DNA from: Arcobacter sp. EP1
Lineage (GTDB): Bacteria; Campylobacterota; Campylobacteria; Campylobacterales; Arcobacteraceae
Direction of reading: 5' to 3'
Assembly (NCBI GenBank): GCA_001655195.1
Contig: LPNY01000139.1
Location: 128,554-192,553 of the forward strand
Length of the DNA: 64,000 bases
Shown: positions 1 to 64,000 of the stretch, one piece after another
Layout of the letters: every line of letters begins with the position of its first letter
Position numbering within the stretch: the stretch's first letter is position 1
The notes under the pieces: generated by a model
Seen by the model: only the letters and a program-made list of their open reading frames with translations
Database searches by the model: none
Told to the model about the DNA's origin: nothing
Translations under genes and position numbers: made by a program

Positions 1-797
1 GTTAAGTTGTCAATTTCGCTGGCTTTCATTCCTACTCGGGCATTATCGATGGCATTTAATTGTGCTTTTAAAACAATATCATAAATTTTTTGATGTTTTT
101 TCTTTTTAAAGGTTTGTTCACGTTTAAAGTTAAAGTGTTCAAAGTCAACATGACTCACACAGGTTCTATCACTACAATATCGTTTATATTTTACACCTGC
201 ATCCATAAGCAACAAGTCATCTTTGTGAAGTTTTTTTCCTGTTGGTAGGGCATGAGGTTTAGCCGCATTTGCATTAATTGCAACAATAGGTTCAAAACTA
301 AGTCCTAGTTTTCCCACCTGACTCATTTTTTCAGTGGCTTTAAAAAAGAGGAATTTTTCAGTGGCTTCAAATCCATTTTTTCGTACGTATTTTGCAAACT
401 CTTTAAAGCCTTGTCGTCCTAGTTTTGCCGCTTTGTGTAAAATCGTAATCTCATCATCACTTTTTATCATACGTTTTTTTTGGGAAAAGCTTGGTTCATT
501 GACAAATTTTGCTTTTAATTTTTCGGTAAGTTTAGTAAATGAATCGTAACTAAAGTCATTACCATCAAAGATGATTTTTTTTACTTTAGATTTTTTAATG
601 ACTTTTTGTGCCGCTTCAATTAAGTTTGAGCTCTCTATAACTTTTGCATTTTTTACGTGATCTTGTGCTTCAATAGTATAACGCGCATCGGTGATAAAAA
701 AGGACTCTTTTCCTAAATTAAGATAAATAACATTGTCACATGAGTAACCGCATTCATAATAGATTGCATTTTCATTTTTAAGTATAAAGTTGTTCAT
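1..797 (-). CDS. M24-family metallopeptidase (Xaa-Pro aminopeptidase-like), 3' end outside window
   Basis: The minus frame opens at an ATG at 797-795 and runs without a stop to the window edge, so the C-terminal part is missing. The visible ~265 residues give an N-terminal creatinase-like domain (MNNFILKNENAIYYECGYS, then FFITDARYT) followed by the start of the pita-bread catalytic domain. The first two metal-ligand Asp are visible in LLLMDAGVKY and YCSDRTCV, the usual DxG...SDxTR pattern. The family removes N-terminal residues before proline, or cleaves X-Pro dipeptides, in the cytoplasm. It is transcribed away from aroQ, sharing a 217-bp intergenic region. The function within the family (PepP or PepQ) cannot be fixed from a fragment. 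Confidence 0.85.
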   Translation of the reverse strand, partial: MNNFILKNENAIYYECGYSCDNVIYLNLGKESFFITDARYTIEAQDHVKNAKVIESSNLIEAAQKVIKKSKVKKIIFDGNDFSYDSFTKLTEKLKAKFVNEPSFSQKKRMIKSDDEITILHKAAKLGRQGFKEFAKYVRKNGFEATEKFLFFKATEKMSQVGKLGLSFEPIVAINANAAKPHALPTGKKLHKDDLLLMDAGVKYKRYCSDRTCVSHVDFEHFNFKREQTFKKKKHQKIYDIVLKAQLNAIDNARVGMKASEIDNL

Positions 798-946
798 ATA
801 ATTTCCTATTAAATGGCCCTAAATTTACTAATGAACCTTTCTAAATGATTACTACTTTTTATGCCAATTTATAAAAAATTATCAAAAGTAGTAAAATCTA
901 AAGGGCATTAATAATAAAGCCTGATAAAGTTTAACTAAAATTTGAA

Positions 947-952
947 TATAAT
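947..952 (+). promoter_or_regulatory. Putative -10 box for the aroQ-mqnX-sppA operon
   Basis: A perfect TATAAT stands 63 bp before the aroQ start in AT-rich DNA. Downstream of it a small hairpin (AAGAGC at 973-978, GCTCTT at 988-993) lies in the leader. No clear -35 is seen, which is usual for Campylobacterota housekeeping promoters. The rest of 798-1014 holds nothing else I can name. Confidence 0.5.
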
Positions 953-1014
953 CATAGCCAAAAATTATACAAAAGAGCAATTGATAAGCTCTTGATTTAA
1001 AAAGGAAATATAAT

Positions 1015-1488
1015 ATGAAAATCGCAGTAATTCAAGGTCCAAATCTAAACCTTTTAGGGGTAAGAGAACAAAATATTTACGGACCAATGAGCTTAGAACA
1101 AATTCATGAGCAAATGAAAGCAAGTGCAGCACAAAATGGTGTTGAGTTAGAATTCTTTCAATCAAACTTAGAGGGTGAAATTGTTGATAAAGTGCAAGAG
1201 TGTTTAGGTGAAGTTGATGGTATCATCATTAACCCAGCGGCATACACACACACTTCAATTGCAATTAGAGATGCATTAGCAGCAGTTAATTTACCAACAG
1301 TAGAAGTACATATTTCAAATATCTATAAAAGAGAAGAATTCCGACAAAAATCAATTACCGCTGCTAGTTCAACTGGTGTTATTGCTGGATTTGGACCATT
1401 TGGTTACCACTTAGGACTTATTTCATTAACACAAATTATTAATGAAGTAAAAGCAATGCAAGAAGCTAAGCAACAACAAGAAGCTTAA
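1015..1488 (+). CDS. aroQ: 3-dehydroquinate dehydratase, type II
   Basis: A 157-residue protein of the dodecameric type II dehydroquinase family, which converts 3-dehydroquinate to 3-dehydroshikimate in the shikimate pathway. The diagnostic N-terminal motif [17 protein letters not shown] carries the lid arginine and catalytic tyrosine; [18 protein letters not shown] and [15 protein letters not shown] complete the active site with its His. The length matches the family. AAGGAAA precedes the ATG. The stop overlaps the next start (TAATG at 1486-1490), so it is translationally coupled to mqnX. The aroQ-mqnX-sppA order is also found in C. jejuni (Cj0066c-Cj0068c). Confidence 0.97.
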
Positions 1489-2708
1489 TGAAAATTTTTA
1501 AAGCCTCATGGCTGATAACGTGTGATGACAGCAGTACCATTATAAAAGATGGTGCTATTGTTTTTGATAACAGTATTATCGATGTGGGTGAGATTAGCTT
1601 TATTGAGGAAAAATATCCAAATATTGCTGTTCAAGATTTAGGGACTAACTCTGTTTTAATGCCAGGACTTATTAACTCTCATGTACATTTAGAGTTTTCG
1701 TCTAACACGACAACGTTACAATACGGTAACTTTATGCAATGGCTAAACTCAGTGATTGCTTCACGGGATGTTTTAGTTGAAAAAGCAACAACTGCTTTAA
1801 TGGGTGAAAAACTTGATGATATGCTACGAAGTGGTACGACGACTATTGGTGCAATTTCATCTTATTCTCACGATTTAAAAGCGTGCGTGCAAAGTCCAAT
1901 AAACACTGTCTTTTTTGCTGAAGTTATTGGAAGTAAAGGGGATATGGTCGATACACTTTTTGCAGACTTTAAAAGCAGACTCAATGAAGCAAAAGGGTAT
2001 TTAAGTCAAAATTTTATTCCTGCTATTGCTATACACTCACCATACTCCGTGCATCCTTTTTTATTACGAGAAGTTTTAAAAATTGCACGTGAAGATGAGT
2101 TAGCTTTGAGTTCTCACTTTTTAGAATCACCAGAAGAGTTTGAATGGTTACATAAAGACCAAGGAAGTTTTTTAGAGTTTTTTAAAAACTTTTTAGGTCA
2201 AGAGACAGCTGTTACAAAACCCATGGAGTTTTTAAATCAATTTAGTCAAATGAAAACCCTTTCTTTTACACACTGTGTGGAAGCAAGTGAAAAAGATTTA
2301 GAAAAGATAAAAAGCTTAGGTGCAGTTATTAATCACTGTCCTACCTCTAATAGACTTCTAAATAACAGTAAACTTGACCTTTCAAAGGTTGAAGCCCCTT
2401 ATTCCATAGGAACAGATGGATTGAGTTCAAATAACTCTTTATCTATGTTTGATGAATTAAGAAATGCGCTCATGATACATGAAACGCAAGAAGTAAACGA
2501 ATTTGCTAAAGAGTTACTGGTAAGTGCCACTAAAAATGGTGCAAAAGCATTAGGACTAAATAAAGGTTCTTTGGTTAAAGGGTATGATGCAGATATTATT
2601 GCACTGAATTTACCAAATCATGTTGATGAAGAAGAAAGTGTGGCAACCCATGTCATTCTTCATACAAAAGAGGTAGAGAGAGTCTTTATAGGAGGTGAAA
2701 ATGTTTGA
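1488..2708 (+). CDS. mqnX: Aminofutalosine deaminase-type amidohydrolase (futalosine pathway)
   Basis: A 406-residue amidohydrolase of the cytosine deaminase/TRZ/ATZ type. Metal ligands are visible: HVHLEF (HxH) near residue 65, HSPYSVHP and THCVEAS in the middle, and STDG-like GTDGLSSN near the C-terminal third. In Campylobacterota the enzyme in this position deaminates 6-amino-6-deoxyfutalosine in the futalosine route to menaquinone. That assignment rests on synteny with C. jejuni Cj0067c and on family likeness; another purine or pterin deaminase cannot be excluded from sequence alone. It starts on the last base of the aroQ stop and overlaps sppA by 8 bp. Confidence 0.85.
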   Translation: MKIFKASWLITCDDSSTIIKDGAIVFDNSIIDVGEISFIEEKYPNIAVQDLGTNSVLMPGLINSHVHLEFSSNTTTLQYGNFMQWLNSVIASRDVLVEKATTALMGEKLDDMLRSGTTTIGAISSYSHDLKACVQSPINTVFFAEVIGSKGDMVDTLFADFKSRLNEAKGYLSQNFIPAIAIHSPYSVHPFLLREVLKIAREDELALSSHFLESPEEFEWLHKDQGSFLEFFKNFLGQETAVTKPMEFLNQFSQMKTLSFTHCVEASEKDLEKIKSLGAVINHCPTSNRLLNNSKLDLSKVEAPYSIGTDGLSSNNSLSMFDELRNALMIHETQEVNEFAKELLVSATKNGAKALGLNKGSLVKGYDADIIALNLPNHVDEEESVATHVILHTKEVERVFIGGENV

Positions 2709-3585
2709 TTTTTTTAAAACACTATTTACTCCCGTTATTGCTATTTTGGATTTTATTACGAAATACTTTAAAACGGTTGTTTTTTTAACCATCATCTATT
2801 TTGTTGTAGGTTCAGATGATGTAGCTGTAAAAGAGATGAATAGTGGAGCAAATCTACAAAAAATAGAGTTAGTTGGTCCAATTTTAGATGTAAAAACAGT
2901 TTTAGAAAAAATTGATGAAGCAAAATCAAATAAAAACATCAAAGGTGTTTTACTTGAAGTAAACTCTCCTGGTGGTGCAGTTGCTCCTTCTGTAGAGTTA
3001 ACCTATGCTATTAAAGAGTTAGTGGCAAAAAAACCCGTAGTTGCATATGCTAGTGGTATTATGGCAAGTGGAAGTTATTATGCTTCTATTTATGCCAATA
3101 AAATCATCGCAAATCCAGGAAGTATGGTGGGTTCTATTGGAGTTATTTTCCAAGGAACAAACCTTGAAGAACTGATGGAAAAAATTGGTGTTGCTACTCA
3201 AACTGTAAAAGCAGGGCGATTCAAAGAAGCAGGAACACCTACACGAGACTGGAAAGCTTATGAAAAAGAAGAGCTTGAAAAAGTGATTAATGATACCTAT
3301 GATATGTTTATTACTGATGTGGCAACTGCTCGAAAACTTGATAAAACAAAACATGAAGAGTTTGCAGATGCTCATATCTTTACTGCACGACAAGCACAAA
3401 AAGTAGGGTTAATTGATGAGGTAGGAACTATGAGTCTTGCTCAAGAAGCATTGTATCAATTAAGTGATGTAAAAAATCCTGTGTGGACAAAAGAGGATAA
3501 GTTTGAAAAATTTATGGATAAAATTATCAATGAAGCAGTTTCAAATTTTTCAGTACATTTTTCCAATGGATTGAAAGCCTACTAA
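2701..3585 (+). CDS. sppA: Signal peptide peptidase SppA, S49 family (short form)
   Basis: A 294-residue membrane-anchored serine protease that degrades cleaved signal peptides. One membrane segment lies at about residues 23-40 (TVVFLTIIYFVVG). The S49 core follows: LLEVNSPGGAV and the nucleophile region GIMASGSYYASIYANKI (MASGSYY), then the Lys general base in the KxGxFKEAG-like AGRFKEAGTPTRDW. It is the single-domain short form. I chose ATG 2701 over GTG 2695 because AGGAGG at 2689-2694 is then 6 bp away. It is the last gene of the aroQ-mqnX-sppA operon. Confidence 0.93.
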   Translation: MFDFFKTLFTPVIAILDFITKYFKTVVFLTIIYFVVGSDDVAVKEMNSGANLQKIELVGPILDVKTVLEKIDEAKSNKNIKGVLLEVNSPGGAVAPSVELTYAIKELVAKKPVVAYASGIMASGSYYASIYANKIIANPGSMVGSIGVIFQGTNLEELMEKIGVATQTVKAGRFKEAGTPTRDWKAYEKEELEKVINDTYDMFITDVATARKLDKTKHEEFADAHIFTARQAQKVGLIDEVGTMSLAQEALYQLSDVKNPVWTKEDKFEKFMDKIINEAVSNFSVHFSNGLKAY

Positions 3586-3599
3586 TTAAAAACAAATTT

Positions 3600-3637
3600 A
3601 GCTCTTTATCTTATTTTAAATAGTATGTTAAAGAGCT
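3600..3637 (+). terminator. Stem-loop after sppA
   Basis: AGCTCTTTA (3600-3608) and TAAAGAGCT (3629-3637) form a perfect 9-bp stem with a 20-nt loop just after the sppA stop. No U-run follows directly, so it is a weak terminator candidate. Confidence 0.4.
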
Positions 3638-3646
3638 TTAAACTAG

Positions 3647-3654
3647 CCCCCCCC
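3647..3654 (+). repeat. Intergenic homopolymer C8 tract
   Basis: Eight cytosines in a row lie in an AT-rich intergenic stretch, 47 bp before the direct-repeat operator and 114 bp before the first secreted-protein gene. Poly-G/C runs of eight or more are known slip-prone, phase-variable sites in Campylobacter. Whether this one varies is unknown. Confidence 0.8.
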
Positions 3655-3700
3655 TCTTTTTTAATACTTTTCTTTTAAATTTTTTCGAGTTATCTATTTT

Positions 3701-3718
3701 TGTGACAGAAACTGTGAC
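3701..3718 (+). promoter_or_regulatory. Direct-repeat operator TGTGAC-N6-TGTGAC (copy 1)
   Basis: TGTGAC at 3701-3706 and 3713-3718 gives a 12-bp period. It lies 50 bp before the first secreted-protein gene, upstream of TATAAT at 3735-3740. The 19-bp core 3703-3721 is repeated exactly at 4474-4492 before the second paralog. The same TGTGAC-N6-TGTGAC arrangement precedes the stand-alone winged-helix regulator (54713-54730). Recognition by that regulator is inferred. Confidence 0.7.
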
Positions 3719-3734
3719 GACTATTATCTAAAAT

Positions 3735-3740
3735 TATAAT
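3735..3740 (+). promoter_or_regulatory. Putative -10 box of the first secreted-protein gene
   Basis: TATAAT lies 16 bp after the operator and 28 bp before the start codon. The operator occupies the place of a -35 element, as expected for an OmpR-type activator. Confidence 0.5.
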
Positions 3741-3767
3741 CAAATACTTTAATATAAAAGGAAAAAG

Positions 3768-4436
3768 ATGAACAGAATTCTAGGAATATTAGTATTGATA
3801 CTAATAAATGTGCAAGCAGATTATAAATTAGTGTTGATTGATGAATCAGGAAATCAAACCCAAGAATGTATAAAGAGTTATAGTTTCTCTAATAATTTAG
3901 AGAGTATATCCCGGCAAAACGGTTTGACAAATGAAAGTTTCTCTCTAGATGAAACATTAACAAATAAAACATGGGTTGACGGAAAGCCAATTTACAGAAG
4001 AGTTTTTTTTATAGAGGATGTACGTTCTTATAATGCGGGAAAAGATGCTTGGATTGCTTTTGCTAATAATATAGATATGGAAACTGTGATAACTGATGAT
4101 ATCGTTATGATTAACCCAAACTATAGAAGAGAAGGTTTAAATACAGATATTTGGTACGTACAGGTTGATTATCGTATTGATACAAAAGAGGTTCGTATGA
4201 ATACAAATTGGCCTGCAGAATGGCCTAAAGAAAATGTCTATGTTGTATTTGAATATACTAAACCAAATGATTCAGTAACTTCTGCATCAAATAGTTTTAA
4301 ATCCTATTTACATTATATACCAAGCTCTTCACAGAATGATGAAGTTAAAACTATTGATTTAAAAGAAAAAGGAGTTCAATTTTTAGAAGGTTACTCTTAT
4401 GATTCTTTATTAGATAGTTGTGAAAAACCTCAATAA
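3768..4436 (+). CDS. Secreted protein of unknown function, paralog 1 of a tandem pair
   Basis: 222 residues with a short hydrophobic N-terminus (NRILGILVLILINVQA) that fits a Sec signal peptide, so the product is probably periplasmic or outside the cell. The N-terminal third (DYKLVLIDESGNQTQEC, KSYSFSNNLES) and the C-terminal part (SYLHYIPSSS, KGVQFLEGYSYDS, then a final Cys) are nearly shared with the next gene; the centre is diverged. Two conserved Cys, in TQEC and near the C-terminus, could form a disulfide. The middle (KTWVDGKPIYRRVF, ANNIDMETVI, VVFEYTKPND) recalls a domain I know from phage tail or structural proteins; this is from memory. Start supported by AAGGAAAAAG. No function can be assigned. 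Confidence 0.85.
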   Translation: MNRILGILVLILINVQADYKLVLIDESGNQTQECIKSYSFSNNLESISRQNGLTNESFSLDETLTNKTWVDGKPIYRRVFFIEDVRSYNAGKDAWIAFANNIDMETVITDDIVMINPNYRREGLNTDIWYVQVDYRIDTKEVRMNTNWPAEWPKENVYVVFEYTKPNDSVTSASNSFKSYLHYIPSSSQNDEVKTIDLKEKGVQFLEGYSYDSLLDSCEKPQ

Positions 4437-4471
4437 TAGATTAGATTATTGAATAAAAAAAGAGAATAAAG

Positions 4472-4489
4472 TATGACAGAAACTGTGAC
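4472..4489 (+). promoter_or_regulatory. Direct-repeat operator (copy 2), first half TATGAC
   Basis: TATGAC at 4472-4477 and TGTGAC at 4484-4489 keep the 12-bp period of copy 1, with the same N6 spacer (AGAAAC). The site is 31 bp before the second paralog's start, and a TATAAA follows at 4498-4503. A separate operator for each paralog suggests each has its own promoter. Confidence 0.65.
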
Positions 4490-4519
4490 GACAGTACTAT
4501 AAAATAAAAGGAGAAATAA

Positions 4520-5269
4520 ATGAAAAAAGTTTTAAGTTTAGGGATATTAAGTATATTGAGTTCATTATCTTTATATGCCGATTATATGTTGGTTTTAACT
4601 GATAGTGAAGGTAATCAAACACAAGAGTGTGTGAAAAGTTATAGTTTCTCTAATAATCTGGAGAGTTTAGTACATAGTGATAATTTTGAGACCGAAAGTC
4701 TATCATTAAATGAGGTTAGAACAAATAAAAAATGGATTGATGGGAAGCCAATTTATAAAAGAGTATTTCGTTATTATAATGAAAATGGGATCAAATTAAA
4801 CTATGTTCATTATTTAGGTGCAGCTGATAATATAGAACAGGTCATAACTGGAAATCTTGTAGCTAGACGCACAAATGAGCCAACAGATCCTGTAGATCAC
4901 TCAAATTTAATGTTTACGGATACATCTTATTTAGTTCATTTTGTTGGTTATGCAAAAAAAGAGTTTTTACAAACCTATGAAGATAGTAACACTATTATAG
5001 GCAATAATGGAGAAGGGACTAATGGTTTTTGGTTTAAAGGATTAATGACTCATCCGGCATATGATGAGTTTTATTATACAGTAGAATACACTAAAACAAT
5101 TGATACGGAAAATAGTTCCAAAAATACTTTTATATCATATTTACATTATGTACCAAGTTCATCTAATGCTAATGAAGTAGTTACAAAAAATATGGAGGAG
5201 TTAGGTGTTCAGTTTTTAAAAAATTATATCTATGATAGTTCAATTAATAGCTGTACAAAGGTTAATTAA
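4520..5269 (+). CDS. Secreted protein of unknown function, paralog 2 of a tandem pair
   Basis: 249 residues with a clear signal peptide (KKVLSLGILSILSSLSLYA|DYM). It shares with the preceding gene DYxLVLxDxxGNQTQEC, KSYSFSNNLES, WxDGKPIYxRVF, YTK, FxSYLHYxPSSS, GVQFL and a penultimate-region Cys. The central section is about 30 residues longer and largely different, so the shared flanks look like a scaffold carrying a variable middle. GKPIYKRVF, AADNIEQVI and YYTVEYTKTID resemble a phage tail-type domain (memory only). The start follows AAAGGAG by 6 bp. It converges on ackA with a shared terminator. Confidence 0.87.
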   Translation: MKKVLSLGILSILSSLSLYADYMLVLTDSEGNQTQECVKSYSFSNNLESLVHSDNFETESLSLNEVRTNKKWIDGKPIYKRVFRYYNENGIKLNYVHYLGAADNIEQVITGNLVARRTNEPTDPVDHSNLMFTDTSYLVHFVGYAKKEFLQTYEDSNTIIGNNGEGTNGFWFKGLMTHPAYDEFYYTVEYTKTIDTENSSKNTFISYLHYVPSSSNANEVVTKNMEELGVQFLKNYIYDSSINSCTKVN

Positions 5270-5283
5270 AATTTAGAAGCAAT

Positions 5284-5318
5284 AAAAAAGGGATGAAGAT
5301 TAACTTCATCCCTTTTTT
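5284..5318. terminator. Bidirectional rho-independent terminator
   Basis: AAAAAAGGGATGAAG (5284-5298), loop ATTAA, and CTTCATCCCTTTTTT (5304-5318) form a perfect 15-bp stem flanked by A and T runs. It serves both the secreted-protein gene on plus and ackA on minus. Confidence 0.92.
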
Positions 5319-5347
5319 TATATCTTACAAAGTGTAAGAGGTAATGA

Positions 5348-6547
5348 CTAGTCAATACCCTTAACGATTTTGTACGTATCATTTGCAATAACATACTCTT
5401 CATTTGTAGGAATAACAAAGATTCGACCTTTAGAACCATTTGTAGAAATGTCTCTTGCCTCACCTGATCTTTTGTTATTTTTAGTTGGATCAATGTTAAG
5501 TCCCATGTAATCTAAACCAGAACATACTTTTTCTCTGATTAATGCAGCATTTTCACCAATACCACCTGTGAAACATAATGCGTCAACACCATCAAGTGCT
5601 GCTGCGTATGAACCAACGTATTTTTTGATAATGTAAGCAATCATATCAACTGCTAATCTACATTTGTCATCACCTTCATCCATACCTTCTAATACTTCTC
5701 TTAAGTCAGAAGATTTTTCAGAGATACCAACGATTCCAGATTTTTTGTTAAGTACATCTAACATTTCTTTGATTGATAAACCATCAGTTTCCATCATGTA
5801 CTGGATTGCACCCGCACCAATGTCACCTGATCTTGTTCCCATCATAAGACCTTGAACAGGAGTAAGACCCATAGATGTATCAATACATTTACCATCAAAT
5901 ACAGCAGATACAGAAGAACCGTTACCTAAATGACATACGATTACTCTTGTGTTGTGTTTTTTGTCTAACATTTCTCTTGCAGCTTCAGATACGAAGAAGT
6001 GGCTAGTTCCGTGGAAACCATATTTTCTTACACCATTTCTTGTGTATTGGTCATATGGAAGTGGGTACATAAATGCATAGTCAGGCATAGTTTGGTGGAA
6101 AGCAGTATCAAATACAGCTACATTTGGCTTACCTGGCATTAAGTCTTGACAAATTTCCATACCCATGATGTTTGCAGGGTTATGTAAAGGAGCTAAAGGA
6201 ATTAACTCTTTCATTTTGTTAATTACTGCATCAGTTACCATTACAGAACCAGCGAATTCTTCTCCACCGTGTACTGCTCTGTGTCCAATAGCTTCGATAT
6301 CATCAACAGAACTAATAACTTTACCTTCACCATCAGTTAACGTTTTTAATACTAACTCAATCGCCTCTTTATGTGTAGGCATTGCAGTTTCTACTTTGAT
6401 TTTTTTGTCATCACCAAATTCGTGTTTTAAAACACCATCGATTCCGATTCTTTCACAAATCCCTACTGCTAAAACCTCTTTGTTGATTGGGTTCATTAAT
6501 TGATACTTTAATGACGAACTTCCTGCATTTAAAATGAATACTAACAT
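5348..6547 (-). CDS. ackA: Acetate kinase (copy 1, distal to pta)
   Basis: 399 residues, full family length. It interconverts acetate plus ATP with acetyl phosphate plus ADP. Visible signatures: LNAGSSSLKYQL at the N-terminus (Asn7), GHRAVHGGE (substrate Arg), FDTAFHQTMP (catalytic Asp), CHLGNGSSVSA, MGTRSGDIGAG (Arg of the transition state), FTGGIGEN and the C-terminal NEEYVIAND with its Glu. It follows pta by 30 bp on the same strand, the usual pta-ackA operon. A second acetate kinase gene lies upstream of pta. Confidence 0.97.
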   Translation of the reverse strand: MLVFILNAGSSSLKYQLMNPINKEVLAVGICERIGIDGVLKHEFGDDKKIKVETAMPTHKEAIELVLKTLTDGEGKVISSVDDIEAIGHRAVHGGEEFAGSVMVTDAVINKMKELIPLAPLHNPANIMGMEICQDLMPGKPNVAVFDTAFHQTMPDYAFMYPLPYDQYTRNGVRKYGFHGTSHFFVSEAAREMLDKKHNTRVIVCHLGNGSSVSAVFDGKCIDTSMGLTPVQGLMMGTRSGDIGAGAIQYMMETDGLSIKEMLDVLNKKSGIVGISEKSSDLREVLEGMDEGDDKCRLAVDMIAYIIKKYVGSYAAALDGVDALCFTGGIGENAALIREKVCSGLDYMGLNIDPTKNNKRSGEARDISTNGSKGRIFVIPTNEEYVIANDTYKIVKGID

Positions 6548-6577
6548 ATATTTTCTCCCTTATTTAGTGTTTAATTT

Positions 6578-7570
6578 TTAAGCTTGAGTTGCAGTGATAG
6601 CAACTAAGTTTGAAATGTCCTCTACGGAACATCCTCTTGATAAATCATTTACTGGTTTTGCTAAACCTTGTACGATTGGTCCATGTGCATCAGCTTTTGC
6701 AAATCTTTGAACTAATTTATATCCGATGTTACCTGCTTGTAAGTCTGGGAATACAAGAACATTTGCAGTTCCAGCTACTTTTGAGTCTGGTGCTTTTTTC
6801 TTACCAATTGCTTCAACGATTGCAGCATCTGCTTGCATCTCACCATCAAATGCAAAGTCAACATTTCTATCTTTTAAGATTTGAACTGCATTTTGTACTT
6901 TGTCTACTAGTGGGTGTTTTGCACTTCCCATTGTTGAGAATGATAACATAGCAACTCGTGGCTCTAAACCAACAACAGATGCAGCAGTTGCAGCAGTTGA
7001 CTGCGCAATATCAGCTAATTGTTCTGCGTTTGGTTCTGGGTTAACTGCACAATCTGCAAAAAGAATTAAACCATTGTCTCCAAATTGACCGTCAGCTGTT
7101 TCCATTACGAATGCTGAAGATACAGTTTTAACACCAGGAGCAGTTTTAATTACTTGAATAGCTGCTCTTAATACGTCAGCAGTTGCAGAGTTTGAACCTG
7201 CTACTAATCCATCAGCATCACCTAATCTAACCATCATACAACCAAAGAATCTTGGCTCAGTTGTCATGATTTCAGTTGCATCTTCTTTAGAAAGACCTTT
7301 AGATTTTCTAAGTTCAACAAGCTCATTTACATATGCATCAATATTGTCAAATTTCTTTGGATCAATAATCGTAGCTCCCTCAATATTCGCTCCGCATGAT
7401 GCAGCATCAGCTTTGATTGTATCTTCGTTACCAATAAGTACAACATTTGCTGTTTTATCATTTAATACTATCTCAGTAGCTTTTAATACTCTCTCGTCCT
7501 CTGATTCTGGAAGAACGATCGTTCTTAGCTCTTTTTTAGCATTTTCTTTAATACTATCAATTAAACCCAT
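6578..7570 (-). CDS. pta: Phosphate acetyltransferase
   Basis: 330 residues, the short form without the N-terminal regulatory domain of E. coli Pta. It converts acetyl-CoA plus phosphate to acetyl phosphate plus CoA. Family motifs: VLPESEDERVLKAT, VAGSNSATADVLRAAIQVI, FADCAVNPEPNAEQLADIA, and the C-terminal FPDLQAGNIGYKLVQRFA. The SD AAAGGA precedes the ATG at 7570. Upstream lie a TATAAT at 7603-7608 on the minus strand and a TAGCATT-type box (7620-7637), so this is the promoter-proximal gene of pta-ackA. Confidence 0.97.
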   Translation of the reverse strand: MGLIDSIKENAKKELRTIVLPESEDERVLKATEIVLNDKTANVVLIGNEDTIKADAASCGANIEGATIIDPKKFDNIDAYVNELVELRKSKGLSKEDATEIMTTEPRFFGCMMVRLGDADGLVAGSNSATADVLRAAIQVIKTAPGVKTVSSAFVMETADGQFGDNGLILFADCAVNPEPNAEQLADIAQSTAATAASVVGLEPRVAMLSFSTMGSAKHPLVDKVQNAVQILKDRNVDFAFDGEMQADAAIVEAIGKKKAPDSKVAGTANVLVFPDLQAGNIGYKLVQRFAKADAHGPIVQGLAKPVNDLSRGCSVEDISNLVAITATQA

Positions 7571-7602
7571 TCATATATCCTTTCTGCTTTTATGAGTGAC
7601 AG

Positions 7603-7608
7603 ATTATA
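7603..7608 (-). promoter_or_regulatory. Putative -10 box of pta-ackA
   Basis: TATAAT on the minus strand, 33 bp before the pta start and exactly 11 bp after the direct-repeat box at 7620-7637. Confidence 0.6.
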
Positions 7609-7619
7609 AATAAGGAGTG

Positions 7620-7637
7620 TAGCATTAGTGTAGCTTC
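7620..7637 (-). promoter_or_regulatory. Acetate-island box at pta: GAAGCTA-N4-AATGCTA
   Basis: Read on the minus strand, two GCTA-ended heptamers stand 11 bp apart and end 11 bp before a TATAAT. Related boxes precede all three symporter operons (13838-13855, 16184-16201, 16313-16341, 21297-21324). Direct repeats with 11-bp period in the -35 region are typical binding sites of OmpR/PhoB-family regulators. Confidence 0.65.
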
Positions 7638-7791
7638 ACCCTTTTTTTAATCTTGTGTACTGAATATTTTAGTCAAACATTTCAAAAAGATACATAAAAT
7701 CTACATATATAAAAATAAAAATTTAAGATGGGAAGTTTCGTAATAAAATAGAGGATAAATAAAAGATTTTAGAGAGTGGAAAAGTGTAAAA

Positions 7792-7808
7792 TGTACAACT
7801 TTTGTACA
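7792..7808. promoter_or_regulatory. TGTACA-N5-TGTACA motif (copy 1)
   Basis: TGTACA at 7792-7797 and 7803-7808, inside the larger palindrome ATGTACAA-CTT-TTGTACAT (7791-7809). It lies 222 bp upstream of the pta start, just past the second ackA gene. The same period recurs at 14025 and 26373. The binding factor is unknown. Confidence 0.45.
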
Positions 7809-7818
7809 TGATGTTCTA

Positions 7819-7846
7819 TTAACAAAAGCACTTAGGCTTTTGTTAA
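7819..7846 (-). terminator. Stem-loop overlapping the ackA copy-2 stop
   Basis: TTAACAAAAGC (7819-7829) and GCTTTTGTTAA (7836-7846) form a perfect 11-bp stem with a 6-nt loop that contains the stop codon. No long U-run follows, so termination is plausible but not certain. Confidence 0.5.
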
Positions 7847-9019
7847 TTTGTACGTATCGTTTGCGATAACATACTCTTCATTTGTAGGAATAACGTAGAT
7901 TTTTGTTTTTGAATTGTCAGAATTGATTTCTCTATTTTCATCACTTCTAACTTTGTTTTTGTCTTCGTCAATTTCAATTCCCATAAACTCCAATCCAGAA
8001 CATACTTTTTCTCGAATTAGGTCGGCATTTTCACCAATACCAGCGGTGAAACATACAGCATCCACACCTTCTAACATTCCTGCATATGAACAGATATATT
8101 TTTTGATACGATTACATTTCATATCAATTGTTGTTTTTGCTCTTTCATCACCATTTTCACATGCTTCAATAATCTCTCTTAAGTCTGAACTGATACCAGA
8201 AACACCTAAAAGACCTGATTTTTTATTGAGGTAGTTGACCGTTTCTTGTGCACTCATATCTTTTTTCTCCATAAGATATGAAAGTACTCCTGCATCAATG
8301 TCTCCAGAACGTGTTCCCATAATAAGTCCCTCTAAAGGAGTTAGTCCCATAGAAGTATCAATAGACTTTCCATCTCGAACTGCACACACAGAAGAACCAT
8401 TTCCTAAGTGACATACAATAACTTTTGAGTCCTCTTTATTGAGCATCTTTTTAGCTTCATTAGAGACATAGTAGTGACTTGTTCCATGGAATCCATATTT
8501 TCTTACTCCATGATTTTTATAATCTTCATAAGGAACAGCATACATATATGAACTTGCAGGCATTGTTTGGTGGAAAGCAGTATCAAATACAGCCACATTT
8601 GGTTTACCTGGTAGAATTTGTTGTGCGATCTCCATTCCCATGATATTTGCAGGATTGTGTAGTGGTGCTAAAGGAATGAGCTTTTTTAGTTTTGAAATAA
8701 CATCATCATTAACTATGACTGAACTGTTAAAGTATTCTCCCCCATGTACAACTCTATGTCCAATTGCTTGAATCTCTTCAATTGAATCAATGACTTTTCC
8801 TTCACCTTGAGTTAATGTCTCAATAACAATCTCAATTGCCTCTTTATGCGTTGGCATTGTAACATCAAGTTTAATTTTTTCGTCATTGGCTTCATGAACA
8901 AGTTTTCCATCAATTCCGATACGTTCACATAATCCTGTTGCTTTTACTTCAGCAGTTTCTGGATTCATAAGTTGATATTTAAGTGATGAGCTTCCTGCGT
9001 TTAAAACGAGTACTAACAT
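7832..9019 (-). CDS. Acetate kinase (copy 2, upstream of pta)
   Basis: 395 residues from the ATG at 9019, preceded by AAGGAC. An upstream in-frame start at 9058 would add 13 residues not found in the family. All key motifs are kept: LNAGSSSLKYQL, GHRVVHGGE, FDTAFHQTMP, GNGSSV, MGTRSGDIDAG, FTAGIGEN and NEEYVIAND. It differs from copy 1 throughout, for example IDMKCNRIKKYICSY against VDMIAYIIKKYVGSY, so the duplication is not recent. Both copies look active. It might prefer another short-chain acid such as propionate, but the sequence does not tell. Confidence 0.94.
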   Translation of the reverse strand: MLVLVLNAGSSSLKYQLMNPETAEVKATGLCERIGIDGKLVHEANDEKIKLDVTMPTHKEAIEIVIETLTQGEGKVIDSIEEIQAIGHRVVHGGEYFNSSVIVNDDVISKLKKLIPLAPLHNPANIMGMEIAQQILPGKPNVAVFDTAFHQTMPASSYMYAVPYEDYKNHGVRKYGFHGTSHYYVSNEAKKMLNKEDSKVIVCHLGNGSSVCAVRDGKSIDTSMGLTPLEGLIMGTRSGDIDAGVLSYLMEKKDMSAQETVNYLNKKSGLLGVSGISSDLREIIEACENGDERAKTTIDMKCNRIKKYICSYAGMLEGVDAVCFTAGIGENADLIREKVCSGLEFMGIEIDEDKNKVRSDENREINSDNSKTKIYVIPTNEEYVIANDTYKLTKA

Positions 9020-9093
9020 TTGCGTCCTTTTATGCAATATTTTGCAGTAGTATACCATAAGCGCATGTCAAAGATATGTCAAAATTGTGTTAG

Positions 9094-9121
9094 CCAAAGG
9101 TTAGGGAATTTTAACCTTTGG
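9094..9121 (-). terminator. Stem-loop overlapping the exonuclease stop
   Basis: CCAAAGGTTA (9094-9103) and TAACCTTTGG (9112-9121) make a perfect 10-bp stem with an 8-nt loop at the 3' end of the exonuclease gene. It resembles the hairpin at the end of the next gene downstream; no U-run follows. Confidence 0.5.
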
Positions 9122-9721
9122 TTTATTTTTAAGTGTTAAAAACATCATTGAAGTCATAATTGCATCGTTGAGTGCATCATGTTTACCCAGTTTTGGAATG
9201 GCTAGGTCTTGCATTATTGTATCAAATCGTAAGTCAATATTACTTTGAGGAATTTTCTCAATCTTGTAATCATGATAAATAGCAGAGACTTCAATAACCT
9301 TATTGGGAAGTTTAATCCCCAAACTATTTTTGATATATTTGTTGACCATTGCAACATCAAATTCAAGAAAGTAACCCACAAGAGCACGGTTGCCAATGAA
9401 CTGCAAAAACTCTTCAAGAACATCATCAATCTTTTCAGCCTCTTCTAAATCCATCTCTCTAATATGGTGTACTTTGATTGCCTCTTCTTGGATGCTAGTT
9501 TCTGGTTTAACAAACTTTACAAACTTTTTTGAAGCAACAATGGTATTGTCTTTGATTAAAACAGCACCAATAGAGATAATATCATCCTTTTGAACACTTA
9601 ACCCTGTTGTTTCACAATCAAAACAGATATATTCACCTTGTGTTGGTTTATCAAAAAGATAAAGATATCGTTCATCTTTGAGGTTTCGTTTATTAAAGTA
9701 GTTATTGATACTTCTAAACAT
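9101..9721 (-). CDS. DnaQ-like 3'-5' exonuclease (copy 1), partner of DUF294 protein
   Basis: 206 residues with a DEDDh exonuclease fold. Motif I is CFDCETTGLS (DxE), motif II lies in IGNRALVGYFLEFDVAM (D), and motif III is GKHDALNDA (HxxxxD). It lacks polymerase III epsilon features beyond the nuclease domain. Its start overlaps the DUF294 gene by 8 bp, so the two are coupled. In many proteobacteria such DUF294/exonuclease pairs sit beside acetate symporter genes, as here; their role in carboxylate use is not established. A paralog lies at 16378-17010. Confidence 0.9.
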   Translation of the reverse strand: MFRSINNYFNKRNLKDERYLYLFDKPTQGEYICFDCETTGLSVQKDDIISIGAVLIKDNTIVASKKFVKFVKPETSIQEEAIKVHHIREMDLEEAEKIDDVLEEFLQFIGNRALVGYFLEFDVAMVNKYIKNSLGIKLPNKVIEVSAIYHDYKIEKIPQSNIDLRFDTIMQDLAIPKLGKHDALNDAIMTSMMFLTLKNKPKVKIP

Positions 9722-11555
9722 AATTCAACTTATAATGATGTTCAAGCTTTTTCTTAAGCTTATTAATGATTTTAAAACTATCTTTAAGTAGATCTTTTTC
9801 CATAGTTGTTAAATTTTCAGGATTAATATAGTTATCAATTGTTTGACCAGCATCTAGTTTTTCTAAATTTGATTTGAGCTTCAGCGTATTTAAAAAGTTA
9901 AATGCCTCTGTCAATTCTGAGGCAAACTCCTCTTCAAGTTCTCCTAACTCTTTTAAGTCATTGATTCGTTTTAGAGTATTTGCTCTCATGAGTTTATGCT
10001 CTAAAGCTAACGTTCGAATACTTTGAACAAGGATAAAAATCCCACCTCTTTTAATATCAATTTCATTATCATGCTCTTTATCTTTTGAGTCGAAAACAAA
10101 ACCGTCAAAGAATCCTAACGGAACGTTAAAATCCATGATAATTTTTGCAAAATGCATGAAGAAACTAGCAGACGTTGAACCAATTTTAAAAATATGTTCT
10201 TTTAAAGATGTGAGTAACTCTCTGTTCCCTGATGCTGCAATTGCGTCATAAAAAATTGCTAGGTTCATAAAATTATCGCCACTTGGTTTAGTAATCCACT
10301 CAGTAATTAAGTCTTTAAATGGTTTATGTCTACGACACCAGTATGGGTTATTAACCATAATATTTCCATCACATCGAGGGAATCCAAAGTCTACAAGTGT
10401 TTCGGTGTATTCGTGAGTGAATTTTAAAATCTCTTCATCACTTACTTCACAATCATCTGCTATAATTAGGGCATTGTCTTGGTCAGTTTTGAGTATCTGT
10501 TCTCCTCGACCTTCACTTCCCATAACCACTAAACACGATTTCCCAATCAACCCTTCAGGTGCGAGTTTTTTAAAGAGTTTGTCCATAACTTTTCGGTTGA
10601 GTTGGTTAATAAGTTTTGAGATAAAGTCGACCTTTACTCCTTTTGCATTCAGAGATTTAATAATCTTTGTAAAACTCAACGATGCAACTTTTAGCTCTTC
10701 TAAGGTTTCTGCTTTGTCAATCTCATTAGAGACTGAGAATGTGTGTGTTGCAAAGAAAGAAGAGAGTGAAATTTGGTCAATGATTCCACAAATTTCTTCT
10801 TCACTGTTTTTGACTACCATACGTTTAAACCCATGTTTTGTCATAAGCAGTTGAGCATTAAATAAAAAGTCATTTTCACTCACATACATATTGACTGGAT
10901 TAGAAAGTTGTCCAACGTTATCATCAAAATCCATACGATTTAAGATAACTTTTTCTCTAAAATCAGAGTCCGTTACAATATGTATATTATTCTCATCATC
11001 TTTTAAAAGCAGAGTTGGAACCTTCTCTTTTTTGATAGTCGTAACTGCATCAAAAATTGAAGTATCAAAGGGCACAATAACCGCTCTATGAACATTTGCA
11101 TCTTTGACTTTTGCAACCATTAGGTTGGCAAGTTCTTTATCTTTTTCATTATTAATATTAGCATTAAGTTTTTGTGAAATACTTTGAAAGAAAAAACTCT
11201 CTAAGGTTGGGTTTTCATGTAAAGTTTTTACAAAGATTTTTCGAGGTAGTGCATAACAAATTGTCTCTTGAGCACATACAAAACTGTGCTTTGAGTAGTT
11301 TTCTACTAGTGAAATAGGATCAAAAAACTCATTGGTTGAAAAAATCGAACTCACTTCTTCATCAATTTTTTCTTGAACTAATCCTTTGATAATAAAAAAA
11401 AGAGAAGCAGGTTCTTCTCCTTGTTTTTGGATGGTTTCATCTTTTTTAAAGTAGACAATGTCAAGATTATCTGCAAACTCATCAAGTTGCGAACGGCTCA
11501 AGTTTTCAAAGGGGTGGATAGACTTAATAAACGTAGTGATTTCTAATAAACTCAT
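9714..11555 (-). CDS. DUF294 nucleotidyltransferase with cNMP-binding and CBS domains (copy 1)
   Basis: 613 residues. Order of domains: cyclic-nucleotide-binding-like fold (about 1-130, IVYFKKDETIQKQGEEPASLFFIIKG), a CBS pair (about 150-275), and a DUF294 nucleotidyltransferase around residue 350 (VMGSEGRGEQ, then TDQDNALI with the two metal Asp), followed by the DUF294 C-terminal helical region. Related to GlnD-type uridylyltransferases, so it may nucleotidylate a protein; the target is unknown. I chose ATG 11555 over GTG 11561. A full paralog with the same partner lies at 17010-18827. Confidence 0.9.
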   Translation of the reverse strand: MSLLEITTFIKSIHPFENLSRSQLDEFADNLDIVYFKKDETIQKQGEEPASLFFIIKGLVQEKIDEEVSSIFSTNEFFDPISLVENYSKHSFVCAQETICYALPRKIFVKTLHENPTLESFFFQSISQKLNANINNEKDKELANLMVAKVKDANVHRAVIVPFDTSIFDAVTTIKKEKVPTLLLKDDENNIHIVTDSDFREKVILNRMDFDDNVGQLSNPVNMYVSENDFLFNAQLLMTKHGFKRMVVKNSEEEICGIIDQISLSSFFATHTFSVSNEIDKAETLEELKVASLSFTKIIKSLNAKGVKVDFISKLINQLNRKVMDKLFKKLAPEGLIGKSCLVVMGSEGRGEQILKTDQDNALIIADDCEVSDEEILKFTHEYTETLVDFGFPRCDGNIMVNNPYWCRRHKPFKDLITEWITKPSGDNFMNLAIFYDAIAASGNRELLTSLKEHIFKIGSTSASFFMHFAKIIMDFNVPLGFFDGFVFDSKDKEHDNEIDIKRGGIFILVQSIRTLALEHKLMRANTLKRINDLKELGELEEEFASELTEAFNFLNTLKLKSNLEKLDAGQTIDNYINPENLTTMEKDLLKDSFKIINKLKKKLEHHYKLNYV

Positions 11556-11710
11556 AGGCACTCTTTTATGTTTTTTCTACTTAATTTATAAGCAGTTGTT
11601 ATTAATAAGTTTAACTAAAAGTGAATAATATTGTTATTATTTTTTGAAAGAAAATTTAAAAAAAATATGTTTTTTTTGAGAAACATTTTGATTTTTATGT
11701 TCTGTAGTTT

Positions 11711-11809
11711 ACTATCAAAGGAGATAACTCCTTTGATAGTTTAATCCCAAGTTTTTTTGGGTGATAACCTATGTTTTTAGGTTATATTAACAAAGTGTAA
11801 AAACTTTGT
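11711..11809. repeat. Array of four consecutive stem-loops
   Basis: Four perfect inverted repeats follow one another in 99 bp: 11711-11723/11728-11740 (13 bp, loop ATAA), 11746-11750/11757-11761 (5 bp), 11764-11771/11778-11785 (8 bp) and 11790-11796/11803-11809 (7 bp). They lie between the end of the first ActP-like gene and the DUF294 gene. They may act as terminators, 3'-end stabilisers or a processed small RNA; none is followed by a clear U-run on minus. The remainder of 11556-11710 is AT-rich with no other signal. Confidence 0.75.
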
Positions 11810-11810
11810 T

Positions 11811-13460
11811 TTAGTGATCAACTGCACCTTCTGCACCGATACCTGTATTTGCTCGAACATTTTGTGCTCTAAAGTATTCTTTTTCATCTCGACCTCTTTG
11901 AGAGTTATCTGTTTTAGAAAAGAACCAAATACCAAGGAATGCTACAGTAACAGAGAATAATGCTGGGTGTTTATAAGGGAATAATGCTTCTGCATTTCCT
12001 AAAATTTGTACCCATACAATTGGTCCAATAATTACTAGTGTTATTGCTGTAAGTAAACCAGCAAGACCACCTAAGAAAGCACCTCTTGTTGTTAATCCAC
12101 TCCAGTAAATTGATAGGAAAAGAATTGGGAAGTTTGCAGATGCTGCAATACCAAATGCTAATCCAACCATGTAGGCAATGTTTTGTGATTCAAAGGCAAT
12201 ACCTAAAATAACACCTACTAAACCAACAATAACAACTGTGATTCGTGAAATTTTAACAACTTGCTCATCTGTTGCATCAGGATTAATTACATTTGAGTAA
12301 AGGTCATGTGAAATTGCAGATGCTCCTGCTAAAGTCAGACCCGATACAACTGCTAAAATTGTTGCAAATGCAACCGCAGAAATGAATCCTAAGAATGCGT
12401 TTCCACCTAACATATGTGATAAGTGAATTGATGCCATATTATTTCCACCGAACAGTTTACCATCTACAAAGTATTGTGAACCTTCTGGTGAATTTAAGAA
12501 TGCAATAGCTCCTAGCCCAACAATAGTAATAATGATCCAGAAGTAACCAACAAATCCAGTTGCGTAAACAACAGATTTTCTAGCTTCTCGTGCATTTCCA
12601 ACCGTAAAGAATCTCATAAGTACGTGTGGAAGACCAGCAGTACCAAGCATAAGTGCCATACCAAGTGAGATAGCTGAAATAGGATCAGAAATAAATCCAC
12701 CTGGTGCTAAGATTGACTCACCTGCTGTGTGGTTATTAGCTGCCGTTGAAGCTAATGATTCAAAGTTAAACCCAAATTGGTAAAGAACCATAATGGCCAT
12801 AAATGATACACCAGTTAAAAGTAAACATGCTTTAATGATTTGAACCCAAGTAGTTGCTAGCATCCCACCAAAAGTTACATAAATAATCATCATAACACCA
12901 ACTAAAATAACTGCGTACTCATACTCCATACCAAAAAGTACTTGAATCAGTTTACCAGCTCCTACCATTTGTGCAATTAGGTATAAAACTACAACTGAAA
13001 TTGTACCAAATGCTGCAAGGGTTCGAATCTCTTTTTGCCCAAGTCGATATGCCGCAATATCTGCAAATGTAAATTTACCTAAGTTTCTTAATTTCTCAGC
13101 CATGAAGAAAAGAATAATTGGCCAACCAACAAGGAAAGATACTGCATAAATAACACCATCGTAACCTTTTAAATAGATAAGTCCAGATACACCAAGGAAA
13201 GCAGCAGCACTCATGTAGTCACCTGCAATTGCTAAACCATTTTGGAAACCTGTAATTCCTCCACCTGCTGTATAGAAATCAGATGCAGACTTTGTTCTTC
13301 TTGCAGCCCAAACTGTTAAACCTAACGTGAAAACAATAAAAGCAAAAAACATAATAATTGCAGGAATATTAAGTTCTCTTTTAGTTGCTTCAAACGTTGC
13401 ATCACCTGCTGCAAAAGCAGCGATGGCAAAAATTGAGATAATCGCTAATATTCGTAACAT
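11811..13460 (-). CDS. ActP-type cation/acetate symporter (copy 1)
   Basis: 549 residues of the solute:sodium symporter family with about 13 membrane segments and a cleavable-looking hydrophobic N-terminus, as in E. coli ActP. Family marks: [29 protein letters not shown] (first helix), [16 protein letters not shown], and [19 protein letters not shown]. It should import acetate or a related short-chain acid with Na+ or H+ across the inner membrane. Its ATG overlaps the DUF485 stop (TAATG at 13458-13462). A close paralog lies at 14157-15809. Confidence 0.93.
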
Positions 13461-13774
13461 TACACTAGATCCTTTACATCTTTCTTAATTTCTTCGTTTA
13501 AATCTTCAAACTCACCATTTGCTTTTCGTACGTAAATGATTGTTGTGATAAAACTAATTACTAAGATTGCTAATGCAATAGGAAATGCTACGGTTGTAAC
13601 ACCATCTCCGATTTTTGTTGCTAAAAGCTCCTTGTTAAATGCAATTGTTAAAATATATGCATAAAACATTACAAGTACAAATACCCCTAATTTAATACCG
13701 AGGCTATTTTTTTTCTCAACTAGCTCTTGGTATTTAGGATTATTTTCAATCCGTTCTACTAATTCGTCCTTCAT
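13460..13774 (-). CDS. DUF485 small membrane protein (YjcH-like), copy 1
   Basis: 104 residues from the ATG at 13774, which follows GGAGGA; the upstream start at 13804 would add an untypical MVIIFSWEEE. Two membrane helices ([18 protein letters not shown] and [22 protein letters not shown]) are joined by a short loop, with a charged C-terminal tail. DUF485 proteins are encoded directly before ActP-type symporters (yjcH-actP in E. coli) and are thought to act with them. It is coupled to the symporter by TAATG. Confidence 0.9.
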
Positions 13775-13837
13775 CTCTTCCTCCCATGAAAATATGATGA
13801 CCATATTGAAAAGTTTTTCTAATAATTACTCTATTAA

Positions 13838-13855
13838 TAGCATTAACGTAGCAAT
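13838..13855 (-). promoter_or_regulatory. Acetate-island box at symporter operon 1: ATTGCTA-N4-AATGCTA
   Basis: On the minus strand ATTGCTA-CGTT-AATGCTA with 11-bp period, 64 bp before the DUF485 start. The spacer CGTT is identical in the box at 16313. Confidence 0.65.
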
Positions 13856-14019
13856 TTTATTAAAATCACTTTATTATAAGCGAAGTTTTTTTTTAAATAC
13901 ATTAATTTTGTACAAATAAATTGTAAATTTATAAATATGTAACAAAAAGAATAGAATATGAAATGCCTATTTTTAGGGCTTTATGGTCTATTATTGTTCA
14001 TTTATAAAGAACTAAGTGA

Positions 14020-14041
14020 ATAATTGTACTATAATTGTACA
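14020..14041. promoter_or_regulatory. ATAATTGTAC direct repeat (TGTACW-N5-TGTACA, copy 2)
   Basis: ATAATTGTAC occurs at 14020-14029 and again at 14031-14040, an 11-bp period; TGTACT begins at 14025 and TGTACA at 14036. It is 251 bp before the first DUF485 start, a distance like that of the copies near pta and mqo. Confidence 0.45.
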
Positions 14042-14122
14042 TTTATGAGTTATATTACTTTAAAAGTTAGTTTTTCTAATAATTTGGAAGATATAAGTGA
14101 ATCAAATGTTTATTATAAGTGA

Positions 14123-14150
14123 TACTAAAGAGAGGATTCTCTCTTTAGTA
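14123..14150 (-). terminator. Stem-loop after symporter copy 2
   Basis: TACTAAAGAGAG (14123-14134) and CTCTCTTTAGTA (14139-14150) form a perfect 12-bp stem with a GATT loop right after the stop codon of the gene ending at 14157. A U-run is lacking. Confidence 0.6.
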
Positions 14151-14156
14151 TAAGTT

Positions 14157-15809
14157 TTAGTGCTCAACAGCGCCGTCTGAACCAAAACCAGTTTCAGCTC
14201 GAACACTTTGTGCCTCAAAAGCTTTAATTTCATCTTTTGCTCTTTGCGATTTGTCAGTAATTGAGAAGAACCAAATACCAATAAATGCTACAGAAACAGA
14301 GAATAATGCAGGGTGTTTATAAGGGAAAATTGCTTCAGCGTTTCCTAATACAGAAACCCATACAACTGGACCAAGAACTACTAAGACTACAGCTGTAATT
14401 AATCCTAAGAATCCACCAATAAATGCACCTCTTGTTGTCAATTTAGACCAGTAAATTGATAAGAAAAGAATAGGGAAGTTTGCAGATGCTGCAATAGCAA
14501 ATGCAAGACCAACCATAAATGCAATATTTTGATGTTCAAATGCAATACCAAGTAATACACCAATCACACCAATAATAACTACAGATCTTTTAGATACAGC
14601 AATCTCTTTAGCTTCGTCTGCTTTTCCATTACAAATTACATTAGAGTAAATATCATGAGAAATTGCAGATGCTCCTGCAAGTGTAAGTCCAGATACAACT
14701 GCTAAAATAGTAGCAAATGCAACTGCTGAAATAAATCCTAAGAAAATATCTCCACCTACTACATGTGATAAGTGAATTGCAGCCATATTATTTCCACCAA
14801 ATAGTTTTCCATCAACAAAGTATGCAGCACCTGCATCAGAGTTTAAGAAAACAATTGCTCCAAGACCAATGATTGCAATTACTAAGTAGAAGTAACCAAT
14901 AAAACCAGTTGCGTATACAACAGATTTTCTAGCTTCTTTAGCATTTCCAACTGTAAAGAATCTCATAAGTACGTGTGGTAAACCAGCAGTACCCAGCATA
15001 AGTGCAAGACCTAATGAAATTGCAGAGATAGGATCGGATATAAAGCCACCAGGTGCCATAATATCTTGACCTAATTTATGTGTTTCAACTGCTTTTGTTG
15101 CTAATTGCGTAAAGTCAAAGTTGAAATGATTTAAAACCATGATACCCATAAATGTAACACCAGACAGTAATAATACTGCTTTGATAATTTGTACCCAAGT
15201 AGTTGCAAGCATACCACCAAAAGTTACATAAATAATCATCATAACACCAACTAAGATTACTGCATATTCATACTCTAAACCAAATAGTACTTGAATCAGT
15301 TTTCCTGATCCAACCATTTGAGCAATTAAGTATAAAGTAACAACAGATAGTGATCCAAATGCGGCTAATGTTCTAATCTCTTTTGCCGCAAGTCTAAATG
15401 CTGCAATATCAGCAAATGTAAACTTACCTAAGTTTCTTAACTTTTCAGCCATTAAGAAAAGAATTACGGGCCAACCTACAAGGAAACCAACCGCATAAAC
15501 TAATCCATCATAACCTTTTAAATATACAAGTCCTGAAAGCCCTAAGAATGATGCAGCTGACATGTAGTCACCCGCAATTGCCATACCATTTTGAAAACCA
15601 GAAATTCCTCCACCAGCTGTGTAAAAGTCACTTGCTGATTTTGTTCTTTGTGCTGCCCAATAAGTAATACCTAATGTACCACCAATAAAAATAAAGAACA
15701 TAACAATAGCAGGAATATTGATTTCTCTCTTAGATGCTTCAAATGATGCGTCACCTGCTGCAAACATTGCAACTGCAAAAATTGAAATAAGTGCTAAAAT
15801 TCTTAACAT
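14157..15809 (-). CDS. ActP-type cation/acetate symporter (copy 2)
   Basis: 550 residues, closely alike to the gene at 11811-13460 over the whole length ([71 protein letters not shown]). About 13 membrane helices; probable inner-membrane importer of acetate or another small monocarboxylate. It is coupled to its own DUF485 gene by a shared base. Two such complete pairs in tandem point to duplication, perhaps with different affinities or substrates; this is inference. Confidence 0.93.
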
Positions 15810-16123
15810 TATAATAGTTCCTTTACGTCTTCTCTTACTTTATCAGTCAAATCTTCAAACTCATTATTCGCTCTTTTTACGTAGATTAATGTAGTAATGA
15901 AGCTGATAATAATAATTGCAGCTGCAACAGGAAATGCTATAGTCATAACACCTTCACCAATTTTTGTTCCTAAAACTGTTGGGTTAAATGCAATAGTTAA
16001 AATATATGTGTAAAACATAACTAATACAAATATTCCTAGTTTTAATGCAAAACTGGTTCTCTTCTTCACTAACGCCTGATAATTAGGGTTAGCTTTAATT
16101 CGCTCGACTAATTCGTCATTCAT
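15809..16123 (-). CDS. DUF485 small membrane protein (YjcH-like), copy 2
   Basis: 104 residues with two membrane helices ([40 protein letters not shown]) and the same ends as copy 1 ([18 protein letters not shown]...REDVKELL). A strong GGGGAGGAAG Shine-Dalgarno precedes the ATG. It is the first gene of the second symporter operon and is preceded by two TAGCATT-type boxes. Confidence 0.9.
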
Positions 16124-16183
16124 ACTTCTTCCTCCCCAGGATTAAATTATTCTAAATGCGTAACACCTTTGTAGTTAACATCG

Positions 16184-16201
16184 TAGCATTAACATAGCAT
16201 C
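16184..16201 (-). promoter_or_regulatory. Acetate-island box at symporter operon 2, proximal: GATGCTA-N4-AATGCTA
   Basis: On minus GATGCTA-TGTT-AATGCTA, 11-bp period, 61 bp before the DUF485 copy-2 start. A minus-strand TATAAT at 16215-16220 lies upstream of it, so this proximal site may act differently from the distal one. Confidence 0.6.
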
Positions 16202-16248
16202 TAAAAACAGTACAATTATACTTAGAAATAATTACATACTCCTATCTG

Positions 16249-16270
16249 AAGGGTATTTTAAGGGTAATTT
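16249..16270. repeat. AAGGGTA direct repeat with 11-bp period
   Basis: AAGGGTATTTT at 16249-16259 is followed at once by AAGGGTAATTT at 16260-16270. It sits between the two TAGCATT-type boxes of symporter operon 2 and has the geometry of a response-regulator site, but no second occurrence was noticed. Confidence 0.45.
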
Positions 16271-16312
16271 AAGATTGGGCCATGTTTCGGTAACCTTCTG
16301 ACACAGAAAGCA

Positions 16313-16341
16313 TAGCATTAACGTAGCATTATAGTGACATT
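16313..16341 (-). promoter_or_regulatory. Acetate-island box at symporter operon 2, distal; perfect repeat plus third half-site
   Basis: TAGCATT at 16313-16319 and 16324-16330 are identical, joined by AACG; a third, weaker unit TGACATT follows in register at 16335-16341. This is the best copy of the motif in the window. It lies 190 bp before the DUF485 copy-2 start, between the preceding exonuclease gene and the promoter. Confidence 0.7.
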
Positions 16342-16377
16342 TTTAGGGGCAAAGAAAAGCTGTTACTTTTCTTTACT

Positions 16378-17010
16378 CTAACCTTTATAAAAAGTTGAAT
16401 TAGCGGGGGTAAGTTCTTTGACTTTTAAGAACATCATTGAGGTCATAATTGCATCATTTAATGCATCATGTTTTCCAAGTTCTGGAATATCAAGTTCTGT
16501 CATAATCGTATCAAATTTTAAGTCAACGAACTCATATTCAGAGTTTTTTGGTCGTGTTTTATAGTACATTGAGCTGACTTCAATAGAGTGATTTGGAAGT
16601 TTTATTCCAATATATTGTTTAGTGTACTTGGAAATCATTGCCATATCAAATTTGATATAATATCCAACAATGGTACGATTACCTATAAATTCTAATAATT
16701 CCATAATGGCAACTTTAGGTTCAACAGCATTTTCTAAGTCAATGGGTCTAATATGATGAATTTTAATTGACTCTTCTGTGACATTTTTTGATGGCTTAAC
16801 AAAGATGTTTAATGTTTTTCTCATAAGAACTTTATTATCTTTGATAATCACTGCACCAATGGATAAAATCTCATCTTTTTTAGGATTTAATCCAGTTGTC
16901 TCACAATCTAAACAGACAAACTCATCTTTAGGAGGAGTATCAAAAAGATACTCATACTTTTTGTCAGTTAGCTTCTTTTTTTGCCAATTTTTTAGGAATT
17001 CTTTAATCAT
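16378..17010 (-). CDS. DnaQ-like 3'-5' exonuclease (copy 2), partner of DUF294 protein
   Basis: 210 residues; DEDDh exonuclease with CLDCETTGLNPKKDEILSIGA (motif I), IGNRTIVGYYIKFDMAM (motif II) and GKHDALNDAIMTSMMF (motif III). It is a paralog of the gene at 9101-9721 over the full length. The stop of the DUF294 gene overlaps its start by one base (position 17010). Its role beside acetate symporters is not known. Confidence 0.9.
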   Translation of the reverse strand: MIKEFLKNWQKKKLTDKKYEYLFDTPPKDEFVCLDCETTGLNPKKDEILSIGAVIIKDNKVLMRKTLNIFVKPSKNVTEESIKIHHIRPIDLENAVEPKVAIMELLEFIGNRTIVGYYIKFDMAMISKYTKQYIGIKLPNHSIEVSSMYYKTRPKNSEYEFVDLKFDTIMTELDIPELGKHDALNDAIMTSMMFLKVKELTPANSTFYKG

Positions 17011-18827
17011 TATGAAATCTTATCCGTTTTAAATGTATAGGTAATAAACTTTTTAAAATCATTAACAATTTTAAAACTATCCTTGAGTAAATCCCGTTCA
17101 ATTTTTCCTAACACGTGAGTGTCCAGTTCGTTATTGGGTTTTTTCCCATCTTGTATTTTTTGTAATTGAGCTTTAAGTCGTAGTGTCCCTAATACATCAA
17201 AAGCTTCTAGAAGTTCATTTGCCATACCTTGTTCTAAAACATTTTTTTGTACTAGGATTTTGATTCGTTTAACAGTAGTTGTTTCTCGAATTTTTTCTCG
17301 AAGTGCTAAAGAACGAATCCCCTGAACGATTGGAAAAACACCTGCTTTTTTGATATCAATATGATGCGTTTTGGTCATAAAGTTTGCCACTACACTTGGT
17401 GTATCAAAGGTGTGGGTTGCTTTTGCAAAATAGGCCATGAAAACATCTTTGTCATGGAGTTTGTTGAATAGGTCATCTTTTAAATTAATGAGTAAATCTT
17501 TATCTCCCGCAACAGCATAAGCATCAAAGAATATTGCTAAATCCATGTAGTTTTGCATATCAGGAGCTTCAATCCAACGGGCTGTTTCTGTTTTGTATTC
17601 ATCAACTTTTTTACACCAAAACGGGTTACTTACCATGATATTCCCTTCACAACGAGGGTAGCCAAAATCTATGAGTGTTTCAGTGATTTTTTCCATATAT
17701 GGTCGATACTGTTCAACATCTGTTTGATTACAAACAACCAATGCATTATCTTGATCTGTTTTAATAATTTGTTCGTTTCTTCCTTCACTTCCCATTACAA
17801 TGAAACAGGCTTTGTTTTGAATCTCTTCAGGTACTAGAAGTTTATAGAGTTTTCCATAAACTTTTGTATTAAGTTGTCCAATGAGATTTGAGATATGATT
17901 AACTTTTACTCCCTTTGCATTGAGCGTTTTGATGGTGTTGATTAGCTCAACACTTGCCTCTTTTAAATCTTCTAAATTTGAGGCTTTTTTAATTTTTGAA
18001 TCCACTACATAAGTATGATTTGCAAAGTGAGATAGAACATCTATTTGTTCTAAGATTCCAATCATCTCCCCTTCTGTATTGGTGACTCCAACTCGTTTTA
18101 TATTACGTTTAATTAGGAGTGAAAATGCATCAAATAAGTAGTCATCGTCATTGACGCTAAGTAGTGGATAGATAGCAATATCACTCACAGGGATAGTTAA
18201 GTCTCGACCTTCAAGTAAGACTTTCATCTTTAATAAAGAATCAGTAATGATTCCATAACCCTCTTCATACTGAATAATAATTGTTGATGTTTTATATTCA
18301 ATTGATTTTTCAATTGCGTCAATAAGTTTTGTATCTTTTTCAACAATACAAGGCTCATGTAAAACGGTATCTGCAACTTTTGCAATCATAAAAGAAGAAA
18401 GGTCAGAGGTATACTCTTTATCTTTTAGGGTTTGAAATTTATTGACTAAGTTGTTTAAGAAGAAGTCTTTAAATTTTTCATTTTGTTCAATGAGTTCTAA
18501 AAAGGTAGTCCTCTCTAATTCATAACAGATTAAATCTTCATAGGCTTTAAAGGTATTTTTACATTCTCCGTAAATTAAAGAGTTTGCATCAAATGAGTCT
18601 TCATAATGATAATCAACAATAAGTTCATCATCTTCATTATATTCATGAACAGTACCTTTAATGATAATAAAAAAGTGATCATGAATTTTTTCTGGACTTA
18701 AAAGAATAGAATCTTTTGGATAGTAAGCAATATCCATATGTCGTATACAGACATCCATTTGTTTTTGGGTTAACTCTTCAAAAGGGTGAATATTTGATAG
18801 AAAAGATTGTTGGTCTCGTAAACTCAT
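17010..18827 (-). CDS. DUF294 nucleotidyltransferase with cNMP-binding and CBS domains (copy 2)
   Basis: 605 residues with the same domain order as the gene at 9714-11555: cNMP-binding-like (about 1-125), CBS pair (about 145-270), nucleotidyltransferase (VMGSEGRNEQIIKTDQDNALV near residue 345) and C-terminal helical domain. The cNMP domain lacks an obvious phosphate-binding RxxE cassette, as far as I can see, so it may not bind a cyclic nucleotide. The twin copies show that the whole DUF294/exonuclease pair was duplicated along with the symporters. Confidence 0.9.
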   Translation of the reverse strand: MSLRDQQSFLSNIHPFEELTQKQMDVCIRHMDIAYYPKDSILLSPEKIHDHFFIIIKGTVHEYNEDDELIVDYHYEDSFDANSLIYGECKNTFKAYEDLICYELERTTFLELIEQNEKFKDFFLNNLVNKFQTLKDKEYTSDLSSFMIAKVADTVLHEPCIVEKDTKLIDAIEKSIEYKTSTIIIQYEEGYGIITDSLLKMKVLLEGRDLTIPVSDIAIYPLLSVNDDDYLFDAFSLLIKRNIKRVGVTNTEGEMIGILEQIDVLSHFANHTYVVDSKIKKASNLEDLKEASVELINTIKTLNAKGVKVNHISNLIGQLNTKVYGKLYKLLVPEEIQNKACFIVMGSEGRNEQIIKTDQDNALVVCNQTDVEQYRPYMEKITETLIDFGYPRCEGNIMVSNPFWCKKVDEYKTETARWIEAPDMQNYMDLAIFFDAYAVAGDKDLLINLKDDLFNKLHDKDVFMAYFAKATHTFDTPSVVANFMTKTHHIDIKKAGVFPIVQGIRSLALREKIRETTTVKRIKILVQKNVLEQGMANELLEAFDVLGTLRLKAQLQKIQDGKKPNNELDTHVLGKIERDLLKDSFKIVNDFKKFITYTFKTDKIS

Positions 18828-18925
18828 TATTATTCCTTATAGTGATACATTAATTATACAAAAAAAACATGTAAAGAAACGGGATAAAAAGAAAGTTTAT
18901 TATTAAAATTGTGAAGATTTATACT

Positions 18926-18988
18926 CTTTTATACCAAAGCTATTAGTAATGGTTCGCGTTCACTAAAAATAGAATTTTGGTATAAAAG
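18926..18988. repeat. Long inverted repeat (13-bp arms, 37-nt centre)
   Basis: CTTTTATACCAAA (18926-18938) and TTTGGTATAAAAG (18976-18988) are exact reverse complements. The centre can pair further (TTAGT with ACTAA), giving one long imperfect hairpin. It lies between the terminator of the third symporter and the DUF294 copy-2 start. Confidence 0.65.
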
Positions 18989-18992
18989 AATA

Positions 18993-19024
18993 TAAAAAAA
19001 GTATGCCCCGAAGGACATACTTTT
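18993..19024 (-). terminator. Rho-independent terminator with UUCG loop
   Basis: On the minus strand AAAAGTATGTCC-TTCG-GGGCATACTTTT followed by further T forms a 12-bp stem with one T-G wobble and a stable C(UUCG)G loop. It ends the DUF4212-symporter operon. Confidence 0.9.
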
Positions 19025-19057
19025 AAAGTTACCTGTTAAAGGTGGAGAAGAGAGATC

Positions 19058-20953
19058 TTAATGATCTACTGCTTCACCAGCTCCAGATGGGATTCTGATT
19101 TTTTCAACTAAATCTTGAATCTCTTGTGGAGGTTCTGGAGTCATTCTAGATACAACGAATGCTACCACTAAGTGTAGGATTGTACCGATTGTACCGAATG
19201 ATGCAGGAGCAATTCCCATGAAGTAACCGTCTGGTGTACCACCACCCCAGATGAAGTACCATGCATAACCAACAGTTGATACAAGACCAGTTAAGATACC
19301 TGCAATAGCACCTTCTTTGTTCATTCGCTTATCAAATACCCCAAGGATAATTGTAGGGAAGAACGCAGCTGCAGCAATACCAAACGCTAATGCAACAACT
19401 TGTGCAACGAAACCTGGAGGGTTGATTCCTAAGTAACCAGCAACACAAATTGCAGCTACCGCTGAAACTCTTGCCCACATTAACTCAGTTTTCTCATTTA
19501 ATGTAGATTTTCCAGTCTCTTTGTCTTTAAATACTACTTGTCCCATAAGGTCATGTGAAATTGCTGATGCAATTACAAGTAATAAACCTGCTGCTGTAGA
19601 TAATGCTGCTGCAAGTCCACCAGCTGCGATGAATGCAATTACCCAGTTAGGTAAGTTCGCAATTTCAGGGTTTGCAAGTACCATGATATCTCTATCAACG
19701 TATAACTCATTTGCAATACCATTGTTTTTAGCTAACTCTTCAGCTCCAGCAGGGCCTTTACCATTAGTAGTAGCTCTTTCTCCAAATTCACCAGTGTTAG
19801 TTCCGTCGAATTTAGGCTTACCTTTTTTACCGTCAAATGCTGCACCTTTAGCGTATTGGATTTTTCCATCGCCATTTCGGTCAGTCCATGCTAATAGTCC
19901 ACCTTGTTCCCAAGTTTTGAACCAGTTACCATCATTTGGAGTTCCATCAGCGTGTTTTAACTCACCAGCAACAAACGCTTTGTACTCAACATTTTGTAAG
20001 TTTTTAATTAAGTTAACTCTTGAGAATGCAGCAACTGAAGAAATAGTTGTATACATAATCGCAATAAATACTAATGCATAACCAGCAGAGATTCTAGCAT
20101 CTCTTACAGTAGGAACTGTAAAGAATCTAACAATAACGTGTGGAAGACCAGCAGTACCAAGCATTAACGCAGTTGTTAATAAGAACATATTCTTGATGCT
20201 TCCCTCATTTGTATATGCTGAGAATCCTAAGTCAACAAGTGACTGATCCAGAGCATGCAACAGATAGGTTCCTTCAGGAATAACTTGTACACCTGTATCA
20301 AAAGCAAATGTAGTTTGACCGAATAATCCAAATTGTGGTAAGAATGTATCAGTAACTTGTAATGATAAGAAAATCGCAGGAATCATGTATGCGAAAATCA
20401 TAACAACATATTGTGCAACTTGTGTATAAGTAATACCTTTCATACCACCAAGTACTGAGTAGAAGAAAACAACACCCATACCGATAAGTACACCAGTATT
20501 TACGTCAACTTGTAAGAATCTTGAGAATACAATCCCAACCCCTCTCATTTGACCTGCAACATATGTAAATGATACGAAGATAACTGAGATAACTGCAACA
20601 AGTCTTGCTGTATCAGAGTAATATCTATCACCAACGAAATCAGGAACTGTAAACTTACCAAACTTTCTTAAGTAAGGAGCAAGTAACATAGCAAGTAGAA
20701 CGTATCCACCTGTCCAACCCATTAAGAAAGCTCCACCAAAAGAACCTTTAAATGAAATAAGACCTGCTAAAGAAATAAATGACGCTGCTGACATCCAGTC
20801 TGCTGCAGTTGCCATACCATTTGCAACTGGGTGAACTCCACCACCTGCAACATAGAAATCTTTTGTTGAACCAGCTTTAGCCCAAAGCGCGATACCAATA
20901 TAAATTGCGAATGAAATACCTACGAATAGATAAATTAATGATTGTAATTCCAT
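19058..20953 (-). CDS. Sodium:solute symporter, VC_2705-type, with periplasmic insertion
   Basis: 631 residues of the SSS family ([64 protein letters not shown]). It differs from the two ActP-like copies by a hydrophilic stretch of about 100 residues between helices, roughly residues 305-410, holding DRNGDGKIQYA, which fits an EF-hand-like calcium loop (D-x-N-x-D-G-x-I). Paired with a DUF4212 gene 12 bp upstream, the standard partner of this subfamily. Likely imports acetate or another small acid; the substrate is inferred from context. Confidence 0.9.
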   Translation of the reverse strand: MELQSLIYLFVGISFAIYIGIALWAKAGSTKDFYVAGGGVHPVANGMATAADWMSAASFISLAGLISFKGSFGGAFLMGWTGGYVLLAMLLAPYLRKFGKFTVPDFVGDRYYSDTARLVAVISVIFVSFTYVAGQMRGVGIVFSRFLQVDVNTGVLIGMGVVFFYSVLGGMKGITYTQVAQYVVMIFAYMIPAIFLSLQVTDTFLPQFGLFGQTTFAFDTGVQVIPEGTYLLHALDQSLVDLGFSAYTNEGSIKNMFLLTTALMLGTAGLPHVIVRFFTVPTVRDARISAGYALVFIAIMYTTISSVAAFSRVNLIKNLQNVEYKAFVAGELKHADGTPNDGNWFKTWEQGGLLAWTDRNGDGKIQYAKGAAFDGKKGKPKFDGTNTGEFGERATTNGKGPAGAEELAKNNGIANELYVDRDIMVLANPEIANLPNWVIAFIAAGGLAAALSTAAGLLLVIASAISHDLMGQVVFKDKETGKSTLNEKTELMWARVSAVAAICVAGYLGINPPGFVAQVVALAFGIAAAAFFPTIILGVFDKRMNKEGAIAGILTGLVSTVGYAWYFIWGGGTPDGYFMGIAPASFGTIGTILHLVVAFVVSRMTPEPPQEIQDLVEKIRIPSGAGEAVDH

Positions 20954-20965
20954 ATTCTACTTCTC

Positions 20966-21220
20966 CTACTCGTTAACGCCGTATTTAGTGTCAATATCTG
21001 TCATAACCTTCACGTAAACGAAAATTAATGCTACGAACACATATATTGCACCTTGTTGCGCAAACCAAAATCCTAATTTTACACCACTGATAGAGATTGC
21101 ATTCAGTTGTTCGATGAATAAAATTCCACAACCGAAAGAAACGATGAACCATACAACTAATAATTTAAGAATAGTTGAAATGTTCTCTCTCCAATAAGCC
21201 TGAGCTGTTTCTGGACTCAT
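20966..21220 (-). CDS. DUF4212 symporter small subunit
   Basis: 84 residues with two membrane helices (LLVVWFIVSFGCGILFI and GFWFAQQGAIYVFVALIFVYV) and an N-terminal AYWRENI segment typical of the DUF4212 family, the small partner of VC_2705-type symporters. AAAGGAG precedes the ATG. It heads a two-gene operon with the symporter and is preceded by a three-part TAGCATT-type box at 21297-21324. Confidence 0.92.
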   Translation of the reverse strand: MSPETAQAYWRENISTILKLLVVWFIVSFGCGILFIEQLNAISISGVKLGFWFAQQGAIYVFVALIFVYVKVMTDIDTKYGVNE

Positions 21221-21296
21221 ATTTTTCTCCTTTGAAATTAGTATTAAAAAATGTTCACAAAAGAACCTTTTTAATAATTAAACATTGAAAGTATAT

Positions 21297-21324
21297 TAGC
21301 TGTAAATAGCAAAAGGATAGCATT
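21297..21324 (-). promoter_or_regulatory. Acetate-island box at symporter operon 3: AATGCTA-N4-TTTGCTA plus ACAGCTA
   Basis: On plus, TAGCTGT (21297), TAGCAAA (21307) and TAGCATT (21318) follow with 10- and 11-bp steps. On minus the pair ends exactly 11 bp before TATACT (21295-21290), the same distance as at pta. It lies between the two-component system and the operon it presumably controls. Confidence 0.6.
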
Positions 21325-21364
21325 TACACAATTTTGACATGAAATTTTAAAATTTGTTTTTGAA

Positions 21365-21398
21365 AGAAAAAAATAACCGATGCAAAGCACCAGTTATT
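21365..21398 (-). terminator. Rho-independent terminator of the two-component operon
   Basis: On minus AATAAC...GTTATT (21398-21393 with 21377-21372) encloses a second short stem TGC/GCA and is followed by TTTTTTC. It lies 9 bp after the response-regulator stop. Confidence 0.8.
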
Positions 21399-21406
21399 GG
21401 GAGTTT

Positions 21407-22069
21407 TTAGACAGAATAATATCTGTCGATTTTATAGCCAAGACCTCGGATATTTTTAATAAAATCCTCTTTTAGTGCTTTTTTGAGTCGTGAGATTTCT
21501 GCACGTATGGTTGGGTTATCGATATTCTCGCCATCCCAGATATCTTCTCTAAATCGTTCAAAGTCAACAATCATATTTATGTTAAGTGCTAGAATATGAA
21601 TAATCTCTAGCTGTTTTTTAGTGAGCATTTGTGGTTCACCATTAAAATAGAGTGTTTTTTTCTCTTTTGAGTAAGAGTAGTTTTCACTTAATCGCATGTG
21701 TGAAGTAGTGGTTTGGTCTTTTTTTAGAATTTGATTGATTTTAATACCTAACTCTTCCAAGTGGAAAGGTTTTTTGATGTATTCTCGACATCCTAGGTCA
21801 TATCCTTTTGAAATATCTTCAATATCAACCAGTGCTGTAATAAAAATTGTAGGGATAAAGATTTGTTGTTCATTGAGTTCTTTTAGTATTTGAAACCCAT
21901 CTTTTGTAGGAACATTAATATCAAGAACGAGCAGATCGTAACTTGTATCAACACTATCTATCACTTCTTGTCCGTCTGTAAAGCTATCAACCATATGACC
22001 TATATCTGTTAGGTACTCTTTAATGGCATTATTTAGCATGAGTTCATCTTCAAGCAGTAGTATTTTCAT
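21407..22069 (-). CDS. OmpR-family response regulator, candidate controller of the acetate island
   Basis: 220 residues from the ATG at 22069 (MKILLLEDELMLNN); a longer in-frame start at 22123 would lie deep inside the kinase gene. Receiver domain: acidic pair LEDE, phosphoacceptor Asp in YDLLVLDINVP, Thr in FITAL, Lys in YIKKPFHLEEL. C-terminal winged helix: LTKKQLEIIHILA, NPTIRAEISRLKKAL, IRGLGYKI. It overlaps the kinase gene by 20 bp. OmpR-type domains bind direct repeats of about 11 bp; the boxes at pta and the three symporter operons have that form, one of them directly downstream of this gene. The pairing is inference. Confidence 0.93.
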   Translation of the reverse strand: MKILLLEDELMLNNAIKEYLTDIGHMVDSFTDGQEVIDSVDTSYDLLVLDINVPTKDGFQILKELNEQQIFIPTIFITALVDIEDISKGYDLGCREYIKKPFHLEELGIKINQILKKDQTTTSHMRLSENYSYSKEKKTLYFNGEPQMLTKKQLEIIHILALNINMIVDFERFREDIWDGENIDNPTIRAEISRLKKALKEDFIKNIRGLGYKIDRYYSV

Positions 22070-23630
22070 CGTTTGTAAACCTATATTTAAATTTTGTCTC
22101 TTCTTCATTTGATTGCAGATCAATTATAACTGAATTCTTATCACAGATTTCTTTGACTATTCGTAAGCCTAATCCAAAACCACCTCTTGCGTCATTCTCG
22201 CGATAGAAATCATCAAATATTTGCTCAGTTTTTTCGATTTTTTTCGAGTGGGTTTTCACTTCAAAGGTGATACCGTTATCATCTTTTAAAAGTTTCACAA
22301 AAATTGGTGAGTCTTGAAAAGAGTATTTTATAGCATTAGATAAATTATTGTCAATAATACGCTGTAAAAGTAGGGTATTAAAACAGTGATAAATTGGATT
22401 TTGAATGTTGGTTACAAAAAATAGTGAGTTTGATTGGGCAATTTCATCAAAAAATGCTAGTCGTTCCATTAAAAACTCTGAAAGATTCACTTTTGTTTTC
22501 TTGTATTCAACACGATCTTTTTTAATTAAATAGGATAAATCATCGTAAATGTATTGAATTGTTTTTGCACCACTCTCTACATTGGTTACATATTTATTGT
22601 TTGGAATATGCATACGAAGTAGGTCAATATTGGTTTGAATAATAGTTAATGGTGTATTAATTTCATGAACAGAGTTTTTTAAAAAGCGTTTTTGTGACTC
22701 TATGAGCTCTTGTAACTCTTTTGTTTTTTCATTAACAGTATCTTCAAGGTGTTTGTTTAGGCCTTCAAGAAGTTTGGTTTTATCTTTAAAGTTTGCAATA
22801 GCATCATCAGCGTAGTTTGCAATAACTTTAAACTCACCAAACATAATGTTTTGTTGACTTACTGGTTCATCACTTCCTTGGGACTCTTTAAAGTAGTTTC
22901 CAATAGCGCGTACATCATTTACAATCAAGATAGTAGCATTTTTATAAATAAAAATAGAATAAAGTACTAACATAATAGTTAGAGATAAAATTTGAAAAAT
23001 ATAGTTGGATATTTTTGTATCATATTCATCTTTTTTGATGCTAACCACTTTTTCAATCTCATCTAAATAGACCCCTTTCCCAATGGTCCAATTCCAAGGT
23101 TTATAGGATAATGCATAAGATATTTTTGGGGCTTCTTTTTCTAGTTCTGGTTTATACCAAATATACTCTACAAACCCACCTGCGTTGTCTTTAGATATTT
23201 CAATGATCTCTTTAATCACTTTTTTGCCTGTAGGGTCAGTAAACTCATAAAGATTTTTTCCAATATTTTGTTTGGATATTGGATAATAAATAGATGTTCC
23301 GTTAAAGTCATAAATAAAAACATAGTCATTGATGTCCGTTCTATCTCGCATGAGTTCAATAGCATTTAGAATATCGTTTTGGATTTCTTTTTCACTTTTT
23401 TTGCCTTTGAACTTTTCATGGTAATATTGAACAAATTTTAATGTGTTTTCAATATCTTTACGAATGGTCTCTTTTTGTTTAATATCATAATCTGTTCGAA
23501 TGATGTCAATTTTCTCTTGGAATTCATTAAAGGCATTATTGATAATAATAAATGTAAAAAAAGAGATAAGAATAATAATAAACACAATGGAGTAAACAAT
23601 AAGGTGATAGAGTGATTTTGCTTTGATCAT
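22050..23630 (-). CDS. Membrane sensor histidine kinase with Cache domain
   Basis: 526 residues. Membrane helix 1 at about 10-32, then a periplasmic single Cache-type sensor (YVFIYDFNGTSIYYP, and YKPWNWTIGKGVYLDEI close to its end), helix 2 at about 212-230, a linker coiled coil (about 270-310), phosphoacceptor His in SVHEINTPLTIIQ, and an ATPase domain with N box DNNLSNAIKYSF and G box GGFGLGLRIV. Cache domains of this sort bind small organic acids or amino acids, which fits an acetate-related signal. It is the first gene of the operon with the response regulator. Confidence 0.92.
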   Translation of the reverse strand: MIKAKSLYHLIVYSIVFIIILISFFTFIIINNAFNEFQEKIDIIRTDYDIKQKETIRKDIENTLKFVQYYHEKFKGKKSEKEIQNDILNAIELMRDRTDINDYVFIYDFNGTSIYYPISKQNIGKNLYEFTDPTGKKVIKEIIEISKDNAGGFVEYIWYKPELEKEAPKISYALSYKPWNWTIGKGVYLDEIEKVVSIKKDEYDTKISNYIFQILSLTIMLVLYSIFIYKNATILIVNDVRAIGNYFKESQGSDEPVSQQNIMFGEFKVIANYADDAIANFKDKTKLLEGLNKHLEDTVNEKTKELQELIESQKRFLKNSVHEINTPLTIIQTNIDLLRMHIPNNKYVTNVESGAKTIQYIYDDLSYLIKKDRVEYKKTKVNLSEFLMERLAFFDEIAQSNSLFFVTNIQNPIYHCFNTLLLQRIIDNNLSNAIKYSFQDSPIFVKLLKDDNGITFEVKTHSKKIEKTEQIFDDFYRENDARGGFGLGLRIVKEICDKNSVIIDLQSNEEETKFKYRFTNDENTTA

Positions 23631-23720
23631 AAATTAGGTTCCCATAAATTTAAGTAGGAAAGCATATCAAAAGATTGGTAAAAAAATGTTGAAAGTCAAA
23701 AATGAAGATTTTATAATAAG

Positions 23721-23797
23721 TGGCGCGGTTGACGAGACTCGAACTCGCGACCTCCTGCGTGACAGGCAGGCATTCTAACCAACTAAACTACAACCGC
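23721..23797 (-). tRNA. tRNA-Asp (GTC)
   Basis: Cloverleaf on minus: acceptor GCGGTTG/CAACCGC, anticodon stem CCTGC/GCAGG with loop CTGTCAC, so anticodon GTC. The T arm contains GTTCGAGTC. CCA is encoded. Last gene of a four-tRNA cluster. Confidence 0.95.
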
Positions 23798-23835
23798 ACA
23801 CTTAAAATAATAAGAAGTACTTGTCAAGGTACTAA

Positions 23836-23911
23836 TGGTGGTCGATAGAAGACTCGAACTTCTGACATCTACCTTGTAAGGGTAGCGCTCTACCAACTGA
23901 GCTAATCGACC
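23836..23911 (-). tRNA. tRNA-Val (TAC)
   Basis: Cloverleaf on minus: acceptor GGTCGAT/ATCGACC, D arm TAGCTCAGTTGGTAGAGC, anticodon loop CTTACAA giving TAC, T arm with GTTCGAGTC. CCA is encoded. Confidence 0.95.
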
Positions 23912-23913
23912 GA

Positions 23914-23988
23914 TGGTGACCCCTAGGAGACTCGAACTCCTGTGATTGGAATGAAAATCCAAGATCCTAACCGCTAGATGAAGGGGCC
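23914..23988 (-). tRNA. tRNA-Glu (TTC)
   Basis: Cloverleaf on minus: acceptor GGCCCCT/AGGGGTC (one G-T pair), anticodon loop TTTTCAT giving TTC, T arm with GTTCGAGTC, encoded CCA. Only two bases separate it from tRNA-Val. Confidence 0.95.
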
Positions 23989-24049
23989 ATCGTTTACTGT
24001 TTATAAATTTAAATTATAAAACAAAAACAGTCATTGTTTTATAAAGTAC

Positions 24050-24125
24050 TGGTGACCCGTAATGGATTCGAACCATTGGCCACCTCCTTAAAAGGGAGAT
24101 GCTCTACCAGCTGAGCTAACAGGTC
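24050..24125 (-). tRNA. tRNA-Lys (TTT)
   Basis: Cloverleaf on minus: acceptor GACCTGT/ACGGGTC, D arm TAGCTCAGCTGGTAGAGC, anticodon loop CTTTTAA giving TTT, T arm with GTTCGAATC, encoded CCA. First of the cluster in transcription order. Confidence 0.95.
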
Positions 24126-24181
24126 ATTCATTTTAGAAGTTGTTCTTCTTAAAATGGACTGGAATTATAATAGGTTTTTTT

Positions 24182-24688
24182 TTATTTGTCAAGGGTTTTT
24201 TGAACAAAATTTGAAATTTTTTTCAAAGATTGTTTTGCTGCCATATTTTGCACCTCTTTGCGGGTGCCTTTAAAGTGAAATGTTTCTATTTCAAAACTCT
24301 CTGAATCACCCATTATACCGATAACTACAGTGCCAACTGGTTTGTTTTTTACGCCACCTGTAGGACCTGCGATTCCTGAAATTGCAATCGAGTAATTAGC
24401 CTTAAATTTAGCTAAAGATCCCCTTAACATTTCTTTAACCGTTTGCTCTGATACAGCACCATACTTTTCCAAGGTTTCAATTTTTACATTTAACTCTTGA
24501 TTTTTTATCTCATTTGAGTAAGAAATGATACTTCCATTAAATATATTTGAGCTTCCTGATATCTCAGTTATTAAAGAAGCGACTAATCCTCCAGTACAAG
24601 ATTCTGCACAAGTGATAGTTTTTTTATGGTTTAAAAGCAGTGTTTGAAGTTTTATCATGTCATTGGTATTAAATATTTCATCATACAT
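24182..24688 (-). CDS. pncC: Nicotinamide-nucleotide amidase (CinA C-terminal domain family)
   Basis: 168 residues, the stand-alone CinA C-terminal domain. It deamidates NMN to nicotinate mononucleotide in pyridine nucleotide recycling. Motifs: CAESCTGGLVASLITEISGSS (catalytic Ser-Thr region), SYSNEIK, GAVSEQTVKEM and AISGIAGPTGG. The N-terminal CinA domain is absent, as in E. coli PncC. It stands alone between the tRNA cluster and mqo. Confidence 0.9.
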   Translation of the reverse strand: MYDEIFNTNDMIKLQTLLLNHKKTITCAESCTGGLVASLITEISGSSNIFNGSIISYSNEIKNQELNVKIETLEKYGAVSEQTVKEMLRGSLAKFKANYSIAISGIAGPTGGVKNKPVGTVVIGIMGDSESFEIETFHFKGTRKEVQNMAAKQSLKKISNFVQKTLDK

Positions 24689-24806
24689 AGAGTGTAATCC
24701 TAAAAAGAGTTGTTATAAGTTGTTAGTATAGTAATAAAATGGTAAGGAGAGAATTAAATAAGGTATGAGTCTTTCATACCTTATTTATATATAGATGTAT
24801 TAAGTG

Positions 24807-26168
24807 TTATTCTTTATCAGTTAAGTCGTTTAAGAAAGACTCTTCATCAAATGTTAAGTCCATATAGTCAACGATGTATCGTAAGTCTCGTTCTGCATTT
24901 CCTAAACAAGAAGTTGCCCCTGGACTTGGAGTCATATTAAAGATAAGCCCATTACCTGGATTTAATGAAGCTTCACCTAGCATAAGTTTTTGTTTGTCTT
25001 TATCAAGAACTTGAGGTCGAACCCCTCCAAAACCATCTGCATATTCAATATCGTCAGTACTTAATGAAGGAACGATTTTTCGTGCATCTTTAACAAATAG
25101 CCCTTTATTGATTCCTGGAACTTCAAATAAGAAGTTTTTGAATACATAGTTTCGGATATCTGAATCTTTTAATAAGTCCCAGAAAATTTTGATAATGTTT
25201 CCATCGATATTCATTGTTTTTAGACATTGACCAAATGTTGAACCGATACCTTTGTATCTTTCAAGTACTAATAAGGCTAATGCTGTAGGACCAAATCGAG
25301 TTTTTCCATCACAAAGAATATCTGGGTCACCATGAAGTGCAGCAAATGGAAGTTTAGGATTTTGTACCATATATACTTTACCATTTAAGAATTCACCGTT
25401 TGTAATGTAGAAACTTCCCGCCATAGAAAGTGATCCCATATGTTTACCGTATCCCATTTTGTGTGCTAAGAATAGTGAATGTGCTCCTGCATTTACAACA
25501 ACGAAGTCAGCTGAGAACTTATCTCCATTAATTGTAGTAACAATAGATTTACCATCTACTTGCTCAATTAAATCTACTTCAGAGTTAAAGAAAATATCAG
25601 TTACTTTATTTTCATCAGCTTTTTGCCCTTGTTTTGCTAACTCTTCAGTCATTTTACCAAAGTCAACTGTTGTATACTCACCTTTTGCACCCATTGCTAC
25701 GATAGGCTCAGGTCGCTCTTTAGTTTGCTCTTTATCGGCGTAAACAACTTTTGGCTCAAGCTCTTTAAGTTGTTCTTTATCCCATAACTCTAAATAAGGG
25801 AAAAGTTCTTTAAATTCGTTGTATCTATTTTTAATAAATTCAACTTCTTTATCTCCTACACCTAAAGCCATCTTTTGGTGTGCGAACATAACTTTTTCTT
25901 CAAGACCATACTGTAAACAGAACTTTTCAATCATCTTTGCAGTTCGTTTAGTGATTTTTGCTTTTTCTAACGTGTAGTTTGTTTCAATATCACCTACGTG
26001 AATTGTTTGTGAATTACTTGTACCTTTTGTATTCAGTGTCGCTAGTGCTTCGTATTTTTCTAGCATACATACGCTTTTTGCGTCAGTATATTTTGCTATT
26101 TCGTAAAATAGTGCAGCCCCAGAAATACCACCACCAACAATGACAATATCATAATGTTTTGTATTCAT
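24807..26168 (-). CDS. mqo: Malate:quinone oxidoreductase
   Basis: 453 residues of the FAD-dependent family typical for Campylobacterota Mqo. It oxidises malate to oxaloacetate and passes electrons to menaquinone, replacing NAD malate dehydrogenase in the TCA cycle. FAD-binding motif IVGGGISGAALFYEI at the N-terminus; NTKGTSNSQTIHVGDIETNY; C-terminal GGVRPQVL and TPSPGATSCLGNAERD. It is monocistronic. A TGTACA-N5-TGTACA motif lies 205 bp upstream. Confidence 0.9.
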   Translation of the reverse strand: MNTKHYDIVIVGGGISGAALFYEIAKYTDAKSVCMLEKYEALATLNTKGTSNSQTIHVGDIETNYTLEKAKITKRTAKMIEKFCLQYGLEEKVMFAHQKMALGVGDKEVEFIKNRYNEFKELFPYLELWDKEQLKELEPKVVYADKEQTKERPEPIVAMGAKGEYTTVDFGKMTEELAKQGQKADENKVTDIFFNSEVDLIEQVDGKSIVTTINGDKFSADFVVVNAGAHSLFLAHKMGYGKHMGSLSMAGSFYITNGEFLNGKVYMVQNPKLPFAALHGDPDILCDGKTRFGPTALALLVLERYKGIGSTFGQCLKTMNIDGNIIKIFWDLLKDSDIRNYVFKNFLFEVPGINKGLFVKDARKIVPSLSTDDIEYADGFGGVRPQVLDKDKQKLMLGEASLNPGNGLIFNMTPSPGATSCLGNAERDLRYIVDYMDLTFDEESFLNDLTDKE

Positions 26169-26372
26169 TCCTAGTTCCCTATTAAGTTAAATATAAAGAA
26201 AATAGTACCATACATATGTAGATATTATGTTGAAATAAGTCTATATTTTTAAATCTTTGTGCAAAAAATGATTTTTTGTAACAAATTTATAGAAAGTAAA
26301 ACACCCTAAATTCACCAAATTGTGTACATTAGAAACAAAAAAGGTGATATTCTTGGATTTTTTATCTTTTGA

Positions 26373-26389
26373 TGTACAAAAAATGTACA
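26373..26389. promoter_or_regulatory. TGTACA-N5-TGTACA motif (copy 3)
   Basis: TGTACA at 26373-26378 and 26384-26389 inside the palindrome GATGTACA-N5-TGTACATC (26371-26391). It lies 20 bp before the small Cys-rich gene on plus and 205 bp before mqo on minus. A third TGTACA stands alone at 26323-26328. Confidence 0.45.
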
Positions 26390-26408
26390 TCTGTATTATA
26401 ATGATTAT

Positions 26409-26606
26409 ATGTTCGGATGGTTTAAAACAAAAAAATATAAAAAAAATGCAGAAATCAGAGTATTTGTCTGCAAACATTGTAAGTTGTCATGTAAAGACTG
26501 TGATAGTACTTACTGTTTTTCATGTTTTGCCAATCCTAAAAATCCCTGTCCTCGATGTGGGAAAACTAACCTAGAATACGAATCTTCTAAAACTAAAGAA
26601 TCCTAA
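26409..26606 (+). CDS. Small Cys-rich, zinc-ribbon-like protein
   Basis: 65 residues, basic N-terminus (MFGWFKTKKYKKN) then eight cysteines in a pattern of pairs: CKHC, SCKDC, YCFSC and CPRC. This fits two zinc-knuckle or ribbon sites. The last pair (PCPRCGKTN) resembles the zinc ribbons of translation or transcription factors. I do not recognise the family. There is no strong Shine-Dalgarno. It lies alone between mqo (divergent) and ileS (same strand, 64 bp on). That the Cys spacing is so regular argues for a real gene. Confidence 0.6.
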   Translation: MFGWFKTKKYKKNAEIRVFVCKHCKLSCKDCDSTYCFSCFANPKNPCPRCGKTNLEYESSKTKES

Positions 26607-26670
26607 TTATAATTTTTTAATATTTGTTTAGATAAAATCTCTAAATTTCATAAAAACAAGGTAATTATAG

Positions 26671-29394
26671 ATGGATTACAAAGAGAGTTTATTACTTCCA
26701 AAAACAGGTTTTCCAATGAGAGGAAACCTTCCTCAAAACGAACCAAAAAAATATAAGCAGTGGGACGAAACAAAAGTCTACGAAAGAATGAAAGCTAATC
26801 GTAAAGATGCTCCTTCTTTTACTCTTCATGACGGACCACCATATGCTAATGGGCACATTCATATTGGACATGCTTTAAATAAAGTATTAAAAGATATTAT
26901 TGTTAAGTATCATTATTTCAATGGAAAATCAGTGCGATTTACCCCAGGTTGGGACTGTCATGGTTTACCAATTGAGCAAAAAGTTGAAGAGAAAATTGGT
27001 AGTACCAAGAAAAAAGAGCTTCCAAAAAGTAAATTAAGAGAGTTATGTCGAAATCACGCTGCTCGATTTATTGATATTCAAAGGGATGAGTTCAAAAAAT
27101 TAGGGGTTATTGCTGATTGGGATAAACCTTATTTAACAATGGACTTCAAATTTGAAGCCAATATCTACCGTGAGTTATGTGCTATTGCAAACCAAGGGTT
27201 ATTAGTACAACGAAGTAAACCTGTATATTGGTCGTGGGCTGCACAAACAGCACTTGCTGAAGCAGAAGTTGAGTATGAAGATAAAACATCACCATCAATT
27301 TATGTTGCTTTTAAACACGAATCTATGGATGCAAGTCTGATTATTTGGACAACAACACCATGGACGCTACCTGCAAATACAGGGATTGCGTTAAATGCTG
27401 AAGAGGAGTATGTTCTTACTAGCGATAAATTTATTGTAGCTAAAAAACTGTATGCTTCTTTAAAAGATTTAGAAGTTATATCAGGTGATATTGTTGAAGC
27501 AGTTTGTCCTAAAGAACTCGAAAATTCACATGCAATTAACCCATTAAATGGTCGACAATCTAAAGTTATTTTAGGTGAGCACGTTGAAATGGATGCTGGT
27601 TCAGGAGCTGTTCATACTGCACCTGGTCATGGTGAGGATGACTACAAAGTGGGTCTTCAGTATGGACTTGATGTTATCATGCCTGTTGATGCATATGGTA
27701 AATATGATCAAACAATTGTTCGTGAAAAACTATTTAGAGATACTGAAAAGTATTTAGGGCTTCATGTATTTAAAGCAAATGAACTGATTTTAGAAGAGTT
27801 AGGTGATGCACTACTAAGTAGAGTTGATATCAGACACTCATACCCACACTGTTGGCGAACACATAAACCTATTATTTTTAGAGCAACTAAACAGTGGTTT
27901 ATCTCAATTGATGATGAGTATGGAAAAGAACAAAAAACATTACGAGAAAATGCACTTAAAGTGGTTGAAGATTTAACCTTCTATCCAGAGTGGGGACGAA
28001 ACAGACTTAAATCAATGCTTGATGGAAGACCAGATTGGTGTATTTCACGACAGAGAGATTGGGGTGTTCCAATTGCATTCTTTAGAAACAAAAAAACGGA
28101 TGAAATCATTTTTGATGAAAAAGTTTTAAATTATACCGCTATGATTTTTGAAATGAAAGGGTGTGATGCTTGGTATGATATGAGTATCGAAGAGTTACTC
28201 TACCCAGGTAGTGGTTATAACCCAGAAGATTTAGAAAAAACAATGGACATCTTAGATGTTTGGTTTGATTCAGGTTCTACACAAAATGCTGTTTTAAGAA
28301 GTCGAAACTACGATGCGGGAACATTCCCAGCTGATATGTATTTAGAAGGAAGTGACCAACACAGAGGATGGTTCCAATCATCACTGTTAACAACCTTAGC
28401 TTCTCAAGAGATCGCGCCATTTAAATCAATTCTTACTCATGGATTTACTGTTGATGAGAAGGGTGAAAAAATGTCAAAATCAAAAGGAAATGTTGTTGCA
28501 CCAGATAAGGTAATGAAACAATATGGTTCTGAGATTTTACGACTATGGGTTGCTATGAGTGACTACCAATCAGATTTAAAAATCTCTGATAATATTTTAA
28601 AACAAAATGCTGAGCTTTACAGAAAGATTCGAAATACTTCACGATTCCTTTTAGCAAATGTAGATGATTTAGAGGAATTAGTAGACCTTAACCAATTAGG
28701 TGTATTAGACAAATGGATTTTAGCTAAAGCAAACAGTGTATTTGCAGAAATTGAAGCTGCTTTTGAAGTGTATGAATTCTCTAAAGGTTTAAATAAACTA
28801 AACAACTTTATTGTTGTTGATTTATCAAATATGTATATGGATATTTGTAAAGATAGATTGTATTGTGATAACAAAAATGATATTCACAGACGATCTGCTC
28901 AAACTGCAATGGCGATTATTGCTAAGAAAATCTTTGCAACATTGGCTTGTATTTTAACGTATACAGTTGATGAATTAGTTGCCCATGCACCTGCAATTAT
29001 CAAAGGTGATGCAAAGGACGTATTTGATTTATTGAACTATGAGTTACCAAAAGTTGAAAGTTCTCTTAATGATGAACTCTTATTAAATGCTAAAGTTAAA
29101 TTTTCTGAAGCAATTGATACACTTAAAAAAGATAAGGTAATTAAATCAACATTAGAACTTGATTTATATACAAATTCTGAAGAACTATTAGCAATGCCAA
29201 AAATTGAAGCTGAAGATTGGTTCTTAATCAGTAATGTAGTTGATAAAAAAGAAGATGCACTGATTTCATTTGAAATTGATGGTGCAGTTTTTGAAGCGTA
29301 TAAAGCCAATAATGCAAAATGTCCACGATGTTGGAAGTTTACTTCAACGGATGAAGAGACATTATGTGGGCGATGTGAAAGTGCATTGAATTAA
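26671..29394 (+). CDS. ileS: Isoleucyl-tRNA synthetase
   Basis: 907 residues, full class I synthetase that charges tRNA-Ile. HIGH motif as HIGHALNK near residue 60, KMSKS as [10 protein letters not shown] near residue 600, editing (CP1) domain with [14 protein letters not shown] between them, and a C-terminal zinc site CPRCWKF...CGRC. The motifs WDCHGLPIE and [13 protein letters not shown] are typical for bacterial IleRS. Its stop overlaps the ATG of a 35-codon ORF (TAATG). Confidence 0.98.
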
Positions 29395-29501
29395 TGTTTC
29401 AAGACCAAGTAACATTAACATTTATATTTGAAACCATAGCAGTAATCTTAGCGTTTACTGCACTTGGTATATATTTAGTAAAAAAAAATAGTAAGGTGTA
29501 A
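29394..29501 (+). CDS. Hidden 35-residue single-pass membrane protein
   Basis: The ATG at 29394 shares its first base with the ileS stop codon. The reading frame ends at TAA 29499-29501, five bases before nfu. The product starts [10 protein letters not shown], has a hydrophobic helix (FETIAVILAFTALGIYLV) and ends KKNSKV, a positive-inside tail. The coupling, the exact fill of the gap, and the clean membrane helix suggest a real small protein, but there is no homology evidence. Confidence 0.55.
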   Translation: MFQDQVTLTFIFETIAVILAFTALGIYLVKKNSKV

Positions 29502-29506
29502 GAAAG

Positions 29507-29785
29507 ATGATACCCTTTAGTGATGAAGATTTAAAACCAGCTGTTCAAAATATAGTTGATAATAAAATTTCCCCAATGCTTGCAACCGACGGTGGCGCAA
29601 TGCAGTTGATTGATGTACTGAATCAAAAAGTATATATTCAACTTCAAGGGGCATGTGTTGGTTGTAGTGCCAGTGGAAGTACATTGAAATTTGTTGTAGA
29701 AAAAGAGTTGAAAACTGCAATTCATCCTGATTTAATTATCATTAACGTTCCAATTGGAATGGAAGATAAACTCGAGGAATTATAA
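29507..29785 (+). CDS. NifU-like iron-sulfur carrier (NFU domain)
   Basis: 92 residues forming a single NFU domain that carries or delivers [4Fe-4S] clusters. The cluster CxxC is in GACVGCSASGSTLK. MLATDGGAMQLIDV is the family's N-terminal motif. It starts 5 bp after the 35-residue ORF, and its stop overlaps the next start (TAATG). In C. jejuni the same order nfu-hypothetical-murE occurs (Cj1639-Cj1641). Confidence 0.92.
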   Translation: MIPFSDEDLKPAVQNIVDNKISPMLATDGGAMQLIDVLNQKVYIQLQGACVGCSASGSTLKFVVEKELKTAIHPDLIIINVPIGMEDKLEEL

Positions 29786-30378
29786 TGATCAATGAAAAAA
29801 AGTTGTTAGATAGTGCTAATACATATTTTAATGAAAAAAATTTTGAAAAAGCACTTTTTACCTATTCTCAATTAGCTTCTTTATATCCCAATAATCAAGA
29901 GTACCCAATTTATGCTCTTTTTTGTGATATTGCAACAGAAGATGAAGAGAAAGCTTTTTCATTATATGAGTATTTTTCAATTGTCAAAGAAGAGAACCTT
30001 GAAGAGGCATTAGATTATGTTAACAATGTTATTGAAGCCTATGATGGTGACATTGATAAGATGATGGGATTGTTAAAAGAGATAAGTGAGAGTAGTGTAG
30101 ACTCTTTAGATGCGATAAAATACGAAGACTTTAAACAGCTTGTTAAATCAAGAGGTTCCTTTCGTATTGCCTTTGAAGATATTATGTTTTCTACCAAAGT
30201 AGCTATTGAGTCAAAAGATGATTTTTTTGATTTTGTTACTAAATTGATTGAAAATGACTTTAATACAACGGCTTATTCTTACTTAGAAGGATTTAATGAA
30301 TATTTTTCATATGATGAAAAAGTGGAAGAACTGTACAAACTACTAGAAGAGAAAACCGTTGCTCATAACCATAAATAA
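29785..30378 (+). CDS. Conserved hypothetical, TPR-like helical protein
   Basis: 197 residues, acidic and helical, without signal peptide or membrane segment. The first 45 residues (LLDSANTYFNEKNFEKALFTYSQLASLYPNN, KALFTY) fit one tetratricopeptide repeat. The position between nfu and murE is kept in C. jejuni (Cj1640). It overlaps murE by 20 bp. Function unknown; a helper in protein interactions is plausible. Confidence 0.85.
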   Translation: MINEKKLLDSANTYFNEKNFEKALFTYSQLASLYPNNQEYPIYALFCDIATEDEEKAFSLYEYFSIVKEENLEEALDYVNNVIEAYDGDIDKMMGLLKEISESSVDSLDAIKYEDFKQLVKSRGSFRIAFEDIMFSTKVAIESKDDFFDFVTKLIENDFNTTAYSYLEGFNEYFSYDEKVEELYKLLEEKTVAHNHK

Positions 30379-31642
30379 TAAAAAATTTACTGATAACTCA
30401 AAAGAGGCAGCATCTGATGTTGCTTTTGTCTACTCAAAACAAAATGAACAATTTTGTGATGATGCTAAAAATAATGAATGTAGTACATTAATTCCTGCTA
30501 ATGAATTAAAAAAGCATATCGATTTAAGTGCCATTAAAATCGTTGGTATTACAGGAACAAATGGTAAAACTACAACTGCAGCAGCTATTTATTCTATTTT
30601 GCTAGATTTAGGATACAAAGTTGCCCTTCAAGGAACACGGGGATTCTTTATCAATGATGAGCGTATTGAAGAGTACTCTTTAACAACCCCTGTACAACTT
30701 GGTAATTTTGAACATGTTAATCAAGCAATTCTATCAGGTTGTGATTTTTTTGTTATGGAAGTGAGTTCTCATGCCATTGAACAAAAACGTATAGAGGGTT
30801 TAGATTTTGAACTTAAAGTTCATACTAATATTACGCGAGACCATTTAGATTATCACAAAACTATTGAAGAATATATAGCCGTTAAAAACTCATTTTTAAG
30901 TGACGAGAGTAAAAAGCTAGTTAATAAAGATGATAAAAACATGAAATGTAATATCAAAAATGCTTTTGCGTATTCGTTAGATGAACCATCAACTTATAAA
31001 GTACAAGCTTACTCTTTTAAAGAAGGAATGCATGCAGCCATTCAAAACTTTGAAAACATAGTAAACTTTTCATCATCAATGATGGGTATTTTTAATGTTT
31101 ATAATTTAACTGCAGCTATTGCATCTGTTCATATTGTAACCAATAAAGACCTTCAAGAGATTTGTGATGTTGTAGAGAATTTTGCAGGGGTGAGTGGTCG
31201 AATGGAGACCATTAGTACAAATCCTTTTGTTATCGTTGATTTCGCCCACACTCCTGATGGTATGAAAGAGGTCTTTGAGAGTTTTAATCACAAAGATATT
31301 ATTGCTGTTTTTGGGGCAGGTGGAGACAGAGACCAAGACAAACGACCAATTATGGGACGTATTGCCAATAACTTTGCAAAGAGTATTATCGTTACTTCTG
31401 ATAACCCGCGTTTTGAAGACCCTGATCAAATTATTGAAGATATTCTTGTTGGAATACTGGATAAATCAAAAGTTAAAGTTGAAGTCAATCGAAAGCTGGC
31501 AATTAAAAAAGCGATGGAGATGGCAGATGAAAACTCTGTTGTATTAGTGCTTGGAAAAGGGGATGAAGAGCATCAAATAATTTATGATAAAAAGTTCCCA
31601 CTTGTGGATAAAGAGGTTATCTTATCCCTTTTAGAAAGTTAG
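30359..31642 (+). CDS. murE: UDP-MurNAc-tripeptide synthetase (meso-DAP-adding)
   Basis: 427 residues. It adds meso-diaminopimelate to UDP-MurNAc-L-Ala-D-Glu in peptidoglycan synthesis. P-loop GITGTNGKTTTAAAI, TTPVQ substrate motif, carbamylated-Lys region, and the DAP-specific motif DNPR in TSDNPRFEDP. The start is TTG at 30359, inside the upstream gene; no ATG exists nearby, and the N-terminus (LITINNKKFTDNS) fits Campylobacter MurE, which I recall as having a similar KIEIDN..TDNS opening. It is slightly shorter than E. coli MurE. Confidence 0.94.
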   Translation: MLITINNKKFTDNSKEAASDVAFVYSKQNEQFCDDAKNNECSTLIPANELKKHIDLSAIKIVGITGTNGKTTTAAAIYSILLDLGYKVALQGTRGFFINDERIEEYSLTTPVQLGNFEHVNQAILSGCDFFVMEVSSHAIEQKRIEGLDFELKVHTNITRDHLDYHKTIEEYIAVKNSFLSDESKKLVNKDDKNMKCNIKNAFAYSLDEPSTYKVQAYSFKEGMHAAIQNFENIVNFSSSMMGIFNVYNLTAAIASVHIVTNKDLQEICDVVENFAGVSGRMETISTNPFVIVDFAHTPDGMKEVFESFNHKDIIAVFGAGGDRDQDKRPIMGRIANNFAKSIIVTSDNPRFEDPDQIIEDILVGILDKSKVKVEVNRKLAIKKAMEMADENSVVLVLGKGDEEHQIIYDKKFPLVDKEVILSLLES

Positions 31643-31663
31643 AGTTTACTAGTAGTAAGCTCT
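31641..31663. terminator. Stem-loop between convergent murE and the next gene
   Basis: AGAGTTTACT (31641-31650) and AGTAAGCTCT (31654-31663) pair over 10 bp with one T-G wobble and a 3-nt loop. It overlaps both gene ends. No U-run, so the call is weak. Confidence 0.4.
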
Positions 31664-32470
31664 AATTGTTATCCCTCTTTTGTCTTCTGTTTTAGCGATA
31701 TAATTTACATATGTAATTAATACTTTTTCACCCAACACATTTTTAACTAACCACGCAGCTTCAAGTACTCGTGTTCGTGCTAATCCTTGTGTTAAAAACT
31801 CTTTAAGATTGTTTTTAATGGTTTTGTTTGTATTGATTTGGTCAACTTTATTATTAATAAATGCTTTGTCTTTTGTATCTAAAACTGCGATAATTTCAAA
31901 CTTGATAGTATTTTTTTTCGTCTTTTTTAGAAATCTTGAAATTTTATCTTTACACGCTTTATTGATTGTTTTTGTTCCTGCAACTTCATCATAACACCCA
32001 ATTGCATTATAACGTTTCGATTTTGTTTTAGCTTTTGATAAAACAACGGTTTTAGCTTTTTTAGCTTCGTTGAGGTCAACAACTAACCCTTCGATATCTT
32101 TTTCTAGTTTTGCTATATAGTTTTTATCATGTTCTCGAAGTTGTGCTTGAAAAGATTGTAGTTGGCTCTTTGGAAGATATTTTTCTTTATCTTCTTTTGA
32201 TAAATCTGTAAAGCTTACCGCACTTTTTTCAATATATTTTGTTAAGTCAACTGCTTTTTCATTTGTAAAGTGATAGTATAAAGCATAACCCAGTGTACAT
32301 AGAAGTAATAATATTATAAAATTGAGTCGAAAAATTTTCTTATCTTCTTTTCGTCTAACTTTAAATTGCTTAAGATGTTCGCTGGAGCTTTCATCCTCTG
32401 GATTAAAATCTTGAGTAATTGATTCTTGTGATCTCTCTTGTAGTATCTTTATCAATTCATCTTTATTCAT
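31649..32470 (-). CDS. Single-pass membrane protein with coiled coil, unknown function
   Basis: 273 residues: charged cytoplasmic N-terminus (about 1-45), one membrane helix (LNFIILLLLCTLGYALYY, about 47-65), a helical region likely to be coiled coil (about 100-145), then a mixed C-terminal domain of about 120 residues that ends RGITIRAYY. Two Cys (NAIGCYDE and KACKDK) lie in the C-terminal domain and could form a disulfide if it is periplasmic. I do not recognise a family. It is transcribed with the VWA/MoxR operon or from its own promoter 80 bp downstream of it. Confidence 0.8.
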   Translation of the reverse strand: MNKDELIKILQERSQESITQDFNPEDESSSEHLKQFKVRRKEDKKIFRLNFIILLLLCTLGYALYYHFTNEKAVDLTKYIEKSAVSFTDLSKEDKEKYLPKSQLQSFQAQLREHDKNYIAKLEKDIEGLVVDLNEAKKAKTVVLSKAKTKSKRYNAIGCYDEVAGTKTINKACKDKISRFLKKTKKNTIKFEIIAVLDTKDKAFINNKVDQINTNKTIKNNLKEFLTQGLARTRVLEAAWLVKNVLGEKVLITYVNYIAKTEDKRGITIRAYY

Positions 32471-32550
32471 TTTGCTCTCTTACCATTGTCATAGAAATAT
32501 AATTTTTTCTTGTGTTATTAATTATACCAAAGTAACCTAAAAAGTCAATT

Positions 32551-33456
32551 TTACTCTTTATTTCGAAGAAAAATATAACCTATGAGTGAAAGGGTAGCAA
32601 CAAATAGGGGGAAAAAGAAGAGGTATTCTTTTAAAATAAGCTGATTATTGTCTATTTTTGACTTCTCTAGTTTATCAATCTCTTCATAAATTTTTTCTAA
32701 ACCTGCTTTTGATTTTGTACGAAATGCTTTTGCATTGGTCTCTTGAGAAATCTTATTAAGTACGATATGGTTAGATTCACCAATTCCTATAGTATAGATT
32801 TTAATTTTGTGTTTATTTGCTAGTCGTAAAATAACACTTAGAGGAATTTTACTAATGGTATCTTCTCCATCTGTAAGTAGTACAATAATATTTGATGTTG
32901 ATTTTTGATTTTTTAGTATATTGATTGAACTAGCTAATGAATCAATCATAGCAGTTCTATCACCTACTATACCAATATCCAAATAACTTATGATCTCTTT
33001 TTGTGCCTCCTTGTCAAAACTAAGCGGGCTTGCCGTCATCACTGAAGTTCCAAAAACAACCAGTCCAATATTGTCATTGAGTCGTTTGCTAATAAAATCT
33101 TGTACAATAGAACTAACTGCCTGCCATCTATTTTGTTCTAAATCCTCACGGTTAAAACCGATAGCTTTCATGGAACCACTCGTATCCAGTGATAATACAA
33201 TATTAATACCATCTTTTTTATTCTTTTGTGTATGAGAGATTAATACAGGAGATGCTAATGCTACTACAGCTCCAATTATGGCACAATATTTAAAAAAAGG
33301 AATCAATAGTGAAAATTTGGATTCACTCTGTTTAAAAATAGTTAAATGGGGGAAAAAGTATGAAGGTGATTTTGCTTTGCAAAAAATATCACATAATATA
33401 AAGAGTAAAATGAGCAAAAGTACATAGGGGTATTCAAAGGTAAAATTATTTAACAT
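32551..33456 (-). CDS. VWA-domain membrane protein, BatA-like
   Basis: 301 residues from ATG 33456, which follows GGAAG at good spacing. Two N-terminal membrane helices, then a von Willebrand A domain with an intact MIDAS (SLDTSGSMKA, DxSxS; later TDGED), and a C-terminal membrane helix (LFFFPLFVATLSLIGYIFL). In MoxR-linked operons such proteins are thought to work with the AAA ATPase as a chaperone for membrane or periplasmic complexes. Start overlaps the previous gene by 11 bp. Confidence 0.92.
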   Translation of the reverse strand: MLNNFTFEYPYVLLLILLFILCDIFCKAKSPSYFFPHLTIFKQSESKFSLLIPFFKYCAIIGAVVALASPVLISHTQKNKKDGINIVLSLDTSGSMKAIGFNREDLEQNRWQAVSSIVQDFISKRLNDNIGLVVFGTSVMTASPLSFDKEAQKEIISYLDIGIVGDRTAMIDSLASSINILKNQKSTSNIIVLLTDGEDTISKIPLSVILRLANKHKIKIYTIGIGESNHIVLNKISQETNAKAFRTKSKAGLEKIYEEIDKLEKSKIDNNQLILKEYLFFFPLFVATLSLIGYIFLRNKE

Positions 33457-33835
33457 CAATAGCTTCCATAAAAATTTCTAACTGATGAAGGGTCTCTTCA
33501 TCAAAAGAGTTTATCTCTTTTTTGTATTTATACTCTTCTAATCTAGACGTTAACTCTTCAAATAGTTTTCTCTCTCTAGGTGCTGTGGCAACTACTCTTC
33601 CGTGATAGGTAATTGAGTAGGCCGAAGTTTTAGTATCATTTAAATCAAGAGTTTTCAAAATCTCTAAACTATTCTTTTTTAAAGAGGGTTCTTTATTACG
33701 TATAATTTTATAAATAAAATAGATGAGTGATAAAATAATAACGCTAACAACAGTTACAAGTAAAATAAAAATATATAATGAGTAGTCAGGTATCTCAACT
33801 AAAGGTTTAATATCATGTATTTTTAAATCATTCAT
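33446..33835 (-). CDS. Small membrane protein of the MoxR operon (DUF4381-like)
   Basis: 129 residues; a helix at about 20-44 (YIFILLVTVVSVIILSLIYFIY) followed by a soluble helical domain. A hydrophilic N-terminus with PLVEIPDYSL resembles DUF4381 proteins found between DUF58 and VWA genes. It overlaps both neighbours (4 bp with DUF58, 11 bp with the VWA gene). Confidence 0.8.
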   Translation of the reverse strand: MNDLKIHDIKPLVEIPDYSLYIFILLVTVVSVIILSLIYFIYKIIRNKEPSLKKNSLEILKTLDLNDTKTSAYSITYHGRVVATAPRERKLFEELTSRLEEYKYKKEINSFDEETLHQLEIFMEAIDVK

Positions 33836-34674
33836 CGCTGCAACAATCCTATGAGTTTTGAAATAGGTTCTTCATTGGTAAAAATCTTGATGACTTTGAC
33901 CCCACATTTTTGTAAGTGCTCAAAGAGCTGATGATCATTCTGTTTTAACTGTTTTTTATAGTTTTGAATGGATTTTTTACTGATAGAACCTTCATAGTTA
34001 TAGTAGTTGTTAGGGTCAATAAGATTAACATTACTTAACTCTTGAGGATTCTCTTCAAAATGGTCACGGGTAATAATGACATAAACCTCATGTTTTTTTG
34101 AGAGGAGTTTTAAATCAAAATTTTTGATATCAAAAAAGTCACCAATTAAAAAAAGAATCGAACGTTTTTTTATTTGCGAATAGAGTTCATTAAGTAGGTT
34201 TGTATTGTTAATAGTCTTACCCAATACATCATATTCATAAACACTTTGTGCCATTTGATGAACTCCATGAATACGTTTTGTTTTTTTTGTAATGAGTTCA
34301 ATATTTTCATTTGCTATATAAGAACAAAATGGATCACCTTGTTTAATAGATGAATATCCTAAAATTGAGCAGATTTCAGTGATTAATTCTTGTTTCATTT
34401 TGGAAGTTCCAAAGTAGACACTTCCACAAAGCATGGGTACAATATAGATATTAAGCTCTTTTTGGGCGTGGAAAACTTTCACATAGGGTTTTTGTAGTTT
34501 TGCACTAATCACCCAGTCGATGTTTTTGGCATCTTCACCATACTCGTACTCTTTTAATTCTAAAAAATCATAACCCTCACCTTTTAAAGGTGAAGTATTA
34601 TTTCCTATAATTTCTGAAAAAACTTGTTTTTTCGTTTTAATCAAAAGTTTTTTGAGTGTGAGTACGCTTGTCAT
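33832..34674 (-). CDS. DUF58 protein of the MoxR operon
   Basis: 280 residues with the DUF58 signature YEYGEDAKNIDWVISAKL and a VWA-like fold without a full MIDAS; GDFFD and ITRDHFE lie in the C-terminal half. No membrane segment is visible, unlike many DUF58 proteins. It overlaps its upstream neighbour moxR by one base and its downstream neighbour by 4 bp, so the set is one transcript. Confidence 0.9.
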   Translation of the reverse strand: MTSVLTLKKLLIKTKKQVFSEIIGNNTSPLKGEGYDFLELKEYEYGEDAKNIDWVISAKLQKPYVKVFHAQKELNIYIVPMLCGSVYFGTSKMKQELITEICSILGYSSIKQGDPFCSYIANENIELITKKTKRIHGVHQMAQSVYEYDVLGKTINNTNLLNELYSQIKKRSILFLIGDFFDIKNFDLKLLSKKHEVYVIITRDHFEENPQELSNVNLIDPNNYYNYEGSISKKSIQNYKKQLKQNDHQLFEHLQKCGVKVIKIFTNEEPISKLIGLLQR

Positions 34675-35645
34675 TAAGGAATGTTTACTTTTTGAATGAT
34701 TTTTTGTAATACTTCATCAATATTAATATCCAAAGCTTGCGCTTCATAACTAAGAATTACTCGATGTCGTAAGACATCTTTTAAGACTAATGCAATATCA
34801 ACAGGCGTAACGTGATCATTGCCTCGTAAGAATGCTTTTGCGCGTACGGCTTTAAACATATCAATGGTTGCCCGCGGGCTTGCTCCAAATTGAATAAAGT
34901 TGGCAATCTCTTCTAACCCATACTCTTTTGGATTTCGAGTGGCGAAAACAATATCAACGATATAATCTTCTAACTCTTTATCAATATGTATGTTTGAGAT
35001 AGCTTCTTTTAATGTCTGTAATTCATCTACACTTAACATCTTTTCTACGGTTTCAAAACTATTAGTAGTCACACGTTTTGCAATTTGGTACTCTTCTTCT
35101 TTACTATTGTATCCCACAACAATTTTAAACATAAATCGGTCTAGTTGAGCTTCAGGAAGTTCATAAGCTCCTTCTTGTTCAATTGGGTTTTGGGTTGCTA
35201 AAACTAAAAAAGGATTATCTAGTTTAAAGGAGTCTTCAGCAATAGTAACTTGTCGCTCTTGCATTACTTCTAAAAGTGCTGATTGAACTTTTGCTGGCGC
35301 TCTGTTGATTTCATCGGCTAAAAGAAGATTTGTAAATATGGGTCCTCTTTTAATTTTAAAAGTAGACTCTTTCATATCATAAATCTGCGCTCCTAAAATA
35401 TCACTTGGTAATAAATCGGGAGTAAATTGAACTCGTTTAAAGTGTAAATCTAAAACATTTGCCAACGCTTTTACTGTTGTTGTTTTAGCAAGTCCTGGAA
35501 CACCTTCAAGTAAGATATGACCATCACATAAAAGACCAATAAGTAATGCATCAATCATATTCTCTTGCCCTACAACGGTTTTGGCCAATTCTTGTTTTAA
35601 CAGTTCAATTTTCTGAAATGGTGTAATATCAACACTTTCTTGCAT
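34674..35645 (-). CDS. MoxR-type AAA+ ATPase
   Basis: 323 residues. Walker A in LLEGVPGLAKTTTVKALA, Walker B in LLLADEINRAPAK, sensor 1 in FLVLATQNPIEQEG, and arginine finger LPEAQLDRF. MoxR ATPases work with VWA proteins in maturation or stress resistance of membrane complexes. It is the first gene of a four- or five-gene operon (moxR, DUF58, DUF4381-like, VWA) and diverges from cetB. Confidence 0.95.
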   Translation of the reverse strand: MQESVDITPFQKIELLKQELAKTVVGQENMIDALLIGLLCDGHILLEGVPGLAKTTTVKALANVLDLHFKRVQFTPDLLPSDILGAQIYDMKESTFKIKRGPIFTNLLLADEINRAPAKVQSALLEVMQERQVTIAEDSFKLDNPFLVLATQNPIEQEGAYELPEAQLDRFMFKIVVGYNSKEEEYQIAKRVTTNSFETVEKMLSVDELQTLKEAISNIHIDKELEDYIVDIVFATRNPKEYGLEEIANFIQFGASPRATIDMFKAVRAKAFLRGNDHVTPVDIALVLKDVLRHRVILSYEAQALDINIDEVLQKIIQKVNIP

Positions 35646-35805
35646 AAAGTTCCCTCAAATATTTATTTGTTCGTATTTTATCTAATTATAGGTAAACCTT
35701 TATTGATAAAGTGTAAACGAAAGATGTAAGTCTTATTTTATATAATAAGATTATAATTCAAGTAGGAATAGGGAATTTTCATAGCTAAACTAATGGGAGA
35801 GAGTA

Positions 35806-36324
35806 ATGAAAAGAGAAAAAATAATTCCAACAAATAACGAAATTAAAATGAAAGAGGGTGATTTTATTGTATCAAAAACTGATGCAAAAGGAATTATCAC
35901 GTATTGTAATGAGATATTTATGGAAATGGCTTCGTATAACGAAGATGAATTATTAGGGAAAAATCACAATATTATACGGCATCCAGATATGCCGCGCGTT
36001 GCCTTTAAATTGGCATGGGATTTAATTAGTTCGGGAAAAGAGTTTTTTGGATTTGTTAAGAATATGACCAAAAAAGGCGACTATTACTGGGTGTTTGCAA
36101 ATATCACTGCAGACTATGATGAAAATCATAAAATCATAGGTTATACCTCAGTACGAAGAAAACCTTCACAAAATGCAGTTGATACACTTATTCCAATGTA
36201 CAAGCAGATGTGTGAATTAGAAAAGAGTGGTGGAATGGAAGCTTCGGGTAAGTTTCTTTTTGATTTTTTAGATGACAATAAAACAACCTATGATGAATTG
36301 GTTGTTGCGTTACAAGGAAGTTAA
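35806..36324 (+). CDS. cetB: PAS-domain energy-taxis sensor, CetB/Aer-like
   Basis: 172 residues, nearly all one PAS domain (DFIVSKTDAKGIITYCNEIF, HNIIRHPDMPRVAFKLAWDLI, GYTSVRRKP). The NIIRHPDMP motif is that of Aer-type FAD-binding PAS domains. There is no membrane helix or signalling domain, which the following gene provides. In C. jejuni CetB and CetA form such a split Aer receptor that senses redox state. Its stop lies one base before the cetA ATG, supporting a joint product. Confidence 0.88.
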   Translation: MKREKIIPTNNEIKMKEGDFIVSKTDAKGIITYCNEIFMEMASYNEDELLGKNHNIIRHPDMPRVAFKLAWDLISSGKEFFGFVKNMTKKGDYYWVFANITADYDENHKIIGYTSVRRKPSQNAVDTLIPMYKQMCELEKSGGMEASGKFLFDFLDDNKTTYDELVVALQGS

Positions 36325-36325
36325 T

Positions 36326-37810
36326 ATGAATGTTTTTTTTAAACGTATTAATACATTAACTTTTGTCAAGGCTTCATTAGTAGTTCTGTTTCTTTTTGTG
36401 CTAGCTGCTAATATTTTATTGTTACAACAAGAGGAGTTTTTTCTTCTTTCTATTGCCTTTTTAATTATCTCTTCAGTTATTTTAACCATCTCAATTATAG
36501 GTTTAGTGCGATACTCTAAACGAATTAAACAAATGGGCGATTTAGCGAAACTTTCTGCGGGTGGTTCTTTGTATCATCGTATGACAGATATTGATAAAAG
36601 TGAGGAGATAGGGACTTTAGCTTGGAATATTAATAACATGTTAGACCAATTTGAAGCATTTAGTCGAGACATGGATACTTCGTTAAAAATGATATCTGAA
36701 GGAAAAACATATCGTAAGATGATGCCAAGTGGACTTCATGGTGATTTTGTAAGACTTTCTAATAACATTAATGAAGCCCTTGAGACAATTGCTGTGGCAC
36801 AAAGTAAAGATGAGTTTATTCAAGAGATGCTTAAGACCTTGGATGAATATACAGCAGGAGTTTATACTTCAAAAATAGATTTAACTAACATGCAAGAAGA
36901 TATTATCGCTTTAGCCAAAGGAATTAATGCTTTAGGTGATTCTTTATCGGAGTTAAGTCAAGTAAATTTAAAAAATGGATTAGCTTTAAAACAAGGCTCA
37001 GATGTACTATCTAAAAATGTTAAACAACTTAGTGATTCTGCAACAACACAAGCAGCATCACTAGAGGAAACCGCAGCAGCATTAGAAGAAGTGACTGAAA
37101 ATATGCGTGAAAGTACAAATAATACCATGCAAATGGCTCAGTATGCCCAAGAGGTGACAACCTCTGCCAATGAAGGTGAACGACTTGCTAAAAAAACAAC
37201 ACTTTCTATGGATGAAATTAATGAACAGACTTCATTGATTCACGAATCAATTACGGTTATTGACCAAATTGCATTCCAGACAAATATTCTTTCACTCAAC
37301 GCTGCAGTGGAAGCAGCAACTGCAGGAGAAGCTGGAAAAGGGTTTGCAGTAGTTGCCCAAGAGGTACGAAATCTTGCTTCACGAAGTGCAGAAGCAGCTA
37401 AAGAGATTAAAGATATTGTTGAAGCAGCTACATTAAAAGCAAATGAAGGTAAAAAAATTGCTGATGAGATGATTTCAGGATATAATCAACTTAATTCCAA
37501 TATTACTGCTACTATTGAGTTAATTGAAAATGTAACCGCATCAACCAAAGAGCAAGAGCAAGGAATTATTCAAATTAATGATGCTATTGCATTACTGGAC
37601 AAACAAACACAAGAGAGTGCTTCTGTTGCCCATGAAACAAATATTGTGGCACAACAATCAAGTGATATTGCAGAACGTATTGTTCAAGAAGCAAATAAAG
37701 AGTTCCATGGGAAAGATGACATAAAAGTACGAAAGGATCTTGTTAATCCAAACTATAAAGGTGTTGAAAAACGAAGTATTGAACGGCGTATGAAAAACAA
37801 CGAGTTTTAG
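36326..37810 (+). CDS. cetA: Methyl-accepting chemotaxis protein, CetA-like
   Basis: 494 residues from ATG 36326 (GGAAG upstream); a longer frame start at 36272 lies inside cetB. Two closely spaced membrane helices (about 13-32 and 37-58) with no periplasmic domain form a hairpin, as in Aer and CetA. HAMP-like region about 60-150, then the signalling domain with the hairpin tip IDQIAFQTNILSLNAAVEAATAGEAGKGFAVVAQEVRNLA (described by key residues: E-A-G-x-G-R/K-G-F-A-V-V). It has no C-terminal CheR/B pentapeptide. It signals to CheA in partnership with the PAS protein. Confidence 0.88.
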   Translation: MNVFFKRINTLTFVKASLVVLFLFVLAANILLLQQEEFFLLSIAFLIISSVILTISIIGLVRYSKRIKQMGDLAKLSAGGSLYHRMTDIDKSEEIGTLAWNINNMLDQFEAFSRDMDTSLKMISEGKTYRKMMPSGLHGDFVRLSNNINEALETIAVAQSKDEFIQEMLKTLDEYTAGVYTSKIDLTNMQEDIIALAKGINALGDSLSELSQVNLKNGLALKQGSDVLSKNVKQLSDSATTQAASLEETAAALEEVTENMRESTNNTMQMAQYAQEVTTSANEGERLAKKTTLSMDEINEQTSLIHESITVIDQIAFQTNILSLNAAVEAATAGEAGKGFAVVAQEVRNLASRSAEAAKEIKDIVEAATLKANEGKKIADEMISGYNQLNSNITATIELIENVTASTKEQEQGIIQINDAIALLDKQTQESASVAHETNIVAQQSSDIAERIVQEANKEFHGKDDIKVRKDLVNPNYKGVEKRSIERRMKNNEF

Positions 37811-37855
37811 TATTTTAATAAAGAGTTTAAAAAAGCATTGGGTAAAATACTCCCC

Positions 37856-39025
37856 ATGAAAAAACTATTTTTTATTCTCTTTATTACTCTTTTTTTGACT
37901 TCGTGTAGTGTGAATGATGTTAGTTCAATTACACGTGCTGCTATTAGTAAAAATCCAACGGAAGCTTTTAAAGCTCTTGCTACTACCAAATCAGTCTATT
38001 ATGCTTCAAATCCTAAAGGGCTTGTTAGTGATATTAAAGCCTTTGAAAACTTTATTAAAAACTTTAAGAATATTATTGCAGGGCAATGGGGAAAAGAGAA
38101 TGTTAAAATCCCTAAACAAAAAGAGTATGTTAAATACATGCAAAACTACAAAAGTAGGGCACTTATTGATTTTGACAAGGGATTAGTCACCGTTGAAACC
38201 CTTGATGAAAAAGAGAGTAAAAAAAGTCTTAATAATGCAATTGTAACAACACTGCTTTTACCTGATGATCCACGAGCAGCTGATCTATTTAGTGCTAAAA
38301 AAATCACCCTTGGGGCAACGCCGTATTTATTAGGTGAAATAAAAGATGACCAAAATAAAGATATTCGATATGAGTGGCGAGCTAATCGTTATGCCAATAT
38401 TCTTGTACGAAATGCCTTTAAACAAAAACGCATTAAAAGTGGGGATAAATATTTAAAAGTTTCTTACGTAGAAATCCCTATGATCAAAGACCATGCAAGT
38501 ATACGGGTTAAAAAGTTTCAGCCTTTTGTTAAAACCTTTGCTAAAAAATATAATTTAAGTGAAAACTTGGTCTATGCTATTATTCGAACAGAAAGTAATT
38601 TTAATCAATTTGCAGTGAGTCATGCAGGAGCTTTAGGATTGATGCAAATTGTACCAACAAGTGCTGGACGGGATGCTTATGCTTATAGTAAAGGTAAAAC
38701 ATGGACACCTTCAAAATCCTATTTGTTTAATGCCAAAAATAATATTGAGTTAGGAAGTGCTTATTTGAAACTTCTTTTTGATAAATATTTAACGGGTATT
38801 CATAATCCAATTTCCCATGAGTATTGTGTCATAAGTGCTTATAATACAGGTAGCGGAAATGTATTAAAAACGTTTAGTTCAAATCGGACAAAAGCCCGTG
38901 ATATTATCAATACAAAAACACCTGCACAAATTTACAAAACTCTGCGTGAAAAGCTTCCTTATGAGGAGACACGTCGATATTTATATAAAGTTGTCACCTT
39001 TAAGAAAGACTTTGTCTCATTATAA
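37856..39025 (+). CDS. Membrane-bound lytic murein transglycosylase, MltC-like lipoprotein
   Basis: 389 residues from ATG 37856 (MKKLFFILFITLFLTSC); the lipobox LTSC marks a lipoprotein, so an upstream TTG start is unlikely. An N-terminal DUF3393-type domain (about 50-230) precedes the SLT domain with catalytic Glu in IIRTESNFN, AGALGLMQIVP and YNTGSGNV. It cleaves the MurNAc-GlcNAc bond with 1,6-anhydro product. The domain order is that of E. coli MltC. Confidence 0.88.
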   Translation: MKKLFFILFITLFLTSCSVNDVSSITRAAISKNPTEAFKALATTKSVYYASNPKGLVSDIKAFENFIKNFKNIIAGQWGKENVKIPKQKEYVKYMQNYKSRALIDFDKGLVTVETLDEKESKKSLNNAIVTTLLLPDDPRAADLFSAKKITLGATPYLLGEIKDDQNKDIRYEWRANRYANILVRNAFKQKRIKSGDKYLKVSYVEIPMIKDHASIRVKKFQPFVKTFAKKYNLSENLVYAIIRTESNFNQFAVSHAGALGLMQIVPTSAGRDAYAYSKGKTWTPSKSYLFNAKNNIELGSAYLKLLFDKYLTGIHNPISHEYCVISAYNTGSGNVLKTFSSNRTKARDIINTKTPAQIYKTLREKLPYEETRRYLYKVVTFKKDFVSL

Positions 39026-39072
39026 GCTCAAAAATTCTTCTTTACTTAAACTAATATTAATACTTTTTTAAA

Positions 39073-39078
39073 TATAAT
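39073..39078 (+). promoter_or_regulatory. Putative -10 box of rpsB-tsf
   Basis: TATAAT followed by C lies 135 bp before the rpsB start. The resulting leader of about 125 nt contains short pairable segments (CAATCC near 39128 with GGGTTG shortly after) and a final A-rich AAGGAAAAAAC ribosome site. A long leader is usual for autoregulated rpsB, but no known S2 motif is recognised here. Confidence 0.55.
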
Positions 39079-39212
39079 CACGACTCTATTTTTGCTAGAT
39101 AAGCAAGATTAGAAACCTCACATGTGTCAATCCTGGTATGGGTTGTATTAAGTTTACTTGATATTAAGGGGCACAGAGGCAAAAACCCTAAAAACAAAAA
39201 CAAGGAAAAAAC

Positions 39213-40013
39213 ATGGTTACAATGAAAGACCTATTAGAATGTGGTGTACACTTCGGACACCAAACAAGAAGATGGAATCCAAAAATGAAAAAATACATTT
39301 TTGGTGTTAGAAAGAATATTTATATTATCGACTTACAAAAGACGTTAAGATACTTCAGATACACTTACACATTAGTAAGAGATAGAGCTGCTGAAGGTCA
39401 AACAATGATGTTCGTAGGAACTAAAAAACAAGCTTCTGAAGCAGTTAAAAGAGCAGCAGAAAATTGTGGTATGCCATACGTTAACCACAGATGGTTAGGT
39501 GGTATGTTAACAAACTACGGAACAATTAAAAAATCAATTAGAAAATTAGAAATTATTAAAAAGATGAGAGAAGAAGGTCAACTAGACTTACTTACTAAAA
39601 AAGAAGCTTTAATGCTTACAAGAAAAGAAGAGAAGCTAGAATTATACCTTGGTGGTATCAAAGAGATGAAACAACTTCCAGACATGATGTTTGTTCTTGA
39701 TGCAGTTAAAGAAAAAATTGCTATCGCAGAAGCTAGAAGATTAGGAATTACTGTTGTAGCTCCATTAGATACTAACTGTGACCCAGACGTAGTTGATTTA
39801 CCAATTCCAGGTAATGATGATGCAATTAGATCAATTCAATTATTCTGTAACGAAATGGCAGCAGCAATGAATGAAGGTAAAGCAGCATTAGCAGAAGAAA
39901 ATGGTGAAGATGAGCAAGAAGCGCCAGTATCTGAAGAAGAAGCAGCAGAAGTAGTAGCAGAAGCAGTAGCTGAAGGTGAAGCTTCAGAAGAAGTAAAAAC
40001 AGAGGAAGCATAA
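39213..40013 (+). CDS. rpsB: 30S ribosomal protein S2
   Basis: 266 residues. Typical S2 N-terminus [22 protein letters not shown], then [33 protein letters not shown] (shown as key residues) and [15 protein letters not shown] strongly acidic tail rich in Glu and Ala of about 40 residues is added at the C-terminus. It is followed by tsf after 2 bp, the standard rpsB-tsf operon. Confidence 0.98.
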
Positions 40014-40015
40014 TC

Positions 40016-41059
40016 ATGGCAGGTGCTACTCCAAAACTAATTAAAGAGTTAAGAGAAAAATCTGGTGCAGGTATGCTTGATTGTAAAAAAGCTTTAAATG
40101 AGTGTGATGGTAACATTGAAGAATCAATCAAATTTTTAAGAGAAGCTGGTTTATCTAAAGCAGCTAAAAAATCTTCAAATGTAGCAGCTGAAGGTATTAT
40201 CACTATTTTAGTAAATGATGATAATACAAAAGCTACAATGACAGAAGTTAACTCTCAAACTGACTTTGTTGCTAAAAATGATCAATTCCTTGCATTAACA
40301 AATGGAATTACAGCTCATGCACAAGCTAACAATATTACAGATGCGGAAGGTTTAGCTGCTTCAACTATTGAAGGTCAAGATTTTCCAACTTACTTAAACG
40401 AAAAAATCGCTGTAATTGGTGAAAATTTAGTTGCAAGAAAAGTTGCAGCTGTTGAAGGTACTGTTGTTAATGGTTACGTTCACTTAGGAAAAGTTGGTGT
40501 TATGTTAGCAGCAAGTTGTGATGATGCAGCAAAAGAAAAAACAGCTGACTTATTAAAGAAAGTTGCAATGCATGCAGCATCTATGAAACCAACAGTTATC
40601 TCTTATAAAGATTTCACTGCTGATTTCGTTGAATCTGAAAACAAAGCATTTATTGCAGATATTGAAAAAGAGAACGAAGAGTTAGTTAGACTTGGTAAAC
40701 CTCTTAAAAATATCCCTGAGTTTGTTTCTGCTTGTCAATTAACTGATGAAGCTATTGCTGCTGCTGAAGCTGCAATGAAAGAAGAACTAATTGCTCAAGG
40801 TAAACCTGAGAAAATTATTGGAAATATCGTTAAAGGTAAAATTGGACGATGGATTGAAGATAATACTCAATTAGATAGAACAAATGCACTATTATCTCAA
40901 ACATATGTTATGGATGATTCAATGACAGTTGAGCAAGCGATTAAAGCTTGTGATGCATCTATCGAATTAACTTCTTATGTTAGATTTGAACTTGGTGAAG
41001 GAATCGAGAAAAAAGAAGAAGATTTCGCTGCTGAAGTTGCAGCTCAAATGGGTCAATAA
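40016..41059 (+). CDS. tsf: Elongation factor Ts
   Basis: 347 residues. Nucleotide exchange factor for EF-Tu. N-terminal UBA-like KELREKSGAGMLDCKKALNE, the TDFVAKN motif in the core, and a C-terminal extension ending VAAQMGQ. It is longer than E. coli EF-Ts (283), in line with Campylobacterota forms. Second gene of the rpsB operon. Confidence 0.98.
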   Translation: MAGATPKLIKELREKSGAGMLDCKKALNECDGNIEESIKFLREAGLSKAAKKSSNVAAEGIITILVNDDNTKATMTEVNSQTDFVAKNDQFLALTNGITAHAQANNITDAEGLAASTIEGQDFPTYLNEKIAVIGENLVARKVAAVEGTVVNGYVHLGKVGVMLAASCDDAAKEKTADLLKKVAMHAASMKPTVISYKDFTADFVESENKAFIADIEKENEELVRLGKPLKNIPEFVSACQLTDEAIAAAEAAMKEELIAQGKPEKIIGNIVKGKIGRWIEDNTQLDRTNALLSQTYVMDDSMTVEQAIKACDASIELTSYVRFELGEGIEKKEEDFAAEVAAQMGQ

Positions 41060-41092
41060 TTTAGCAAACAAATAAGAATAAAAGGGAAAACA

Positions 41093-41776
41093 ATGAGTGA
41101 CATAAATACTGAGACTTCACTCATTGCCCCTGTGCCTCTTCTTGAGGCACAAAACATCTCACATGAATTTGATTACAAACTTTTTTCAAATATAAATTTA
41201 TCACTCCATGAAAAACAGACAATTGCTATTATTGGTACAAGTGGTAGCGGGAAATCAACATTTTTAAATATTTTATCTTCTTTATTAAAACCTAATAGTG
41301 GAAATGTAAGATATGATAACAGTGATTTGTATGCAATAAAAAAGAGAGAACTTTTAAATATAAGACGAGAAGATTTTGGTATAATATTTCAAGCACATTA
41401 TCTTTTTAGAGGCTTTTCTGCTCAGGAGAATTTAAATATTGCAACACTTTTAAGTTCAAATAATGTGGATGAAGGGTTATTGAAAGCTTTAAAAATTGAT
41501 TTTGTTATGAAACAAGATGTTGGAGAACTCAGTGGTGGACAACAACAACGACTCTCTATTGCACGGGTTATGACAAAACATCCAAAAATAATTTTTGCCG
41601 ATGAACCTACGGGAAATTTAGATAAACAAACCGCAAATGAAGTTATGAATATTTTATTTGATTATGTGCACGAGAATGATGCAGGAATGATACTAGTCAC
41701 CCACGAAGATGAGTTGGCTATGCAGTGTGATAAGGTATATAAATTGGTTGATCAACAGTTACAGGAAATAAAGTGA
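41093..41776 (+). CDS. LolD/FtsE-like ABC transporter ATPase
   Basis: 227 residues. Walker A GTSGSGKSTFLNI, Q-loop FGIIFQAHYLFRGF, signature LSGGQQQRLSIARV, Walker B IIFADEPTGNLD, H-loop LVTHEDE. It falls in the MacB/LolD group of exporters that act with FtsX-like permeases, but no permease is adjacent. In C. jejuni an ABC ATPase stands in the same place (Cj1180c). The stop overlaps the next start as GTGA. Confidence 0.9.
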   Translation: MSDINTETSLIAPVPLLEAQNISHEFDYKLFSNINLSLHEKQTIAIIGTSGSGKSTFLNILSSLLKPNSGNVRYDNSDLYAIKKRELLNIRREDFGIIFQAHYLFRGFSAQENLNIATLLSSNNVDEGLLKALKIDFVMKQDVGELSGGQQQRLSIARVMTKHPKIIFADEPTGNLDKQTANEVMNILFDYVHENDAGMILVTHEDELAMQCDKVYKLVDQQLQEIK

Positions 41777-42546
41777 AACTATTATTAATTAGTAAAACGC
41801 AAATTGTCATTCAAATTTTTGAACTTATTTGTAAAAAAATGGATTTTGAATTAAGTGTTCGTAAAGATAACGATGTTACAACTAAGTTTGACATTATCGT
41901 TATTGACGAAGAGTTTATTGATGATCGATTTAACATAATTAAACAGTTGTGTAAAAAAATTGGGGCAATTACTAATGAGGAACTCTCTTCATATAGTTCA
42001 AAGTACTTTAAACTAAAACGACCTTTTTTACCAATGCAACTTCAAGAAGTTCTAAAAGAACAAAAAACACTAATGCTAGAAGATGAAGCTCTAAGTAAAG
42101 AGATAAAAGAAGAAGATGAAACAACTGATGAAATAGCACATTTTGTTGATTCTTTAGCCGATGATTTAATGATGGATGATGATTATGAAGAAGATGAAAG
42201 TATTGTTACTTTAGAGTCTTTAAATGATGGGGGTGTTTTAGATAGTTCAGAGCTTGGTAAAATTACTGACATCTTACATCAAAACGAAATAAAACATGAG
42301 TTTAAAAATGAAGTTGAAATGCAAGATCATGATTGGAGAGAGTTATCTGATATCATTGATGATGCACTAGATGAAGTTCAAGGTTATGAATTTAGTCTGA
42401 CCAATGAGCCATTAACGTTGGTATTAAATAATTACCAAATTGATGAATTAAAACCATTACTACAAAAGTTTGACCAATCAATTATTGATAAATTGGCAAG
42501 TGGTGATAGTATTGATTTAAGATTATCCTTAAAGGGAACAAATTGA
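41773..42546 (+). CDS. Highly acidic conserved protein of the tsf-gmk region
   Basis: 257 residues with GTG start at 41773 overlapping the previous stop by 4 bp. The N-terminal 90 residues (KLLLISKTQIVIQIFELI, FDIIVIDEEFIDD) look like a degenerate receiver-like fold; a middle stretch at about 100-140 is extremely acidic (EEDETTDE, DDDYEEDE). It corresponds by position and composition to the C. jejuni 'highly acidic protein' (Cj1178c) before gmk. Function unknown. Its stop overlaps gmk by 4 bp. Confidence 0.82.
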   Translation: MKLLLISKTQIVIQIFELICKKMDFELSVRKDNDVTTKFDIIVIDEEFIDDRFNIIKQLCKKIGAITNEELSSYSSKYFKLKRPFLPMQLQEVLKEQKTLMLEDEALSKEIKEEDETTDEIAHFVDSLADDLMMDDDYEEDESIVTLESLNDGGVLDSSELGKITDILHQNEIKHEFKNEVEMQDHDWRELSDIIDDALDEVQGYEFSLTNEPLTLVLNNYQIDELKPLLQKFDQSIIDKLASGDSIDLRLSLKGTN

Positions 42547-43160
42547 TAGAAAAAAAGCACGGAGCTATTCTAATTTTATCGGGACCTAGTGGTTGTGGTA
42601 AATCGACACTTTTAAAAGAAGTTTATAAAAATATTGATGAGTACTATTTCTCTATTTCAACAACAACACGAAAACCTCGAGAGGGTGAAAAAGAGGGAGT
42701 TGATTATTTTTTCACTTCAAAAGAAGATTTTCAAGAGGATATTAAAGCAGGTCATTTTTTAGAGTGGGCTGAAGTTCATGGAAACTATTATGGAACTTCT
42801 TTAAAACCCATCAAAAAAGCTCTAGAAAAAGGGAAATTGGTTATTTTTGATATTGATGTTCAAGGACATGAAATTGTACGAAAAAAGCTGGGTGAGAAAG
42901 TGACTTCAGTTTTTATCACTACACCATCTTTAGAGGAACTAGAAGAACGATTAACGAGCCGTAATACTGATAGTAAAGAAGTTATTGAAAAACGTCTAGA
43001 GAATGCAAAGTATGAAATTAAGTATTTCCAAAAGTATGACTATTTTTTAATTAATGATGATTTGAAAGAGGCATCAAAACAACTGGTTTCAATTGCAAAT
43101 AGCACGCGTATTAAAAGTAAACTCTTTGAAAAAGAACTAGCAACTATTTGGATGAAGTAA
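42543..43160 (+). CDS. gmk: Guanylate kinase
   Basis: 205 residues. Phosphorylates GMP to GDP. P-loop LSGPSGCGKSTLLKE, GMP-binding STTTRKPREGEKEGVDYFF, EWAEVHGNYYGTS and the lid with RLTSRNTDS. The start is TTG at 42543, within the TTGA overlap with the acidic protein; no ATG exists before the P-loop. Length agrees with E. coli Gmk. Confidence 0.96.
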   Translation: MIEKKHGAILILSGPSGCGKSTLLKEVYKNIDEYYFSISTTTRKPREGEKEGVDYFFTSKEDFQEDIKAGHFLEWAEVHGNYYGTSLKPIKKALEKGKLVIFDIDVQGHEIVRKKLGEKVTSVFITTPSLEELEERLTSRNTDSKEVIEKRLENAKYEIKYFQKYDYFLINDDLKEASKQLVSIANSTRIKSKLFEKELATIWMK

Positions 43161-43179
43161 AGTTTACTTATACTTCATC
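43151..43179. terminator. Stem-loop between convergent gmk and c-di-GMP gene
   Basis: GATGAAGTA (43151-43159) and TACTTCATC (43171-43179) form a perfect 9-bp stem across both stop codons, with a further AGT/ACT in the loop. No U-run. Confidence 0.45.
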
Positions 43180-44787
43180 AAATCCTACAGGTTTACCAAA
43201 GTGGTAACCTTGCGCATAATCAATATCTAACTCTTTAATTTTTTCATAAATCTCTTGTGATGATACAAACTCTGCAACGGTTTTAAACCCAAACTGTTTT
43301 GAGAAGTTTGCGATAGTATTAACAATAATTTCTTGGTTTTTAGAGGTATCAACACTTTTAATCAAAGAACCATCAATTTTTACAAAATCAATATCTAGAT
43401 TTGTTAGCATGTTAAAGTTTGAGTATCCTGCACCAAAGTCATCAACACCAACTGTACATCCATACTCTTTAACTTCTTTAATAAATTGGGTGACTGTTTC
43501 AAAATCTGAAATCTCTTCACTCTCTAACAATTCAAATTCTAAGTTTTGAACTAGTTCTTTATTTTCTTGTAATGTTTTATAGATTTTTCGCGTTGTTTTT
43601 GGGCTTGAAATATCTTCAAAAGAGATATTAATTGCAACTCTTTTTTGTTTTGCTTTAATAAGTTTAATTGCCTCAGCCAACATGATTTCAATAATATAAG
43701 GATATAGTTTTGCTTTTTTTGCAATATCTAAAAATTTAATAGGGGCAATAACTTCACCCTCTTCGTTGATATAACGAATGAGTGCTTCGTATTTATAAAT
43801 CTCTTGGCTTTGTGTATTTACAATAGGTTGGAAGTATGCTACAAAAAGGCCTTCTTTTAGTCCTTTTTTTACCTCTTTAACCCATCTAATATTTTCTTCA
43901 AATGATTCTTGAATATTAAAAGAATCATCATAAATTAAAATTTGTTCAAACTTCTTTCTTGCGTAGTTGATAACCCTTTGAGTATATTTATAGGCCAAGT
44001 TCCCTTCACCTTTTGCAATACCAATAGTAACATTTAAATCAATCTCATGTCCCTCAATTGCGAAGGTGTGTTTTTCAATATGGTTAGCAAACTCTTCACA
44101 AAGATTTTGGAACTCATGAATATCAAGGTCACTGTTTCTTGAAATTACAGCAAATTTATCTGCTTCGATGCGATAGGCTTTATAGCTATCTTTTGCAAAA
44201 TACTCTTTAATTTTATCAGAAAACGCAGCAAGAATTTTGTCTCCATTGGTTTCACCAAAGAGGTCATTAATGGTTGAAAATTTATCAATATTAATCAATG
44301 CCATTAAATCCATATCAGTACTGTCTAAATCTTTTTTAAGCCTATTTCTATTTGGTAGGTGGGTAAGTTTATCAATGTAGAGGTCTTTTAACTCTGCATA
44401 AAGCAGTGATTGACTCATAATTTGTAAAAGTTTTTTCATATCAATTGGTTTTAAAATATATTTATCAACACCAATATCAATTGCTTCTAAAAGGTATTCT
44501 GTATTTGAGAATGCAGTTGCTACTATGATAGGAATATTTGGATTGATTGCTTTAATCTCTTTAATCATTTCCAAACCATTCATTTGTGGCATATTAACAT
44601 CAGTAATGATTAAATCAATCTCTTCTTCATTTTGTTTAAAGAGTTCTAATCCCTCAAGTCCATTTTCCGCAACAAATTGCTTCTTGGTAAAACCTTTTAA
44701 GATATTAAGGGTAATCTCTCTTAAAGACTTCTCATCTTCAGCGTATAAAATTGTAATATTCTTTAAAATAGAAATATTATTTATCAT
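43168..44787 (-). CDS. Response regulator with degenerate GGDEF and intact EAL domain
   Basis: 539 residues from ATG 44787, with GGAG nine bases upstream. Receiver (about 10-125): EDE acid pair, phosphoacceptor in DLIITDVNMPQMNG, Lys in YILKPID. GGDEF-like domain (about 140-290) in which the signature is replaced by EADKF (YRIEADKFAVI), so cyclase activity is unlikely. EAL domain (about 300-535): YEALIRY, NISFED, ELLESEEI, VDDFGAGYSNF and FVKIDG, all intact, so a c-di-GMP phosphodiesterase controlled by phosphorylation is likely. No kinase is adjacent. Confidence 0.92.
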   Translation of the reverse strand: MINNISILKNITILYAEDEKSLREITLNILKGFTKKQFVAENGLEGLELFKQNEEEIDLIITDVNMPQMNGLEMIKEIKAINPNIPIIVATAFSNTEYLLEAIDIGVDKYILKPIDMKKLLQIMSQSLLYAELKDLYIDKLTHLPNRNRLKKDLDSTDMDLMALINIDKFSTINDLFGETNGDKILAAFSDKIKEYFAKDSYKAYRIEADKFAVISRNSDLDIHEFQNLCEEFANHIEKHTFAIEGHEIDLNVTIGIAKGEGNLAYKYTQRVINYARKKFEQILIYDDSFNIQESFEENIRWVKEVKKGLKEGLFVAYFQPIVNTQSQEIYKYEALIRYINEEGEVIAPIKFLDIAKKAKLYPYIIEIMLAEAIKLIKAKQKRVAINISFEDISSPKTTRKIYKTLQENKELVQNLEFELLESEEISDFETVTQFIKEVKEYGCTVGVDDFGAGYSNFNMLTNLDIDFVKIDGSLIKSVDTSKNQEIIVNTIANFSKQFGFKTVAEFVSSQEIYEKIKELDIDYAQGYHFGKPVGFDEV

Positions 44788-44974
44788 TAATCCAAACTCC
44801 AAAACTAATACGTTATAATATAAACTTATTTTATATTGTAATTACCATGATAACATAATTATTTTTAAAAGAGTGAGGGATTTCAAGAATTCTTTCATTT
44901 ATTACTTATGAGGCTTTTTATGAACTTTTTAATACCTAGTTTTAAAAGCTGTGATTTACTATTAGCAATTATTT

Positions 44975-47458
44975 ATGAAACAGTATAAGGATATAAACCA
45001 TAATGAGGAAATGTATGTGTCAAATGTAAAATGTGATCATTGTCATCTGGAGTTTTCCCAAGATATAATGATTCGTGAAGAAGCGTTGAACTTTTGTTGT
45101 AAGGGATGTCAAGGGGTGTTTCATCTGTTACAAGATGAACATTTGGATTCTTTTTATGACAAACTTGGTAATAAAACCATTACCCCTCCTATTGAAATTG
45201 CAAATGATGATTTATCTAAATTTGATAGTGAGAGTTTTGAAAAGACATATATTAAAACAACAGCTGAAAACTTTAGCAAAATTGATTTGATTATTGAAGG
45301 TATACATTGTGCAGCTTGTATTTGGCTCAATGAAAAAGTTTTGCATGATTTAACCGGGATTGTTGAGGCAAATATTAATTTTACCAATAACAAAGCCAAA
45401 ATTATTTGGGATAGTGATGAAGTAAAACTTTCAACAATTATTGAAAAAATTAGAAGTATTGGTTATAACGCCTATGCTTATGATGCAAATGTTGCTGATG
45501 AAAAGGCGAGTCAATCAAAACGCGACTATTTTATTCGTATGATGGTAGCAGTATTTGCAACTATGAATATTATGATGTTAGGTGTTGGTAAATATACTGG
45601 TTTTTTTACAGGTATTACTGATGAAGTCAAACATCTCATTCATATTGGTGAGTTTATTTTAACAACACCTGTTCTTTTTTACAGTGGATGGATTTTTTAT
45701 AAGGGTGCTTTTTATGGTCTAAAGAATCGCATTTTAAATATGGATTTTTTAGTGAGTGCTGGGGCAACATTAACCTATATTTATTCTTTATATATTCTGT
45801 TTGGTGGTGCAGGAGAGAGTTATTTTGATAGTGTTACTATGATTATTACTTTTGTTATTGTTGGAAAGTATTTAGAAGTTCTTGGTAAAAAGGGTGCTGT
45901 TGATACCTTGGATAAAATTAAAAGCCAAATTCCTTTGCAAGCAACAATTATAATTAATGGAAAACCCTCAAGTATAGCCGTAGAAGATATCAAAGTAGGA
46001 GATATCATTGAGTTAAAAGAGGGTGAAAAAGCGAGCGTTGATGGAAAAGTAGTTTCTGGTGAGACCTCCTTTGATGAGTCATCAATGACTGGAGAATCAT
46101 TACCTGTAGCAAAATCTTCAGATGATATGATTTTTTCAGGTACGTTAAATAGTGATTCTCCTATTCGTTATGAGGCTACTAAAACCTATGAAGACTCGAC
46201 TTTTAATTCTATTGTAACACTCTTAGAGGACTCTTTAAGTTCTAAACCACAAATTGAACACAAAGCAAATGAGGTATCCAAAGGTTTCTCTATAGCAATT
46301 TTAAGTTTGTCATTTTTGACATTTATTGTATGGTACTTTTTTGGATTAGATTTAGGCTTTGATTATGCAGGGGCAGACCATTTTGAAAAGTCATTTATTG
46401 TGGCTGTTTCTGTGATAGTAATTGCCTGTCCATGTGCTTTGGCACTTGCTACGCCAATCGCAAGCTTAATAGGGATTTCAGAACTTGCTAAAAAAGGACT
46501 TCTTTTTAAAGAAGCAAAATTTATTGAAGAGTTAGCACGAACTACGCGGGTGGTTGTGGATAAAACAGGAACCATTACAAAAGGTGAACTCAAAGTCGTA
46601 AAATCACGGGTTATGGATAAAAATATTCATAAACTCAATTTACTTTACAGTATGCTGGAGGCCTCTCATCACCCTATGAGTGTCTCAATTAAAGCACATT
46701 TAGTTAAACGTTTCCCCCAAGTTCAACACAAAGAGTTAAAAGATATCAAAGCCATTAAAGCAAAAGGGATGTGTGCAACTTATGAAAATATTGAAGGAAC
46801 ATCTTTTGATTTAGTGGGTGGAAATATTGAATTATTACGTGAAAAAAAGATTTTTTATAAGTTTGATAGTGAGTATTCTGTATATCTTTTTGCCATTAAT
46901 GGAAGAGTCATCGCAACCTTTGAGTTAGAGGATAGTCTTAAAAGTGATGCCAAGGAGTTTGTAAGTACTTTGCAAGAACAAAATATTGAAGTGCATATGT
47001 TAACAGGTGATAATGAAAAAGTGGCAACACGTGTGGCAAAAGAGGTGGGAATAAAAACCTTTAAAGCCCATATCAATCCAATTGAAAAAGCAAATTATAT
47101 TAAAGCGCTGAGAAAAGAGGGACATACAGTTGTTATGGCAGGTGATGGGGTTAACGACGCTGTTGCACTGTCACAAGCAAACGTAGGTGTTGCTATGGGA
47201 AGTGGTGCTGATATTTCTATCTCTATTTCTGATATTGTTTTACTAAATAACAGTTTAAAAAGTTTAAAAGAGGCCTTTTTTGTCTCTTCAAAAACTTACC
47301 GATTTATTAAACAAAATTTAGGGATATCACTACTGTATAATATCGTTACTATACCTTTAGCTATGGCAGGGTTTGTAATGCCACTTGTTGCTGCGCTTTC
47401 AATGAGTTTGAGCTCACTGTTAGTTGTTGCTAATTCACTTCGAATAAAAGGAAAATAA
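44975..47458 (+). CDS. ccoI: Copper-translocating P-type ATPase for cbb3 oxidase assembly
   Basis: 827 residues. N-terminal Cys-rich segment (CDHCHLEF, CCKGCQGVFHLL) and a metal-binding domain with GIHCAACIWL; eight membrane helices including CPCALALATP; A-domain TGES, P-domain DKTGTITKG, and MAGDGVNDAVAL. The double Cys-rich N-terminus and the following ccoS mark it as FixI/CcoI type, which supplies copper to the cbb3 oxidase. The start could also lie 12 codons further on; neither has a clear ribosome site. Confidence 0.93.
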   Translation: MKQYKDINHNEEMYVSNVKCDHCHLEFSQDIMIREEALNFCCKGCQGVFHLLQDEHLDSFYDKLGNKTITPPIEIANDDLSKFDSESFEKTYIKTTAENFSKIDLIIEGIHCAACIWLNEKVLHDLTGIVEANINFTNNKAKIIWDSDEVKLSTIIEKIRSIGYNAYAYDANVADEKASQSKRDYFIRMMVAVFATMNIMMLGVGKYTGFFTGITDEVKHLIHIGEFILTTPVLFYSGWIFYKGAFYGLKNRILNMDFLVSAGATLTYIYSLYILFGGAGESYFDSVTMIITFVIVGKYLEVLGKKGAVDTLDKIKSQIPLQATIIINGKPSSIAVEDIKVGDIIELKEGEKASVDGKVVSGETSFDESSMTGESLPVAKSSDDMIFSGTLNSDSPIRYEATKTYEDSTFNSIVTLLEDSLSSKPQIEHKANEVSKGFSIAILSLSFLTFIVWYFFGLDLGFDYAGADHFEKSFIVAVSVIVIACPCALALATPIASLIGISELAKKGLLFKEAKFIEELARTTRVVVDKTGTITKGELKVVKSRVMDKNIHKLNLLYSMLEASHHPMSVSIKAHLVKRFPQVQHKELKDIKAIKAKGMCATYENIEGTSFDLVGGNIELLREKKIFYKFDSEYSVYLFAINGRVIATFELEDSLKSDAKEFVSTLQEQNIEVHMLTGDNEKVATRVAKEVGIKTFKAHINPIEKANYIKALRKEGHTVVMAGDGVNDAVALSQANVGVAMGSGADISISISDIVLLNNSLKSLKEAFFVSSKTYRFIKQNLGISLLYNIVTIPLAMAGFVMPLVAALSMSLSSLLVVANSLRIKGK

Positions 47459-47462
47459 TAAG

Positions 47463-47696
47463 ATGATTGAAGATACATTATACATGATGTTAATTGTGGG
47501 GCTTATTGTCGCCTTTGCAATTTTGGGAATGTTTATCTGGGGTGCAAAAACAGGTCAGTTTGATGATAGTGGTAAAATGATGGATGGATTATTGTTTGAT
47601 TCTACAGATGATTTAAATGATGCAGTAAGTAAAGAAGAAAAAAGAGAACAAAAAATAGAAGAAAAAAGGCAAAAAAAAAGTAAGCCACAAGAGTGA
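47463..47696 (+). CDS. ccoS: cbb3-type cytochrome oxidase assembly protein CcoS
   Basis: 77 residues: one membrane helix (YMMLIVGLIVAFAILGMFIWG) followed by the CcoS motif GAKTGQFDD and a charged C-terminal tail. It follows ccoI by 4 bp. The pair serves maturation of the cbb3 oxidase, the main terminal oxidase of microaerophilic Campylobacterota. The oxidase genes themselves are not in this window. Confidence 0.93.
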   Translation: MIEDTLYMMLIVGLIVAFAILGMFIWGAKTGQFDDSGKMMDGLLFDSTDDLNDAVSKEEKREQKIEEKRQKKSKPQE

Positions 47697-47705
47697 CTTA
47701 CTTTT
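47676..47705. terminator. Bidirectional terminator between ccoS and cytochrome c
   Basis: AAAAGTAAG (47676-47684) and CTTACTTTT (47697-47705) enclose a further CAC/GTG stem. The A-run before it provides a U-run for the minus strand. It overlaps the ccoS end. Confidence 0.8.
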
Positions 47706-47724
47706 CAAGACACATAAGGTGCAA

Positions 47725-48006
47725 TTATTTCATTGCAGCAATTTGTTTTGCTAAATCGGCAATATCAGCATCAGAAAGTCTTGCAACTTGACCTTTCATA
47801 ACACCCTTCATAGCTCCACCATAAGATCCATCTTTGTAACCTTTTAATGCAGCTTCAGTTTTAGCTGTATCCCAACCAGCAATAACTTGAGATTTACCTA
47901 AAGCTTTTTTCTTTCCATCAGCTCCATGACATCCTGCACATGGTGCGAAACTTGCAGCCATAAGTGATGCTGCCGCAATCATTGTACCTAAAACAACTTT
48001 TTTCAT
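47725..48006 (-). CDS. Periplasmic c-type cytochrome (c553-like)
   Basis: 93 residues with a signal peptide (KKVVLGTMIAAASLMAASFA) and one heme c site CAGCH; a distal Met lies in GAMKGVMKGQ. Size and motif fit the small class I cytochromes c553 of Campylobacterota that carry electrons to the cbb3 oxidase. AAGGAGA precedes the ATG. It converges on ccoS, in keeping with the respiratory context. Confidence 0.92.
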   Translation of the reverse strand: MKKVVLGTMIAAASLMAASFAPCAGCHGADGKKKALGKSQVIAGWDTAKTEAALKGYKDGSYGGAMKGVMKGQVARLSDADIADLAKQIAAMK

Positions 48007-48171
48007 CTTGTCTCCTTAAAAATTGAAGAAATATTCTAGCAACTTTTTCTTGCACTTAGCTTATACATTTAAGTTATAAAATATAAGTTAGAGTTATAAA
48101 ATAAAGCCTATATAGCTCTTTTTTGACCTTATATTTGGTATGATTATAAAGACTAAAATATTTGGACAAAA

Positions 48172-48750
48172 ATGAGTGTACTTGAAATAAATGCTTTAAC
48201 CTTTGGCTATAACAAAGATAGATTAATTTACGACAATTTCGACTTGACATTACACAAGGGCGAAATTGTTTCCATTGTTGGAGCAAGTGGTAGTGGAAAA
48301 AGTACGCTTTTTGAGCTTATTACAAATAATATTGAACCTTTAGGTGGAACAATTGATGCAAGAAAGATTGCGTGTATTTATCAAGATCCCTATAGCTCTT
48401 TTCATCCTTCTTTTACAATTTTTGAACAAATTAAAGATGTTATTTCAAATATAAATCAAGAAGAAGTTACGCAATTATGTACTAAATTGACACTGGAAAA
48501 AACACTGTTAGAGAAAAAGCCCCACGAGTTATCAGGGGGACAATTACAACGTTGTTCAATTTTAAGAGCACTGTTGATGAAACCTGAACTTTTATTAGTG
48601 GATGAAGCAACTTCGGCATTAGATAATATTATTGCAGTAGAAGTAATGGAGTTACTCTTGAAATTTTTGCCAAATTTTGGAATACTTTTAATAACTCATG
48701 ACATGCATATGGCATCATGGTGTAGTGATAAAATAATAAAACTGGATTAA
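48172..48750 (+). CDS. Short ABC transporter ATPase, no adjacent permease
   Basis: 192 residues. Walker A GASGSGKSTLFEL, Q-loop YQDPYSSFHPSF, signature LSGGQLQRCSILRA, Walker B LLLVDEATSALD, H-loop LITHDMH. The YQDP..S.hP pattern is that of the peptide/nickel (Dpp/Opp/Nik) group, yet the protein is about 60 residues shorter than those. It sits 1 bp before hemH. The role and partner are unknown. Confidence 0.85.
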   Translation: MSVLEINALTFGYNKDRLIYDNFDLTLHKGEIVSIVGASGSGKSTLFELITNNIEPLGGTIDARKIACIYQDPYSSFHPSFTIFEQIKDVISNINQEEVTQLCTKLTLEKTLLEKKPHELSGGQLQRCSILRALLMKPELLLVDEATSALDNIIAVEVMELLLKFLPNFGILLITHDMHMASWCSDKIIKLD

Positions 48751-48751
48751 A

Positions 48752-49684
48752 ATGGATAAACAATATAGTAAAGCGTTAGTACTTTTAAATATGGGCGGAG
48801 CAAGAAACAAAGAAGAATTAGAGATGTTCTTGCGAAACATGTTTAATGATAAAAATATTTTAACAATGAAAAGTGATCTTTTACGTTCAATGATTGCTTC
48901 TTTAATTGTGCTTTTACGAAAAAATGCTGCCTGGGAAAACTACGAAGAGATAGGTGGAAGTTCTCCACTAAATCCTCTAACAGAAGATTTAATTGAAAAA
49001 CTTGATAATGAACTTGACGATATCTTTGTTACCCAAGCAATGCGTTATACGCCACCTTTTGCACCAAAGTGTGTGGAGCTTTTAAAACAACAAAATATAA
49101 AAGAGGTGATTTTATTACCTCTGTATCCTCAATACTCTACGACAACAACAAAGTCCTCTTTAGAAGATTTTATGTTAGTTGCCCAAGATAGTTTTAAACT
49201 AAGAGTAATTGATCCATTCTATCAAAATGAACTTTTTAATGATTCAATTGTTAATGATATTGTAAAAACAGTTGAAGATACAAACGCATATAATTTAATC
49301 TTTTCAGCTCATGGATTACCTCAAAAGATTGTGGATAAGGGTGATCCTTATGAAAAACATGTAAAAAAACAAGTAGAATTAATAAAAGCTATTTTAGACA
49401 AAAGAGGAATAAAATTTGCCTCAGTAAATATTGCGTATCAATCAAAAGTGGGACCAATGAAATGGCTAGAGCCATCACTGGAGACCATGTTAGAAAATTT
49501 TGAGAATCAAAAAGTTGTTATTTACCCAATCTCTTTTATTGTTGATAATTCAGAAACTGTTTTTGAATTGGATATTGAATATAAAGAAGTTGCTGATGAT
49601 TTAGGTGTTAGTGATTATAAAGTCGTAAAATGTATGAACGATTCTGATACATTTGTAGAGGTAGTAAAAAATTTAATTTCCTAG
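48752..49684 (+). CDS. hemH: Ferrochelatase
   Basis: 310 residues. Inserts Fe2+ into protoporphyrin IX, the last step of heme synthesis. Family motifs LLNMGGARNKEELEMFLRNMF, GGSSPLNPLT, QAMRYTPP, PLYPQYSTTT, FSAHGLP (catalytic His) and YPISFIVDNSETVFELD (Glu side). Its location by cytochrome and cbb3 assembly genes makes sense. One base separates it from the ABC gene. Confidence 0.96.
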   Translation: MDKQYSKALVLLNMGGARNKEELEMFLRNMFNDKNILTMKSDLLRSMIASLIVLLRKNAAWENYEEIGGSSPLNPLTEDLIEKLDNELDDIFVTQAMRYTPPFAPKCVELLKQQNIKEVILLPLYPQYSTTTTKSSLEDFMLVAQDSFKLRVIDPFYQNELFNDSIVNDIVKTVEDTNAYNLIFSAHGLPQKIVDKGDPYEKHVKKQVELIKAILDKRGIKFASVNIAYQSKVGPMKWLEPSLETMLENFENQKVVIYPISFIVDNSETVFELDIEYKEVADDLGVSDYKVVKCMNDSDTFVEVVKNLIS

Positions 49685-49705
49685 TGAAACTCAAGGAGTA
49701 CTGTT

Positions 49706-50254
49706 ATGGACCATAACCTTCTGTTGGATTTAGCCCGGTTGACAATTAAAGATGAACTATATGGCACCAGTTCTATTGATACGCTTGCGCTTGAAAGAGA
49801 TAATAGTTTTTTAAGTGAGATTCGTTCTAGTTTTGTGACGCTTACCCTTGACGATAGACTTAGGGGCTGTATTGGATCACTGCTTCCTCAGCGAAAACTT
49901 CTTGATGACATTACCAATAATGCGAAAGCAGCGGCTTTTCAAGATTATCGATTTCAACCCTTATCAAAGCAAGAGTTTGAGTGCGTCGAGATTGAAATTT
50001 CGTTATTAACGTTACCTAAAGTACTTATATATGATTCAATTGAAGAGTTAAAAGAAAAAATTCGTCCAGGAATTGATGGTGTAATTCTCAAAAAAGATCA
50101 TAATAAAGCAACTTTTTTACCGCAAGTTTGGGAACAGCTTCCAAGTTTTGAACTCTTTTTTGAACATTTATGTCAAAAAGCAGGCTTGTGTTCAGACTGT
50201 TTGAAACAGGTACCTGAAATTCAAATTTATCAAGTTGAAAAAATTAAACGTTAA
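49706..50254 (+). CDS. AmmeMemoRadiSam system protein A (AMMECR1 family)
   Basis: 182 residues of the AMMECR1 family: SFVTLTLDDRLRGCIGSL is the conserved LRGCIG motif, then FQDYRFQPLSKQEF and the C-terminal FLPQVWEQL with GLCSDCL. The biochemical role is unknown; the gene forms a three-gene operon with a radical SAM enzyme and a MEMO1 homolog. AAGGAG lies before the ATG and the stop overlaps the next start (TAATG). Confidence 0.94.
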   Translation: MDHNLLLDLARLTIKDELYGTSSIDTLALERDNSFLSEIRSSFVTLTLDDRLRGCIGSLLPQRKLLDDITNNAKAAAFQDYRFQPLSKQEFECVEIEISLLTLPKVLIYDSIEELKEKIRPGIDGVILKKDHNKATFLPQVWEQLPSFELFFEHLCQKAGLCSDCLKQVPEIQIYQVEKIKR

Positions 50255-51240
50255 TGGATTATTTTAAAGCAAATAAGGAAAAACTTGTTTGTCTTTTATG
50301 TGGACACTATTGTAACTTAAAAGAGGGACAAACAGGTCTTTGTGGCGTAAATAAAAATGTCGGTGAGCAAATAGAGTGTTTAGTTTACGGATATGTAAGT
50401 GCTTTAAATATCGATCCTATAGAAAAAAAACCACTTTATCACTTTTTACCTCGCTCAAAATCACTCTCTTTAGGAACGGTTGGTTGTAATTTTAAATGTT
50501 CTTTTTGTCAAAACTGGGGAATATCACAAGAGAAAAAAATTGATACTAGCAACTACTTCTCTCCAAAAGATATTGTTGAACTGGCTTTAAATAACCACTG
50601 TAAAAGTATCTCTTATACCTATAACGAACCTACAATATTTTATCCCTATGCCAAGGATATTGCCATGGAGGCAAAAAAAGTTGGTATAAAAAATGTTTAT
50701 GTCTCCAATGGATTTGAATCTAAAGAGGTAGCTTTAGATATGGTAGGTGTCATTGATGCTATTAATGTTGATTTAAAATGTTTTGATGAGAAATATTATA
50801 AAAAATTGGGAGGAAAACTTGACAGGGTTTTAGAAAATTTAATCTTCTTTGCGAAAAATGATATTTGGTTAGAAATTACAACATTAATTGTTCCCACAAA
50901 AAATGATACTAAAGAAGAGTTAACTAAATTGGCAACTTTTATCAAGCAGGAACTTGGGGCAAATGTACCTTGGCATATCTCTGCTTTTCATCCTGATTAT
51001 AAAGAACAAAATCTTCCTAGAACCTCCGTTAAAACTTTGAAGATGGCATATGAAATAGGTGAAGAAGTGGGTTTAAACTATGTTTATATTGGCAATGTAG
51101 GTTTTGATAATCATACCAAATGTAAACAGTGCGCTGAAACACTTATTGAACGGCAATATTTTAATACGTTAAGAAGTTGTATTAAAAAAGCAGCATGTCC
51201 TTATTGTCAAGAAGTTTTAGAAGGAGTTTATGATGACTAG
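50254..51240 (+). CDS. AmmeMemoRadiSam system radical SAM enzyme
   Basis: 328 residues. Radical SAM cluster CNFKCSFCQNWG (CxxxCxxC) near residue 77; an N-terminal Cys segment (CLLCGHYCNLKEGQTGLCGV) and a C-terminal Cys set (CKQC, SCIKKAACPYC) may bind extra iron-sulfur clusters or zinc. The family is related to pyruvate formate-lyase activators, but the substrate in this system is unknown. It overlaps the Memo gene by 8 bp. Confidence 0.94.
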   Translation: MDYFKANKEKLVCLLCGHYCNLKEGQTGLCGVNKNVGEQIECLVYGYVSALNIDPIEKKPLYHFLPRSKSLSLGTVGCNFKCSFCQNWGISQEKKIDTSNYFSPKDIVELALNNHCKSISYTYNEPTIFYPYAKDIAMEAKKVGIKNVYVSNGFESKEVALDMVGVIDAINVDLKCFDEKYYKKLGGKLDRVLENLIFFAKNDIWLEITTLIVPTKNDTKEELTKLATFIKQELGANVPWHISAFHPDYKEQNLPRTSVKTLKMAYEIGEEVGLNYVYIGNVGFDNHTKCKQCAETLIERQYFNTLRSCIKKAACPYCQEVLEGVYDD

Positions 51241-52027
51241 AACAACATCGGTAGCTGGAAGTTTTTATCCAAATTCGAATGAAGAGATTATTCGATATAT
51301 TGAGCACTTTAGCCAAGGGTTAGAAGAACAAACTGTTATGTTAAATCCTAAAGCAATTATAGTGCCACATGCAGGCTATATTTATTCAGGGTTTACAGCA
51401 AACTTGGCCTACTATTTTTCTCAAAAGATTTCAAAAAAAAGATGTATTGTTATTGGACCTTCTCACCGAGTCTATTTAGAAGGTGCTAGTATAAGTTTGC
51501 AAGATGTTTATGAAACTCCTTTAGGAGATATTTCTATTGCAAAAGAGTATGCAAAGCAGTTAAAAGAGCAGTTTGATTTTCTCTGCTTTGAGCCACAATA
51601 TCACTGTGAACACTCAACTGAAACCCAAGCCCCTTTTATAAAACACTATTTTGATGAAGTTGAAATAATCGAAATAGTTTATGGAAAACTTGATGAGAAT
51701 AGACTCTCTAAACTCATTGATTATTGTTTAAATGATGAAGATAATTTTATGGTGATTAGTACAGATTTAAGTCACTTTCATGAATTAAAAACGGCAAATT
51801 TTATTGATAATATTTGTTTGGAAGCAATCTTACATAAAGATATAAAAAAATTTGATGAAGGTTGTGAGGCCTGTGGAATAATTGGTGTAAAATCTGTAAT
51901 AGAAGCTGCTATTAAAAACCATCTTGATGTGGAGTTTTTAAACTATTGTACAAGTTATGACAGAACTAAAGATGACACAAGAGTAGTTGGCTATACTTCT
52001 TTTTTAATTGGGGACAAAAAGGAATAA
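51233..52027 (+). CDS. AmmeMemoRadiSam system protein B (MEMO1 family)
   Basis: 264 residues. MEMO family, related to extradiol dioxygenases: AGSFYP at the N-terminus, IIVPHAGYIYSG, GPSHRVYLEGASI, CEHSTETQAPF and STDLSHFH. The His residues (PHAG, GPSH, EHS) match the metal site. Of the double ATG at 51230/51233 I chose the second, 6 bp after AAGGAG. Function in the trio is unknown. Confidence 0.93.
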   Translation: MTRTTSVAGSFYPNSNEEIIRYIEHFSQGLEEQTVMLNPKAIIVPHAGYIYSGFTANLAYYFSQKISKKRCIVIGPSHRVYLEGASISLQDVYETPLGDISIAKEYAKQLKEQFDFLCFEPQYHCEHSTETQAPFIKHYFDEVEIIEIVYGKLDENRLSKLIDYCLNDEDNFMVISTDLSHFHELKTANFIDNICLEAILHKDIKKFDEGCEACGIIGVKSVIEAAIKNHLDVEFLNYCTSYDRTKDDTRVVGYTSFLIGDKKE

Positions 52028-52031
52028 ATCT

Positions 52032-52784
52032 ATGGGCTTTACCTTAAAAAAAATATTATCAGCTTTTTTAATGCCACTACCTATTGGAGTTTTATTAATT
52101 TTCATTGGAATCTTTTTTCTTTATGTAAAATCTTATAAAAAAGCGAAGTTATTTTTGGCTTTTGCTTTTATTTGGATTTTACTAATCTCAAATTCTTTTT
52201 TCTCTTATACTTTACTTGAACCATTGGAGAGTAAGTATTCTAGTCTTTTAACTCCAAATCCTACTATTAAGTATGTACATGTTTTAGGAAGTGGACATAT
52301 CAGTAATAGTAACATCTCCGTTATTTCTCAAAATTCTCAAACAGCAATGATGAGGTTAACAGAAGGTATTCGATTATATAGGTTGTTGGATAATGCCAAG
52401 TTAATTTTAACAGGGTATGCTGGTGGAGATAGTACACCACATGCCTTGATTCAATTTAGGGTTGCCATTGCACTGGGTGTTTCTAAAGAAGATATTATTG
52501 TAAGAATTGAACCAAAAGATACTCAAGAAGAGGCACTATCAGTTAAAAAGATTGTTAAAAATAATCCTTTTATTTTAGTAACATCTGCTTCTCATATTCC
52601 AAGAGCTATGACTATATTTAAAGATAGTGGATTAAATCCAATTGCTGCTCCTACTAATTATTATGCAAAAAAAGAAGGGGAAATATTCTCTTTTCCTAGT
52701 GGTGGAGATGTATATAAAACACAGATTGCAATGCATGAATACTTAGGAATCTTATGGCACCAGTTAAAATCACTTTTACATTGA
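52032..52784 (+). CDS. DUF218 (YdcF/ElyC-like) membrane protein
   Basis: 250 residues from ATG 52032, which has AAGGAA upstream. Two N-terminal membrane helices (LPIGVLLIFIGIFFLYV and LFLAFAFIWILLISNSFF), then a DUF218 domain: VLGSGHISNS, RLTEGIRLYR, LILTGYAGGDSTPHA, ARI-EPKDTQEEAL and LVTSASHIPRAM. This is the build of ElyC, which affects envelope and peptidoglycan precursor use in E. coli. Function here is inferred from that family only. Confidence 0.88.
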   Translation: MGFTLKKILSAFLMPLPIGVLLIFIGIFFLYVKSYKKAKLFLAFAFIWILLISNSFFSYTLLEPLESKYSSLLTPNPTIKYVHVLGSGHISNSNISVISQNSQTAMMRLTEGIRLYRLLDNAKLILTGYAGGDSTPHALIQFRVAIALGVSKEDIIVRIEPKDTQEEALSVKKIVKNNPFILVTSASHIPRAMTIFKDSGLNPIAAPTNYYAKKEGEIFSFPSGGDVYKTQIAMHEYLGILWHQLKSLLH

Positions 52785-52803
52785 CATTCAACAATCAATT
52801 TTG

Positions 52804-52809
52804 TATAAT
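52804..52809 (+). promoter_or_regulatory. Putative -10 box of the metal ABC importer
   Basis: TATAAT lies 17 bp before the TTG start, which would leave a leader of about 10 nt. The Shine-Dalgarno is weak (AAAAGTAGAA), so initiation may be inefficient or leader-poor. Confidence 0.45.
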
Positions 52810-52826
52810 TCGCAAAAAGTAGAATC

Positions 52827-53564
52827 TTGAAATTAATACAAATAAATAATCTTAGTTTTTCTTATGATAAAAATAATGTATTAGAAAATATTGACTTAAC
52901 AATAGAAGAAAATGATTTTTTAGCTATTATTGGACCCAATGGTGGTGGTAAGTCAACACTTCTTAAAATTATATTAGGATTACTTCCTTCAAAAAAAGAG
53001 AAGATAAAAAACTCTTTTAATAATATTGGTTATGTTCCTCAAAATACAAATCTTAATACAGACTTTCCTATTACTGCTCTTGAAGTTGTACTTATGGGTC
53101 ATATTGGTAATAAAAAACAACTCTTTGGTTACTCAAAAGAGGATAAAGAGTGTGCTATGAACTCTTTATCTCAAGTGGGTATGGAGAAATTTGCCCACTC
53201 AAAAATTGGGGAATTAAGTGGAGGTCAAAGGCAACGTGTATTTATTGCCCGAGCACTTTGTGCTAATCCTGATATAATTTTGTTAGATGAACCCACGGCT
53301 AGTATTGATGTTCAAGGCCAACAAGAGGTGTATGATTTGTTAAAAATTCTGAATCAGCGAATGACTGTAGTAGTTGTGAGCCATGACATTTCTGTTCTTT
53401 TAAATTATGCAAAAAGTGTTGCTCATGTTAATAAAACACTGGTATTTCATACTTTGGATAATGTTGCAAAGACAATAGAACCTGATGATGGACATCTGTG
53501 TGAAGTGGAACTTTTATCAGCATTAGGGTCAAGTAAATATTGTGGGTGTAACCATGAACACTAA
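52827..53564 (+). CDS. Metal ABC importer ATPase (ZnuC-like)
   Basis: 245 residues with TTG start (no ATG before the first strand, LIQINNLSFSYD). Walker A GPNGGGKSTLLKI, signature LSGGQRQRVFIARAL, Walker B IILLDEPTASID. The type fits Zn/Mn/Fe importers. The C-terminus is Cys/His-rich (KYCGCNHEH), suggesting metal sensing or binding. The permease follows after 11 bp. No substrate-binding protein gene is near. Confidence 0.9.
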   Translation: MKLIQINNLSFSYDKNNVLENIDLTIEENDFLAIIGPNGGGKSTLLKIILGLLPSKKEKIKNSFNNIGYVPQNTNLNTDFPITALEVVLMGHIGNKKQLFGYSKEDKECAMNSLSQVGMEKFAHSKIGELSGGQRQRVFIARALCANPDIILLDEPTASIDVQGQQEVYDLLKILNQRMTVVVVSHDISVLLNYAKSVAHVNKTLVFHTLDNVAKTIEPDDGHLCEVELLSALGSSKYCGCNHEH

Positions 53565-53575
53565 AGGAAATAGCA

Positions 53576-54367
53576 ATGCTTGAAGCCCTACAATTTGAGT
53601 TTATGCAAAATGCACTTCTTTCAGGTATTCTTGTTGCAATTAGCGTTGGAATCATTGGTTCACTCATTGTTGTAAATCGTATTACCTTTTTAGCAGGAGG
53701 AATTGCTCATAGTTCATACGGAGGAATAGGTCTTGCTATTTATTTAGGTATTCCTATTTTATTTGGCGCTACTGTTTTTGCTACAATAACTGCAATTTTA
53801 ATTGCTATGATTACCTTTAATAATAAAAGTAGAATTGATGCAATCATCGGAATTATGTGGGCAGCAGGTATGGCGATTGGTATTGTTTTTGTTGATTTAA
53901 CACCTGGTTATAACGTAGATTTAATGAGTTATCTTTTTGGTTCTATTATTGCGGTCTCTTCTGAAGACATACTTTACATGATAGGTTTAGATATTCTTGT
54001 TGTTGCACTTGTCGTTATTTTTTATAAAGAGATTTTAGCTGTATCTTATGATAGTGAATTTGCCAAATTACGAGGTATTAGTGTTAAGTTTTTTTACACA
54101 CTTATTTTAATCCTAGCTGCATTATGTATTGTTGCTGCAATTAGGGTTGTTGGACTTATTTTAGTTATTGCACTACTGACAATTCCAACTTATTTAGCTG
54201 AAAATTTTTGTAATAAACTCTCCTCTATGATGATTTTGAGTTCATTGTTTGCAGCAGTGTTTATGTTAGTGGGATTAGCATTGTCGTATAGTTATGATAT
54301 TAGTTCTGGTGCTGCGATTATAATTGTTGCTATTGTAGGTCTGGTTTTAGGAAAGCTACTTAAGTAG
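53576..54367 (+). CDS. Metal ABC importer permease (ZnuB-like)
   Basis: 263 residues with about 8 membrane helices; ABC-3 family marks are GIIGSLIVVNRITFLAGGIAHSSYGGIGLAI (shown by key residues SLIVVNR, AGGIAHS) and RVVGLILVIALLTIPTYLA. It forms the membrane part of a Zn2+- or Mn2+-type importer. Its 3' end overlaps by 8 bp the 3' end of the convergent winged-helix regulator gene. Confidence 0.92.
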   Translation: MLEALQFEFMQNALLSGILVAISVGIIGSLIVVNRITFLAGGIAHSSYGGIGLAIYLGIPILFGATVFATITAILIAMITFNNKSRIDAIIGIMWAAGMAIGIVFVDLTPGYNVDLMSYLFGSIIAVSSEDILYMIGLDILVVALVVIFYKEILAVSYDSEFAKLRGISVKFFYTLILILAALCIVAAIRVVGLILVIALLTIPTYLAENFCNKLSSMMILSSLFAAVFMLVGLALSYSYDISSGAAIIIVAIVGLVLGKLLK

Positions 54368-54665
54368 CTTCCTCTTCTATTGTCAGTCGACATCCAACAC
54401 GGGGCACATGTTCCACAAGTTGATTGTTGAGTCTTTTACGTAGCCGATAAACCAGTGTTCTGCGTGTTGAGTCTTTTATTGGATAATCTGGCCAAATTGC
54501 TTCTTCAATTGTTTCACTTAAAACAATTTCGCCTCTTTTTTTAAAAAGAAGATCAAAAAGCTTTGTTTCATTTTTTGACAGCAGCACTGGTTCTTCTTGA
54601 TAATACAGAATACATTGAACGCGATTATAAGCATAATCACAACATAAATAAATCGTTTCACCCAT
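54360..54665 (-). CDS. Stand-alone OmpR-type winged-helix regulator without receiver
   Basis: 101 residues. After a short N-terminal strand region (ETIYLCCDYAYNRVQCILYY) comes a complete OmpR/PhoB-type DNA-binding domain: LLSKNETKLFDLLFKKRGEIVLS, then SETIEEAIWPDYP, the recognition helix DSTRRTLVYRLRKRL, and the C-terminal hairpin VEHVPRVGCRL. There is no receiver or membrane helix, and the upstream DNA is noncoding, so it is not a cut-off response regulator. The Shine-Dalgarno is poor. A TGTGAC-N6-TGTGAC repeat lies 48 bp upstream, matching those before the two secreted proteins at 3.8-5.3 kb; self-regulation and control of these are inferred. Confidence 0.85.
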   Translation of the reverse strand: MGETIYLCCDYAYNRVQCILYYQEEPVLLSKNETKLFDLLFKKRGEIVLSETIEEAIWPDYPIKDSTRRTLVYRLRKRLNNQLVEHVPRVGCRLTIEEEAT

Positions 54666-54712
54666 TATATATACTTTTTCTAATTTTCATAACAATATTT
54701 TATCATAAAAGT

Positions 54713-54730
54713 GTCACAGCCCGCGTCACA
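54713..54730 (-). promoter_or_regulatory. Direct-repeat operator TGTGAC-N6-TGTGAC (copy 3)
   Basis: On minus TGTGAC at 54730-54725 and 54718-54713, a 12-bp period with spacer GCGGGC. It is followed after 5 bp by a TATGAT-like hexamer and lies 48 bp before the regulator start, close to the 50 bp seen at 3701-3718. The spacer differs, so only the half-sites are conserved, as expected for protein-binding repeats. Confidence 0.7.
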
Positions 54731-54798
54731 GAATCACTAAACGTCATTTTTTATTGATTTAGTCAAATATTTGTCGCAATTAAAAAGTATATAATAAG

Positions 54799-57138
54799 TT
54801 ATAAAACCTTCGGAAAGATGGCGTCTCTACCACTATTTTTGGCTAAATAAAGTTCCGTATCTGCACGTTGAATAAAAGTTTCAATTGATTCATTTATCTT
54901 GTATTGGGTTACCCCACAGCTAACAGTAATATTAGAACTATTCAATGACTCATAGGTCGTTGTTCTAATTATTGTGCATAATTTTTTAGATAATTTGATA
55001 GCTTGTTTCAAAGAACTGTTTGGACAAATGATAATAAACTCTTCACCACCCCATCTTCCAACTAAATCGTAACTTCGCACATTTTCCTCAAGTATTGTAG
55101 ATAATTTTACTAAAACTTTATCACCTGTTTTATGCCCATAGTTATCATTGATTTGTTTAAAGAAGTCAATATCTATCATGATGACTGATAATGGCAAGGT
55201 GTTACGAGTACTTCTTTCACACTCTTTTTCTAAAAAAGTATCAATTTTTCTTCGATTTGCAAGTTTTGTTAAACTGTCATTTTCTGACAACTCTTTGAGT
55301 ACAATATTCTTATCTTCAAGTTTTTGATTCAGTGTTTTTAAACGCGAGGAAAAACGTTCTCTTAAAAGTAACTCTTTTTTTAAAGCATTGTTCCGTGTAT
55401 AAAAAAGTGTCAAAATTAAAAATGCAATAGTTGCAATAATAAGTATAATCGTATAATCAAGTTCGTGTTCGTAAGTGATATTAATCCATTGATTATAGAT
55501 CTTTTTATGTTCATTTGGTTTAATATCATTGAGTGCTTTTTGTAAAATATGGATTAATTGTTTTTGATCTTTTTGTGCTCCAAAACTGAGTTTTGTTTTA
55601 AAGGGGGCATCTCCAGATATTTTGAGGTTTGTTAGTTTTAATTTCTGTAGAAAAAAACCAATATTAGGCAAGGCTCCAATATAAGCAAAAGCTTTTCCAT
55701 TGGAAACGAGTTTGAGTGCTTCAGCTGTTGTATTAACTTCTAACAGTTGAATATTTTTATTATAGGACTTAATAAGTTCGTTGGTATAAAAACTTTTTTC
55801 CACAGCAACCTTTTTTAAACTAAGTTCATCCAAATCTTTTATATAACCGATTTTATTTTGTGAAACTATTACCGTTGGGAACTCTAAATAAGATGTTGTG
55901 AAATTCATAAACTTTTTACGTTCAGGGGTGGGAACGATGGCCATGAACATATCAACTCTTTTCTTTTTTATATCCTCAATCATTTCATGCCAGTACTTTC
56001 CATTTTTAATTTTAAACTTGATATTGAGTCGATCTTCCAATATTTTCAAATAACCTGAGGCAATTCCACTATATTCTCCTTTATTATTAAAAAATTCAAT
56101 GGGATTCCACTCTTTATTGGTCGCTAGTGTTATAACTGGATTTTGAGCTAACCATTTTTTTTCTTCGTTATTGAGTTCAACTTTACTCACGCAGTGAATA
56201 TCTTTGATAAAGTTATCTGTTGAATATTTATGAGGAAGTAATCCGAACAAACGATAAGTTTTCGCGATATCATCAATTCTTTTTTGACTAATATGTCCTA
56301 ACTCTCCATTCTTATCAAAAGCTAGTTTTTTTAAAACTTTACCTTCATAAATAAGAGAATCCAAGGTTTTGTTTTGAGCGTTAAATTTCTTAAAAATTAA
56401 TTTTGCAGTCTCTTCTATGTTGTTAAATGCGTATTTCCATCCTTTTAAACTTGCTATTGTGAAATCTTCAACTCGTTTAGGATTGTTTTTAAGCTCTTCT
56501 TGTGAAGTATAAAGTAGATCTCCATAAAAATCAAAACCATAATCTTTTGGATGAAAATAGATATAATCAATACCACGCTTTTCTAACTGATAGGGCTCAT
56601 TTGAAATATATGAAGCTATTGCATCTGTTTTACCTTCAATTAAATCATCTAGGTTGAAGGTGTGTTGTTGAACAATAATATTTTTTTTCAAAATTCCCTC
56701 ACTAAATAACATAGACATATAGGAAGCTGAAGTTAATGCATCTGGTGAAATCATGAGGCGTTTATTGACTAAATCACGGGCTTTACGTATTTTTTTGTTG
56801 GTTACAAGAAGGGCTTCTGGCGAGCGTTGAAATATTGCTGAAAGGGCAACAATTGGGACTCCATTATTTTTGTGAATTAATAGAGATGTTCGTCCTAGTG
56901 CATAAGTTGTTTTACCAGATATTACATTTTCTAATATTTTAATATCATTGGTATATTTTTTAATAGTCACATCTAAACCAACATCTTTATAGAAGCCTTT
57001 TTCTTTAGCAATATAAAAACCTGCAAATTGAAATTGATCTAGCCATTGAAGTTGTAAGGATACTTTTTGTAGTTCGTTAGCATAACTTTCAAAAGTTAAT
57101 AAAATAAATAGTAAAATTATTTTAATAAACTTATTCAT
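54799..57138 (-). CDS. Diguanylate cyclase with two periplasmic binding-protein domains
   Basis: 779 residues. Signal peptide (FIKIILLFILLTFESYA), NMT1/THI5-type binding domain (about 25-280; VSLQLQWLDQFQFAGFYIAKEKGFY), a second, SBP_bac_3-type domain (about 320-540; VITLATNKEWNPIEF, MAIVPTPERKKFMNFT), one membrane helix (YTIILIIATIAFLILTLFY, about 565-585), a coiled linker and a GGDEF domain with active GRWGGEEF. An inhibitory site RSYD stands five residues before GGEEF. It should turn a periplasmic ligand signal into c-di-GMP. The NMT1 fold suggests pyrimidine-, thiamine- or nitrate-like ligands; unproven. Confidence 0.92.
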   Translation of the reverse strand: MNKFIKIILLFILLTFESYANELQKVSLQLQWLDQFQFAGFYIAKEKGFYKDVGLDVTIKKYTNDIKILENVISGKTTYALGRTSLLIHKNNGVPIVALSAIFQRSPEALLVTNKKIRKARDLVNKRLMISPDALTSASYMSMLFSEGILKKNIIVQQHTFNLDDLIEGKTDAIASYISNEPYQLEKRGIDYIYFHPKDYGFDFYGDLLYTSQEELKNNPKRVEDFTIASLKGWKYAFNNIEETAKLIFKKFNAQNKTLDSLIYEGKVLKKLAFDKNGELGHISQKRIDDIAKTYRLFGLLPHKYSTDNFIKDIHCVSKVELNNEEKKWLAQNPVITLATNKEWNPIEFFNNKGEYSGIASGYLKILEDRLNIKFKIKNGKYWHEMIEDIKKKRVDMFMAIVPTPERKKFMNFTTSYLEFPTVIVSQNKIGYIKDLDELSLKKVAVEKSFYTNELIKSYNKNIQLLEVNTTAEALKLVSNGKAFAYIGALPNIGFFLQKLKLTNLKISGDAPFKTKLSFGAQKDQKQLIHILQKALNDIKPNEHKKIYNQWINITYEHELDYTIILIIATIAFLILTLFYTRNNALKKELLLRERFSSRLKTLNQKLEDKNIVLKELSENDSLTKLANRRKIDTFLEKECERSTRNTLPLSVIMIDIDFFKQINDNYGHKTGDKVLVKLSTILEENVRSYDLVGRWGGEEFIIICPNSSLKQAIKLSKKLCTIIRTTTYESLNSSNITVSCGVTQYKINESIETFIQRADTELYLAKNSGRDAIFPKVL

Positions 57139-57241
57139 GATAAGCCCCTTAATTACTTAATTATACTACATTATTTCGTAAAATATCAAATTGTGACGCT
57201 TTGAAAAATAGACCAATAGGATGCTTTTATTTATATCGCAG

Positions 57242-57247
57242 TATAAT
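57242..57247 (+). promoter_or_regulatory. Putative -10 box of cvfB
   Basis: TATAAT lies 26 bp before the chosen ATG. Its position inside a longer open frame supports the later start. Confidence 0.6.
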
Positions 57248-57272
57248 ACGCCATTATGATATTAGGAAATTT

Positions 57273-58109
57273 ATGAACCAATCAATTGAATTAGGACAAG
57301 TTAACAATCTGAAGATTAACCGTGTAAGTGAACCAGGAATTTATTTAATAAGTAAAGACGAAGAAGAAGTACTTCTACCTAATGCTTACATTACTCAATC
57401 CATGCAAATTGGTGATTTGTTAGATGTTTTTATCTATACAGACTCAGAAGATAGATTAGTAGCAACTACATTAAAACCATATGGATATTTAAATGAGTAT
57501 GTCTGTTTGGAAATTGTAGATATCGCGAAATTTGGAGCTTTTGCGGATATTGGTTTACCTAAAGATTTATTAATTCCTAAAAATAGACAAAAAAGTACCT
57601 TTAATGTTGGTGATAGAAAAGTTGTACAAATTATAAATGATGAAAAAACAAACCGACTTATTGGGACAGAAAAGTTTCAATTGGAAAAAGTTGAAACACC
57701 ACTAAAGAAAAATGATGAAGTTGAGATTTTAGTTTATTCAAAAACACCATTAGGGTTTAAAGTTATCACCAATAACAGTTATGAAGGTATGATTTATCAT
57801 AATGAGATTTTTGCAACAGTTAAAGTTGGAGATCGAAAAAAAGCTTATGTTAAAAATGTTAGGGATGATTTTAAACTTGATATTATCTTGGAAAAAATTG
57901 GTGCAAAACAGGGTGATGAATACAGTAATCGAGTTGTTGCACTACTAGAATCAAATGATGGAGAACTTCCATTTACTTATAAAAGTGATTCTGAAGATAT
58001 AAAAGAGACTTTTTCAATGAGTAAAAAAGCTTTTAAAGCGACATTGACAAAATTGATTGATAATAAAACAATTATCTTGAATGAAACTAGCATAAAATTA
58101 AACAAATAA
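57273..58109 (+). CDS. cvfB: S1-domain RNA-binding protein, CvfB family
   Basis: 278 residues from ATG 57273, with AGGAAA before it and TATAAT at 57242; the open frame begins further up at 57201 but that part would lie across the promoter. Three S1-like domains (LGQVNNLKINRVSEPGIYL; VCLEIVDIAKFGAFADIGLPKDLLIP; DEVEILVYSKTPLGFKVI) and a C-terminal winged helix (FSMSKKAFKATLTKLIDNKTI). CvfB proteins affect virulence factors in staphylococci by RNA binding; the role here is unknown. Confidence 0.9.
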   Translation: MNQSIELGQVNNLKINRVSEPGIYLISKDEEEVLLPNAYITQSMQIGDLLDVFIYTDSEDRLVATTLKPYGYLNEYVCLEIVDIAKFGAFADIGLPKDLLIPKNRQKSTFNVGDRKVVQIINDEKTNRLIGTEKFQLEKVETPLKKNDEVEILVYSKTPLGFKVITNNSYEGMIYHNEIFATVKVGDRKKAYVKNVRDDFKLDIILEKIGAKQGDEYSNRVVALLESNDGELPFTYKSDSEDIKETFSMSKKAFKATLTKLIDNKTIILNETSIKLNK

Positions 58110-58138
58110 ATAATCAAAAAGTTACTCTTTTTAATTAA

Positions 58139-58151
58139 GATAAATTTTATC
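58139..58151. promoter_or_regulatory. Palindrome GATAAA-T-TTTATC upstream of the first thiol peroxidase
   Basis: A 6-1-6 palindrome 48 bp before the tpx start. The form recalls Fur/PerR-type sites, but the fit to a known Campylobacter box is not established. Confidence 0.3.
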
Positions 58152-58198
58152 CTAATTAATTATACTTTCGCCAATTGAAATTAACACAAGGAAGAAAT

Positions 58199-58687
58199 AT
58201 GGCAACAACAATGTTAAAAGGGAATGTTGTAAATTTAGCTGGTAATGATGTAAATGTTGGTGATAAAGCACCTGTAGTAAATGTAGTAGCTCAAGATTTA
58301 TCTGAAGTTGAAGTTGGTGGAAAAGCGCAAGTTATCGTTGTAGTTCCATCTTTAGATACTCCTGTATGTGCAGCAGAAACTAGAAAATTCAACGAAGAAG
58401 CAGCAAAATCTGACGCTGAAGTTGTAGTTGTTTCTATGGACTTACCATTTGCAATGGGTAGATTTTGTACAACTGAAGGAATCGAAAACTTAAAAGTTGG
58501 TTCTGACTTCAGAAACAAAGATTTAGCAAAAGCTTACGGTGTATTAATTGCTGAAGGACCATTAGCAGGTGTTACTTGTAGAGCAATTTTTGTAACTGAT
58601 GAAGAGGGTACAGTTACTTATAAAGAAATTTGTCCAGAAATTACAGAAGAGCCAAATTACGAAGCAGCATTATCTGCACTTAAATAA
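58199..58687 (+). CDS. tpx: Thiol peroxidase (copy 1)
   Basis: 162 residues from ATG 58199 after AAGGAAGAA. Atypical 2-Cys peroxiredoxin that reduces H2O2 and alkyl hydroperoxides with thioredoxin. Peroxidatic Cys in PSLDTPVCAAETRKFNEEA, resolving Cys in MGRFCTTEG; Arg in VTCRAIFV. Length agrees with Tpx of other bacteria. A paralog follows after 140 bp behind its own terminator and promoter. Confidence 0.95.
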   Translation: MATTMLKGNVVNLAGNDVNVGDKAPVVNVVAQDLSEVEVGGKAQVIVVVPSLDTPVCAAETRKFNEEAAKSDAEVVVVSMDLPFAMGRFCTTEGIENLKVGSDFRNKDLAKAYGVLIAEGPLAGVTCRAIFVTDEEGTVTYKEICPEITEEPNYEAALSALK

Positions 58688-58708
58688 GTAAACGTTCTTA
58701 TTTTACAC

Positions 58709-58746
58709 AAGGGAAGACTACAGTAGGTAGTTTTCCCTTTTTTTTT
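58709..58746 (+). terminator. Rho-independent terminator of tpx copy 1
   Basis: AAGGGAA-ACTAC and GTAGT-TTCCCTT form a 13-bp stem (one mismatch) followed by nine T. It separates the two tpx genes into different transcripts. Confidence 0.9.
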
Positions 58747-58787
58747 GCATTTTTTCACGTATTAAGAAACTATTTATCCAAAATCAT

Positions 58788-58793
58788 TATAAT
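58788..58793 (+). promoter_or_regulatory. Putative -10 box of tpx copy 2
   Basis: TATAAT 34 bp before the second tpx start, after the terminator of the first gene. Confidence 0.55.
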
Positions 58794-58827
58794 TCTTGAC
58801 ACTAAACAATCAAAATAAAGGAAACAA

Positions 58828-59364
58828 ATGGCAACAACAATGTTAAAAGGAAATGCTGTAAATTTAAGTGGTGCAGAATTAAATATTGGTGACGTAGCTC
58901 CAATCGTTAATGTAGTAGCTCAAGATTTAAGTGAGATTCAAGTAGGTGGACAAAAAGGGTGTGCTCAAATTATTGTTGTAGTACCATCTTTAGATACTCC
59001 TGTATGTGCGGCAGAAACTAGAAGATTCAATGAAGAAGCAGCAAAAATTGAAAATGCGGAAGTAACTGTTGTATCTATGGATTTACCATTTGCAATGGGA
59101 AGATTTTGTACAACTGAAGGAATTGAAAACTTAAAAGTTGGATCTGACTTTAGAGCAAAAATGTTTGCTAAATCATACGGTATGTTAATTGCTGATGGAC
59201 CATTAGCAGGTGTTACTGCACGAGCAATCTTCGTAGTTAACGCATCTGGTGTTGTAGCGTACAAAGAGCTTTGCCCAGAAATCACAGAAGAACCAAACTA
59301 TGAAGCAGCATTAGCAGCTATCAAAGAAGCAACTGGTACATCTTGTTGTGGAACTTGTCAATAA
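58828..59364 (+). CDS. Thiol peroxidase (copy 2) with extra cysteines
   Basis: 178 residues; closely alike to copy 1 (MATTMLKGN, PSLDTPVCAAETRRFNEEA, MGRFCTTEGIENLKVGSDF), so both Tpx cysteines are present. Differences: a short insertion GQKGC near residue 45 and a 12-residue C-terminal tail ending TSCCGTCQ. The tail adds three Cys in a CC-x2-C pattern that could bind metal or take part in disulfide exchange. The upstream AAAGGAAAC is a good ribosome site. Confidence 0.93.
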   Translation: MATTMLKGNAVNLSGAELNIGDVAPIVNVVAQDLSEIQVGGQKGCAQIIVVVPSLDTPVCAAETRRFNEEAAKIENAEVTVVSMDLPFAMGRFCTTEGIENLKVGSDFRAKMFAKSYGMLIADGPLAGVTARAIFVVNASGVVAYKELCPEITEEPNYEAALAAIKEATGTSCCGTCQ

Positions 59365-59414
59365 TCAAGGTTTTGATTAGACATATTTGATATAATTCCT
59401 ATTATATTACAAAG

Positions 59415-59444
59415 AGGCTGCTCTTTTTTAGAGTAGCCTTTTTT
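59415..59444 (+). terminator. Rho-independent terminator of tpx copy 2, in front of nnrS
   Basis: AGGCTGCTC (59415-59423) and GAGTAGCCT (59431-59439) with one G-T pair and six T. It lies between a TATAAT at 59391-59396 and the nnrS start, so it could also work as an attenuator for nnrS. Confidence 0.85.
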
Positions 59445-59458
59445 ATTTAGGAGATTAT

Positions 59459-60703
59459 ATGTTTACAACTGAAGCGAACCAACAGCCCAAGTCTTCAAAT
59501 GATAACGCAATACAACGTTGGTATAAAAAATTCTCATCGCAACCCCATCAGCCGTTCTTTGCTAACGGATTACTTTTTTTAGTTTTTTTTCTTTTTGCGA
59601 TTTTCTTGAACTATGCACAAGGTTTTGATTTTACGGTACCACTTTTAACGTACCATGCATATGCTTTGATTTTTGTAGTTTTTGTTCAGTTTTTTATTGG
59701 ATTTTTATTTGTAGTATTTCCTCGTTTTTTAATGCAAGCAGAGATTAAACCCGAGAGTTATATGAAACAGTTTGCTTTCTATTTTGTAGGAACAATTATG
59801 TTTTTTATTGGAATTTTTGTTTCACCTGTTATGGTTTATGAGGGTTCTATTATTCTATTTGGTGCTCAAATTGCTACCTTTATAACTCTTTATAAAATTC
59901 ATATGGCATCAAAAATGGCAGAGAAAAATGATACAAAATGGATATTGATTTCTTTTTTAACAGGACTTGTTTCTCACGCAGCTTATTTAGTTTCATCAAT
60001 TATTTTTCCAGAAGCAATAGTGGTTCAAAAAGCAGCTATCAATGCTGGATTCTATCTATTTATTTTTATGTTGATTTTTGCAGTAAGTCAACGAATGATT
60101 CCATTTTTTACTAGTGCCAAAGTACAAGGTTATGTGGTCAATAAAAGTAAAAATTTAATGGAAGCACTTTTTGTTCTATTGATTTTAAAAGTAGTTTTAT
60201 TAACCTTTGATACACCAGCATTAAACTTTATTGCAGATATTCCACTGTTTATTCTATTTATGCGAGAGTTTTTTGTGAAATGGAAACTGCCAATATTTAA
60301 AGTAGTTCCTATTATGTGGGTATTGTATATCTCTATTTTATGGATACCTATTGGCTTTTTCTTATCATCTGTTGAATCGCTGGTTGCATTAGCAGGTATG
60401 AATATGGTTTTTGAAAAATCAGTATTGCATATTTTTGCCATTGGGTATTTTATTACGATTCTTTTAGGATTTGGAACGCGAGTTGTGCTTGGACACTCTG
60501 GACGAACTCCTACAGCAGATACTATTACAACATGGATGTTTTATCTTGTACAAATAGTTGTAGTTCTTCGTTTCTTTGCTGCAATGAGTATCAATATTGG
60601 GTTTGATTATGTCTTTTGGATTAATATTTCATCAGTATCGTTAATCGTTCTTTTATTAGCATGGTCTGTTAAATACCTACCAATCTTACTAAAGGGTAAA
60701 TAG
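59459..60703 (+). CDS. nnrS: NnrS family membrane protein
   Basis: 414 residues with about 12 membrane helices. The N-terminal QPHQPFFANGLLFLV, HAYALIFVVFVQFFIGFLFVVFPRFL and the late RVVLGHSGRTPT are NnrS marks; the His residues are proposed heme/copper ligands. NnrS proteins protect against nitric oxide or nitrosative stress in denitrifiers. It stands between peroxidases and methionine sulfoxide reductase genes, an oxidative/nitrosative defence group. AGGAG precedes the ATG. Confidence 0.88.
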   Translation: MFTTEANQQPKSSNDNAIQRWYKKFSSQPHQPFFANGLLFLVFFLFAIFLNYAQGFDFTVPLLTYHAYALIFVVFVQFFIGFLFVVFPRFLMQAEIKPESYMKQFAFYFVGTIMFFIGIFVSPVMVYEGSIILFGAQIATFITLYKIHMASKMAEKNDTKWILISFLTGLVSHAAYLVSSIIFPEAIVVQKAAINAGFYLFIFMLIFAVSQRMIPFFTSAKVQGYVVNKSKNLMEALFVLLILKVVLLTFDTPALNFIADIPLFILFMREFFVKWKLPIFKVVPIMWVLYISILWIPIGFFLSSVESLVALAGMNMVFEKSVLHIFAIGYFITILLGFGTRVVLGHSGRTPTADTITTWMFYLVQIVVVLRFFAAMSINIGFDYVFWINISSVSLIVLLLAWSVKYLPILLKGK

Positions 60704-60770
60704 TTTTACTCTAACTAAACAACTCCTTTACATAAAATAAGTAGAATTCTTAAAATGTAGAGGAGTTATT

Positions 60771-61730
60771 ATGAATATTATAAAAAAACCATTATGGCAA
60801 ATTAGTGAAAATGAAGTAACATCAGAAGAATTATTTGATAACAGAAGAAGTTTTTTAAAGCTAGGAGCTGCCGCTCTTGTTGCAAACAGTACAGTTGTTG
60901 ATTTACTAGCAAAAGAAAATGTACCCCCATCAAATTTACAATATAAAAAAGACCCCAATAAAGATGACTTAGTTTTAAATAGTTATGAACAAATTACTTC
61001 ATATAACAATTTTTATGAGTTTACTACTTCTAAAGAGGGAGTTAAAAAACTTGCCCAATCCATGAACCCAAACCCTTGGAGTATTGAGATTGATGGTTTA
61101 ATTGATAAACCTATCACTGTAGATGTACAAGATTTGATTAAAAAGTATACTTTAGAAGAGCGAATTTATCGATTTAGATGTGTTGAGGGATGGTCAATGG
61201 TTGTTCCTTGGATTGGTTTTTCTCTTTCAAAATTGATTAAAGATATGAATCCCCACAGTGATGCAAAATATGTACGTTTTGAAACACGACTTGATAAAAA
61301 AATGTTCCCAGACCAAGCTCGAGGTTCTTTTGCAACGATTCCTTACCCTTATATTGAAGGGTTACGAATGGATGAAGCGATGAGTGATTTAACACTAGTT
61401 TCTGTTGGCCTGTATGGTAAAACCTTAGAGAACCAAAACGGTGCACCCTTACGATTAGTCGTTCCTTGGAAGTATGGATTTAAATCTATCAAATCTATTT
61501 CAAGAATCTCATTTGTCAAAGATGAACCTTTAAATACTTGGCAAAAAAGTGCTCCTCATGAGTATGGGTTTTATGCCAATGTGAATCCAAAAGTGGATCA
61601 CCCTCGATGGTCACAAAAACGAGAGCGTGTTTTAGGAAAACTTTTTAAACAACGTACCCAATTGTTTAATGGATATCAAGAAGAAGTTGCCGCATTTTAT
61701 AAAGATATGGATTTAAGAAAGAACTTTTAA
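60771..61730 (+). CDS. msrP: Periplasmic methionine sulfoxide reductase, catalytic subunit
   Basis: 319 residues. Twin-arginine signal (NRRSFLKLGAAALVANST), so it is exported folded with its molybdopterin. The Mo ligand Cys lies in YRFRCVEGWSMVVPWIGF, followed by YVRFETRLDKKMFPDQ and NGAPLRLVVPWKYGFKSIK. It repairs oxidised Met in periplasmic proteins with electrons from the quinone pool through MsrQ. Its stop overlaps the msrQ start (TAATG). Confidence 0.94.
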   Translation: MNIIKKPLWQISENEVTSEELFDNRRSFLKLGAAALVANSTVVDLLAKENVPPSNLQYKKDPNKDDLVLNSYEQITSYNNFYEFTTSKEGVKKLAQSMNPNPWSIEIDGLIDKPITVDVQDLIKKYTLEERIYRFRCVEGWSMVVPWIGFSLSKLIKDMNPHSDAKYVRFETRLDKKMFPDQARGSFATIPYPYIEGLRMDEAMSDLTLVSVGLYGKTLENQNGAPLRLVVPWKYGFKSIKSISRISFVKDEPLNTWQKSAPHEYGFYANVNPKVDHPRWSQKRERVLGKLFKQRTQLFNGYQEEVAAFYKDMDLRKNF

Positions 61731-62287
61731 TGCGCCTATTTATTTTTGTACTTTTATTACTGCCATCTTTTTATTTAGGCTATGAGGTTTTTGTTTTACA
61801 AGACCTCAATGATCCTATAAAATATATTTATACTGTTACAGGTGCAATTGCATTAGTATTGCTATTTTTTACGACAACACTCTCTTTAATAAAATCAAAA
61901 GTTAATCTAATCAAATATCGTAGAATGATTGGATTATATGGTTTTTATTATGCACTTTTGCATATGGCAAACTTCATTATTTTAGATGCAGAGTTGGATT
62001 TACTTTTTGCTATTGAAGAGACTTTGGATAAACCTTTTATCTATTTAGGAATGATCTCCTTTTTCCTGCTTCTTTTTATGGCAATTACTTCAATAAAGAG
62101 TCTTTATAAAAAATTCAATAAGTTCCATCGTGTACTTTATGTTGTTTTATCTTTTACAACAATTCATTTTATCATGGCGCAAAAATCACTTTCAATTCCT
62201 CAATGGGGATATGTTTTTCTAATATTACTTATCATTTATTTTAAAGTGGAACAATTAAAAAAGAAGAAGGTTTTATTATTTAAATAA
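61730..62287 (+). CDS. msrQ: Heme-binding membrane subunit of MsrPQ
   Basis: 185 residues with about five to six membrane helices. Family marks are RRMIGLYGFYYALLHM (heme His), KKFNKFHRVLYV and FTTIHFIMAQK. It passes electrons from menaquinol to MsrP. Coupled to msrP by TAATG. Confidence 0.92.
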   Translation: MRLFIFVLLLLPSFYLGYEVFVLQDLNDPIKYIYTVTGAIALVLLFFTTTLSLIKSKVNLIKYRRMIGLYGFYYALLHMANFIILDAELDLLFAIEETLDKPFIYLGMISFFLLLFMAITSIKSLYKKFNKFHRVLYVVLSFTTIHFIMAQKSLSIPQWGYVFLILLIIYFKVEQLKKKKVLLFK

Positions 62288-62314
62288 AGTGTTTAGAAAA
62301 TTTCTAAACACTTT
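62286..62314. terminator. Bidirectional terminator between msrQ and the GMC gene
   Basis: AAAGTGTTTAGAAA (62286-62299) and TTTCTAAACACTTT (62301-62314) form a 14-bp palindrome with nearly no loop across both stop codons. Confidence 0.7.
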
Positions 62315-63953
62315 TCATATAAGTTTTTATGTAATCAGCTACTCTAAATGAGTTAGCGTAAATAGTAAAAGTATAGGGAACTGAACCGCCAGTTGGCATA
62401 AAACTTCCATCGGTTACAAAAAGATTTTCAACTTCATGGGCTTGACAATGCTTGTTTAATACTGAGGTTTTAGGGTTGTTCCCAAAACGACACCCTCCTG
62501 CTTGTAAATTTTGTGATGGCAGTGGAGAGATATCAGTATGAATATCTTTTGCTCCCATCTGTTTTAGAACTGCCTCTGATTTTTGGGCTAAAAATTCACC
62601 GACTTTTTCATTTTGTGGATGGGAGCCAATTCGTATATTTGCTACGGGTATTCCATATTTATCTTTGTATTTATCTTGTGTAAAAATATAACAATCATCA
62701 TTTGGAATCCAATCCACAAAGATTTCAAACCGCAGTTTCTTCTTGGTTGTAAATTCACTAAAAACGTTATCTTGTAACTCTTTCCCAATTAATAAACCAT
62801 TGTCTCCCCATTTCATTGAATTTGCTTTTCGTATAGGATTTGCATGTTCAAAAAGAAAATCAACAGTTCCTCCTTTGAACTTTTTAGTAAAGTACCAATC
62901 TTTTAAACTTCGATTGACAAAAAGACCAGGAATCATTAACTCTTTTAAAGGCATTGATGAAGCATCAAAGGTTCCTATACCCATACCTCCACCTGTTGAT
63001 AAAAAGTTTTTACCAACGTTACCACTGTTATTTGCTAAACCATTTGGAAAGCTTTTGCTTTTAGAGTTTAAAAGAAGTCTCGAACTCTCTATTGCTTGAG
63101 CTGCTAGCACAAAGACTTTTGCTTTAATTGATTTTTTATTTTCACTTTTTTTATTGATATAGAGTGCTTCTTTAATTTTGTTATTCTCATCTGTTTTTAG
63201 TTCATACACAAGAGCATTTGAAATAATTGTGAGATTCTTTTTCCCAATTATGGGTTGAATTAACGATGCTCGTCCACTTCCTTTTGCTCCTGAAGAACAT
63301 GGATATGAACCACAGTAGTTTGAGTAGTAACAGGCATTTCGATTCTCTTTTTGAGTACTAATAATTGCTCTTGGAGTTCTTACTGGGTTATATCCTAACT
63401 CATGACAGGCTTTGTCGATTTTTTTTGTTATAGGGTGTTCTTGTAGCGCAGGATAAGGAAACTCTTTTGAACTTCGTGGTTCTAAGTGAGGATGTTTTGA
63501 AACTACTCCTGAAACACCTACAACTTTTTCAACTTTGTCATAATATTTTTCCATATCATCATAAGAGATTGGCCAGTCTACAGTGTTGTCATCTTTAAAG
63601 TTTCCATAGGTACTTTTGAGTTTAAAATCATTGGGTTTAAGTCGATAAAAATATCCACTCATAAAGTTGGAACTTCCCCCTAGAATTGAACCATTCCAAA
63701 AATTCCATCCTGTTTCATAGGTAGGAAACTGATGCCATTGTTCATCAATTTTTTCTTCAATAACATGGTATTCATCTTGAAGTGGTGGTGTGTAAATATC
63801 TCTACGAACTGTGAGTTCATCTTTTGAGAAATCTTTTTCCGTTAAGATTTCACCTTTTTCTAATACAGCTACCTTGTATCCTGCAAGAGTGAGTTCATAA
63901 ATAACTGGACTAGCTCCTGCTCCACTTCCAATTATACAAATATCATATATCAT
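62304..63953 (-). CDS. GMC-family FAD-dependent oxidoreductase
   Basis: 549 residues. FAD motif IIGSGAGASPVIYEL with VLEKGE, then GGSSNFMSGYFYRL, and the C-terminal GMC part NLFVTDGSFMPTGGSVPYTFTIYANSFRVADYI (key residues TDGSFMPT, P-T, N). The substrate is an alcohol or sugar acid in the gluconate 2-dehydrogenase / sorbitol dehydrogenase group. Several Cys (CYYSNYCGSYPC) form a cluster in the middle. The start overlaps the upstream gene's stop (ATGA), typical for the small subunit-large subunit pair of gluconate dehydrogenases. Confidence 0.9.
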   Translation of the reverse strand: MIYDICIIGSGAGASPVIYELTLAGYKVAVLEKGEILTEKDFSKDELTVRRDIYTPPLQDEYHVIEEKIDEQWHQFPTYETGWNFWNGSILGGSSNFMSGYFYRLKPNDFKLKSTYGNFKDDNTVDWPISYDDMEKYYDKVEKVVGVSGVVSKHPHLEPRSSKEFPYPALQEHPITKKIDKACHELGYNPVRTPRAIISTQKENRNACYYSNYCGSYPCSSGAKGSGRASLIQPIIGKKNLTIISNALVYELKTDENNKIKEALYINKKSENKKSIKAKVFVLAAQAIESSRLLLNSKSKSFPNGLANNSGNVGKNFLSTGGGMGIGTFDASSMPLKELMIPGLFVNRSLKDWYFTKKFKGGTVDFLFEHANPIRKANSMKWGDNGLLIGKELQDNVFSEFTTKKKLRFEIFVDWIPNDDCYIFTQDKYKDKYGIPVANIRIGSHPQNEKVGEFLAQKSEAVLKQMGAKDIHTDISPLPSQNLQAGGCRFGNNPKTSVLNKHCQAHEVENLFVTDGSFMPTGGSVPYTFTIYANSFRVADYIKTYMKSV

Positions 63954-64000
63954 ACTTTTTGTCCATATTTTCTTTTTGGTTGAGGCTGTCCATAAGGATG
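63950..64000 (-). CDS. C-terminal end of a gene upstream of the GMC oxidoreductase, cut by the window edge
   Basis: A minus frame from the edge gives HPYGQPQPKRKYGQKV and a TGA at 63952-63950 that overlaps the GMC start by 3 bp. From position it is likely the twin-arginine small subunit (gluconate 2-dehydrogenase subunit 3 family), but only 16 residues are visible. Confidence 0.5.
   Translation of the reverse strand, partial: HPYGQPQPKRKYGQKV

Follow-up and report, generated by a model that had tools for sequence, protein, structure and literature searches.

Sequence comparison of the tandem paralogues P0001 and P0002, encoded in a 64,000-nucleotide stretch of Arcobacter sp. EP1 DNA (hereafter, the window), indicates that the domain in the middle of both proteins is homologous to a module that closes tail and tail-fibre proteins of tailed phages. 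Taking all the evidence together, we consider it reasonably probable that each gene gives rise to an exported protein in which a split scaffold carries an inserted guest domain, captured from phage fibre tips and afterwards diversified, and that the product works as a ligand binder at or outside the cell surface.

Two paralogues with a constant frame and a variable centre

The two open reading frames lie exactly where an earlier note, made from the letters of the window alone, had placed them (Table 1), with sppA and ackA as their neighbours in the window, and scaffold and domain make up nearly the whole of either protein. Overall, P0001 and P0002 are 40% identical (BLASTP, E 7e-47). In particular, protein identity amounts to 82% in the N flank and 52% in the C flank, and to 69%, 15% and 50% at the start, in the centre and at the end of the domain, respectively. 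At the DNA level the values are 78% for the N flank, 65% for the C flank and 43% for the centre, the last of which is about background, since this DNA is AT rich. The strongly different middles described in the note are thus evident, whereas its "nearly identical" flanks describe the N flank well and overstate the similarity of the C flank.

Table 1. Features of the tandem genes and their surroundings (positions in the window)
Feature	Position	Strand	Basis
Promoter box of gene 1, TGTGAC-N6-TGTGAC direct repeat	3701..3718	+	
-10-like hexamer TAAAAT, exactly 10 nt after box 1	3729..3734	+	
First paralogue P0001, 222 aa	3768..4436	+	ORF, BLASTP against P0002
Signal peptide of P0001	3768..3818	+	By eye, cleavage between ...VQA and DY
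Scaffold N-terminal half with first Cys, P0001 residues 18-46	3819..3905	+	Alignment, segment identities
Phage fibre-tip-type domain with variable centre, P0001 residues 56-168	3933..4271	+	Phage-only profile, 2.5e-15
Scaffold C-terminal half with second Cys, P0001	4272..4433	+	Alignment, segment identities
Promoter box of gene 2, one mismatch (TATGAC, first hexamer)	4472..4489	+	
-10-like hexamer TAAAAT, exactly 10 nt after box 2	4500..4505	+	
Second paralogue P0002, 249 aa	4520..5269	+	ORF, BLASTP against P0001
Signal peptide of P0002	4520..4579	+	By eye, cleavage between ...LYA and DY
Scaffold N-terminal half with first Cys, P0002 residues 21-49	4580..4666	+	Alignment, segment identities
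Phage fibre-tip-type domain with variable centre, P0002 residues 59-195	4694..5104	+	Contig searches, phage-only profile
Scaffold C-terminal half with second Cys, P0002	5105..5266	+	Alignment, segment identities
Bidirectional intrinsic terminator, common to gene 2 and convergent ackA	5284..5318	.	

The scaffold is recognizable by the motif DYxLVLTDxxGNQTQEC..YSFSNNLES in its N part and by SYLHYxPSSS...GVQFL...C in its C part. The two conserved cysteines that had been pointed out, C37 and C245 in P0002, are invariant in the alignment of all seven family proteins; one belongs to each part of the scaffold, and the two would probably be joined as a disulfide. Inspected by eye, the N termini look like signal peptides, with K/R, a hydrophobic core and an A-x-A-like end before D-Y, and the junction of A with D-Y/F is kept in the N termini of the seven family proteins in the alignment, which is consistent with export. 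No surface anchor is visible in P0001 or P0002, so the proteins could remain periplasmic.

There are no phage structural or replication genes beside the pair, which lies in no recognizable prophage, and a whole-genome search found no further copies in the window genome. Downstream, two different acetate kinase genes could be noticed by eye around one phosphotransacetylase gene (ackA-pta-ackA, 5348-9058, minus strand).

When P0001 and P0002 were compared with Pfam, PHROGs, NCBIfam and PADLOC, nothing exceeded any cut-off, and an NCBIfam match to a Leptospira lipoprotein (17.7 bits, the cut-off being 50) was taken as chance. That no described family could be named, as the note had put it, is borne out by Pfam, PHROGs, NCBIfam and PDB sequences; a known periplasmic family without phage relation, named there as a possible refutation, did not turn up, and a text search of the literature found neither the motif nor such a family.

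Homology of the guest domain with a phage module

The note had likened the segments WxDGKPIYxRVF, NI..VI and YTKxxD to a domain of prophage structural proteins, and the profile tests identify them as the conserved edges of a homologous one. This phage domain, defined here from tailed-phage proteins, follows the motif YSTxExKTNKxWIDGKPIYRK...EYTKTTD, with a variable stretch between the two conserved ends. When genome contigs were searched with P0002 alone, one relative emerged, a 144-aa ORF (EIKTNKKWIDGKPIYRK...HNISDVDII...LEYTKTTD) located between tail genes and holin and lysin genes; the prophage that contains it belongs to an uncultured Bacilli bacterium. With tblastn, P0002 had no match in phage and plasmid records. 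A DNA pattern of the start motif matched 30 viral contigs, and a profile scan detected the domain in about 155 viral contigs.

The 97 distinct phage copies agree at the start and the end of the domain and differ in the middle, in sequence as well as in length. The domain stops 0-1 residue from the C terminus in 70 of the 87 complete copies; its carriers include a tail-collar protein (L049; PF07484) and collagen-like tail fibres (L048 and L062), some of the phage proteins have two copies in tandem, and some of the genes sit between baseplate and holin/lysin genes. The position in phage proteins suggests that the domain is a receptor-binding module. Several phages have multiple variable-tip copies, as tandem genes or two per protein (L015:3001-4315, L100, L108 and L120).

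The phage domain matched nothing in Pfam, PHROGs, NCBIfam or PDB sequences. The AlphaFold2 model predicts an all-beta structure (pLDDT 95.7), for which Foldseek returned no significant match in the PDB (best E 0.014, TM below 0.5), the nearest non-significant folds being the R2-pyocin fibre and several tailspikes; in a viral structure library it retrieved phage proteins, including tail fibres, with E values to 1e-11. The receptor-binding regions of R-type pyocin fibres and tailspikes (6ct8, 6cl6, Fri1 gp49 and the Sf6 tailspike) are all-beta and distal on the fibre, as is the phage domain, but with E 0.014 at best and TM below 0.5 the resemblance is only a general one.

For the relationship between the phage domain and the window proteins, we used a profile of 108 positions built from 24 phage sequences, without any scaffold-family protein. 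Applied to 104 genomes of the window's family, this phage-only profile retrieved the seven scaffold proteins (E 9e-12 to 2.5e-15) and no further match, covering positions 1-108 of 108 in five copies and 2-106 in P0001. Furthermore, HHalign of the family alignment against the phage alignment gave a probability of 99.2 and an E value of 1e-19, and the P0001 domain resembles that of the L049 tail-collar protein (36% over 115 aa, E 2e-12) more closely than that of P0002. On these three results we base the conclusion that the phage and scaffold-protein domains are homologous. All seven proteins share the same build, that is, a conserved start, a variable centre and a conserved end, in that order.

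The alternative that the motifs converged, so that the phage match reflects chance or composition, draws on the weak alignment of the centre, the strongest phage matches lying in the first 25 and the last 10 residues of the domain. However, the phage-only profile covers the full domain, with E down to 2.5e-15, and gave no other match in the 104 family genomes or in 396 other genomes of the phylum; convergence thus has a very small chance of being right and is in practice refuted. A scan of 397 genomes of the phylum gave no further match to the domain and no prophage donor.

Different from the tailed-phage module, which is unnamed in Pfam, PHROGs and NCBIfam and mostly closes its protein, the same domain (by profile) in P0001 and P0002 is internal, followed by about 54 residues and set in a putatively exported two-cysteine scaffold. 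P0001 and P0002 thus contain a member of this domain type without being tail proteins themselves. Phage tail-fibre proteins of the Tail Collar (PF07484) and collagen-like (PF01391) types carry the domain at the C terminus, whereas P0001 and P0002 have neither a Collar domain nor collagen repeats.

The full-length model of a window protein reached a mean pLDDT of 55.8, with the centre mostly below 50 and strands in an apparently similar order, and in Foldseek this model, poor in its centre, returned noise only. Because of the poor centre, the fold of the guest was taken from the phage homologue: in the window proteins, the guest would likewise be all-beta, as a homologue of the tip module at the C terminus of phage tail fibres.

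An accessory family and a common promoter box

The scaffold family counts seven members in four genomes, namely, the window pair, one gene each in G398 and G427 and three tandem genes in G413, the last being the kind of tandem array with variable middles that the note had suggested looking for. The G398 and G427 genes occupy the same site as the window pair, after sppA, which is present in 102 of the 104 genomes of the family. Among the best 30 loci, a family member directly follows sppA in just three, those of the window genome, G398 and G427, and the place is otherwise taken by ackA, a DEAD-box helicase gene or other cargo; 27 of the 30 genomes examined have an sppA-ackA site that is vacant or occupied by different cargo.

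The G413 trio adjoins a tyrosine integrase; tRNA-linked integration was discarded, with no tRNA in 20 kb. Besides the integrase and the three scaffold genes, this island (L037:7000-11462) encodes a 293-aa secreted protein of no known family. In G442, a match to the C-terminal part (E 5.5e-6) lacks a proper ORF and seems to be either a remnant or a chance similarity. G363, G375, G401, G125, G170 and G559 yielded weak matches only (16-21 bits), which establish family membership for none of them.

The distribution bears on a further possibility, namely, that the proteins are secreted interbacterial or host-directed effectors that use the phage-type domain only for targeting. The export signal (by eye), the tandem variable copies and an island with an integrase would suit this role, but scaffold and domain leave almost no room in the protein, none of the four libraries revealed a catalytic or toxin domain, and no immunity-gene candidate lies between the two genes, so that we regard an effector as very doubtful.

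One of the G413 genes, G413c, resembles G413b in its flanks (89% and 71%) and G427 in its centre (45% against 24%). The flank tree joined G413b and G413c with full support and rejected the grouping of G413c with G427 (p-AU 8e-36); the domain tree preferred G413c with G427, the alternative having a p-AU of 0.07. We consider this good, not conclusive, evidence, suggestive of module exchange or flank conversion in G413c. Multiple captures of the domain found no support, and a single clade was not rejected (p-AU 0.88). Since the domain is wide in phages and narrow in bacteria, transfer probably went from phage to bacterium: the domain would have been captured from tailed phages, perhaps once, and would then have spread with the scaffold as accessory DNA, with later diversification by duplication, rapid change of the centre and exchange between copies.

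The same variation is relevant to a purely structural role, in which an outer-layer or matrix protein would use the domain to trimerize or stabilize, its loops drifting neutrally. Fibre C-terminal domains often help trimerization, and phage copies likewise differ in the centre, so that change there is compatible with the fold. However, the flanks are strongly constrained, only the centre changes and there is mosaic exchange, a combination that selection on specificity fits better than drift; a structural role is therefore unlikely in our judgement. The targets of diversity-generating retroelements also combine a constant frame with a hypervariable part for binding, comparable to the constant frame and variable part of P0001 and P0002, but they change by point changes in place, whereas the variation of the present family includes large length changes and copy-to-copy mosaics.

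Both window genes are preceded by a common 19-base element (Table 1). The pattern TGTGAC-N6-TGTGAC-N10-TANNNT has 23 exact sites in the 3.0-Mb window genome, against 0 for a reversed-pattern control, and in 18 of them a start codon follows within 16-73 bp. The box also occurs before TIR, SIR2-TPR, Tle1-like phospholipase-family and FeeM-type N-acyl amino acid synthase genes, and the synthase gene adjoins genes for an OmpR-type response regulator and a 7TM histidine kinase. In G403 (L187), the synthase, response regulator and membrane protein genes all have the box.

Other boxed genes could be noticed as well. In related genomes, these are a response regulator and neighbouring genes (L188, L189 and L202) and, by eye, an SbcD-like nuclease gene in G369 and G398 (L199 and L205). 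The window itself contains a gene (54360-54665, minus strand) whose 101-aa product is an OmpR-type DNA-binding domain on its own, lacking a receiver domain (Trans_reg_C, E 1e-9), with the same box at 54713-54730 and the whole promoter at 54697-54730, both on the minus strand.

A direct repeat placed ten bases ahead of a -10 element would suit activators of the OmpR/PhoB type, and for this reason the response regulator adjacent to the synthase (C38:410688-411350) is a candidate controller of the boxed genes, which may represent a signalling regulon including defence-type genes. The box is absent upstream of the G398 family member, and G413 has none at up to one mismatch; hence, co-regulation by the box is not general in the family.

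The box is also one of the points to be weighed for receptor masking, in which an exported tip domain would occupy the cell's own phage receptors, or act as a decoy, and so block adsorption, with variable copies covering different phages. Such a role would agree with the fibre-tip type of the domain, with a promoter box in common with TIR and SIR2-TPR genes, both defence-type, and with the accessory, tandem and island-borne distribution. We nevertheless judge it rather unlikely: P0001 and P0002 have no PADLOC match, the box is missing at the G398 relative and (up to one mismatch) in G413, and no domain-bearing phage of this family's bacteria was found, the only host-labelled relative (L004) being a Bacilli MAG. 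A more elaborate version, which appears quite improbable, is that the captured tips are swappable exported receptor blockers, switched together with the TIR/SIR2 genes by a circuit of the two-component system and the N-acyl-amino-acid synthase, as a community-level defence.

Possible function of the guest domain

Returning to the guest domain, an apparent export signal, a constant frame, a domain of the distal phage-fibre type and a variable centre together point to ligand binding outside the cytoplasm. Ligand binding would be the most likely job of the proteins, with the variable centre setting specificity, as inferred for fibre tips. Hence, P0001 and P0002 would most likely be secreted or surface binders, lectin-like or receptor-masking, and an adhesin-type function is plausible from the sequence.

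The kind of module is known, and its setting is unexpected: a phage fibre-tip module, missing from the domain libraries tested, occurs outside phages as an exchangeable part of what appears to be an exported bacterial protein. Should the domain bind ligands on cell surfaces, the family would offer small, testable and naturally varied binders, and a comparison of their ligands with those of phage fibres would reveal what the module recognizes. With a fast-changing tip domain set in a conserved two-cysteine frame, the bacterium has probably put a captured phage binding module to its own use.
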